Assembly (NCBI GenBank): GCA_002779825.1
Contig: PEVN01000372.1
Location: 1-38,138, forward strand
Length of the DNA: 38,138 nt
Source of the DNA: Armatimonadetes bacterium CG06_land_8_20_14_3_00_66_21
GTDB taxonomy: Bacteria; Armatimonadota; Abditibacteriia; CG2-30-66-41
Reading direction: 5' to 3'
Part shown: one piece after another, positions 1 through 38,138 of the stretch
How positions within the stretch are numbered: position 1 is the first letter of the stretch
Layout: the number at the start of each line of letters is the position of its first letter
Notes under the pieces: model-generated
What the model was told of the DNA's origin: nothing
The model's database searches: none
Seen by the model: only the letters and a program-made list of their open reading frames with translations
Made by a program: the position numbers and the translations under genes

Positions 1-132
1 GGTGGACGCCCCCGAAGGCACCGACGCCGACGCCGTGACGCCACGATCCAAGGTCACGACGACGCGCAGCGTGGGATTCCCCCGGGAATCCAGGATCTCA
101 ATGGCTTGTACGGACTCGATCTTTGCGTTCAT
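1..132 (-). CDS. eno: Enolase, N-terminal fragment (runs off window)
   Basis: Translating the minus strand from ATG at 132 gives 44 residues containing [13 protein letters not shown] and then SVPSGAST, the highly conserved N-terminal signature of enolase (2-phosphoglycerate to phosphoenolpyruvate, cytosolic glycolysis). The rest of the gene lies beyond position 1. The ribosome-binding site AAGGAG sits 6 bases before the ATG. The start overlaps the 3' end of the upstream DUF6062 gene by 35 bp, so the two are probably translated from one transcript. That transcript begins at the riboswitch-controlled promoter near 1719-1748. Enolase is inhibited by fluoride together with phosphate and Mg2+, and eno is a known member of fluoride-riboswitch regulons (established knowledge), which fits its place here. 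Confidence 0.93.
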
Positions 133-946
133 AGCTGTCTCCTTTTTGGGCTGACGGACTGTTGGCGCCGCCTTGCGCAGCCGCGTCGCCGCGGCCCGGA
201 AGCGGATCAGCGCATCGGCAACGGCCGTCCGTCGGCTCGAGAATGCCCGCATACTTCGCCAGCGCGCGAATCCAACTGTCCTGCTCGGCGCCTTTTGGCT
301 CGTCCCGAAACCGGTAGTCGCACTTGCGGATGTACTCGCGGACGTCGTCCAGGAGCGCACCGACGCTCTCGCGCTCTGCGGTCAGCAGGAACTCCGCCGC
401 TCTGGGATACCCGGAGAGTTCCAGCGCCAAGCGAACATGGGGAAGGCACAGCCCCGCGGACTCGCGGTAGAGGGCGCGCCAGTCGTTGCCGGCGGCGTCG
501 TTCTCCAGCTCTTTCAACAAGGCTCGCGCCGCAGAGCGCACGGCGTTGTCCGCGCTGGCGCACGCCGGGCACGGCGCCTGAGCGCCCAACCGTTCCTCGA
601 CGGCCCGGCGTCGCCCCTGTCGCGCCTCGCGGTGGCGAGCGGCGTTCTTCGGCAGGGAAAGCTCGGCGAGGTCCGTCGAGAGCCGCGCCAATAGGTACTC
701 GTAGGTGTTCGCGATGCCCAGTCCGTCGCCCCACTCTCGCTCGTACGCGTGCCCCGCTTGGCGGGCGTGCCGCGCGCAGAAACCCCGTGACTGCAGCAGC
801 TTGCCGATGGCGGCGCCGTCGTTCGTGCCCTCATGGGCCCAGAACCACAGGTAGTGCTCCTCCGCCTCGCGCTGAACGGCGCAGAGGAGGCACTGCCGCG
901 CCGAAGCAGCCTGTCGGAGCGTGCGGGCAATCAGCGCGAGGCTCAC
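98..946 (-). CDS. DUF6062-family Cys-rich protein (copy 2)
   Basis: 282 residues from a GTG start at 946, preceded by AGGTGG. It is built from two similar halves, each with a CxxC pair followed by a GxCxxH motif: C19/C22 with C57/H60, and C126/C129 with C167/H170. The end of the family-like region reads [14 protein letters not shown], a signature I associate with DUF6062, a family of unknown function. The repeated Cys/His pairs suggest two metal or redox sites (inference). There is no signal peptide or membrane segment, so it is probably cytosolic. It lies 4 bp downstream of a paralogue and overlaps enolase by 35 bp. The last ~40 residues look low-complexity and lie outside the conserved region. 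Function is unknown; the context (fluoride riboswitch upstream, enolase downstream) suggests a role under fluoride stress. Confidence 0.8.
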
Positions 947-950
947 GCGC

Positions 951-1577
951 TCACCACCTCACCAGTCGCACTGCCCGCCGCCAGCAGTCGCGCTCTTCGC
1001 CGTGGTCTTCCTTCGCGAAGCGGTAGTCCTGCTTGCGGATGAACTCCACCAGGTCGCGCTCCAGGCGCCGCAGGTGTTCGCGTTGCTGGCTCTGCACCCG
1101 ATGCCGGAACGCGCCGTCCGGGCAGCGGTGAAGTGCGCGTTCGTAGTGCGCCAGACAGAGCCCGAACGACCCGACGTAAGCCGCCTGCAACTGGGGGGCG
1201 TCATAGTGCGCCAGGACCTGGTCCAGGTACGAGTCCTCCGCTCGCCGCTGGTCCGCGCACAGCGGGCACTCCTGGCGTGGCAGCCGCATGGTCGGTTGAC
1301 CCAACCGCGAGGCCAAGGAGCACACCAGATCGTGGTAGACGAGTGCCACTCCCAGGCACTGCCCCAGACAGCCTTCGATCAACCGCGAATGACGCTCGCA
1401 GAATCCTCCGCCCTCCACCAGGCGCCGACGCGTCGGCGGATCATTGCAGAACTCGCCGAACAGCAGGTCCACTTGCCGGGTCAGGTCGCGTTCAACCAGC
1501 GCGCACACGGCGCAGCCGCGCACGGCGAACGCGTCGCACAGGTCAAAGAACGCTTTCCCTTTGCCGGGTTGTCGCAA
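951..1577 (-). CDS. DUF6062-family Cys-rich protein (copy 1, first gene after the riboswitch)
   Basis: I choose TTG at 1577, which has GGGAG about 7 bases upstream and lies just downstream of the terminator hairpin. The frame stays open further upstream, but that stretch is the structured leader. The product has 208 residues with the same two-half pattern as its neighbour: C22/C25 with C60/H63, and C104/C107 with C141/H144. It ends in EFIRKQDYRFAKE, the DUF6062-like tail. No signal peptide or membrane segment is seen. The stop at 951 is 4 bp from the next gene's start, so the two are co-transcribed. It is the first gene controlled by the fluoride riboswitch, a position usually held by a fluoride exporter or a fluoride-sensitive enzyme. 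The function is unknown; metal binding by the Cys/His pairs is an inference. Confidence 0.8.
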   Translation of the reverse strand: MRQPGKGKAFFDLCDAFAVRGCAVCALVERDLTRQVDLLFGEFCNDPPTRRRLVEGGGFCERHSRLIEGCLGQCLGVALVYHDLVCSLASRLGQPTMRLPRQECPLCADQRRAEDSYLDQVLAHYDAPQLQAAYVGSFGLCLAHYERALHRCPDGAFRHRVQSQQREHLRRLERDLVEFIRKQDYRFAKEDHGEERDCWRRAVRLVRW

Positions 1578-1596
1578 GGAGCCACTCCCATAACGC

Positions 1597-1634
1597 AAAA
1601 AATGACTCCCGACCAGGTACTGGTCAGGAGTCAT
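1597..1634 (-). terminator. Intrinsic terminator forming the riboswitch expression platform
   Basis: On the minus strand, ATGACTCCTGACCAG (1634-1620), loop TAC, then CTGGTCGGGAGTCAT (1616-1602) form a 15-bp stem with one G-T wobble, followed by a run of T (1602-1597). The left arm contains the ACTCC (1631-1627) that would pair with GGAGT in the aptamer loop. Folding of the ligand-bound aptamer and folding of the terminator are therefore mutually exclusive. This is the arrangement expected of a ligand-ON transcriptional switch. Confidence 0.9.
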
Positions 1635-1698
1635 CAGCGTTCCGAACAGTTCGCTCCAGCCTGAAAACCGGAGCCGGCGAACTCCATCGCCGAAAGTC
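1620..1698 (-). promoter_or_regulatory. Fluoride (crcB-type) riboswitch aptamer
   Basis: The minus strand carries GGCGATGGAGTTCGCC (1691-1676), a hairpin whose stem CGGCGA/TCGCCG encloses a TGGAGT loop. Downstream is GCTGATGACTCCT (1638-1626). These are the two hallmark segments of the crcB/fluoride aptamer (GGNGATGG-hairpin ... CTGATGNCNCCT). The loop GGAGT (1685-1681) is complementary to ACTCC (1631-1627), giving the expected pseudoknot. The segment between them (about 1675-1639) can form an additional hairpin, GCTCC...GGAGC. A terminator overlaps the 3' pseudoknot strand. Fluoride binding should block termination and switch on the DUF6062-DUF6062-eno operon. The assignment rests on recalled consensus, not a covariance-model search. 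Confidence 0.87.
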
Positions 1699-1718
1699 AG
1701 TTTGCAGAACGTGGAGAG

Positions 1719-1748
1719 ATTGTAGCTCCGCGACGCACGACGTGTCAA
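1719..1748 (-). promoter_or_regulatory. Sigma70-type promoter of the riboswitch operon
   Basis: On the minus strand, a perfect -35 box TTGACA (1748-1743) and a near-perfect -10 box TACAAT (1724-1719) are separated by 18 bp. Transcription should start near 1712, giving a leader of about 135 nt that contains the whole aptamer and terminator before the TTG start at 1577. Confidence 0.85.
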
Positions 1749-1772
1749 CAGTGGAGCACGGGACGCCCCGGT

Positions 1773-1801
1773 TTGCGGTTCGCCTCGGTTCCGTGTAGAC
1801 T
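1773..1801 (+). promoter_or_regulatory. Putative promoter for the GH51 gene
   Basis: TTGCGG (1773-1778) and TAGACT (1796-1801) lie 17 bp apart on the plus strand, 38 bp before the chosen GH51 start. Both boxes are only partial matches. The site diverges from the riboswitch promoter, whose -35 box lies only 25 bp away, so the two operons share a short control region. Confidence 0.45.
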
Positions 1802-1838
1802 CCCCGTCTGCCGTTCACCGCAAGCTGATGACGAAGGG

Positions 1839-4223
1839 ATGTTCACTGTGAAAGAAGCAATGTTGACCGGTCTACTAACCTGCCTCGTCTCGGCACTTGT
1901 GGCCTACAAGCCGGCCGCGGCGGCGGAGGTGGCCTTATCGGTGGACCCGGACACGGTGGTCGGGAAGATCGACGAGAAGGTGTACGGGCAGTTCTTCGAG
2001 CACATCTACCACTCGGCAAACGGGGGGCTGTGGGGGGAGATGGTGTGGAACCGGAGCTTCGAGGAGCAGCCCGCGGGCGGGCTTTGGCGGCTCGAGGGCG
2101 GGGAGATCGCGCAGGACAGCCTGGCGGACAACGTGCGGCTGACCTTCGGCGACCCAAAGTGGACCGACTACGAGTTCAGCGTCGAAGCCAAGAAGACCAG
2201 CGGCGCGGAAGGCTTCCTGATCCTGTTCCGCGTGGCGAGCGACGACGACTTCTACTGGCTGAACCTCGGCGGGTGGGGGAACCAGAGCCACGCGGTGGAG
2301 CGGGGTCGCGAGGGGGAGGGGCGGTGGCACTCGATCACGCCGCACGTGCCCGGCGCCATCGAGGCGGACAAGTGGTGCACCATCCGCATTCGCTGCGAGG
2401 GCCGGCACTTCCAGGTGTGGCTCGACGACCGGGAGGTGCTCAACTTCACCGACGACGACAAGGCGCACCTGTCCGGGGCGGTCGGCCTCGGCACCTGGCT
2501 CACGCGCGCTCGATTCCGGAACCCGAAGGTAACCTCGCTGGACGGAAAGGTGCTCTCCGAAGCCCTGCCCGAACTGACTGAGCGGCTTGCCGTGACGCGG
2601 CACTGGGAAGCCTACGGCCCCGGGCGGGTGACCGTGGCAACCGACAACCCGCTGAACAGCCAGCTCTGCCAGAAGATCCGCTCCGAACAGGGCGAGACGG
2701 GCTTGCAGCAGCAGCCGTTCTGTATCCGGCGCGGCGAGACGTACGCCGGCTCTGTGTGGGTGCGCGGCGAAGCGCCGAAGGGGCTGATTGCCCGCCTGCG
2801 CGACGGCGAAGAGACGCTGGCGGAGGTGAAGCTTCGACCGCCGACGCGCCAGTGGCAGTCGGTTCCCATTGCCTTCCACCTCATCCGCGACGCCGAGAAC
2901 GCCACGCTCCAACTCGGCGTCGTCGGCAACGGCGAGGTGTGGCTCGACCAGGTCAGCCTCATGCCGCAAGCCTGCCACGAAACGGGCGGGTTCAGGCCCG
3001 ACCTACTCCAGGCCATCGCCGACCTGCAGCCGCCGGTGATCCGCTGGCCCGGGGGATGCTTCGCGGAGTTCTACCGCTGGAAGGACGCCATTGGCCCGCA
3101 GCACACGCGGAAGATGTACCCGTTGTCTATCTGGGACGACCTCGACGTCAACTCACTGGGCACCGATGAGTTCGTCGATCTGTGTCGCCGCGTCGGCGCC
3201 GAACCGCTGATCGTCATCGACCTCGGCAGCCACGCCAAGCCGGAAGAGCGCGCCGCGTACATTCAGGAAGCCTGCGACTGGGTCGAGTACTGCAACGGCC
3301 CGGCAAGCTCCAAGTGGGGGCGTGTCCGCGCGGAGAACGGCCACCGGGAGCCATATGGCGTCAAGTACTGGGAGATCGACAACGAGACTTGGCGCATGGG
3401 TGCTGAAGCGTATGTGGCAGCGGTGCGCGAGTTCGTCCCCGCGCTGAAGAAGGTGGACCCCGCCCTCAAGATCGCCGTCTGCGGCAGCGGCGGGATGAAC
3501 CTGGAATGGAACAAGCAGATCATCGACGGGTGCGGCGACCTGGCCCACTACCTGAGCCTCCACCACTACGAGAACCCCGACCGCTTCGCCGACGGGCCGC
3601 GAGCGTATGAGCGGTTCTTCGAGCAGACGGGCGAGGCCATCGTCAACTCGAAGAACCCATTCCTGCACCTCTACGTGTCGGAGTGGAACGCCCAGAGCAC
3701 CGACTGGCGGACGGGGCTGTACGCCGGTGGGTTGCTCAACGCCTTTGAGCGCTGCGGCGACGTCCTGGAGATTGGCGGGCCCGCGCTCTTCCTGCGCCAC
3801 GTCTCGGCCACCGATTGGGACAACGCCTTCCTCAACTTCGACCATCGCACCTGGTTCCCGGCGCCCAACTACGTGGTGATGAAGCTCTACCGCGAGCACT
3901 ACGCCCCAGACCGCCTCGCCCTCAGCGGCGACCCCGGCGCCCTCAACGCGGTCGCGACGCGCTCTGCCGACAGCAAGCAGGTTTGCGTGAAGGCCGTCAA
4001 CCCAAGCGACCAGCCAATCGACGTGCGTCTGGAGGTCAAAGACACCTTCGTCGCCCACAGCGCCAGCCTGAAGCTGGTCGCGCCCGACTCACTCTCGGCA
4101 CGGAACACACTGGAAAGCCGCGACACCGTGCACGTCGTCGACGGCAAGCTCGGGCGCAACCGGAACGCGGTGACCTTCACGCTGCCGCGGTGGTCGGTGG
4201 GGGTGGTGACGCTTCAGCGTTGA
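1839..4223 (+). CDS. Secreted GH51 alpha-L-arabinofuranosidase with N-terminal LamG/CBM-like domains
   Basis: 794 residues from ATG 1839 (GTG 1848 is an alternative). The start begins a signal peptide, with a hydrophobic stretch ending in KPAAAA. Residues ~40-80 carry a GH51-like opening (YGQFFEHIYHSANGG, LWGEMVWNRSFE). Residues ~95-230 look like a LamG/DUF1080-type beta-sandwich (WTDYEFSVEAKK, FYWLNLGGWGNQ), followed by a second carbohydrate-binding-like sandwich. The catalytic barrel starts near RWPGGCF (~400). The acid/base motif appears as WEIDNE (~509) and the nucleophile as YVSEWN (~613), both typical of GH51. A C-terminal beta domain closes the protein. It should release terminal arabinose from arabinoxylan or arabinan outside the cytoplasm. 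The 3' end overlaps the converging GH36 gene by 10 bp. Confidence 0.88.
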   Translation: MFTVKEAMLTGLLTCLVSALVAYKPAAAAEVALSVDPDTVVGKIDEKVYGQFFEHIYHSANGGLWGEMVWNRSFEEQPAGGLWRLEGGEIAQDSLADNVRLTFGDPKWTDYEFSVEAKKTSGAEGFLILFRVASDDDFYWLNLGGWGNQSHAVERGREGEGRWHSITPHVPGAIEADKWCTIRIRCEGRHFQVWLDDREVLNFTDDDKAHLSGAVGLGTWLTRARFRNPKVTSLDGKVLSEALPELTERLAVTRHWEAYGPGRVTVATDNPLNSQLCQKIRSEQGETGLQQQPFCIRRGETYAGSVWVRGEAPKGLIARLRDGEETLAEVKLRPPTRQWQSVPIAFHLIRDAENATLQLGVVGNGEVWLDQVSLMPQACHETGGFRPDLLQAIADLQPPVIRWPGGCFAEFYRWKDAIGPQHTRKMYPLSIWDDLDVNSLGTDEFVDLCRRVGAEPLIVIDLGSHAKPEERAAYIQEACDWVEYCNGPASSKWGRVRAENGHREPYGVKYWEIDNETWRMGAEAYVAAVREFVPALKKVDPALKIAVCGSGGMNLEWNKQIIDGCGDLAHYLSLHHYENPDRFADGPRAYERFFEQTGEAIVNSKNPFLHLYVSEWNAQSTDWRTGLYAGGLLNAFERCGDVLEIGGPALFLRHVSATDWDNAFLNFDHRTWFPAPNYVVMKLYREHYAPDRLALSGDPGALNAVATRSADSKQVCVKAVNPSDQPIDVRLEVKDTFVAHSASLKLVAPDSLSARNTLESRDTVHVVDGKLGRNRNAVTFTLPRWSVGVVTLQR

Positions 4224-6162
4224 CAGTACCGGAGTAGGGCGGAATCCGGCTGTCCCGTCAGCTCGCCCTCGGCCAGCGCGTTCCCCGGCACCGTCTCAGT
4301 CGCGCGCGTGTCGAGGTTGGTCACCTCGTACGTCAGCTCCTCGGCAAGTGAGTGGAGCCGGAAGCGGGCGGTCGTGAACGGGCTTCTCGGTCGCTTCAGC
4401 ACAACGACGAGGCCGTCGCCCTGTTCGGGCCGGTCGAGTTGGTAGGCCAGCCAGGCGTCTTCGGCTTGGGTGTACTCGGTGAGCGGGTAGTAGTCGCCGA
4501 GGAAATACTCACGGAGGCGGTGTAGTCGGTTCGCCACAGCGGGGTAGCCCGGCTGATCGATTCCAGGTCGATCCGGCGGCCACCGCTGGCGCAGTTGTCG
4601 AGGAACAGGTTGGGGTGGCGCGTCAGCAACTCGTCCCAGAGGGCGTACTGGCCCTCGACGTAGCGGATCTCTGTGAGGCCCTGCCGATCGGGGGCGTCGG
4701 CGTTGCGCCAATACTCCAGGTGGGCGATGTTGGAGTCCTGCCGCAAGCAGTCGAGGCCAAAGTCGGCGATCATCTTCGACAGGTAGTCAGTCAGGAAGCG
4801 GCGAGCGTCGGGGTTGCCCAGATCGAGCAGCTTGTCGCCGGGGCCGAGCTTGTTGCGTTTGCTCTCCATGGCGACCCACTCGGCGGGCGATAGGTGGTCG
4901 CCGTAGTCCGCCCAAGAGACGGTGCGGTCGGCGGGTACGTCGAGCAACCAATCGGCGTGCTCGCGGGCCCACGGCGTGTTCGGCGCAACGCGCTCGAACT
5001 CGACCCAGAGCAGGAACTGCCGGCCCGATTGGTGGAGCAAATCGCTGATCGGCCGGAACCCGTTGGGGTAGAGGTCCTCCCGCGGCTTCCAGTTGCCATA
5101 CTCGCGAAGGTTAGGAATACACCGAAGTGGAAGTTCGCAGAACTTCACCCGGGGGCGTGTGGTGAGCACCCAACACACTGCTGTGCACGCAGAGGCGTCG
5201 AACTTGTGCAATAGCTTCGGTGTATTCCTAACCTTCGCGAGTACAGCATGCTCCATCCAGTGACCGGGTCCGCCAAACCACTCGGCATCGATCCAGTAGC
5301 ACTCGAAGGGCAGGTCGTGCTCGACGATCTTCCGCACGTTGTCGAGATGGACTTCGGCCGACGTGCCTCCCCAGTTGCCGCTGCACAGCGGAGGCACCAG
5401 CGGGGCGCCGCCGGGGTGCGGGCGGTGGTGCTTGAGGAGGAACCGCCGCAAGAGGTTGTGCCCGCGCAGCGGCGCGCCCTCCCAGAAGAGTAGCAGCACC
5501 CGGGGAGTGCGAATCGCCTCGCCGGGATGGAGCCGCAGGTGCGTCTGCGCCATTCCCGCCCGCAGCCGTACCGAGGCGTCTTCCCCGCGCGCGAACTCCG
5601 CCGCCCACTCGCCTGTCCAGCCGACGGCCAGCATGACGCCTTCCTGCCCCAGGTCGACGTTGAAGAATGGCAGCACTTCGCTGGAAGACCGCCCACCTCC
5701 CGGTTGAAGCCTCAAGTTGCCGCGCGGTCTCAACTCCCGCGTAACCGGCGCGAAGTCCTCCACGGAGCATCGCGCGCCCTTGGAGTGGCGGATGAGACAG
5801 TGCCCGTGCTCGCCGAGGGGCAGCCGGGCGTCGAGCGCTTGCACGGCCTCGATGAGCGGCGTCTCGGCGGAGCCGGTGTTCACAAAGTGAAGCACCCACT
5901 CGACCGCGGGGAAGTCGGTGTGGACGTTGATCTCGGCGCGCACTGCCAGCCCGGTCGCGGAATCGGTAAAGGTGACCGTCTCGACGAGGGAATCCGCGTT
6001 GGCGGTGCTCGGGCAACGGCGGCATTGCCAGTCGCGGAACAGCTCGGTGGACTTCGTGCCGTCGCACACGAAGGAGAAGGGGAGCTCTCCTGCCTCAGCC
6101 TCGGTGGTGAATGCCTCCGCCCATTGTTGGGCTCGTTTCTGTTCACTAACGGTCTGGGTCAT
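4214..6162 (-). pseudogene. GH36-like alpha-galactosidase, interrupted by a palindromic insert and a deletion/frameshift
   Basis: From ATG 6162 (AAGG 5 bases upstream) the frame encodes a GH36-type enzyme: beta-sandwich N-terminus, WIDAEWFGG, DCLRQDSN with the likely nucleophile Asp (~476), and DNCASGGRRID with the likely acid/base Asp (~531). Two lesions are visible. At 5101-5241 a 141-bp palindromic element adds about 47 foreign residues beside the substrate-binding loop without breaking the frame. Near 4510-4545 the frame changes after WRTDYTA: the next frame continues with REYFLGDYYPLT and runs to a stop at 4214. In the family the WRTDY motif is followed by roughly 80-100 residues before that C-terminal segment, so a block is missing, not just one base. 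The first frame alone would end at 4396. Probably inactive unless the assembly is wrong. Confidence 0.78.
5101..5241. mobile_element. 141-bp palindromic insertion element (MITE-like) inside the GH36 gene
   Basis: Perfect 27-bp terminal inverted repeats (5101-5127 and 5215-5241; outer end CTCGCGAAGGTTAGG) flank an 87-bp core. The core contains a further hairpin, GAAGTTC-GCA-GAACTTC. TA dinucleotides flank both ends (5099-5100, 5242-5243), as expected for a TA target duplication of IS630/mariner-type elements. No transposase is encoded. The element is read through in frame by the host gene, as with the palindromic elements known inside Rickettsia genes. Removing 141 bp plus one TA would not restore a perfect frame, so either the insertion was not a simple TA duplication or there was a small later change. 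Confidence 0.72.
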
Positions 6163-6269
6163 CGTGCCTTGCTCCGTTCCTGCTCGTGTCCACGCTTTGC
6201 TTGAGTGTCCCGGTGAAGGAGCGCGCCAAGGGACAGGGGCAAACGCATTCTGGAGGGGGGAACCGTCCG

Positions 6270-7298
6270 TCACCCGGCCCTGCGCGTCAACACTGCCCGC
6301 GCCCGGGCGACGCTGTAGAGCGACTCCAACTGCTTCCCCTCGCCGATGGCGATGAGCACATCGCCGGGTTCCACCACTGTCGTTGCGGAGGGGTTCGCGG
6401 CGAACCGCTTGTCTGGTTTCCGGATGGCCACCACGGTGACACCGATGCGCGCCGGCAGTTGCAGCTCCTGTAGGGTGCTGCCGACAAGCTCCGATTCGGG
6501 TTGCACGGTCGCTTCAGCCAAACCGAGGTCGACGTCGTCGGAGTGCAGCAGCGTCTCCAAGAAGTCGATGACGTGGGGGTAGAGCACTGCAGTGGCGATT
6601 CGGCGCCCGCCGAGGACATAGGGCGAAATCACCCGATTGGCGCCCGCCCGCCGGAGCTTGTGTTCGGTCTCGAGTTCGCCGGCGCGGGCGATGATGCTCA
6701 GGGTCGGGTTCAGGTCGCGCGCCGTCAGCACGATGAAGACGTTGTCTGCATCGGTCGCAACGGCGGCGATCAGCCCCTTGGCGTGCTCGATTTGCGCCTG
6801 GCGCAGCGTGTCCTCGTGGGTTGCATCTCCGGCGACGTGAGGGCACTCGCATTCCAGCAGGGCCTCAAGCGCTGCCGGCTCGCTGTCGATCACCACGAAG
6901 GGCTGTTTGTGCCGCCGCAGCTCCTCCGCAATCTGGTGTCCGATGCGGCCGTACCCGCACACAATGTAGTGGTCCCTGAGCCGCTGAATCATCCGTGTCA
7001 CCCGCCAGCGCTGGATTGTGTGGGAGCGCTCCAACAGCCCCTCAACCAGGGCCATGCCCACCCACAGCCAAGTAGCCGTGCCGAAGACGATTAGGACAAT
7101 GGTAAACGCCTTGCTTCGGTCGCTCATGTTGTAGTCGCTGAACCCAATGGTCGACACGGTGATCACCACCATGTAGAGCGCCTTGAAGAACGACCACCCC
7201 TCGATCCACATGTAGCCCAAAACGCCGACAAGCAGCAGGCACGCCAAGACGGCGACGGCAAAGCGGAGCTGTTGGAGTGGGTTGCGAAGTGAAGGCAT
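6270..7298 (-). CDS. Two-TM potassium channel with RCK (TrkA-N/TrkA-C) domains
   Basis: 342 residues from ATG 7298; upstream codons in the same frame are Arg/Pro-rich and look non-coding. TM1 spans ~11-32, a pore helix and filter follow (TVSTIGFSD, filter residues 50-55), and TM2 is ~64-88. A cytosolic RCK domain starts at ~109 with the Rossmann motif GYGRIG (115-120). A TrkA-C domain follows at ~255-340. The overall order matches prokaryotic Kch/MthK-like channels. The filter reads TIGFSD and not TVGYGD: the second Gly is Ser, which may change selectivity. The nearest downstream gene on this strand is the GH36 remnant, whose chosen start is 107 bp away; no functional link is evident. Confidence 0.88.
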   Translation of the reverse strand: MPSLRNPLQQLRFAVAVLACLLLVGVLGYMWIEGWSFFKALYMVVITVSTIGFSDYNMSDRSKAFTIVLIVFGTATWLWVGMALVEGLLERSHTIQRWRVTRMIQRLRDHYIVCGYGRIGHQIAEELRRHKQPFVVIDSEPAALEALLECECPHVAGDATHEDTLRQAQIEHAKGLIAAVATDADNVFIVLTARDLNPTLSIIARAGELETEHKLRRAGANRVISPYVLGGRRIATAVLYPHVIDFLETLLHSDDVDLGLAEATVQPESELVGSTLQELQLPARIGVTVVAIRKPDKRFAANPSATTVVEPGDVLIAIGEGKQLESLYSVARARAVLTRRAG

Positions 7299-7389
7299 GG
7301 GATCTCGAAGGCGGAAAGCCAACCGCTCTATCCGGCGCCGCCCCGAATCCGTTGGGACGCCTGCTCTGCCGGCGGTTGGCAACGGCAGT

Positions 7390-7410
7390 CCAGTTCGGGG
7401 CAAGAACTGG
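7390..7410 (-). terminator. Hairpin downstream of the heparinase-like gene
   Basis: CCAGTTC (7390-7396) and GAACTGG (7404-7410) form a 7-bp stem with a 7-nt loop, about 30 nt after the stop at 7440 on the minus strand. No U-tract follows, so its role as a terminator is uncertain. The 141-bp gap also holds GCCAACCGC (7318-7326) with inverted copies GCGGTTGGC at 7372-7380 and 7427-7435. Confidence 0.35.
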
Positions 7411-7439
7411 AAGTCCCGGACCGCACGCGGTTGGCCGGA

Positions 7440-10400
7440 TCAGTCCTCGCTCAAGGCGAGGGCACGAATCGTGCCGTCGGCTGCACTGACTGCAAGGTGG
7501 GTGGCGTTGGCTTGCCCGGCCCGGCCGGCCGCCATTCCCAGGATCGGGGCGCCTACTTCAGCGGCGCGCAGGAGGGCTCCGTCGGGACCGACAAGTGCTA
7601 CTTGGCCTGCGGCTGTGCCGAGGGCGATTGGGTGAGTCGGCGCGCCCGTGAGGCAGAGCGCGCTCACCGCCTCACCCATGCTCCGGCGCCACAGCCGCGT
7701 GCCGTCGCCCTTGAGCGCGTACCCGTTGAAGCTCATCGAACCAACCAGGATCTCTTTGGTGCCATCGCCGTCGAGATCGACACACTGCACGCTGGTGACT
7801 TCGTCGCCGGTGTTGTACTGCCACAGCAGCTTGCCGTTGTCGTCAAGTGCGTGGACGTTGGAGTCGGCGCCCCCCACCACTACCTCGTCCTTGCCGTCCC
7901 CATCGAGGTCGCCCGCTGCCGCAGCGTTGGCCTTGGGGCCGGTGGCGGTGCTGTAGCTCCACGCCTGCTGACCATCGGCCCGAACACAGGGCCACCAGTA
8001 GTACTCCGTGCCGCAGAAGATCTCGTCGACGCCGTCGCCGTCGATATCGGCCGCAGTCCCCGCGGTCGAGCGGTGGACGCTTTCGCAGAGCCATAGCTCC
8101 TTGCCGGTGTGATCGAACGCGTAGTACCGCCAGCTATCGGCGCCGGCGATCACGGCGCGCTCCTTCCCCGCGGAGAGTTTGGCAGTGAACAGGACATGGA
8201 TCTCTGCCGCATCTTTGTACCGAGGGAGCTTCTGCTGCCAACGCTCCTTGCCGTTGCTGTCGAGGCAGTGGACGGTCTGGTCGGCGCCGCCGGCGATGAT
8301 CTCGACCTTGCCATCGCCGTCGAGGTCGGCTGCCGTCCCTGCGTAGATCGGCTGCTCGGTCACGAACTCCCACAGCTTCTCGCCGTCGTCGTCGATCAGG
8401 TACACCGACCCGCTCGTGGAGCCGGCGACCACTTCGTCGCGACCATCGCCGTCCACATCCGCGGTGAAGAGCGTCGGGTAGGTGTGCACGGGCATGCCCC
8501 GCTTGCGCGCTTCGTCGGCCGACACCTCCAGCTTCTCGCCGCGACCCCAGACCTCGACCTCGGACAGATAGATGGCAGCGCCCTTCTTCGGGGTGAGCGT
8601 CAGTCGCAGGAACTGGGCGCGCTGACCGAGTTCCTTGAAGTCGTACGGGATCGGCCCATAGCCCGGAGCGCCCCAGTTGCCTCGCGCCTCGCGGTCCACG
8701 ATCTCGCCGGCTTTGCGCACGTCCTGCCGAAAGCCGTCGTTGCTCACTTCCAGCAGCGCGCGGTCGAGCTGGAACGTCTTCCCTTTGCTGGAGGCGTTAG
8801 CCCACCATTCCTTCAGGCGGACGCGGGTGAGGTCGTACGGGCCTGCCAGCGCGACGGTGACGGTGACCGGCTGGTCGTCGTCCCACTGCACGCTGCCGTC
8901 GGTCTGGAGGAAGATGCCGTCGGTGAGGTTGCTGGCTTCATTGCTGTCGCCTCCGAACCAGTTCTCCGTGCGCGGGGCCGGAGAGAGGGTGACTTTGGCG
9001 CCGACGTCGACCGCCTCGAAGTAGCCTTGGTTGTCGGTCAGCAGGTACTCGCTGAACTTCTCGCGGAAGGACCAGAGCTGCTTGAGCGGCTGCTTGTTGC
9101 TGACTTCGAGGGGCGGGGTCGGGAGCGACTGCGGCTGCTTGCCTCCGGCGAGACCCGACTTCACCGCGTCCCGGAGCAGCGCTGCGGTGGCGTTGGTCAC
9201 CGCGAGCTGGTGCATGCCGGCCGGCACGGTGAATTGCTCGGGGTTTGTCACGGGTTTGCCGTCGAGCGTGACTGTCGTCCCCGTGCCAAGCTTCACCAGG
9301 ACCTGGCAGTCCGCAGCAGCCTTGATGGTGCCGGTGAGGTCGGCAAGGGAGAACTGAATGTCCACCGGCGCGGAGGCCGTCACGACGGGTTGCCTGGCGA
9401 CAGCGATGGCCCGCGCGCCAAACGCGACCAGCCGATCCGCCGAGACCATCGACGCCTGGGCCTCAATTGCAAGGGCGTCGTCCCGGTCGCCCTGGTGCGA
9501 AATGCGGGCGTCGACCAGCGTGGTCTGCTTGCCGTCCGACAACGACAGCGTCTGATTCGGCAAGGAGCTGACAGCCAGGTCGAGCGGCCGGTCATCGTCA
9601 GAACCGTACAAGACGGTTGGCAGCACTGCGCTCTGTGCCACCGCGAGCTTCGCGTCGGTGATCTGGGTGACGCCCCTTACTATGGGCTTGGCGTACTTGT
9701 ACCCGGCCCAGTTGGTGCCCAGGTCGGTGTCGTCCTCGACTTTGAGGCGTACGTCGGAGCCGTGTTTGGCGAAGAACCGTTTGCCTTCCTGCTCGACTTC
9801 GACTCCGTCGTCGCGCACCGTGGGTTCCCCGATGAGGTGCCACTTGGCGCGGAAGCTGAAGTCGCTTGGCTCCTTCGCCACCACCTCGTCCACGACGACG
9901 AAGTACCGCTCCTTCTCCCACAGAATGCTCCGATGCCAATCGACGCCGGCGTAGTCGCGCACGACGGTGCGGGAGAAGCCGACGCTGGGCAGGTCGCCCA
10001 CGCCCTCCAGTTCGCAGTAGTCCGGAATCTTCTGTGATTGCCCGTCCTTGAAGATCAGGACACCGTTGTGGAACTTGGGCTGTGCCTTGTAGTAGTCATT
10101 GTCAGCAAGCCAGATCCGTTCTCGATCAGTGATCCGCGAGATCGTGTTGCCATCGTAGTGCTTGTGCCCGCCGTTGCTCAGCCCGTCGAGCAGGAGATAC
10201 TGCTTGTCGGCGTCGAAGCTCGCCCGCATGACCACTTTGTCAACGCACTTCTCCACCGGCGGGCGCGGGTCGGCCGTCATCGTGTTGTAGTAGATCGGGT
10301 CGACGGGCCAGGCGTGCACGCCAAGCAACTGCTTGGGCGGCTCCGCAGGCTGCTCGCGAGCGTGCTGGTTCAGGCTCTGCGTGTCGGTCACGGCCGCCTT

Positions 10401-12326
10401 CTTTGCCAGCGCCCATTGGTAGGTCGCCGCCCACTTGTGCGCCTCTTCGTTGCCGTGGGAGGCGTAGTACCAGGCCGCCCGGCGCAAGAGCGGCAACTCG
10501 CTGAACCAGCACTTGAACGAGCCGGTGTCGCCATAGGGCACCTGGTAGCCGAGGTTATCCATGCAGAGGAGGCAGAAGTCTGCTTCGCGCCGGGCGTTGC
10601 CGTTCTCGAAATACGTGTAGTCGCCCGAACTGGTCGCGTAGTCGATGGTGTGCCCCAACGTCAGCCACTGATAGCCGTTGCAGTCTTCCATCGACTTGAA
10701 CGCCTTCGACTGGATCTCGAAGCAGGTCCGCCCCAATGCGGACCATTGTGGTCCCTCGACCACGCGCCCCTGGGGCCCGCCGCCGTAGTATTTCTCGAAG
10801 TACGCGCCGGCGAAGTAGCAGCCCAGCGACGGGAAGGTCTGGTGGTTGTGTCGGACCCGCTCGGCGCGGCCGAGCCCGGGCGTCTTGGGCGCCACGGCTT
10901 CGGCGATCCATTGCCCGAGGACCTTCGTGACCTGCAACCGCTGCGCGTCCGTGACGTTGGGGCTTTCTTCGACCGCGTCCCAGCCGGGGAAGACGCGGTA
11001 CGCCGTGAAATCACTATCCATCCCCCAGGGCCCGCCGTAGGTGGAGGGCTTCGTCAGGTAGTGCTCGTTGGCCTTCAGCACAAGCTGCACGAAGGCCTGT
11101 GCGTACTCGTCGAACCCCGTCCACAAGTAGCGCTCGCCCTGACCGGCGATCATGCCGAATAAGCCGGTATGCGCCCCGGCTGCCAGAGCGTCGGTTGCTG
11201 CTTCTATTTGCTTTGCCACGTAGTCCTTGCCCGGGGGCGTGGTGAGCCACGGCAGCTTCCGCTGAAGTTCCTCGCCGGGGACCCACTTGAACGTCGGCGG
11301 GACAACGAGCTGCTTCCCAGGCTTCAGCAGCTTGGCGAACTCCTCCACCGCCCGGCGGACGCCGGCCGCGTCGCTGCCGCCAAGCAGGATGGCGTTCTTG
11401 CCGGTGCCCCACGGGTCGTGGATCGTCCGGAGGACGTAGCCGCCTTTGCCGGGGTACAGGTCATCCGTGGCGCAGTAGTGCTGCCCGTAGAGCGGCACCA
11501 CGGCCGGGTTGTTGCTGAGGTTGCCCAGGAGGATGAGGTTGGTGCTCTCGTTCGGAGCCTGTGTGGCGGTGGGGAGGTTGGCGCCACCAGCCACGCGGAT
11601 CACCTCGGCGAGGGTCTTGGCGAGTGCTTGGTGGACCGCGTCGTCGGGATGGACGATCACGGCTTTCGGCAGGCCGTCGGCGGACAGAACGGTGTCGGGG
11701 TAGCGCCCTTTCGGCGTCGTCAGCGACTGAACCGATTGGAGCGGCTGCGTGCCGTAGCGGACGTTGTCCACGTACAGGTCGAACCGGCCCTCCTTGACGC
11801 GCGTGCCGACGACCAACTCAACGGCTGTCACCTCCGAGGGTTGGCGGTCCTCCACCTCCTGCGCCTCGAACGCGAAGCCACCCGCCGACACGAGCCGATG
11901 CAGCTTGAGCGTCTGCCGCGCGGCACCCGAGAATGGATCGCCCCAGTTGACCCAACTGCCAACCTTTTGGCCGGCGCCGTCGTACAGGCGAACATAGAGG
12001 GCATTGGTCGCTGCGGGCGTGGAGGTCCACACGTCGACCAGCAACGTCCGCTCCCGCAAGTCCGCCTTCGCCACCGGGATCTTCACCCCCAGATAGGCCC
12101 GCTCGGACTTTCCTGTGGCAGTGCCGCTCAGGTGCAGGCTGCCGGTGCCTTCCGACACGAACTGTTTGTCGGTCGCGACCGCCACCGACTTCGCGTCCAC
12201 GTCGGCGCCCCAGGTGAGAGTTGTCCCCTTGTCGCTGTCGCAGTTGTGGAGCAAGAAGACGTCAGAAGAAGCCGCGCGGGGCAGCAGCACCAGGGCAACG
12301 CCGAGATATGGAAGTAGCAAGCGCAT
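7440..12326 (-). CDS. Giant secreted heparinase II/III-like protein with discoidin-like and FG-GAP/propeller domains
   Basis: 1,628 residues from ATG 12326, with GGAGGAAGG just upstream and a clear signal peptide (MRLLLPYLGVALVLL). Order: N-terminal beta-sandwich (~20-190); an alpha/beta domain like those that precede large glycosidases (~200-370); an alpha/alpha-toroid (~390-690); a heparinase II/III-type beta-sandwich containing HKHYDGN (~720), the family's HxHxD-N-like motif; an F5/8 type C (discoidin-like) module (~1090-1265); and a C-terminal array of DxDGDG repeats alternating with WQYNTG-like strands (~1275-1622), as in FG-GAP/PQQ-type propellers with calcium loops. The first part suggests a polysaccharide lyase for uronic-acid polymers; the tail suggests binding. 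The polymer is unknown. It is transcribed away from the racemase gene across a 181-bp gap. Confidence 0.82.
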   Translation of the reverse strand: MRLLLPYLGVALVLLPRAASSDVFLLHNCDSDKGTTLTWGADVDAKSVAVATDKQFVSEGTGSLHLSGTATGKSERAYLGVKIPVAKADLRERTLLVDVWTSTPAATNALYVRLYDGAGQKVGSWVNWGDPFSGAARQTLKLHRLVSAGGFAFEAQEVEDRQPSEVTAVELVVGTRVKEGRFDLYVDNVRYGTQPLQSVQSLTTPKGRYPDTVLSADGLPKAVIVHPDDAVHQALAKTLAEVIRVAGGANLPTATQAPNESTNLILLGNLSNNPAVVPLYGQHYCATDDLYPGKGGYVLRTIHDPWGTGKNAILLGGSDAAGVRRAVEEFAKLLKPGKQLVVPPTFKWVPGEELQRKLPWLTTPPGKDYVAKQIEAATDALAAGAHTGLFGMIAGQGERYLWTGFDEYAQAFVQLVLKANEHYLTKPSTYGGPWGMDSDFTAYRVFPGWDAVEESPNVTDAQRLQVTKVLGQWIAEAVAPKTPGLGRAERVRHNHQTFPSLGCYFAGAYFEKYYGGGPQGRVVEGPQWSALGRTCFEIQSKAFKSMEDCNGYQWLTLGHTIDYATSSGDYTYFENGNARREADFCLLCMDNLGYQVPYGDTGSFKCWFSELPLLRRAAWYYASHGNEEAHKWAATYQWALAKKAAVTDTQSLNQHAREQPAEPPKQLLGVHAWPVDPIYYNTMTADPRPPVEKCVDKVVMRASFDADKQYLLLDGLSNGGHKHYDGNTISRITDRERIWLADNDYYKAQPKFHNGVLIFKDGQSQKIPDYCELEGVGDLPSVGFSRTVVRDYAGVDWHRSILWEKERYFVVVDEVVAKEPSDFSFRAKWHLIGEPTVRDDGVEVEQEGKRFFAKHGSDVRLKVEDDTDLGTNWAGYKYAKPIVRGVTQITDAKLAVAQSAVLPTVLYGSDDDRPLDLAVSSLPNQTLSLSDGKQTTLVDARISHQGDRDDALAIEAQASMVSADRLVAFGARAIAVARQPVVTASAPVDIQFSLADLTGTIKAAADCQVLVKLGTGTTVTLDGKPVTNPEQFTVPAGMHQLAVTNATAALLRDAVKSGLAGGKQPQSLPTPPLEVSNKQPLKQLWSFREKFSEYLLTDNQGYFEAVDVGAKVTLSPAPRTENWFGGDSNEASNLTDGIFLQTDGSVQWDDDQPVTVTVALAGPYDLTRVRLKEWWANASSKGKTFQLDRALLEVSNDGFRQDVRKAGEIVDREARGNWGAPGYGPIPYDFKELGQRAQFLRLTLTPKKGAAIYLSEVEVWGRGEKLEVSADEARKRGMPVHTYPTLFTADVDGDGRDEVVAGSTSGSVYLIDDDGEKLWEFVTEQPIYAGTAADLDGDGKVEIIAGGADQTVHCLDSNGKERWQQKLPRYKDAAEIHVLFTAKLSAGKERAVIAGADSWRYYAFDHTGKELWLCESVHRSTAGTAADIDGDGVDEIFCGTEYYWWPCVRADGQQAWSYSTATGPKANAAAAGDLDGDGKDEVVVGGADSNVHALDDNGKLLWQYNTGDEVTSVQCVDLDGDGTKEILVGSMSFNGYALKGDGTRLWRRSMGEAVSALCLTGAPTHPIALGTAAGQVALVGPDGALLRAAEVGAPILGMAAGRAGQANATHLAVSAADGTIRALALSED

Positions 12327-12369
12327 CGAGCCTTCCTCCTGAAGCCGCCCAGTGGGTGCCTCACCCAAG

Positions 12370-12403
12370 CATAGTCGCGGACTTCCAGAAGTTCGCGAGT
12401 ATG
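12370..12403. repeat. Short palindrome related to the GH36 insertion element
   Basis: Two 16-nt arms (12370-12385 and 12388-12403) separated by CA form a near-perfect inverted repeat with two mismatches, one of them a G-T wobble in RNA. The minus-strand end CATACTCGCGAA is identical over 12 bases to the left boundary of the 141-bp element at 5097-5108. It lies between two divergent genes, 44 bp before the heparinase-like start. It could be a deleted copy of the element or an operator. Confidence 0.5.
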
Positions 12404-12507
12404 TCCGGAGGGCTGCTGCCGCCCCCCGGGTAGATGCCGCCGCGCTCCAGCGTGACGGGTAGGCGGTCCTCCCCATGATATGACGATACAATGGGCGGCG
12501 CAAGAGC

Positions 12508-13224
12508 ATGGCGACTCAACCGTACAAGACGATTGGCCTCCTCGGCGGCATGGGGCCGGAAGCGACCGTGGACCTCTTCCGGCGGATTGTCCGCGCCACC
12601 CCGGCCACGTGCGATCAGGAGCACCTCCATATTCTGGTCGACAACGACCCCAGCGTGCCGGACCGGACGGAAGCCCTCCTTTCGGACAACCTGGAACCGG
12701 TTGTCGAGAAGCTGACCGCGATGGCGCAACGGCTGGAGGCTGCTGGCGCCGACTTCCTCATCGTGCCGTGCAACACGGCGCACTACTTTCTCGACCGGGT
12801 GCGACTGACGGTCTCGATTCCGTTCCTCGACATGATCGAGGAAACGGTCACCTCCCTTTGCCGGGAACACCCCGCCCAGCGGACCGTAGGGCTGTTGGCC
12901 ACAACGGGCACCCTACGAACGCGGTTGTACCCTCGACGCGCCGAGAAGGTGAGTCTGACCGTCGTCGAGCCGCCGGCGACGGACCAGGCCGCAGTGATGG
13001 CTGCCATCCACTCAGTCAAGTCGAGGGGCGCCAATGCGGACGCGGCGAGCGTGTTCGCGCGCGTCGCCGCGGGGTTGGTGGCGGCGGGCGCCCAGGCGGT
13101 CATTGCGGGCTGCACCGAGATCCCGCTCGCCCTGGACGCCACGAGCGTGTCGGTGCCCCTCGTCAACCCCGCGGAGGAACTGGCGCAAGCCGCTGTGCGA
13201 ATGGCCTTGGGCGCCGACGCATGA
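12508..13224 (+). CDS. Aspartate/glutamate racemase family protein
   Basis: 238 residues. Both cysteine motifs of the cofactor-independent racemase family are present: PCNTAH (C88) and AGCTEIPL (C202), the two-base catalytic pair. The N-terminus has IGLLGGMGPEAT, typical of aspartate racemases (YgeA-like). It probably interconverts L- and D-aspartate or a related amino acid in the cytosol; substrate is not certain. A possible -10 box TACAAT (12487-12492) lies only 15 bp before the ATG and no good Shine-Dalgarno is seen, so the leader may be very short. The stop is 16 bp before the dehydrogenase gene, so the two likely form an operon for amino-acid breakdown. Confidence 0.85.
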   Translation: MATQPYKTIGLLGGMGPEATVDLFRRIVRATPATCDQEHLHILVDNDPSVPDRTEALLSDNLEPVVEKLTAMAQRLEAAGADFLIVPCNTAHYFLDRVRLTVSIPFLDMIEETVTSLCREHPAQRTVGLLATTGTLRTRLYPRRAEKVSLTVVEPPATDQAAVMAAIHSVKSRGANADAASVFARVAAGLVAAGAQAVIAGCTEIPLALDATSVSVPLVNPAEELAQAAVRMALGADA

Positions 13225-13240
13225 GAGAAAGGGACCACCC

Positions 13241-14365
13241 ATGGACGCAGTCGTGAAGCAGTGGATAGTACAGGCTACGCCGGTGTCCGTTCCCCACCCA
13301 ACGCGGGTGGTGCTGTTCGGGTTAGGGCAGATCGGCCAGCGCGTGGCCCGACTGGCGGGCTCGCGAGGAGGCTTCGAGATTATTGGCGCGGCGGATATCG
13401 ATCCAGCCAAGGTGGGACGGTCGCTTCGGGAAGTGTGCCAGAGCGCGGAGCTGCCGGACGTGCGGGTGGTGGGTTCCGTGGAAGAGATCCGGGCCGCCGC
13501 CGGCGCGGTGGCGCTGCACACTACCGGCTCGCAGGTGGGCCGCATTGCAGCAGAACTGACTGCGTTGGCTCAGCAGAAGTTGAATGTGGTTTCCTCCGCC
13601 GAGGAACTGCTCGAACCGTGGGCGCGCGACGCTGAGGTGGCCGACGCTCTCGACCAAACGGCGAAGGAGCAGGGAGTGACCCTCGTCGGCGCAGGGGTCA
13701 ACCCGGGCTTCGTCATGGACCTGCTGCCCGTCGCCCTAACGTGCGTGTGCCAAGTGGTCAACAAGGTGTCGGTCCAACGCGTGGTGGATGCCGCTACGCG
13801 TCGGCCGGCACTGCAGAAGAAGGTCGGCGCGGGGATGACGGCGCAGGAGTTCCTCGCCGAGGTCGAAGCCGGCCGCATGGGACACGTCGGGCTGGTGGAG
13901 TCGGCGCTGTTCGTCGCCCAGGCTATGGGCTGGCGACTGGACCGGCTCGAGGAGGTCCTCGGGCCGATGATGGCTGAACGCGACTTGACAACCGACGTGC
14001 TCACGGTCGGGGCCGGAACGGTGGCCGGGATCAAGCACACAGCCGAAGGCTACGTGGGCGACAAGCTGGTGCTCGACCTTGATCTGCGAATGTACGTCGG
14101 CGCTGAAGAGCCACACGACGCGGTGCAGATCGAGGGCGAGCCGCCGCTCGACGTGGTGGTGCGTGGCGGCACCGCCGGCGACGCCGCCACGGCTGCCGCG
14201 CTGGTGAACGCGGCGCCACGAGTGGCGGCCGCAGCCCCGGGGCTGGTGCGGCTGCGCGAGTTGGCGCTGGCTCAGTTCGCCCCGGCGGAGGGGCTCCGGC
14301 TTGCAGTGCGGGCGGAGGCGAGCGACAAGGGCAAAACCGGGGCACCGAGAGGCACTGGCGGGTGA
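13241..14365 (+). CDS. 2,4-diaminopentanoate dehydrogenase-like NAD(P)-dependent oxidoreductase
   Basis: 374 residues from ATG 13241 with AAAGGG about 8 bases upstream; a longer open frame reaches back into the racemase gene but is not needed. A Rossmann motif GLGQIG (27-32) is followed by ADIDPAKVG, and the middle carries GVNPGFVMD and RVVDA..RR, typical of the dihydrodipicolinate-reductase-like family that includes Ord, the clostridial 2,4-diaminopentanoate dehydrogenase of ornithine fermentation. The C-terminal part (MYVGAEEPHDAV, GGTAGDAATAA) also fits. No other ornithine-pathway genes (OrtAB, OraSE) are in view, so the true substrate may differ. Pairing with a racemase 16 bp upstream suggests use of a D- or L-amino-acid derivative (inference). 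Confidence 0.78.
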   Translation: MDAVVKQWIVQATPVSVPHPTRVVLFGLGQIGQRVARLAGSRGGFEIIGAADIDPAKVGRSLREVCQSAELPDVRVVGSVEEIRAAAGAVALHTTGSQVGRIAAELTALAQQKLNVVSSAEELLEPWARDAEVADALDQTAKEQGVTLVGAGVNPGFVMDLLPVALTCVCQVVNKVSVQRVVDAATRRPALQKKVGAGMTAQEFLAEVEAGRMGHVGLVESALFVAQAMGWRLDRLEEVLGPMMAERDLTTDVLTVGAGTVAGIKHTAEGYVGDKLVLDLDLRMYVGAEEPHDAVQIEGEPPLDVVVRGGTAGDAATAAALVNAAPRVAAAAPGLVRLRELALAQFAPAEGLRLAVRAEASDKGKTGAPRGTGG

Positions 14366-14404
14366 CACGCGAACGCCCGGTTCGGCAGAGCTCGCCCCAC
14401 AGTG

Positions 14405-14433
14405 TTGTAGAACCTGTGGTTTCGGAATATGCT
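14405..14433 (+). promoter_or_regulatory. Putative promoter for the rRNA methyltransferase
   Basis: TTGTAG (14405-14410) and TATGCT (14428-14433) are separated by 17 bp in the 121-bp gap before the methyltransferase gene. This would give a leader of about 47 nt. Both boxes are partial matches. Confidence 0.5.
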
Positions 14434-14486
14434 GAGAAGATCCCAAACGAATTGCAGGCGGCGCATCGTGTGCCCCGACAACAGCC

Positions 14487-15866
14487 ATGTCATCAACACC
14501 GGAGCCCTCTCCCTCAGGCGACGCGGACCTGCTGGACTTGCGGATCGACCGACTTGCCTACGGCGGAGACGGGGTAGGCAGAGACGAGTCAGGGCGAACG
14601 GTCTTCGTCCCGTTCACCGCCCCCGGGGACCGGGTCACCGCCCGGGTCACAGAAGCACAAAAGCGGTTTGCTCGGGCACGCGCGGTCGAATGGAGCGAAC
14701 GCAGCCCCTCCCACTGCGCGCCCTTCTGTCCACACTTTGGAGTCTGCGGCGGGTGCCACTTACAGCACCTCGAGCAGTCCGCCCAACTCCACTGGAAGCA
14801 CCTCTTCGTGCGCGACGCGCTCACCCGTATCGGCAAGCTGCAAGACCCCAATGTGGCCCCGGTACCCGCGCCAGCAGCCGACCGCGGCTACCGCTGCCAC
14901 GCCGTCTTCTCCGTCTCCATGGCGAACCGTCAAGCGCAGGTGGGCTTCCAGGGCACTGACAACGAAGGGATCGTCGAGGTCGAGGAGTGCCCACTCCTGG
15001 TCCCGCTGCTCAACCAAGTGCTCGGGGTTTCCCGGCAGTGGCTTCGCGAGCACGCGGCGCAGTTGGCTCAACGCGAGCTTGGCGGTTCGCTTCGGTGGCT
15101 CGATGTTCGCGCGAGTTCCGGGGCTGAGGAGTGCACTGTGGCCCTCTGGTGCCACAGCCAGGAATTCGAGCTGGCGGGGAAACTGGCCGCGCACCTGGTG
15201 GCGGTGGAGCCGCGCGTTCGTGGCGTCTGCCTCGTCGTCTTTCGCGGCCGCCAGCGCCAGTCGGACGGCAAGGCCACGGTGATGTCCGGCACCGACTCCA
15301 TCCGGGAGCAGGTTCGCGGTCTCGAACTGCAAGTGTCCGCCCAGTCGTTCTATCAGGGGAATCCAGCCGAAGCCATTCGGCTGTTGGAGGCAGCGCTGAA
15401 CATGAGCCCGACAGCCGGCGCGGGCGACGTGGTCGAGCTGTACGCGGGCGTGGGGTACTTCACCCTGCCTCTATCAGTGAGCGCCAAGTCCCTCGTGGCC
15501 CTCGAGGGAAGGGGGTCGGCGATCCGGGACTTGAAGCGGAACATGGAGTTCAACGGGATCCACAACGTCCGCCTCCGCAGAGGTGACGCTGCCGAGCAAC
15601 TCGGGAAACTGGCGGCAAAGAAGGGCGGAAGGCCGCAGCAAGTCTGGCTCGACCCGCCGCGGACGGGCGCCGGAGAGCGGGTCATCCGGGCCGTCTGCGA
15701 ACTGGGCCCGGAGTCCGTTGTGTACATCTCATGCGACCCAACTACGATGAGCCGAGACCTTGGGCTGCTGACGCAGGGAGGGTACGTGCTGGAGGAAGCG
15801 CGGCCCTTCGATCTGTTCGCGCAGACGTTCCACGTAGAGACAGTGGCGCTTCTCCGCCGCCCGTAG
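14487..15866 (+). CDS. rlmD: 23S rRNA (uracil-5-)-methyltransferase, RlmD/RumA family
   Basis: 459 residues. An N-terminal TRAM domain (~15-70) binds RNA. Cysteines C81-x5-C87-x2-C90, plus one in VEECPLL (~168), match the [4Fe-4S] ligands of RlmD. The C-terminal half is an S-adenosylmethionine methyltransferase: SFYQGNP, VVELYAGVGYF, WLDPPRTGAG and the catalytic Cys in ISCDP (C416). It methylates C5 of a uridine in 23S rRNA; the exact position (1939 type or other) cannot be told from sequence alone. The start is the first in-frame ATG with no strong Shine-Dalgarno. Confidence 0.88.
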   Translation: MSSTPEPSPSGDADLLDLRIDRLAYGGDGVGRDESGRTVFVPFTAPGDRVTARVTEAQKRFARARAVEWSERSPSHCAPFCPHFGVCGGCHLQHLEQSAQLHWKHLFVRDALTRIGKLQDPNVAPVPAPAADRGYRCHAVFSVSMANRQAQVGFQGTDNEGIVEVEECPLLVPLLNQVLGVSRQWLREHAAQLAQRELGGSLRWLDVRASSGAEECTVALWCHSQEFELAGKLAAHLVAVEPRVRGVCLVVFRGRQRQSDGKATVMSGTDSIREQVRGLELQVSAQSFYQGNPAEAIRLLEAALNMSPTAGAGDVVELYAGVGYFTLPLSVSAKSLVALEGRGSAIRDLKRNMEFNGIHNVRLRRGDAAEQLGKLAAKKGGRPQQVWLDPPRTGAGERVIRAVCELGPESVVYISCDPTTMSRDLGLLTQGGYVLEEARPFDLFAQTFHVETVALLRRP

Positions 15867-15889
15867 CGCGGAGCGACGGACACGGAGAG

Positions 15890-15905
15890 CCCCTCCGGTG
15901 AGGGG
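15890..15905. terminator. Hairpin between converging genes
   Basis: CCCCTC-cggt-GAGGGG (15890-15905) is a perfect 6-bp GC-rich stem in the 44-bp gap between the stops of the methyltransferase (15866) and the RNase H-like gene (15911). It could terminate both, but lacks a U-tract on either strand. Confidence 0.45.
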
Positions 15906-15910
15906 CGGGT

Positions 15911-16387
15911 TCACGCCGCGGTAGGGAAGAGCGACGCTGTGCGCGCCACCCCGTAGCCACTCATCCTGGACGCGTGGTCGCGCGCCAGTTGCAGGGGCTC
16001 CCAGTTGCGCGCGTTTGCATGCCGAACGGAGGCGCGACGGAACCGGTTCATGTGCGCGGTGATCAGCAGGTAGAGCTTGGTCAGGTCGGGGTTCCGCGGT
16101 AGTTCGCGGTTCAGTTCGGCGACAACGGCACTGTTCGGGCAGTAGACGGTCACGGCCTCCGCGCCGTACATCCTGGCTGCATCCAGTGCTGCGATAAGGC
16201 TGCGACATTGCGCTTCGACTTGGTTGGCGGCCTTGACCTGCTCAGCGAACGCGGTGACGGTCCGACGGTCTCGGTCTTTGACGACGACCCCGATCGTGGC
16301 GAAACCTTCACCTGCGCCGCTCGCCCGAATGACAGTGCCGTCGGCCAACGCATAGAGCGAAGTCGATTGGCGCTGTCGGGCGGGCAT
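15911..16387 (-). CDS. RNase H-fold protein with altered active site
   Basis: 158 residues from ATG 16387 with GGAGGTG upstream. The pattern follows bacterial RNase HI/RVT_3 domains: a first strand with ADGT (D16), GVVVKDRDRRTVTAF, then ANQVEAQCRSLIAALDAA (E58), a later strand where the usual DS is CPNS (N85), and a tail NARNWEPLQLA where the usual Asp is Glu (E130). Thus D and E of the DEDD set are kept, while the second Asp is Asn and the last Asp is Glu. It may bind RNA/DNA hybrids without cutting, or be an RNase H-fold protein of other function. It sits between converging and co-directional genes with no clear operon partner. Confidence 0.62.
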   Translation of the reverse strand: MPARQRQSTSLYALADGTVIRASGAGEGFATIGVVVKDRDRRTVTAFAEQVKAANQVEAQCRSLIAALDAARMYGAEAVTVYCPNSAVVAELNRELPRNPDLTKLYLLITAHMNRFRRASVRHANARNWEPLQLARDHASRMSGYGVARTASLFPTAA

Positions 16388-16414
16388 TTGTGCACCTCCG
16401 ATCCTGTTGGTTTA

Positions 16415-16428
16415 CAAACAGATGTTTG
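16415..16428. promoter_or_regulatory. Palindrome upstream of the RNase H-like gene
   Basis: CAAACA-ga-TGTTTG is a perfect 6-bp dyad 27 bp before the start of the RNase H-like gene, overlapped on its left by GTTTACAAAC (16410-16419). The surrounding ~60 bp is clearly richer in A+T than the rest of the window. It may be an operator or part of the promoter region; no regulator is encoded nearby. Confidence 0.35.
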
Positions 16429-16554
16429 CGTACTATGCCACATGAGTACAACTTTTGCGTGCGAAACTTGTAACGGAGCGGCTCCTGCACAGTATGACAA
16501 CGGCAGGGGCCGGCGCGTTCCCTTCGGGAGCAACGAAGCGGAGCGACTGCCGAC

Positions 16555-17454
16555 TCAGGACTTCGGCTGGCCCAACCAGACCGGCCGCGCGTGACCCACA
16601 TTCCCAGCGGCGTCGGTTGCCCGGGCACCCAGCCAGATCTGGGTCTGGGGCAGGCTGACATTGAGGAACCGCACCTCACCAGTCGGTCCCGTCTCGACTG
16701 ACCCTCGGCTCTCGTTGTTGACCAACAGCTCCACGGTTGCGCCCACTTCGCTTTGCAGGACAACGTTGAGGCTCGCCCGGTACGCGCGACTCTGCCGAAC
16801 CCCGAACTTACTCCGCCGCGTCAGGACGCCAGTATCGGGAGACAGGATCCTCACCTCTGGCGCCATCGTGTCGAGGGCGAGGGCGCGGTGCTCGGCGGAG
16901 CTATTGCCCGCAGCGTCCGTCGCCGTAATCGCCACGTCGTGCCGGCCCTCGCTCTGTCTGTCGAGCTGCACGGCGAAAGACCCCTCTGCCCCTGCCCGGG
17001 TTTGCCCTGCGGAGACCGAATCCACCTGAACGCTTATCTCCACTCCCGGTTCGGTCAAGCCGCTCACGAGGGGAGGCGACTTGCGCGCGGTCGCCCCGAC
17101 TGAGGGCTCGAGGACCGTGAGTGCCGGAGGCGTGGAGTCGCGGAGGACTTCCCGGCTGAACTCGCGGACTTCGCCGTCGGCGCCCACGAAGTCGAGCGAC
17201 AGCCGGTTGAGCCCTTCCTTCAGCCGGATGCCCTCGAACCGGTACAGCCCACGGTCGTCGGCCTTGAGGACCGTCAGCGTCCTGAACTCGTCGGTGAGGC
17301 GCACCACCGTCCCTGGCTCGGCCTGTCCCGCAATGCTGGTGACCGCTTCGCGCGTGACTCCAACGCTCGCAGCAGGCGTCGGCGCGGCGCAAGCCGGAGT
17401 CCGGAGACCGAGAGTCGCGAGGAGAAGAGGGATGGCCGCACCGCAAGCGCGCAT
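16555..17454 (-). CDS. Secreted protein with Ig-like domains
   Basis: 299 residues with a signal peptide (AIPLLLATLGLRTPACA) and GGGGAAG upstream of the ATG. The mature part consists of about three Ig-like beta-sandwich repeats. Two repeats show the phrases DAAGN and LDTMAPEVRILSP/RDSTPPALTVLEP that mark Big-type/HYR-like domains of bacterial surface proteins. No catalytic motif, lipobox or membrane anchor is seen. It probably mediates adhesion or is a structural secreted protein; the partner is unknown. It is separated from the upstream sugar isomerase gene by 108 bp that contain a strong hairpin. Confidence 0.7.
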   Translation of the reverse strand: MRACGAAIPLLLATLGLRTPACAAPTPAASVGVTREAVTSIAGQAEPGTVVRLTDEFRTLTVLKADDRGLYRFEGIRLKEGLNRLSLDFVGADGEVREFSREVLRDSTPPALTVLEPSVGATARKSPPLVSGLTEPGVEISVQVDSVSAGQTRAGAEGSFAVQLDRQSEGRHDVAITATDAAGNSSAEHRALALDTMAPEVRILSPDTGVLTRRSKFGVRQSRAYRASLNVVLQSEVGATVELLVNNESRGSVETGPTGEVRFLNVSLPQTQIWLGARATDAAGNVGHARPVWLGQPKS

Positions 17455-17491
17455 ACCCGAGTCTTCCCCCCGGGCACTTCGCAGAAACGCG

Positions 17492-17525
17492 AAGCGGGTG
17501 GAGCTGCAAACAGCTCCCCCCGCTT
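17492..17525 (-). terminator. Strong hairpin between the isomerase and Ig-like genes
   Basis: AAGCGGG-t-GGAGCTG (17492-17506), loop CAAA, CAGCTCC-c-CCCGCTT (17511-17525): 14 paired bases with one mismatch. It lies 38 nt after the isomerase stop at 17563 (minus strand). A second stem CTTCGC/GCGAAG (17478-17495) overlaps it. No U-run follows, so it may be a terminator or an mRNA end-protecting structure. Confidence 0.55.
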
Positions 17526-17562
17526 CAGCCGACTACACTGGCGGCGCTCTATGCGAGCCGGG

Positions 17563-18558
17563 TTACTCCTCGAAGGCCGCGTCAAACGCGACTGCCGACG
17601 GGGCGAAGTCGACATCGCGAACGAAGTCGCACGCCTCGGCGGCGCCGTGCTCGCGGTCCATGCCGCTGTCTTCCCACTCCACCGAGAGTGGCCCCTCATA
17701 CTGGGCGTGGTTGAGGGCGCGGATGAGTTCCTCGAAGTCGACCTCGCCGTGGCCGAGGGACCGGAAGTCCCACCCACGGCGCGGATCGCCGAAGTTGAGG
17801 TGCGAAGCCAGAATGCCCGTCTTGCCATCCATGGTGACGATGGCATCCTTCATGTGGACGTGGTAGATCCGGTCGGCAAACTCCCGGATGAACTGAACAG
17901 GTTCGACGCCTTGCCACTCAAGGTGACTCGGGTCGAAGTTGAGCCCGAAGGCTTCCCGATTGCCGATGGCGTCGAGCGCCGCCTTCGTCGAGTATAGATC
18001 GAAGGCGATTTCCGTCGGATGCACTTCCAGCCCAAACCGGATACCCACTTCGTCGAACACGTCCAGGATCGGGTTCCAGCGGTCCGCGAAGTCTTTGTAG
18101 CCGGCCGCGATCATCGCCGGCGACACCGGCGGGAAGGAGTAGAGCAGGTGCCAGATCGACGAACCGGTGAAGCCGTTCACGACCTTCACACCGAGCTTGG
18201 CGGCGGCTCGGGCGGTGTTCTTCATCTCCTCGGCGCAGCGCTCTCGCACGCCGTCCGGGCAACCATTGCCCCAGAGGCGTTCCGGCAGGATGGCCTTGTG
18301 CCGTTCGTCGATGAGGTCACACACAGCCTGCCCGACCAAGTGGTTGCTGATCGCCCAGACGCCCAGGTCGTACTTCGCCAAGAGGTCGCGGCGGCCCTGG
18401 CAGTAGCTCTCGTCCTCAAGTGCCTTGTCCACTTCGAAATGATCGCCCCAACACGCCAACTCCAAGCCGTCGTATCCCCACTCCTGAGCTTTGCTTGCCA
18501 GCTCTTCGAGGGAGAGGTCCGCCCACTGTCCTGTGAACAACGTTACGGGTCTTGCCAA
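17563..18558 (-). CDS. Sugar phosphate isomerase/epimerase (xylose-isomerase-like TIM barrel)
   Basis: 331 residues from TTG 18558, supported by AAGGAGG nine bases upstream and by the start [13 protein letters not shown], which opens this subfamily. It is an AP-endonuclease-2/xylose-isomerase-like TIM barrel. Likely metal ligands are E178 (GLEVHP), D209 (NFDPSH), H235 (YHVHMKD) and E294 (SVEWED). Such enzymes isomerise or epimerise free sugars or inositol derivatives in the cytosol; the substrate is not determined. No signal peptide. It is transcribed divergently from the DUF1573 gene. Confidence 0.85.
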
Positions 18559-18733
18559 GATGGATCGCCTCCTTCGAGGGTTGTTTTGGGTCCCAGCCGC
18601 AGAGCTGGAGAACTTGCCGTCGGGTTGTATTCGCGCTTCGTCAGCACCGCTCCTTTGTGTTGCCAGAAAAGTTGGCGCCGGGGGCACAGACAATCCCTTG
18701 CCCGCGTCCTTGGTGGGGGCGCCTCCAGCGCCA

Positions 18734-18762
18734 TTGCAGGGCCAAACGGCAACCAGTATAAT
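18734..18762 (+). promoter_or_regulatory. Strong sigma70-type promoter for the DUF1573 gene
   Basis: TTGCAG (18734-18739) and a perfect TATAAT (18757-18762) lie exactly 17 bp apart. Transcription should start near 18769, about 148 nt before the ATG at 18917. It is one of the two best promoters in the window. Confidence 0.82.
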
Positions 18763-18768
18763 CGCTGC

Positions 18769-18916
18769 ATAGCCGCCAAGAGGAGGGGCCGGGCGCCGAC
18801 GCGAGAGCCAGGGAACCGGTGGGCGCCACGAAGCCCGGCGCTTGAGCCGCGAAGCGCTTGCCTGGTGGCGACAACCCTACTCGTTCCGCACACGATTCTG
18901 AGGTGCTACCCAAACG
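18769..18916 (+). other. Structured GC-rich 5' leader
   Basis: The leader between the promoter and the DUF1573 start can form several nested stems: GCCGGGC pairing with GCCCGGC, GCGCTT pairing with AAGCGC, and GCCAGG pairing with CCTGG. Fragments such as GAGAGCCAGGGAACC look like parts of known riboswitches, but no class matches fully. No short ORF was recognised. Together with the 18559-18733 stretch, in which I see nothing clear, this is the 358-bp gap between divergent genes. Confidence 0.4.
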
Positions 18917-20482
18917 ATGAACGCACAACTTCGCACGTCTCGGCATTGCGGCTCAAGGCCGCCGGTCTGTCGGGTCTCTGCAGCCGCGTTTGCCGGGCTT
19001 ATGTTGCTGGCGGCAGCGGCAGTGGTTGGCTGCTCGCCCAAGCCCGCCTCGAAGGTCAGCGCGGCCAACGAGCCGCCGGCGTCTGCCGCCACCCCGGCGA
19101 AGAAGGAGGAGAAGCCGACTCCGTTCCTGAAGCTGGCGAACGCCGAGCACGCTCTCGGCGTCGTCCCACCAGGGTCGTCCCACGCTGTGACAATCCAGCT
19201 CGAGAACCGCGGCGGGGCGGAACTGACGGTTAAGAAGGAGGATCCCGGCGACCCCGCCCTGGTCTACCCGACGGAAGTGTCCGTGCCGGCGGGGGAGAGC
19301 CGACCGCTGACAATCACGGTCGTGGCGCCCAGGCGCCCCGGCAAGTTCGGCGTGAAGGTCGGGTTCACTACCAACGACCCGGATCGTCCCTTGCTCGTGT
19401 GGAAGGCGACGGGCGTCTCGGTCGAGGGGGCGCTCGCAATGACGACGCCAGCCCCCGTTGAGGAAGCCGCCCCCGTGCAAGCCCTGGGCACATCAGCCGC
19501 CGCCGCGCAGGGGAAGCCGCCGGTCCTCAAGATCGACCACGTAACGCTGGATGCCGGCGACATCCGCAAAGGGAAGACCGCTTACTATACGTTCAAGATC
19601 ACCAACTCGGGGAAGGGCGAGGGGCAGCTCTCCGCCAAACCCGGTTGTGGGTGCACCATGCTGGAGGCGGACAAGACGATTGCCCCCGGGCAGACCGGGG
19701 TTATCAAAGCCAAGCTCGACACCGCCGCGTACAGCGGGAAGATCACCAAGGCCATCACCGTCACCACCAATGACCCCAAGCGCCCCCAGTGGGCTCTTGT
19801 CATCGCCGCCAATGTGATTCCGCACGTGCGCGTGATCCCCGCCGACCACCAGTACGTGGTGCTCTTCGAGGGGGAGCGCAAAAGCGTCGAGTTCTCGCTG
19901 TGCTCCGCAGAGCGGGGTGTGCTGGAGATCAAGTCCGTCCAGGAGACCGGCACGAAGCTGAAGCGCGAACTGGTGCCGGCGAAGGTTACGTTCGTTGCCG
20001 ACGGGAAGCCGGCCTCTGAGCCCGGCTACAAGCTGCGTGTCACGATTCCGGGCACCCTCCCTGCCGGCGAGTTCTCCTCGGTGTACGCGTTGGAGACCAA
20101 CAACAAAGAGGAACCGAAGGTGACCCTCACGATCTCCGGCAAAGTGCAGAAGGAGATCGTGGTCACGCCGTCCACTTTCTACTTCGTGGTCCGCGACGGC
20201 GGGAAGGAGAAGCTGACGCGGTCGCTGTCGGTCACCAAGCGCACCGGCACTTTCGAGATCACGAAGGTCGACGTGCGCGGGCAGCCGCTCACAGCCTCGG
20301 TGAGCGCGATCCAGAAGGGCAGCTCCTACCGGGTCGATCTCACCTACAAAGGTGGCTGGGAGCCGGGGTTCATCAACGCTATCCTCAGCATCCACACCAA
20401 TGACAAGGCGCAACCCGTACTCGAGGTTCCGTTGAGCGCCTCGGTCGTGGCTCCCATGCCGAAGCAGGGCGGAGGCGGGTAG
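18917..20482 (+). CDS. DUF1573-domain lipoprotein
   Basis: 521 residues with a type II signal: hydrophobic stretch LMLLAAAAVVGC, lipid-modified C39. After a Pro/Ala/Lys linker come four to five Ig/ASH-like beta-sandwich repeats. The second carries the DUF1573 hallmark: TFKITNSGKG followed by KPGCGCTMLE. The first, third and fourth are weaker repeats, such as VTIQLENRGGAELTV and VYALETNNKEEP. Lipidation needs Lgt and LspA, both encoded further on. It probably faces the periplasm as a scaffold or binding protein; no partner is known. It has its own strong promoter and a structured leader, and precedes an HD phosphohydrolase by 46 bp. Confidence 0.85.
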   Translation: MNAQLRTSRHCGSRPPVCRVSAAAFAGLMLLAAAAVVGCSPKPASKVSAANEPPASAATPAKKEEKPTPFLKLANAEHALGVVPPGSSHAVTIQLENRGGAELTVKKEDPGDPALVYPTEVSVPAGESRPLTITVVAPRRPGKFGVKVGFTTNDPDRPLLVWKATGVSVEGALAMTTPAPVEEAAPVQALGTSAAAAQGKPPVLKIDHVTLDAGDIRKGKTAYYTFKITNSGKGEGQLSAKPGCGCTMLEADKTIAPGQTGVIKAKLDTAAYSGKITKAITVTTNDPKRPQWALVIAANVIPHVRVIPADHQYVVLFEGERKSVEFSLCSAERGVLEIKSVQETGTKLKRELVPAKVTFVADGKPASEPGYKLRVTIPGTLPAGEFSSVYALETNNKEEPKVTLTISGKVQKEIVVTPSTFYFVVRDGGKEKLTRSLSVTKRTGTFEITKVDVRGQPLTASVSAIQKGSSYRVDLTYKGGWEPGFINAILSIHTNDKAQPVLEVPLSASVVAPMPKQGGGG

Positions 20483-20528
20483 TGAGGCACCCCGACGCGC
20501 CCAACTCAGGCGGGCAGGGCGCCGCACC

Positions 20529-21869
20529 GTGAGCTTCAAGATCATCCGCGACGCCATCCACGGCGACCTGACCTTGTCCGTGGCGGAACTGCGCCTGGTC
20601 GACACCGAGGCGGTCCAGCGCCTGCGGGGCATCAAGCAGTTGGGGACGTCCTCGTTGGTCTACCCCTCGGCGACGCACACTCGGTTCGAGCACAGCCTCG
20701 GAACGCGCGCCACCGCAAAGCGGATCCTCGACGGCCTCGCCATGAACGACGGTGAGCCGCCGGACGAGGAATCGACCCAGGTTCTCCTGACTGCCGCGCT
20801 CGTGCACGACATCACCCACGTTCCGTTCGGGCACACGTTCGAAGACGAACGCCGCGTGCTGGAACGCCATGACGAGAGCCCCTCCCGCCTGGCGCACTTC
20901 CTGCGAGACTCCGATCTGGGCGAGGAGCTTGAGCGACAAGGGCTGACCGACGCCGTGTGGCAAGTGCTCGCTCCCCAACCGCAGCTCCCGGTTCCCACCT
21001 TCGCCCGGCAGGTGGTCTCCGGCACCATCTGCGCCGACCTCCTGGACTACCTCCGCCGAGACGCGCGCTCCTGCGGCCTCAGTCAGGACTACGACGACCG
21101 CCTGTTCCGCTACTTCGTCCGCGACGGAGACCGGCTGGTCGTCAACCTGCGCCGTCGCGGGATCTTCCGGCCGGATGCGTTGTCCGAGTTGGTCAATCTG
21201 CTACGCCTCCGCTACAACCTGACCGAGCGAGTGTACTACCACCACGCAAAGGTGGCGGCCGGCGCCATGATCTCCAAAGCGCTGGAGCTGTGCCTGCGGG
21301 CCGGCACGGCGACGCCCGGGGACCTGCTCGACGCGAAGGATGACAGCCTTCTTGAACTCCTGACGCGGCGGGGCGCCGAAGTGCCCGGTGTCCCGCGGCT
21401 GTTGACCGACCTCCGCCGCCGCCGACTGCTCAAGCGCGTCTACTACCAGAGCGTCGAACAGCCGGGGCAGCGCGGTATGTCGAGAGTGGAACAGACCGAG
21501 TTCGAGCGGCTGTACCACCTCAACGAGGACGGCGCGCGGGAGCGACTCGAGGCACGGCTTGAGGACGCGTTGGGACTGCCGGAAGGAACGGCAGTCCTCT
21601 ACTGCCCGGCGGCGAAGATGGCGCTCAAGGAAGCCGACGCCTTTGTGTCGCTGGACTCAGGCGCCCCCCAGATGCTCAGCAGCCTGCACCACCCCGAGGT
21701 GGAAGTGCTTCTGGGCAAACACCGCGCGCTGTGGCGGTTCTACGTCTTCCTTCGGCAGGGCTACGAGGATCTATATGGCCGAGCCGGGCAGCTCTGCGAG
21801 GAACTGCTCGGGCAGCCGAACCTGCTGACCCTTCACAGCCGCGGGGCGATGGCGTTCGGGGCTGACTGA
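20529..21869 (+). CDS. HD-domain phosphohydrolase (dGTPase-like/YwfO-like)
   Basis: 446 residues from GTG 20529. The start FKIIRDAIHGDLTLS..E..LVDT is typical of the YwfO/SAMHD1-like branch. Metal ligands are visible: H55 in TRFEHSLG, H93-D94 in LVHDITHVPFGH, and a later Asp in CADLLDYLRRD. These enzymes hydrolyse (d)NTPs or related nucleotides in the cytosol; the substrate here is unknown. The C-terminal ~180 residues are helical and less conserved. It may be co-transcribed with the lipoprotein 46 bp upstream, though no functional link is obvious. Confidence 0.85.
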   Translation: MSFKIIRDAIHGDLTLSVAELRLVDTEAVQRLRGIKQLGTSSLVYPSATHTRFEHSLGTRATAKRILDGLAMNDGEPPDEESTQVLLTAALVHDITHVPFGHTFEDERRVLERHDESPSRLAHFLRDSDLGEELERQGLTDAVWQVLAPQPQLPVPTFARQVVSGTICADLLDYLRRDARSCGLSQDYDDRLFRYFVRDGDRLVVNLRRRGIFRPDALSELVNLLRLRYNLTERVYYHHAKVAAGAMISKALELCLRAGTATPGDLLDAKDDSLLELLTRRGAEVPGVPRLLTDLRRRRLLKRVYYQSVEQPGQRGMSRVEQTEFERLYHLNEDGARERLEARLEDALGLPEGTAVLYCPAAKMALKEADAFVSLDSGAPQMLSSLHHPEVEVLLGKHRALWRFYVFLRQGYEDLYGRAGQLCEELLGQPNLLTLHSRGAMAFGAD

Positions 21870-22120
21870 GGTAGTCAGCCGCCGCCGAACCCGCGCCTCA
21901 CCTTCCCCTACGCGGGCCTGTAGGGCGAGGAATCCCTTTCCGCCTTCCCTGCCTCTCTCGTTGGCCGATGTGCGTTGAGCGTTGCCAGTTCAGCGTTGGC
22001 CGTTTCCCCTCGAACGCCCAAATCCCAACGGTCTCCCCCTCCGCGGTGCCGAAGGTCAGCCCGACGCGGTGGCGAAAGAGGGTGCGGCGGCGGCGAACGA
22101 GCGCGCCGAGGAGAGCGAAC

Positions 22121-25100
22121 ATGTCGATGCTATTCGGATCCCTCATCTTGGTCTCGCCTGTGCTGTCGCTGTTGGGTCCGGCGGCGGGCGCGCCTGCGGC
22201 TCAGTTGACCGACCACCTCGGCAACCTCGAAGGCGAGTGCGCCTTCCGCATGGACCCGGGCGAGGTTGGCGAGCGGGAAGGCTGGCAGAAGCCCGCGTTG
22301 GACGACTCCGGCTGGCGCGCGTTGGCCGTGCCCGGATACTGGGAACCGCAAGGGATCACCGACCCTCGCCCCGGTCAGCCGCCGAAGCCGCGGGGGGGGA
22401 TGCCGTTCACCGACTACGATGGCGTGGCCTGGTACCGGCTGCACTTCGTCGTGCCGGCGGCGTGGCGCGGGCAGCCGCTGGTGCTGCGGCTGGGGAGCGT
22501 GGACGATCAGGACCGGACGTACCTGAATGGGGAACTGGTCGGCGCGACGGGTGCCGAGGTCGAGCAGTCCGTACTGGCCCAGCGGCTGTACGACGTGCCG
22601 GACAAGGGGGTGCGGTTCGGCGAGGAGAACGTGCTGGCTGTATGCGTGGTCGACGGCGGCGGCCCGGGCGGGCTGATGGGTCCACTGGTGTCACTACTTC
22701 CGAAGAGCATCCTGGAGGCTCCCATGAAACTCCCACAAAGCGACCGACCGTTGGCGGAGCGCTTCGCCGACCCGCCGGCGGCGGCGCGGATCCTGAAGAT
22801 CGTCCACGGCCTGCCCGACGCTCCCGCCGCGCAGGACTCGCTGCTCACCGGGCTCATTTCGCAGGGCTTCGGCGGCGTGGTCTGCAATGTCTCGTTTCAG
22901 GGCGGGTATGTCGAGAGCGACGAGAACTGGCAGGCGTTCGTCACCGGCGTGCACAAAGCCAAGGAAGCGGGGATGTCCTTGTGGCTGTACGACGAGAAGG
23001 GCTACCCGTCGGGGGCGGCCGGCGGGATCACGCTGCGCGACCATCTCGAATGGGAGGCCCGCGGGCTGTTGATCGCTGAGGCAGGCGCAACGGGCGGCCC
23101 AGTCGAGTTGGCACTGCCGCCGGGGAAGCTCCTCCGCGCGGATGCTCTTCCGGTGACCGACGGTTGCCTCGACCTGGCCAACTCGGTGGACCTCGCCGGG
23201 CACGTCGCCGCAGACAAACTCTCGTGGCAGGCGCCGCCGGGGAAGTGGCACGTGATGGCGATCACGGAAGACGCGCTGTACGACGGAACGCACGCAGCGG
23301 TCAGCCTGGCGGACAAGCTCCCCTATGTCAACCTGCTGATGCCGGAACCCACGGCGCGCTTCCTGGAAGTGACGCACCAGCGCTACGCCGAGCACTTGGG
23401 CGAGGACCTGGGGAAGTGCTTCGTCGCCACGTTCACCGACGAGCCGTCGCTGATGAGCCGGTTCTTTCGCCCCATGCCCTACCGCGTGTTGCCGTGGGCG
23501 CCCAACCTGCCGGTCGAGTTCGGGAAGCGCCGGGGCTACGCACTCGAACCCGTGCTGCCCGCGCTCGTTGCCGACTGCAGCCGCGTGGCTGCCACGGGCA
23601 TGGCGCCCGCGGCTACGCCGGAACGGGTCCGCTACGACTTCTGGCTCACGGTGGGCGAACTCGTCTCCGAGAGCTTCTTCGGCCAGATCCAGGACTGGTG
23701 CCACCAACACAACGTGGCCTCCGGCGGGCACTTGCTCCTGGAGGAGCCGCTTTGCGATCACGTGGCGCTGTACGGCGACTTCTTCCGGTGCGTCCGCCGG
23801 TTGGACGCGCCCAGCATCGACTGCCTGACCAGCATTCCGGCACAGGTCCCCTGGCGCATCGCCCGGATGATCAGCAGCGCCGCCGAACTCAACGGCGACA
23901 CGGTCACCATGTGCGAGACGTCCGACCACGTTCAGCGCTACCGGCCGGCCGGTGACGAGCGCCCCGTGGTGCCCGTCAGTGAGGAGCAGATCCGCGGGAC
24001 CTGCAATCGGCTCCTCCTCAATGGCATCAACACGATCACGAGTTACTACTCGTTCGCCGGGCTCAACTCGGTCCAGTTGCGCCGGTTGAACGACTGGGTC
24101 GGTCGGTGCTCCACCATGCTCACCGGCGGGCACCAAGTGACCGACCTCGCCGTGCTTTACCCCATCGAGAGCCTGTGGGTCCGCTTCCGCCCGGCCCGAC
24201 AGGGACCGACCGACTCGGCTGCCGCCGTGCAGGTGCAGGAGGTCTTCAACCGGGCGACGGACAGCCTCTACAACGCGCGGCGCGACTTCACCTTTGTCGA
24301 CTCGCGGACCCTGGCCGAAGCGCGCCCGGAGAACGGCGCGCTGAGCCACCGCGACCTGTCGTGGCGTGTCGTGATCCTGCCGTGCGCCGACACGCTGCCC
24401 AAGGTGGCGTGGGACAACCTCCGCCGGTTCTGGCAGCAGGGCGGAGTGGTGATCAGCCTGACGGCACTGCCGGCAAACGGCGACACCCAGTTCCCGTCGC
24501 CCGAAGTCCAAGCGCTTGCACGGGAGCTGTTCGGCGAAGGCGCCGGTCCACGCGTACAGACGAACGCCGCCGGAGGGGTCGGCATCTTCCTGCCGGAGGG
24601 GTCCGAAGGTTTGCTGCCCGTCGTTCTCGACGGCCTCCTGGAGCCCGACGTGCGGGCCGCCAGCCCGAAGTCGCCGCTCCGCGTGACGCACCGACACGTC
24701 GCCGACCACGAAGTCTACTTCCTCATCAACGACAGCGAGGCGCCGTGCGCAGACACGGTGGCGTTGGCCGCCGAGGGACAGGGCGAACTGTGGGACCCGG
24801 CAACCGGACGGAGCCGGGAGATCGCAGCGGGCGCGCACGTGCCGGTGGCACTCGAGCCGTACGGCGGCGCGTTCCTCCGGTTCCCCACCGCGAGGCGCCC
24901 GAAGCGATCCGTACCCGCGCCAGGCGGGCTACCTGGGATCCGAGTGACAGCACTGCCTCCCACGGAACCCACGTTCGGCAAGGGCGAGTTCGTCCGCGCC
25001 GAAGTCAGCCCGGACCCCGCCCACGCGCAACCCGGCTGCCCAGCTTGGCGGGCTGTCGGTACGCTCACAAAGGGCCGGGTCGACACCCACCTGTTCGTGT

Positions 25101-25453
25101 CCTTCGGCTACCCCGCAGGGATCGATCTGAGCGACGGCTTCGCGCTTGCCTTCGATACGTGGGTGCCCGACGGCCAACAGACGCCCGCCCAACTGCTGGT
25201 GATCCTCACCGAGAAAGGCGGAGCAGCCTACCTTGCCTCGACGGGCCGCCCGCTCGGGTCGTCGGGCCACGCGCGCACGTTCGTGCCCCTGAGCAGCTTC
25301 AGCCTGGCCGGCTGGTCCAAGGACGCGGCCGGCCGGCTGGACCCGGCCGACCTCGCGTCGATCAGCATTGGTTGGGGCGGGTACTTCGGCGAAGACGGGG
25401 AAGTGGTGGCCTTCAGCGTCGCCGCGCCACAGGCTGGGCGGCTGGGCGGGTAG
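22121..25453 (+). CDS. Secreted GH106-like alpha-L-rhamnosidase
   Basis: 1,110 residues from ATG 22121, with GAGGAG eight bases upstream and a signal peptide (MLFGSLILVSPVLSLL). The open frame extends 51 codons further, but those are Arg-rich and not a secretion signal. Residues ~25-200 form a GH2-type sugar-binding sandwich (WQKPALDDSGW, YRLHFVVP, YLNGELVG). Residues ~220-700 match the GH106 barrel: LWLYDEKGYPSG (~287), FTDEPSLMSRFF (~438-449) and TMCETSDH (~597), whose Glu residues are candidates for the catalytic pair. The barrel ends with TSYYSFAG and AVLYPIESLW. A C-terminal region (~820-1110) holds beta-sandwich modules. It probably removes rhamnose from pectic polymers. It converges with the next gene (21 bp between stops). 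The 251-bp gap before it shows no clear promoter. Confidence 0.82.
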   Translation: MSMLFGSLILVSPVLSLLGPAAGAPAAQLTDHLGNLEGECAFRMDPGEVGEREGWQKPALDDSGWRALAVPGYWEPQGITDPRPGQPPKPRGGMPFTDYDGVAWYRLHFVVPAAWRGQPLVLRLGSVDDQDRTYLNGELVGATGAEVEQSVLAQRLYDVPDKGVRFGEENVLAVCVVDGGGPGGLMGPLVSLLPKSILEAPMKLPQSDRPLAERFADPPAAARILKIVHGLPDAPAAQDSLLTGLISQGFGGVVCNVSFQGGYVESDENWQAFVTGVHKAKEAGMSLWLYDEKGYPSGAAGGITLRDHLEWEARGLLIAEAGATGGPVELALPPGKLLRADALPVTDGCLDLANSVDLAGHVAADKLSWQAPPGKWHVMAITEDALYDGTHAAVSLADKLPYVNLLMPEPTARFLEVTHQRYAEHLGEDLGKCFVATFTDEPSLMSRFFRPMPYRVLPWAPNLPVEFGKRRGYALEPVLPALVADCSRVAATGMAPAATPERVRYDFWLTVGELVSESFFGQIQDWCHQHNVASGGHLLLEEPLCDHVALYGDFFRCVRRLDAPSIDCLTSIPAQVPWRIARMISSAAELNGDTVTMCETSDHVQRYRPAGDERPVVPVSEEQIRGTCNRLLLNGINTITSYYSFAGLNSVQLRRLNDWVGRCSTMLTGGHQVTDLAVLYPIESLWVRFRPARQGPTDSAAAVQVQEVFNRATDSLYNARRDFTFVDSRTLAEARPENGALSHRDLSWRVVILPCADTLPKVAWDNLRRFWQQGGVVISLTALPANGDTQFPSPEVQALARELFGEGAGPRVQTNAAGGVGIFLPEGSEGLLPVVLDGLLEPDVRAASPKSPLRVTHRHVADHEVYFLINDSEAPCADTVALAAEGQGELWDPATGRSREIAAGAHVPVALEPYGGAFLRFPTARRPKRSVPAPGGLPGIRVTALPPTEPTFGKGEFVRAEVSPDPAHAQPGCPAWRAVGTLTKGRVDTHLFVSFGYPAGIDLSDGFALAFDTWVPDGQQTPAQLLVILTEKGGAAYLASTGRPLGSSGHARTFVPLSSFSLAGWSKDAAGRLDPADLASISIGWGGYFGEDGEVVAFSVAAPQAGRLGG

Positions 25454-25474
25454 CGCGGGGAAACGGCGCTGATG

Positions 25475-27550
25475 TCAGAGCGTCTCCGACGTGCCGTCGG
25501 CATAGTGAACGGCGACCGTGCCGAGGGCCGAGTCCACCTCGATGTCGGCGAGCTTGACGCCGCTGGCTGTGGTTACGGTGCCTGTCACGCTGTCGCCGCC
25601 ATTGGTCGCGGCGACGTTGATCTTGAGACCGCCCTCGCTCTGTAGGCTGAGGGATCCTTGGGTGAAGTCCCCGTTGCTGTCCAACGTGGCCGTGGCGGTA
25701 CCCGTCAGCGACATCGTGCCCCGGGTCAGCGTAAGTTCCATCGTCGCCGGGCTTGTGCCCTCCGAGGTCACCGTGAGGTCTACCGAGGTGTCGGGCTGGC
25801 CCGGGGTGGAGACCACGCCACTGACGGTGGCGGTGCCTTGCGGGATCGTGTCGCCGTGGAAAGAGGGGTTGGTCCACGTTGCGCCGAGGGTGCCGGTGAA
25901 GGCAGTCACAGCCTTGCCGGCGTAGGTGCCAGTGAACGTGAAGCCGGTTGGAATGGCCGCCAGATACTGCCCGCGACCAGCAACCCCGCGCCCGCGCGCC
26001 TTTGCCGCGATACCGAAGGTCACGTCCAGGTCGCCCGTGAGCTTCATCGTGCTGGTGGTGCCCACGGTCTCCAGCGACAGGTCCTTCAGCGCGAACGCGG
26101 TCGGGTACTGCGCCCACATCGCGTCTAAGGGCGCGCCCGCCGGTATTGTGCCGCTGAACTTCGCCGTCCAAGAGCCGACGCTTGCCTTCACCGTAGCCGA
26201 GGTGACCTCGCCGGTGAAGACAAGCTGCGTGTATGGTGGCACTGCAGCTTTCGTGGCCGGCGTGCCCGACAGTGTTCCGACCGCCGTGATCGGCGTGGTG
26301 AGCTCCGAGTCCTCAAAGGAGGCCGTCAGGGCGACCTGCGTGATTGTCATCAAGCCCGTAACTGAGGCGGTCGCCGTCCCGTGGTAGTCCAACGCGGCGT
26401 CTTCCGTGGAGGTCACTGAGAATGCAACCGAGGGAGACAGCAGCGCGGCCACTCCGACCGGCCGCGTCACTGTGACGACCAGTCCATTAGCGGCCGTGTC
26501 GCTCTGTGCCGCGTGGATGATCGCCTGACCGGCGGGCGCGGAGCCAGTCAACACCAACTCGAACGGCCCGTACCACGCCTGGCTGGCGGGTTGTTCCTGG
26601 TAGGTGCCGTCGGGCAGCGTCAGGATGTTGTAGGTCTGCGTGCTTTCTGCTCGCGCCCGGGCCGGAACCACCACCACCTGTTCGAACAGAACGCGTCCCA
26701 CGAATCCGAGCCGTTGGCCGAGGGCCCCGAATGTGGCAATGACCTCGTCCTCGATGACTGTCCGCTGCGCCACCAGCTCGCTCTCGAAGGCGTTGCGCAG
26801 CGAAGTCCCGGAGTCGCGCAACTCCTGCACCAGGGCCTTCGCCAGCGACACCTGGAGGTTCTGGGAGGCCGGTACCTGTTGCTCGATGGCCTGGATGGCG
26901 TCCCGCAGGCTCGGCGGCGCGTTGATGCCGCCACCGAACGCGCTCGGGATCAGCCCCGCGCCGACGGTGAGATTCAAGCTGTCGAAGTTGGCAAGTTGCT
27001 GGCCCGCAACGGTTTCAACGAGCCCAATGTCCTGTTGGCTGATGTTCGAGGTCTTCTTGTAGTACACCGCGCCGAAGGCCTCTGCGGCCAGGGTTGTCGT
27101 CGCGTCGAGGTCCGCGGTCCGGTTGCTCGGGCTCACGTCGGCCAGCAATTTGGAGAGTCGCAGAGTGGCGGTCTCGGCAACGATCAGAACATCGAGGCCG
27201 TCGGGAACGTCGATGGAGTACCGACCGTTGGCGTCGGTCGTCGCGTGGCCGAGCGGCTCGCCGTTGCTGAAGCGGTAGATCGTCGCCAGCGCGTTCGGGA
27301 CGGGCGTGTTGCCCGCAAGCGCATACGCCTCGGTGCCCAAAAGCCACGCCAGCACACCGGTGTCCGCGCGCGAAGCACTTGCGACGGCAGCGCCGGCAGG
27401 CGCGGCCACAAGCCCGCTCACAGTGACTTTGCCGGCAGTGGGTCCGGCTGCGGTGCCGCCGCCTCCACCGCAGCCTCCCAGCAGAACGGAAAAAACCATC
27501 GCGCCCACACCGGCAACTGCGCACGCTGTCCTCAACCGAGTCCTGTCCAT
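25475..27550 (-). CDS. Large lipoprotein with carboxypeptidase-regulatory-like domain
   Basis: 691 residues from ATG 27550 with AAGGAG eight bases upstream. The N-terminus is a lipoprotein signal (VFSVLLGGC, C27) followed by a Gly-rich stretch. Residues ~35-130 look like a carboxypeptidase-regulatory-like/transthyretin-type sandwich (VPNALATIYRFSNGEPLGHATTD split by NGRYSIDVP). A helical region (~170-290) follows. The C-terminal half is a long series of Thr/Gly/Ser-rich beta strands, without recognisable enzyme motifs. It is likely an envelope or surface protein of unknown role. Confidence 0.62.
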   Translation of the reverse strand: MDRTRLRTACAVAGVGAMVFSVLLGGCGGGGGTAAGPTAGKVTVSGLVAAPAGAAVASASRADTGVLAWLLGTEAYALAGNTPVPNALATIYRFSNGEPLGHATTDANGRYSIDVPDGLDVLIVAETATLRLSKLLADVSPSNRTADLDATTTLAAEAFGAVYYKKTSNISQQDIGLVETVAGQQLANFDSLNLTVGAGLIPSAFGGGINAPPSLRDAIQAIEQQVPASQNLQVSLAKALVQELRDSGTSLRNAFESELVAQRTVIEDEVIATFGALGQRLGFVGRVLFEQVVVVPARARAESTQTYNILTLPDGTYQEQPASQAWYGPFELVLTGSAPAGQAIIHAAQSDTAANGLVVTVTRPVGVAALLSPSVAFSVTSTEDAALDYHGTATASVTGLMTITQVALTASFEDSELTTPITAVGTLSGTPATKAAVPPYTQLVFTGEVTSATVKASVGSWTAKFSGTIPAGAPLDAMWAQYPTAFALKDLSLETVGTTSTMKLTGDLDVTFGIAAKARGRGVAGRGQYLAAIPTGFTFTGTYAGKAVTAFTGTLGATWTNPSFHGDTIPQGTATVSGVVSTPGQPDTSVDLTVTSEGTSPATMELTLTRGTMSLTGTATATLDSNGDFTQGSLSLQSEGGLKINVAATNGGDSVTGTVTTASGVKLADIEVDSALGTVAVHYADGTSETL

Positions 27551-27906
27551 GGATGCTTCTCCTTGTCCGAGCTGCCCGGTTTCTCTCGAGAATGCCTGGC
27601 TGGGCCTGTGCTCTGGTCCATGTGCGTGAGCCCGTGACGCGCCTCCCCTTACGGTGTCTGTGCTCGGTCTCAGGACCGGGCAACAGCCAGCAGCGCGTCC
27701 TCGAACTTGCGGCCGATTGTACCCCACAACATGGTAGGGTCGGTGCAAGGACGCTCGACCACAAGGACTCGTGGAGGCCCCTCCTGCCGCCGCCGGAGGC
27801 CAACGGCTATACTAGCTGGCTGTCTTGCGCTGCGTGTCACTTCCCGACTCGCACCACCTCCGCCTCCCTGACCACGACGACCTATTGCGAGGAGTGATCG
27901 GCCGCG
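27551..27906. promoter_or_regulatory. 356-bp divergent control region
   Basis: Between the lipoprotein (minus) and the response regulator (plus). On the minus strand, TACAAT (27721-27716) is a good -10 box with a poor -35, giving a ~160-nt leader before the ATG at 27550. On the plus strand, TATACT (27808-27813) is a fair -10 box, also with a weak -35. Weak -35 boxes on both sides would fit activation by a regulator, possibly the adjacent response regulator. I see no short ORF or known RNA in it. Confidence 0.45.
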
Positions 27907-28569
27907 TTGGAAGCCATTGCCACGGTGCTGATTGCGGACGACGATCCCAGCCTCCGCAGGACTACCAGAATCATCCTTGAGACCAATGGCTATCGGGTGA
28001 TCGAGGCTGGGGACGGCGACGAGGCGCTGCGTCTGCTGGGAAACGCTCGACCGGACGTTGCACTGGTCGATGTCGTCATGCCCACCGCTTGCGGGTACGA
28101 AGTGTTGGGCGGCGTTCGGGACAACTGGGACGGCGCGCCGCCGATCCTCATGATGACCGGCTACGCCTCGGTAGATGCGGTGGTCGAGTTGATGCGGGAG
28201 GGAGCATTCGACTGCCTCGCAAAACCATTTGGGGAACGGGACCTGCTGGACAGGATCGAGCGTGCCCTTGGTCTGGAGAGCCCCCTCGAAGACGGGGAAT
28301 CACCGTCGCCAGAGAAGCTCTCGCGACGCGAGATTGAGGTGCTCCTGCTGATGCGGGAAGGCATGACGAACAGGGATATCGCGGCACGCATGAGGCTGGG
28401 GCAGCGCACCCTCGACGAGTACGTGAAGAGGCTGTGCAAGAAGCTTGGGGTCAGCAATCGGACCGGCGCGGTAGCGTGGTCGTACCGGCACACAATGGTG
28501 GACCTGGACTCCGCGACCGCCTTCCCCGACGGGGCTCAGGTGGAGGTGGAGGCGGGTAGCGAAGGGTGA
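27907..28569 (+). CDS. LuxR/NarL-type response regulator
   Basis: 220 residues. The receiver domain has the acidic triplet DDD (11-13), phospho-acceptor D55 (VALVDVVMP) and K106 (CLAKPFG). A helix-turn-helix follows at ~140-200 (LSRREIEVLLLMREGMTNRDIA, split here as LSRREIEV and GMTNRDIA) in the LuxR/FixJ order. The start is TTG 27907 with GGAG 12 bases upstream; GTG 27925 is an alternative that keeps the whole receiver. No histidine kinase is encoded in the window, so it is an orphan here. It converges with tgt, 33 bp apart. It may control the divergent lipoprotein (inference). Confidence 0.9.
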   Translation: MEAIATVLIADDDPSLRRTTRIILETNGYRVIEAGDGDEALRLLGNARPDVALVDVVMPTACGYEVLGGVRDNWDGAPPILMMTGYASVDAVVELMREGAFDCLAKPFGERDLLDRIERALGLESPLEDGESPSPEKLSRREIEVLLLMREGMTNRDIAARMRLGQRTLDEYVKRLCKKLGVSNRTGAVAWSYRHTMVDLDSATAFPDGAQVEVEAGSEG

Positions 28570-28602
28570 GTCGGGGCGCAGTTTGCCGGGCACCCGCTAC
28601 GC

Positions 28603-29748
<1,146 letters not shown>

Positions 29749-30744
29749 CTACTTGCCGTCAGGGGGCTGCCGGAGGTGCGCCAGCACGCGAGCCATGTCG
29801 GCCGGCAGTGGCGCCTCGAAGCACCTCCACTGCGCAGTTGCGGGGTGGGTGAACCCAAGGCTGCGGGCGTGGAGCGCCTGCCCCGACAGGTCTGATAGCA
29901 GCGCCAGGAGGGCTGGGTCTCTGTGCTGCTTCGCCCAGGCTTCGGCGCGCTTGCGCCCCCCGTAGGTGGCGTCGCCAACCACCGGGCAGTTGAGGTGGGC
30001 GAGGTGTACGCGGACTTGGTGCGTGCGGCCGGTGTGGGGCAGCGCGCAGACGACGGCGAACGGGCCGAGAATCTCCTCGAGCCGGTAGTCCGTCACCGCC
30101 TCCCGGCCGCCGTATTCGGTAACGCCCCTCTTCTTGCGGTCCAGAGGGTGGCGGTCCAGCCGCGCTTCCACTCGGCCTTCCTCCAGAGGCGGCGCTCCGT
30201 TCACCAGCGCGACGTACTCCTTGCGCATCTCGCGATTCGCCAACTGCAGTTTCAGGCGGGCGTGCGTGGTGTCGTCCTTGGCGACGAGCATCACCCCAGA
30301 GGTGTGCCGATCCAGTCGATGCACGATGCCGGGTCGGTCCTCGCCGCCCTCCTTCGACAGCGAATGTCCGCGTGACAAGAGCGCGTTGACCAACGTTCCG
30401 GAGCGATTGCCCGCTGCCGGGTGTACCACCATGTTGCGCGGCTTGTCCACCACCAGCAGGTATTCATCTTCGTACACGACCGAAAGCGGGATCTCCTCCG
30501 GTTGCGGAGGCGTGTCCGGCGACTCCGGCAAGAGCACCTCGAACCGGTCGCCCTCGCGGACGCGGTGGCCGGCTTTCACCGGCCGGCCGCCCAGCCTCAC
30601 CGCCCCTTCTTGGGCCAGCCGGCCGGCCTGAGACCGGGTCAGCGCGGGGATGTGGGCGGCGAGGCAGCGATCGACGCGGTCGTTGAGGTCGTCAGCCCGC
30701 GGCACGACGTGAACGGTCCTGTTGGCGAGGGTATTCTCTGACAC
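29749..30744 (-). CDS. rluD: 23S rRNA pseudouridine synthase, RluD family
   Basis: 331 residues from GTG 30744; an alternative GTG at 30783 adds 13 residues. An S4 RNA-binding domain (~15-75, with SQAGRLAQEGAVRLGG) is followed by the synthase domain, with the catalytic Asp in HRLDRHTSG and the later motif HTGRTHQVRVHL. It should form pseudouridines in 23S rRNA helix 69 as RluD does; the target site is not proven. It follows lgt by 70 bp. Confidence 0.92.
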   Translation of the reverse strand: MSENTLANRTVHVVPRADDLNDRVDRCLAAHIPALTRSQAGRLAQEGAVRLGGRPVKAGHRVREGDRFEVLLPESPDTPPQPEEIPLSVVYEDEYLLVVDKPRNMVVHPAAGNRSGTLVNALLSRGHSLSKEGGEDRPGIVHRLDRHTSGVMLVAKDDTTHARLKLQLANREMRKEYVALVNGAPPLEEGRVEARLDRHPLDRKKRGVTEYGGREAVTDYRLEEILGPFAVVCALPHTGRTHQVRVHLAHLNCPVVGDATYGGRKRAEAWAKQHRDPALLALLSDLSGQALHARSLGFTHPATAQWRCFEAPLPADMARVLAHLRQPPDGK

Positions 30745-30814
30745 GGCTGGTTGACCCCGGGCCGACGGGGGACGCCTGCGCACGCGGCGGAGCGCTTCGT
30801 CGCGGCTCTGCCTC

Positions 30815-31615
30815 TCAGGCGCCGCGTTGTCTGTGCTTCTTCGTGGGGTGCTTCTCGGTCTCGTCCCCCGCCGCAGTCCTCCGGCCGCGAATCACCAGAG
30901 CGACGGCAGCAAAGGCGAACATGAGGACCGAGGCAATTTGAGCTTCGGTCAGGCCGGCGATGAAGAGCTTGCCGGTGACACCCCGGCGGAGGAACTCCAC
31001 GCCGAACCGAAGCACCGAGTAGCCGATCAGATACCAGCAGGTTACTTGGCCCTCGAAGCGGGCGCGGTGGAGATTCCGCACCAGCAGGGCGAACAGCACG
31101 AGGCTCAGCAGGGAGGCGTACAACTGCACAGGATGCGAAGGGGGCGTCAGGTGGCCGAGGTTGTGTTCGTCCGGGAATCGGCACGCCCAAGGAAGGTGCG
31201 TGGGGACTCCGTAGCAGCAGCCGTTGAGGAAGCAGCCAATCCGCGCGAAGGCGTACCCCAACGCGAGCCCAGGCGCCAACAGGTCGGTCATCTGCGCGAA
31301 CCGCACGCCCCGCTTCCGACAGAAGAAGTGCAACGCCAGCAAGGCGGCGGCAAGGCCGCCGTGGAACGACAGCCCGCCCTTCCAGATCTGCCACATGGTC
31401 TCCGGCTGTTGCAGGTAGGACCGCAGGTCGAGCAGAACGAACACGATCCGCGACCCGATGATCGCACTGAGCAACGCCCACAGCGCGTAGTCGATGATCA
31501 GGTCGGGAGAGAGGTCCCGGCGGCGCGCCTCCCGCGCCGCCCACGCCGTGCCCGCGGCGAAGCCGATCAGCAGCAGGAAGCCGTACGCGTTGACCCGGAA
31601 CCAGCCGAGTTTCAT
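30815..31615 (-). CDS. lgt: Prolipoprotein diacylglyceryl transferase
   Basis: 266 residues, a multi-pass membrane enzyme that attaches diacylglyceryl to the lipobox Cys of prolipoproteins. GGLSFHGG (80-87), the signature ARIGCFLNGCCYG (124-136) and HPVQLY are present; the GC-F-L-x-GCC-G form occurs in many non-proteobacterial Lgt proteins. The ATG shares one base with the lspA stop (TGATG), pointing to translational coupling of the two lipoprotein-processing enzymes. Confidence 0.95.
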   Translation of the reverse strand: MKLGWFRVNAYGFLLLIGFAAGTAWAAREARRRDLSPDLIIDYALWALLSAIIGSRIVFVLLDLRSYLQQPETMWQIWKGGLSFHGGLAAALLALHFFCRKRGVRFAQMTDLLAPGLALGYAFARIGCFLNGCCYGVPTHLPWACRFPDEHNLGHLTPPSHPVQLYASLLSLVLFALLVRNLHRARFEGQVTCWYLIGYSVLRFGVEFLRRGVTGKLFIAGLTEAQIASVLMFAFAAVALVIRGRRTAAGDETEKHPTKKHRQRGA

Positions 31616-32136
31616 CAGGACGGGTCGCAAGGAGAGCCTTCCTTTTCCTCGGTACGCCGCGCGTACCGGATCAGGTACAGAATGAGCAGACCGGCGCCAA
31701 CCGTGAGGGCGCAGTCTGCGAGGTTGAACACAGGCCACACGTGGAAGTCCAGGAAGTCTGTCACCACGCCGAAGGCCAGGCGGTCCAGCAGATTGCCCAA
31801 GGCCCCACCGAACTGGCAAGCGAGCGCCCAGAACAGCAGCGGCCGGCCCAGACAAAGACGGGGACCCGCCGCGCCCAAGAAGGCACAGACCCCGAGGCTC
31901 ACGACCAGAAACGCGGCAGTGCCGCCCGGGAACACGCCGAAGGCCGCGCCCGGATTCTGCACGTGGGTGAGGTCCAGGACCCTTTGGATCACCGGCACGC
32001 TCACCCCCAGGGAGAGCCCGTGACGAACCGCAAGTTTGGCCATCTGGTCGACCAGCAGAATCGCGGCCGCAACACCCCAGAAGCGCCCGTAGTCCTGTGC
32101 GCCAGCTACTCGGTCAGATTCTGGCATTCGAGGCAT
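31615..32136 (-). CDS. lspA: Lipoprotein signal peptidase
   Basis: 173 residues, an integral membrane aspartyl protease that cleaves the signal peptide after Lgt modification. The catalytic Asp pair is D118 (GNLLDR) and D141 (FNLAD). NPGAAFG and four hydrophobic segments fit. ATG 32136 is used; ATG 32127 is equally possible. The gene overlaps the upstream dksA/traR-like gene by 31 bp and abuts lgt. Confidence 0.94.
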   Translation of the reverse strand: MPRMPESDRVAGAQDYGRFWGVAAAILLVDQMAKLAVRHGLSLGVSVPVIQRVLDLTHVQNPGAAFGVFPGGTAAFLVVSLGVCAFLGAAGPRLCLGRPLLFWALACQFGGALGNLLDRLAFGVVTDFLDFHVWPVFNLADCALTVGAGLLILYLIRYARRTEEKEGSPCDPS

Positions 32137-32477
32137 AGCGCAGCACTGGGTAGCGCTTCCAGCCGCTCCTTCGCAATTCGCTCACCGCAGAGGTCGCAGA
32201 GACCGTACGAGCCGGATTCGAGCTTGCCCAAGGTGTTGTCCACCCGCTCGAGCAGGCCGCGCAGGCTGGCTTCGGCGAGCAGGTCTTTCTCGCGCTCATA
32301 GTGCTCGCCGGCAACTTCGGCCATATGGTCGTCGTGATGAGAGGCCCCGCCGCCTTGCTCGGCCTTGCCTCGTCGCGCGGTGCGTTCGTGGACGTGCTCG
32401 AGTTCGTGGAGCAGCCCGTTCCTCTCGGTATCCAGTTGTCGGCGGATGGCATCGAGTTCAACAGCGGGCACTTCCAT
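32106..32477 (-). CDS. DksA/TraR-type zinc-finger protein
   Basis: 123 residues from ATG 32477; GTG 32471 fits the GAGGAG ribosome-binding site better and would drop two residues. It has a helical coiled-coil-like N-terminal half and a C-terminal four-Cys zinc finger (CDLCGERI...CLECQ) as in TraR/YteA-like proteins. These bind RNA polymerase's secondary channel or act in stress responses; here the role is not known. ileS-dksA/traR-lspA is a common gene order in bacteria. It is 28 bp downstream of ileS. Confidence 0.88.
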   Translation of the reverse strand: MEVPAVELDAIRRQLDTERNGLLHELEHVHERTARRGKAEQGGGASHHDDHMAEVAGEHYEREKDLLAEASLRGLLERVDNTLGKLESGSYGLCDLCGERIAKERLEALPSAALCLECQNLTE

Positions 32478-32505
32478 CCCTCCTCGGGACCACCCCTGTG
32501 CTGAC

Positions 32506-35500
32506 TCAGCGCGCTGTGCGCCGAACGGCGAGCTTGACGGACTCGCCACCGATCTTGGTCTCGGTCTCCTGAGCCCCAGCCGCCGGCAAGCCGGCGGTCA
32601 GTCCTTCGCTGAGCGTTTCCTGCCGGATGTAGTCACTGTGCGCCTCGAAGGCAGCGCCCACCTGCGCGGCGGTATCGTACCAAGTCTCAATCTTGTCGGC
32701 AACGTCGAAGCCGGACTGCTTCCGCAGCTCCTGAACGTGTCGGACCAGGTCGCGCGCCCAGCCTTCGGCTTGCAGCTCAGGCGTCACCTGCGTGTCGAGG
32801 GCGACCAGGCACTCGCCTTCCGACACCAGCGCCAACCCCTCGCGGTCCTTGCGCTCAAGTTCGACCTCGGCCGGCGCAAGCTCTATCTGCTGGTCACCGA
32901 CGGTCAGCGAGATCGACTCGCCGGCCGCCAAGCGCGTGCCCAAGGCGTCGCCGTCTGCTTTCGCCAAGGCCGCGCGGATCGCCTGGACCAGCTTCCCGTA
33001 CTTGGGTCCCAGTTTGCCGAAGTTGGGCTTGAGCGAGTAGGTCCGGAGGGCAGTTTCGTCCTCGACAACCTGCAGCGCTTTGACGTTCAGCTCCTCGAGC
33101 ACCTGGGTCTGCAGGCGCGCCAGCGCGTCGCGCTCGGCTTGCTCCCGCACCTTCACAAAGACCTTCGCCAGCGGCTGGCGCACTTTGAGCTGCGCGTTCA
33201 CGCGAGCGGCGCGGCCGAGCGAGACGACGCGCATGACGGTGGCGGTGTCCGCTACAAGTTGCCCGTCCTTGAGCGCCTCCTGTGCCTGGGGGTAGTCGCA
33301 CAGGTGAACGCTCTCCGGCGCGTCGGGATCGACCGGCCGGACCAGCCCCTGATAGATGGTCTCCGCGCTGAAGGGCAGAATCGGCGCCACCAGCTTGGCC
33401 AGTGTTGAGAGCACGTCCCACAGCGTCTGGTAGGCCGCCTGCTTGTCGGCGTCGCTCTCGCTCTTCCAGAACCGGCGGCGGTTGCGGCGGACGTACCAGT
33501 TGGACAAATCTTCGAGAAATGCCTCGACGCTGCGCGTTGCGGACGCGGGCTGGAAGCTGTCCAACGACTCGGTGACTTCCTCGATGAGCTGCTGCAGGCG
33601 CGCCAGAATCCACTTGTCCAACTGCGTGCGCGGGAGGTCAGGGGCCGGCGTCGCGCTCAGTGCCGGCTGATCGAGATTGGCGTACAGCGTGAAGAACGAG
33701 AGCACGTTCCACAGCGTCGCCAGCTTGCGCTTCACTTCCTCGGCCGGGCCGTAGCCGAAGTTGAGGTTGTTGTAGAGGCTCTGCTGGGCGTAGATCCAGC
33801 GCATTACGTCGGCGCCCATGCGCTCAGCGGCGGCGTCGAACCAGATAGCATTCCCGTGGCTCTTGTGCATGGGCTTGCCGTGCTCGTCGTTCATCTTCTC
33901 ATAGGTGAGCACGTTCCGGTACGGCGTTTGCCCTTCCAGCGTGACGCCCATGAAGAGCATCGAGTAGAACCACAGCCGAATCTGCTCGCGCATCTCCGTA
34001 ATGAACTCGGCCGGAAACCACTTCTCCCAGTACGACCGGTCGTCGCTCAGGTAGCCCAACGTGGAGAACGGGATGATGCCGGCATCCAGCCAGCAGTCGC
34101 CCACGTCTTCCAGCCGGGTGACGGTAGCACTGCAAGTGGGGCAGACGATCTGCACCGCATCGATCCACGGCCGGTGCAGCTCCTGAAGCTGGTCCAACCC
34201 GGCGCAGGCGAGCTGTTCCAGTTCTGCGCGCGAGCCGACCACTGTCATCTCGCCGCACTGCTGGCACGGGTAGAAGGGCAGCGGCAGCCCCCAGAATCGT
34301 TTGCGGGAGATGCACCAGTCGCCCATGTTGTTGAGCCAGTCTTCCATCCGCTTGCCGGCGTGCTCCGGAACCCACCGCACCTTGGCCACTTCGCGGATCA
34401 TCACCGGCCGCACTTCGTCAGAGCGGATGAACCACTCGTCGACCAGCCGGAACACCAGCTCCTCGCTGCAGCGCCAGCAGACTGGATAGCGGTGTTCGTG
34501 GTCTTCCAGCTTGTACAGGACGCCCTTCTTCTCCAAGTCCTCAAAAATGGGTTGCGCGACGCCCTGCACGTGCTGCCCGGTCAGCCAGCCGAAGCCCTCG
34601 ACGAAGGTGCCGTTGTCGTCGATGGGCACCAGCACGGACAGCCCCAATTCCTTGCTGAGGTCGAAGTCCTCCGCGCCGCAACCGGGAGCGATGTGGACAA
34701 CTCCAGTCCCCTCTTCTTCGCCCACCAGGCCCCACGCGACGATTCTCGTCTCGACCTCGGCCTGTGCCGGCAGGTCGTGGAACGGCCCGCGGTACGGCCG
34801 GCCGACGAGGTCTGCGCCCTTCACTTCGCCCAGCCGCTCGTACTCCCCGGACAGGCAGGAAAGCGTTCCCGCGGACAGGTACAGCACCTCGCCGTGCTGG
34901 CGGACCTTGGCGTAGGTGAACTCGGGGTGCACCGCGCATGCCGTGTTGGAGGTCAGCGTCCACGGGGTGGTGGTCCAGACCATCAGCCGCTCGCCCTCGG
35001 CATCCAGCAGGGGGAGCTTCAGGAAGACGGAGGTGTGCTCCAGCTCCCGGTAGGAGTCGATCAGTTCGTGCTGCGACAGGGACGTGCCACACCGGACGCA
35101 CCACGGCATCGAGCGATGGCCGAGGTAGAGCCAGCCTTTCTCGTAGCACGTCTTGAGAAAGTGCCAGATATACTCGATGTTGGTGTCGGTCATGGTGAAG
35201 TAGGAGTTGTCCCACTCCATCCACTGACCCAACCGAATTGACTGCTCCGCCTGGATTCCGGAGTACTTCTCCACGCGCTCGCGGCACTTGCGGGAGAAGT
35301 TGTCCAGCCCGTACGCCAGGATATCCCGCTTGGAGTTCAGCCCCAGGTCTTTCTCGACCTCGACCTCGACCCACAGCCCCTGGCAATCGAAGCCGTTCTG
35401 GTAGCGCTGATCGAAGCCCAGCATCGCCTTGTAGCGCTGGGCGATGTCTTTGTACGTGCGCCCCCAGGCGTGGTGGACGCCCATCGGGTTGTTGGCCGTC

Positions 35501-35661
35501 ATGGGGCCGTCGTAGAAGGAGAACACCTCGTTCCCGCGGTTCTTCTCGACGCGCTTCTCGAAGATCCGGTTCTCCTTCCAGAAGTCGAGAACGCGGTGCT
35601 CCATGGCTGGGTAGTCCATGGAGCCTTCGAAGGACGGAAAGGCCGGCTTCTTGTCACTCAC
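32506..35661 (-). CDS. ileS: Isoleucyl-tRNA synthetase (variant KMSKS)
   Basis: 1,051 residues from GTG 35661 with GGGAG upstream. Class I synthetase charging tRNA-Ile. The HIGH region reads PMGVHHAWG (59-67) and the KMSKS region reads PMHKSHGN (~598), keeping Met, Lys and Ser in the usual places while losing the first Lys and changing the first Ser. QNGFDCQGLWVEVEVE and the editing-domain motif VWTTTPWTLTSN are typical of the eukaryote-like branch of IleRS. An anticodon-binding domain and a C-terminal extension follow. The unusual motifs leave some doubt about the exact amino acid, but the family is clear. No T-box signature was seen in the 94 bp upstream. Confidence 0.86.
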   Translation of the reverse strand: MSDKKPAFPSFEGSMDYPAMEHRVLDFWKENRIFEKRVEKNRGNEVFSFYDGPMTANNPMGVHHAWGRTYKDIAQRYKAMLGFDQRYQNGFDCQGLWVEVEVEKDLGLNSKRDILAYGLDNFSRKCRERVEKYSGIQAEQSIRLGQWMEWDNSYFTMTDTNIEYIWHFLKTCYEKGWLYLGHRSMPWCVRCGTSLSQHELIDSYRELEHTSVFLKLPLLDAEGERLMVWTTTPWTLTSNTACAVHPEFTYAKVRQHGEVLYLSAGTLSCLSGEYERLGEVKGADLVGRPYRGPFHDLPAQAEVETRIVAWGLVGEEEGTGVVHIAPGCGAEDFDLSKELGLSVLVPIDDNGTFVEGFGWLTGQHVQGVAQPIFEDLEKKGVLYKLEDHEHRYPVCWRCSEELVFRLVDEWFIRSDEVRPVMIREVAKVRWVPEHAGKRMEDWLNNMGDWCISRKRFWGLPLPFYPCQQCGEMTVVGSRAELEQLACAGLDQLQELHRPWIDAVQIVCPTCSATVTRLEDVGDCWLDAGIIPFSTLGYLSDDRSYWEKWFPAEFITEMREQIRLWFYSMLFMGVTLEGQTPYRNVLTYEKMNDEHGKPMHKSHGNAIWFDAAAERMGADVMRWIYAQQSLYNNLNFGYGPAEEVKRKLATLWNVLSFFTLYANLDQPALSATPAPDLPRTQLDKWILARLQQLIEEVTESLDSFQPASATRSVEAFLEDLSNWYVRRNRRRFWKSESDADKQAAYQTLWDVLSTLAKLVAPILPFSAETIYQGLVRPVDPDAPESVHLCDYPQAQEALKDGQLVADTATVMRVVSLGRAARVNAQLKVRQPLAKVFVKVREQAERDALARLQTQVLEELNVKALQVVEDETALRTYSLKPNFGKLGPKYGKLVQAIRAALAKADGDALGTRLAAGESISLTVGDQQIELAPAEVELERKDREGLALVSEGECLVALDTQVTPELQAEGWARDLVRHVQELRKQSGFDVADKIETWYDTAAQVGAAFEAHSDYIRQETLSEGLTAGLPAAGAQETETKIGGESVKLAVRRTAR

Positions 35662-35701
35662 TCGGACGGGTCTCCCTGGGTCGGCAACGACGGCTTCGAC
35701 T

Positions 35702-35728
35702 GATCAGACGGATCAGACCGATCGGACA
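35702..35728. repeat. Three tandem 9-bp repeats (GATCAGACN)
   Basis: GATCAGACG, GATCAGACC and GATCGGACA lie head to tail in the 94-bp gap between the glycosyltransferase and ileS. Reversed, the unit reads GTCTGATCN. A similar unit occurs at 37635-37661 in the opposite orientation. Confidence 0.75.
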
Positions 35729-35755
35729 GAGCATTGCGAGGGGGCGCCTGACCGC

Positions 35756-36532
35756 TCACGCCAGCGGATCGCCCTCTCGCGGTCGGTCATAGACACCCCG
35801 CGCCACGTTCCACCGGACGCCGAACAGCTCTCGCATCATGGCCAGCGCGTGCTTCACCGGATGAACGCGGCTGTCGGGCGAGTCGATCCACGTCACCGGA
35901 ACTTCCTTGATCGCGTAGCCGAAGCGGCTCGCGAGGCACAGCACCTCGGCGTCGAAGGCGAAGCCATCGAGGCGCTGGACGGCAAACACGCGTTTCGCCA
36001 CTTCGCCCCAAAAGTACTTGAACCCGCACTGGGTGTCGACGACGCCGGGCACGGCCAGCGCTTGCACGAACTTGTTGAACGTGCGCCCCATCATTTCGCG
36101 GTACCACGGCTGCCGCTGGGCCAGGTTCGACTCCGGCAGGGCGCGCGAGCCGATGGCGACCCCGGCGCCTTCCTCCCGAACGGCCGCTCGCAGCCGAGCG
36201 GTCTCCTCGATGGGCGTCGACAGATCGGCGTCTGAGAACAGCATGTCGGTGCCGGTGGCCTTCAGCATGCCGTGGCGGACACTGTAGCCTTTGCCGCGAT
36301 TCCGGCCGTTCTCCAGCACGCGAAGTGCCGGCCAGTTGGCGGCATAGTCACGGGCCAGCGCCACCGTCCCGTCGGCGCTGCCATCGTCAACGACCAGGAT
36401 CTCGGTGGTGTACTCGATCGAGGCGAAGTACTCCCGCACCCGCTCCAGCGTCGGGCCCAAGCGCTTCTCTTCGTTGTACGCCGGGATCACCACCGACAGG
36501 TCGGGTGCAAGCGGCGCCGCGCGTTCGTCCAT
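35756..36532 (-). CDS. GT2 glycosyltransferase, dolichyl/polyprenyl-phosphate type
   Basis: 258 residues from ATG 36532. It has the GT-A fold motifs VVIPAYNEE, VVDDGSADGT and SDADLSTP (metal-binding DxD region), as in dolichyl-phosphate beta-glucosyltransferase and related polyprenyl-phosphate transferases. It lacks the C-terminal membrane helices found in some relatives. It probably transfers a hexose to a lipid carrier for envelope or protein glycosylation; the acceptor is unknown. A -10 box TACAAT (36574-36569) lies 30 nt before the start. Confidence 0.86.
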   Translation of the reverse strand: MDERAAPLAPDLSVVIPAYNEEKRLGPTLERVREYFASIEYTTEILVVDDGSADGTVALARDYAANWPALRVLENGRNRGKGYSVRHGMLKATGTDMLFSDADLSTPIEETARLRAAVREEGAGVAIGSRALPESNLAQRQPWYREMMGRTFNKFVQALAVPGVVDTQCGFKYFWGEVAKRVFAVQRLDGFAFDAEVLCLASRFGYAIKEVPVTWIDSPDSRVHPVKHALAMMRELFGVRWNVARGVYDRPREGDPLA

Positions 36533-36568
36533 GTTCTCACGCTGTCTCTCGGGGCGGCGAAACCATGG

Positions 36569-36591
36569 ATTGTAGCGGATGGGCTGGGAGG
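36569..36591 (-). promoter_or_regulatory. Putative promoter for the GT2-ileS cluster
   Basis: TACAAT (36574-36569) is a good -10 box; the hexamer 17 bp upstream is a poor -35 match. The start would be near 36562. It lies in a 248-bp gap (36533-36780) in which I otherwise see only small GC-rich hairpins such as GGCCG/CGGCC. Confidence 0.45.
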
Positions 36592-36780
36592 CGGGAAGGG
36601 GGGGCAGCGTCTTCTCGTCGGGCTGGTCCAGGGCTGCCCTGGGCTTGAACACCCCGGCGAACGGAGGCACGAGCCTGTGTGCGACGCCCGCAGGGGCCGC
36701 TGCCTCACGGCCGGGGTCGGGTTACTCCCGGTGCTCTTTCCGCACCCGAGGCCTTCCTTCCCTCGAACCGAGCATTCCCC

Positions 36781-37584
36781 TCAACTGCCCGTCGACCGGT
36801 AGTGCCGCACCCCGACCTGCCAGACCTGCAGACACACCGTCAGGAACAGCACCCCGGTCAACGGCGCCACCCACCGGAACCACTCGGGGGAACCGACGAC
36901 GGGATCGTCGCGGCCGAGAAGGGCGAGAACCGGGAAGTACGAGACACAAGCGAGGGGGACGACGTACGCGAAGAACCTGCGGAACCACGGGCGGTAGAGA
37001 GACAACGGGTACTGCCCGGTCTCGGTTCCGCCGTAGGTGACGGTGTTCATCAGCTCCAGCGACTCGGTCGTCCAGAAGCAGAGGGTCGCCTGCAGGACGA
37101 ACAGCCCGTAGAAGAGGCACGCGCCGCCGAGGATGGCGAACAGTGCCAGCCCGATCTTCGGGAGCGACCACTGGACGGTCAACGCGTTGGCGGCCCAGAG
37201 CAACACGATCAACGCCTGGGTGAAGCGGCCGAGGCGCATGCGTGACAGCTCCTGGGCGGCAACCTGCAGGACCGTGGAGCGCGGCCGAAGCAGCAGTCGG
37301 TCGAAGTCGCCGGCTCTGACCATCCAATCGAAGACATCAAACCCGCGCCCGCTCCCCTCGGCAATGGCGAAGGCCACGCCGATGAGGCCGTAGAACAGCG
37401 CGATCTCCTCCAGCCGCCAGCCTGCCAACGACTTGAACCGGGCGAACAGCGCCCAGATGCCGAGTACCTCGCTGCCGGTCGCCACGAAGTGCCCGAGCAC
37501 CAACATGACGAACGAGGCGCGGCACTCCATCTGCGAGCGCACGGAGAGGCCGAGATAGCGGAAGTAGAGGCGGAAGTTGTTCAT
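36781..37584 (-). CDS. ABC-2 family transporter permease
   Basis: 267 residues with about six membrane segments and a short cytosolic start (MNNFRLYFRYLG). The pattern (LFARFKSLAGWRLEEIALFYG, split as LFARFKSL and WRLEEIALFYG; then GDFDRLLLRPRS, ETGQYPLSLY, YFPVLALLGR) fits the ABC-2 permeases (DUF990-like) that usually come as pairs with one ATPase. The partner permease lies 79 bp upstream; the ATPase would be beyond the window. The substrate is unknown. No ribosome-binding site stands out. Confidence 0.87.
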   Translation of the reverse strand: MNNFRLYFRYLGLSVRSQMECRASFVMLVLGHFVATGSEVLGIWALFARFKSLAGWRLEEIALFYGLIGVAFAIAEGSGRGFDVFDWMVRAGDFDRLLLRPRSTVLQVAAQELSRMRLGRFTQALIVLLWAANALTVQWSLPKIGLALFAILGGACLFYGLFVLQATLCFWTTESLELMNTVTYGGTETGQYPLSLYRPWFRRFFAYVVPLACVSYFPVLALLGRDDPVVGSPEWFRWVAPLTGVLFLTVCLQVWQVGVRHYRSTGS

Positions 37585-37634
37585 GGGGCAAGTGGCGAGT
37601 GCAGGCGGCAAGGCGCGCGGCGCCCGTCGAGCTT

Positions 37635-37661
37635 GTCTGACCTGTCCAACCGGTCTGACTC
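37635..37661. repeat. Three 9-bp repeats (GTCTGACNN) between the two permeases
   Basis: GTCTGACCT, GTCCAACCG and GTCTGACTC in tandem. It is the same unit as at 35702-35728 but in the opposite orientation and less exact. Both copies lie in intergenic DNA next to minus-strand genes. Confidence 0.6.
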
Positions 37662-37663
37662 CT

Positions 37664-38138
37664 TCATCCCCCCTGCACCACCAGCCGGTGTGTCCAGCGG
37701 CTGAGCAACCAGCGGCCGAACAGGATGAAGGCGGCCGTCCACACAAGCTGATGCGTCAACACCAGTGGCAGCTCCGTCGCCGCGAGGTTGCCGGTGAACA
37801 GGCGGAACGGCGGGTCCATCAGCCCGCGGAACGGAAGCAGGCTCAGTGCCGGCCGCAGCAACTCGTAGGCGACCTTTCCCGACCGGATCATGGCCCCGAT
37901 CTCCGCGTCGCCCCGGAGCGGGAACATAGCGAAGAACGCCTGCCCCAACCAGATGTAGGCAATGGTCTCCGCCAGCGACATCGGCAACGCGCTCGCCGCG
38001 TTGGCATAGAACGCCGCGAAGATCATCATGCGGATCAGCCCCCAGAACACCTGCGTGATTAGTACTACAACCGTACTTAGCGCGAATGTGCTCGGCGAGG
38101 GTCTCCTGACCCCGCCGCTCCCCGGACCGACAGGTCTC
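37664..38138 (-). pseudogene. ABC-2 permease, 5' end off window, with apparent internal deletion
   Basis: The open frame reaches the window edge without a convincing start; GTG 38050 would cut an N-terminal membrane segment (LSTVVVLITQVFWGLIRMMIF, split as LSTVVVLITQ and VFWGLIRMMIF). The part AETIAYIWLGQAFFAM...KVAYELLRP is typical of the first third of the partner permease in this family. Directly after AYELLRP comes ALSLLPFRGLMDPPFRLFTGNL, a C-terminal block (split as ALSLLPFRGL and MDPPFRLFTGNL). Family members carry about 110-120 residues with two to three membrane segments between these motifs. The tail ends normally in RLVVQGG. The frame is kept, but the product would lack its central segments and probably not function. 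Confidence 0.6.

Follow-up and report, generated by a model that had tools for sequence, protein, structure and literature searches.

A Probable Fluoride-Riboswitch Operon with Two DUF6062 Proteins and Enolase in an Armatimonadota Genome, and a Possible Link of DUF6062 to a Dynamin-Like GTPase

Introduction

Known ways of withstanding fluoride are to export it, to control pH and to over-produce sensitive enzymes. Genes described as neighbours of fluoride riboswitches include those encoding CrcB, CLC, Na+/H+ antiporter and enolase (PMC11139923; Weinberg 2010, PMC2864571, both as far as their accessible parts go). In the accessible part of the former, the control of eno by a fluoride riboswitch is already recorded and divalent metals are described as disturbed by fluoride (PMC11139923). 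For the protein family DUF6062, no literature was found under that name, and none was found on a fluoride riboswitch together with dynamin; no title dealt with fluoride dynamin or DUF6062.

In the locus described here, two DUF6062 genes and eno follow a predicted fluoride riboswitch at the start of a 38,138-nucleotide stretch of DNA, hereafter the window. The original prediction, made from these letters, was that the DUF6062 proteins, standing in the place of an exporter, may be fluoride-response factors, for example ones that protect or repair enolase or other Mg-dependent enzymes.

Leader RNA and Genes of the Operon

Positions 1748-1 (minus strand) very probably form an operon controlled by a fluoride-sensing RNA switch, with fluoride binding predicted from the sequence. 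All features given below lie on this strand. The sigma70-like promoter TTGACA-18-TACAAT (1719..1748) matched the consensus at 11 of 12 positions (mean in shuffles, 0.1). The fluoride riboswitch aptamer (RF01734, 1618..1700) was matched by the covariance model with 33.4 bits, at E 7.3e-7 when 2.5 kb was searched and 5.6e-7 when the whole genome was searched. This is 0.6 bit below the gathering score of 34 bits, so that a default Rfam scan of the window returns nothing; another copy in the same assembly scored 36.0 bits. Helices P2 and P3, the pseudoknot (GGAGU 1685-1681 with ACUCC 1631-1627) and the conserved GAUG and UGAUG blocks were all present, the outer pairs of P3 being irregular. The alignment placed an extra 22-nt hairpin (1653..1674) between the two conserved blocks, and inserts at this position were found in further aptamers. 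In an alignment of 45 aptamers, 12 named pairs were paired in 94.4% of their cells, with 49 two-sided changes vs 14.9 in shuffles.

An intrinsic terminator (1597..1635), whose stem has 16 pairs and which carries six T, holds the 3' pseudoknot strand in its 5' arm. The same overlap of terminator arm and pseudoknot strand was found in 41 of 110 distinct aptamers tested (46/119 before duplicate removal), where 0.7 were expected. Promoter, aptamer and a terminator competing with the pseudoknot had all been proposed for this leader, and all were borne out. Because the aptamer overlaps the terminator, fluoride binding would let transcription run into the operon: the computed evidence argues strongly that bound fluoride would hold the pseudoknot, keep the terminator from forming and let transcription enter DUF6062-DUF6062-eno.

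The first DUF6062 gene (951..1577) encodes 208 aa with two CxxC...CxxH modules and an all-helical predicted fold, and the second (98..946) encodes 282 aa; each protein matched PF19538 with 70.9 bits (cut-off 27). The start of the first gene is most likely TTG 1577, with the probable Shine-Dalgarno sequence GGGAG 7 nt 5' of it (1585..1589); given this start, the open frame 951-1748 takes in the leader. The 5' end of eno (1..132) comprises 44 codons and is cut at position 1, where the contig begins; Enolase_N gave 50.1 bits over 43 residues (cut-off 35), the remainder of the gene lying past the contig end. The closest enolase was the aptamer-linked enolase of a relative. The predicted gene order was thereby upheld, as was the absence of crcB, since no CrcB match was found anywhere in the assembly. 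An origin from a virus or plasmid was rejected: viral contigs yielded no confirmed encoded relative, and plasmids no match.

The source genome contained three RF01734 matches and four DUF6062 genes, and all of them were linked: every DUF6062 gene sits behind a fluoride aptamer, and one is fused to a dynamin-like GTPase. The estimated contamination of this assembly is 6.6%, so the three aptamer loci possibly come from more than one organism.

Linkage of DUF6062 to Fluoride Aptamers in Other Genomes

In 291 Armatimonadota genomes, a same-strand aptamer was found at most 3.1 kb upstream in 25 of 46 DUF6062 loci, and within 300 nt in 15 of them, under strict filters by which weak aptamers may be missed. 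Co-occurrence by genome was significant in this sample (Fisher p 1.9e-11). As the first gene behind 113 aptamers (of 117 sites, four being left out), DUF6062 was the commonest after crcB (20 and 33 cases, respectively), and some linked loci held two DUF6062 copies. The operon tables were made by simple open-frame picking, with a gene behind two aptamers counted for each. Neighbour family names rest on one or a few representatives each; one cluster that mixed DUF6062 with dynamins was split by length, and a 134-aa dynamin fragment (G032) was not counted as DUF6062.

A second sample from several phyla, with aptamer matches accepted to E 0.1, gave an aptamer within 3 kb in 33 of 80 DUF6062 loci (at least 25 bits in 26 of the 33), or 27 of 66 when first-sample contigs were removed. 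Over the full range counted, 36 of the 80 loci were linked; at least 14 first-sample contigs, recognised by their length, are included in this sample, seven of them among the 36. These loci were found by the pattern Ex[IVC]RKxDYRF, so the constancy of this motif in their alignment (A4) results from how they were chosen and does not count as evidence. In a sample around a Chloroflexota genome, made up of the best-scoring 40 places with one adjoining place skipped and sharing at least four contigs (again by length) with the second sample, aptamer-linked DUF6062 was observed in 10 of 40 loci. On the DUF6062 tree, the linked label requires 20 changes, at least six of them forced by well-supported branches; the four source-genome rows were added as linked, L201 was left out, and L193 was set to linked because of an Rfam match about 7 kb upstream, beyond the range otherwise covered.

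Comparison across genomes shows DUF6062 to be a recurring family of the predicted fluoride regulon, with many loci in Armatimonadota, in Chloroflexota and in records of other phyla. No upstream aptamer was present in the range counted at 21/46 (Armatimonadota), 44/80 (second sample) and 30/40 (Chloroflexota) loci, indicating that DUF6062 is not exclusively a fluoride family; the neighbours of the unlinked genes in the second sample showed no dominant recurrent family (maximum 5/44). The two tests of the original prediction open to computation, an aptamer match and recurring linkage, both came out in favour of a fluoride response. Its description of DUF6062 as occupying the exporter's place was only partly apt: in relatives DUF6062 often lies in the same run as CrcB, DUF190 or Na+/H+ antiporters.

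Among the 113 aptamers, the joint occurrence of eno and DUF6062 in one same-strand run (within 7 kb) was confined to the window, G005, G030 and G059. In the second sample eno was present at 2 of 36 linked DUF6062 loci, one of them again G059. In four further genomes (G031, G032, G043 and G090) eno followed an aptamer without DUF6062. Each of the eight genomes examined that have an aptamer-linked eno carried two or more eno genes. The divergent enolase-like copies G090x and G043x were left out of the enolase comparison at 12 positions.

DUF6062 Proteins and Their Partners

DUF6062 carries a CxxC...CxxH module in each half, and all 40 aligned rows kept the eight Cys/His positions unchanged, in keeping with the metal-site idea of the original prediction; among 81 DUF6062 proteins the last His was lost in one (L252). 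The two modules are a feature found here and are not part of the Pfam definition of PF19538. The structure was predicted as all-helical (mean pLDDT 94.8) and the protein is internally duplicated (97.6%, E 4.5e-12). A fold search with the model gave no match at E <= 0.001 in PDB or BFVD, the sequence profile gave weak matches only against PDB (best E 0.015), and no regulator family is assigned in Pfam or NCBIfam. The two predicted four-ligand Cys3His sites are most likely structural zinc sites.

The dynamin-DUF6062 fusion (C49) lies behind an aptamer and was seen in one genome only. It matched Dynamin_N (E 1.4e-28), carries the GTPase motifs GQFKRGKSS, DTPG and NKVD, and its GTPase part spans about 680 residues. 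No strongly hydrophobic 19-residue stretch was found past its G domain. Such a stretch was present in 3 of 5 unlinked dynamins and missing from the aptamer-linked ones, which show weak stretches only, making membrane action less certain. A same-strand aptamer (up to 5.2 kb) preceded 17 of 70 Dynamin_N places and an aptamer preceded 24 of 39 places of F5, an unnamed helical family whose structure was predicted from five sequences only (mean pLDDT 71.3). Dynamin-F5 fusions were observed in three genomes of two genera.

In Armatimonadota, the dynamin-like GTPase and F5 travel with DUF6062, and the association rests on this phylum: among the 36 loci linked in the second sample, dynamin was found in seven and F5 in three, of which 6/7 and 3/3 were first-sample contigs, leaving L265 as the only linked locus with dynamin outside the first sample. 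In PADLOC, two dynamins matched LeoA/LeoBC (LeoA model, 9.6e-22). Membership of DUF6062 in a defence system was rejected, as both window DUF6062 proteins and one F5 matched no PADLOC model.

Discussion

Taken as a whole, we lean modestly towards a fluoride-induced operon in which DUF6062, rather than repairing enolase, belongs to a GTPase/envelope-stress module as a zinc-stabilised partner. We infer that DUF6062 would act as the adaptor or partner in this module, to which a dynamin-like GTPase and F5 may be added in Armatimonadota. The module may guard the envelope and proton barrier, or a GTPase-dependent process, during acidification of the cell by HF. The enolase of the operon would be a second copy whose part is to restore flux through glycolysis in parallel; it would not be a client of DUF6062. 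A more specific form, put forward tentatively and as rather doubtful, is a riboswitch-induced fluoride defence other than export, in which the dynamin-like GTPase, the DUF6062 zinc-site adaptor and F5 remodel or seal membranes or shield GTPase-dependent processes, with DUF6062 fulfilling a related function by itself in phyla that lack the GTPase.

That DUF6062 protects, chaperones or remetallates fluoride-inhibited Mg enzymes, enolase first, is suggested by the gene order of the window, by the aptamer-linked loci of G005, G030, G059 and L268, which hold both eno and DUF6062, and by the invariant Cys/His sites; it is nevertheless unlikely, as most aptamer-linked DUF6062 loci lack eno (present in 2/36), the four genomes named above have eno behind aptamers without DUF6062, Cys3His sites fit zinc and not Mg, and the fusion partner is a GTPase. 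Enolase-specific repair was therefore ranked low, and this part of the original prediction was not sustained. The same sites could belong to a protein that binds or buffers metal, either Zn or the Mg/Ca disturbed by fluoride (PMC11139923, accessible part), with no adaptor role. Eight invariant ligands agree with this, but the core is duplicated and confidently predicted as helical, its two CxxC/CxxH sites have the look of structural ones, and a storage role leaves the GTPase fusion unexplained, so that buffering is considered improbable.

There is likewise little likelihood that DUF6062 tunes the fluoride regulon as a metal-binding regulator or sensor, such as a DNA- or RNA-binding zinc protein: its small size, helical fold, metal sites, first position behind 20/113 aptamers and occasional two copies per locus would suit such a role, but neither a fold match at E <= 0.001 nor a regulator family was found, the fusion joins it to a GTPase part about 680 residues long, and DUF6062 operons already have an RNA sensor. 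Finally, genomic islands or common ancestry could have produced the linkage as a side effect, with DUF6062 having no fluoride role, given that the same gene order is repeated in related genera (family f19), fluoride genes cluster, and about half or more of the DUF6062 loci have no aptamer. The tree with its 20 changes, of which six or more are forced, the aptamer within 300 nt at 15/46 loci and the recurrence of the link in records from several phyla make this very improbable.

The DUF6062 family, which over part of its distribution has a GTPase as partner, points to a tier of fluoride resistance not found in the literature searched, as far as the accessible parts of those sources go. The result offers a hypothesis for what DUF6062 does, and induction by fluoride provides a simple experimental entry point to it.

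Compared with known fluoride (crcB) riboswitch operons (RF01734), the operons examined here share the aptamer helices, the pseudoknot, the overlapping terminator and neighbours such as CrcB, CLC, Na+/H+ antiporter and eno, whereas DUF6062, dynamin-like GTPase and F5 genes, also seen here, are not mentioned in the accessible parts of PMC11139923 and PMC2864571. Both window proteins exceed the PF19538 cut-off (70.9 vs 27) and keep all eight Cys/His; that entry states no function, whereas here the family shows a link to fluoride and, in one case, a fusion with a dynamin-like GTPase. With bacterial dynamin-like proteins of the LeoA/DynA type, the GTPases share the Dynamin_N domain with its GTPase motifs and the PADLOC LeoA match (9.6e-22), but aptamer-linked members have weak hydrophobic stretches only, 17/70 places lie behind a fluoride aptamer, and the C-terminus of relatives bears DUF6062 in one genome and F5 in three. 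As in the fluoride-regulon enolase of PMC11139923 (accessible part), eno is here under a predicted fluoride riboswitch, but another enolase gene stands alongside it in 8/8 genomes examined.

The fluoride leader and its operon

The operon running from 1748 to the contig end on the minus strand contained all elements of the original prediction: a sigma70-like promoter (TTGACA-18-TACAAT), a fluoride aptamer (RF01734; 1700-1618), a competing terminator with a 16-pair stem and six T (1635-1597), two DUF6062 genes (951-1577 and 98-946; PF19538, 70.9 bits each) and eno (1-132; Enolase_N, 50.1 bits), of which the contig end leaves only the initial 44 codons. The aptamer was supported by the RF01734 covariance model (33.4 bits, E 5.6e-7 genome-wide), though its score lies 0.6 bit below the Rfam cut-off, which is why the default Rfam scan of the window was empty.

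In the window aptamer the outer P3 pairs are irregular, and an additional hairpin is present where inserts also occur in other aligned aptamers. Its 3' pseudoknot strand is contained in the 5' arm of the terminator, so terminator and pseudoknot are mutually exclusive, and the leader is predicted to be the familiar fluoride-on arrangement. A terminator overlapped the pseudoknot in the same way in 41 of 110 distinct aptamers tested (0.7 expected after shuffling). When 45 aptamers were aligned, 94.4% of the cells for P2, P3 and pseudoknot pairs remained paired, and two-sided pair changes exceeded those of every shuffle.

A divergent alpha-L-arabinofuranosidase-like gene (1773-4223 (+)) adjoins the leader; homologues sought in the fetched loci (L074:2292-4856 (+) and L183:7025-9016 (-)) were found beside an aptamer in one genome (G033) and on an aptamer contig in another (G034). 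By eye, the end of a Melibiase-family frame at 4396-6273 (-) looks unlike the family, and the overlapping frame 4214-4711 (-) may carry the rest of the protein.

DUF6062 proteins

Exactly eight residues were invariant in 40 aligned DUF6062 proteins, forming CxxC and CxxH twice; the last His was lost in one protein (L252) of an 81-row set. Three Cys and one His are a classical zinc set, and each half of DUF6062 holds these four as a putative metal site. The halves are homologous to each other (97.6%, E 4.5e-12), and the AlphaFold2 model was all-helical (mean pLDDT 94.8), with no match at E <= 0.001 among solved structures and viral models. A C-terminal RKxDYRF motif was common but missing from the dynamin fusion and divergent copies; it is fixed in the 81-row set because the search pattern selected it.

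Linkage of DUF6062 to fluoride aptamers within the phylum

Among 291 Armatimonadota-phylum genomes, PF19538 matches were found in 42, RF01734 matches in 93 and both in 33 (Fisher p 1.9e-11). The 75 DUF6062 match places formed 46 loci. In 25 of these, from 23 genomes, an aptamer on the same strand precedes DUF6062 by no more than 3.1 kb, and in 15 by no more than 300 nt; the proposed association of DUF6062 genes with fluoride riboswitches thus recurs across genomes. The surroundings of 113 of the phylum's 117 aptamers were fetched. The first gene encoded CrcB behind 33 of them, DUF6062 behind 20, a member of the main antiporter family behind 14 and a dynamin behind 9; over 7 kb of same-strand downstream sequence, the counts were CrcB 37, DUF6062 30, antiporter 28, DUF190 26, dynamin 22, Usp 17, F5 (a small helical family) 15 and eno 10. 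Other genes seen in fluoride operons encode a protein of cyclopropane fatty acid synthase type (PF02353), calcineurin-like phosphoesterase, Cytidylate_kin2 (PF13189), a HEAT-repeat protein and an MFS transporter (for example, L117:7855-9066 (-), L073:6322-7017 (-), L130:3198-3770 (+) and L109:4356-4811 (+)).

The 21 loci with no same-strand aptamer within 3.1 kb upstream count against the fluoride reading. Thirteen of them belong to one family (f8), in which DUF6062 adjoins other genes, and a more sensitive aptamer search around these 13 gave no match. In another locus counted as unlinked (G059), the gene run is headed by an aptamer that lies 4.9 kb upstream of DUF6062.

Linkage in other phyla

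A second sample of 80 DUF6062 loci came from searching genome contigs for a motif; the records bear the titles Armatimonadota, Chloroflexota, Omnitrophota, Kiritimatiellota, Lentisphaerae, Bacillota, Thermotogae and others. Aptamers were sought in these loci using a model derived from the 45 aligned aptamers. The phylum labels are record titles and fallible, since L251 is titled Proteobacteria and its genome was drawn within the phylum of a Chloroflexota genome. A same-strand aptamer lay within 3 kb upstream in 33/80 loci (27/66 without first-sample contigs), within 300 nt in 21 (17 once first-sample contigs are set aside) and, counting every distance covered by the fetched DNA, in 36. The upstream strip, about 12% of the strand-bases searched, held 34 of 47 aptamer matches.

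The 36 linked loci carried CrcB (5), antiporters (7), Usp (6), dynamin (7) and F5 (3), whereas the 44 unlinked loci had no CrcB, Usp, dynamin or F5 and a single antiporter (that of L193, a locus with an aptamer some 7 kb upstream in its genome); they also had MFS (2), DUF190 (2), HEAT (1) and eno (1). Six of the seven dynamins and all three F5 genes lie on first-sample contigs, the seventh dynamin being in L265, titled Bacillota (Dynamin_N 4.6e-24); the GTPase and F5 link is therefore shown mainly for Armatimonadota.

Among the 40 best-scoring DUF6062 places from 301 genomes around a Chloroflexota genome, 10 were preceded by an aptamer on the same strand at a distance of 73 nt to 3.9 kb, and 30 were not. 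On a tree of 83 DUF6062 proteins, the linked label needed 20 changes against a shuffled mean of 28, with at least six forced by well-supported branches, the bootstrap being not settled. The predicted DUF6062-fluoride link crosses phyla.

Fluoride loci in the genome of the window

The assembly (8.29 Mb, 578 contigs, 93% complete) has three RF01734 matches, one above the cut-off, and all four of its DUF6062-bearing genes lie behind these aptamers on the same three contigs; the loci could stem from more than one organism because estimated contamination is 6.6%. On contig C48, the gene behind the aptamer encodes a member of the Na+/H+ exchanger family (PF00999), and DUF6062 follows it. On contig C49, directly behind the best-scoring aptamer of the assembly, a single 896-residue frame (L010:945-3635 (+)) encodes a Dynamin_N GTPase with DUF6062 fused at its C-terminus. 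Two Acido-Lenti-1 RNA matches on C48 (L009:1072-1118 (-) and 1234-1280 (+); 35.0 and 32.1 bits) were below the gathering score of 37.

CrcB was not found in this 93% complete assembly by a search that matched in 10 of 14 control genomes. One CLC protein is encoded elsewhere; by eye it resembles the common type and has an extended C-terminal part, and no aptamer was found in the 7 kb surrounding its gene.

Enolase

All eight examined genomes with an aptamer-linked eno, the window's included, have another enolase gene (L293-L309; window 1-132 (-)). Twelve positions separated seven linked from eight housekeeping enolases (at least 6/7 vs at least 7/8), mostly consistently, and the linked enolases formed no single supported group in a quick tree. 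The window's 44-residue start shared 34 identities with the linked copy of G005 and 25 with its own housekeeping enolase. The aptamer-linked enolase is possibly a fluoride-tolerant isoform. The proposal that eno belongs to the fluoride regulon agrees with its listing as a fluoride-riboswitch gene in the portion of PMC11139923 consulted; the suggestion that it is a client of DUF6062 was not sustained, eno being better read as a parallel fluoride response.

Dynamin-like GTPases and F5

Dynamin_N occurred at 70 places in 42 of the 291 genomes; 17 of these places follow an aptamer on the same strand at distances of up to 5.2 kb. Eighteen dynamin frames were compared, 17 behind an aptamer and one (G222) on an aptamer contig. 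DTPG and NKxD motifs were kept in all and the GKS P-loop pattern in 14; the frames had only weak hydrophobic stretches, in contrast to three of five unlinked dynamins.

F5 (about 155 residues) is strongly tied to fluoride aptamers: of its 39 places (36/291 genomes), 24 follow a same-strand aptamer by at most 6 kb, and at 15 DUF6062 lies no more than 6 kb away. The tested member had no Pfam or NCBIfam match over the cut-off. Members are predicted helical (L091:4704-5168 (-), L080:6764-7222 (-) and others; alignment A5), G-S-P and LTPL positions were invariant among 12 aligned rows, and a divergent relative (f12) is present in other fluoride loci. Fusions of F5 to the C-terminus of a dynamin occur in three genomes from two genera, once just behind a weak aptamer match (17.7 bits, E 0.002). 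DUF6062 may act as a zinc-stabilised adaptor or partner of a fluoride-induced dynamin-like GTPase, a reading based mainly on the finding of both DUF6062 and F5 in fusions with GTPases of this kind. An envelope role for the aptamer-linked dynamins is plausible by analogy, since Bacillus subtilis DynA is described as active in membrane surveillance against antibiotics (PMC8844932).

Comparison with known fluoride riboswitch genes

'DUF6062' was not mentioned in the literature searched, a scope without the Baker 2012 gene list, and no paper there combined 'fluoride riboswitch' with 'dynamin'. Neither DUF6062 nor a dynamin is named as a fluoride-riboswitch gene in the consulted portions of PMC11139923 and PMC2864571, where fluoride exporters, Na+/H+ antiporters, pyrophosphatase, enolase, haloacid dehalogenase-like phosphatases, formate hydrogen lyase and mutS are named. 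Within this literature, the part of the fluoride regulon formed by DUF6062, dynamin and F5 appears not to have been described; the window riboswitch adds a new member to an already known class.
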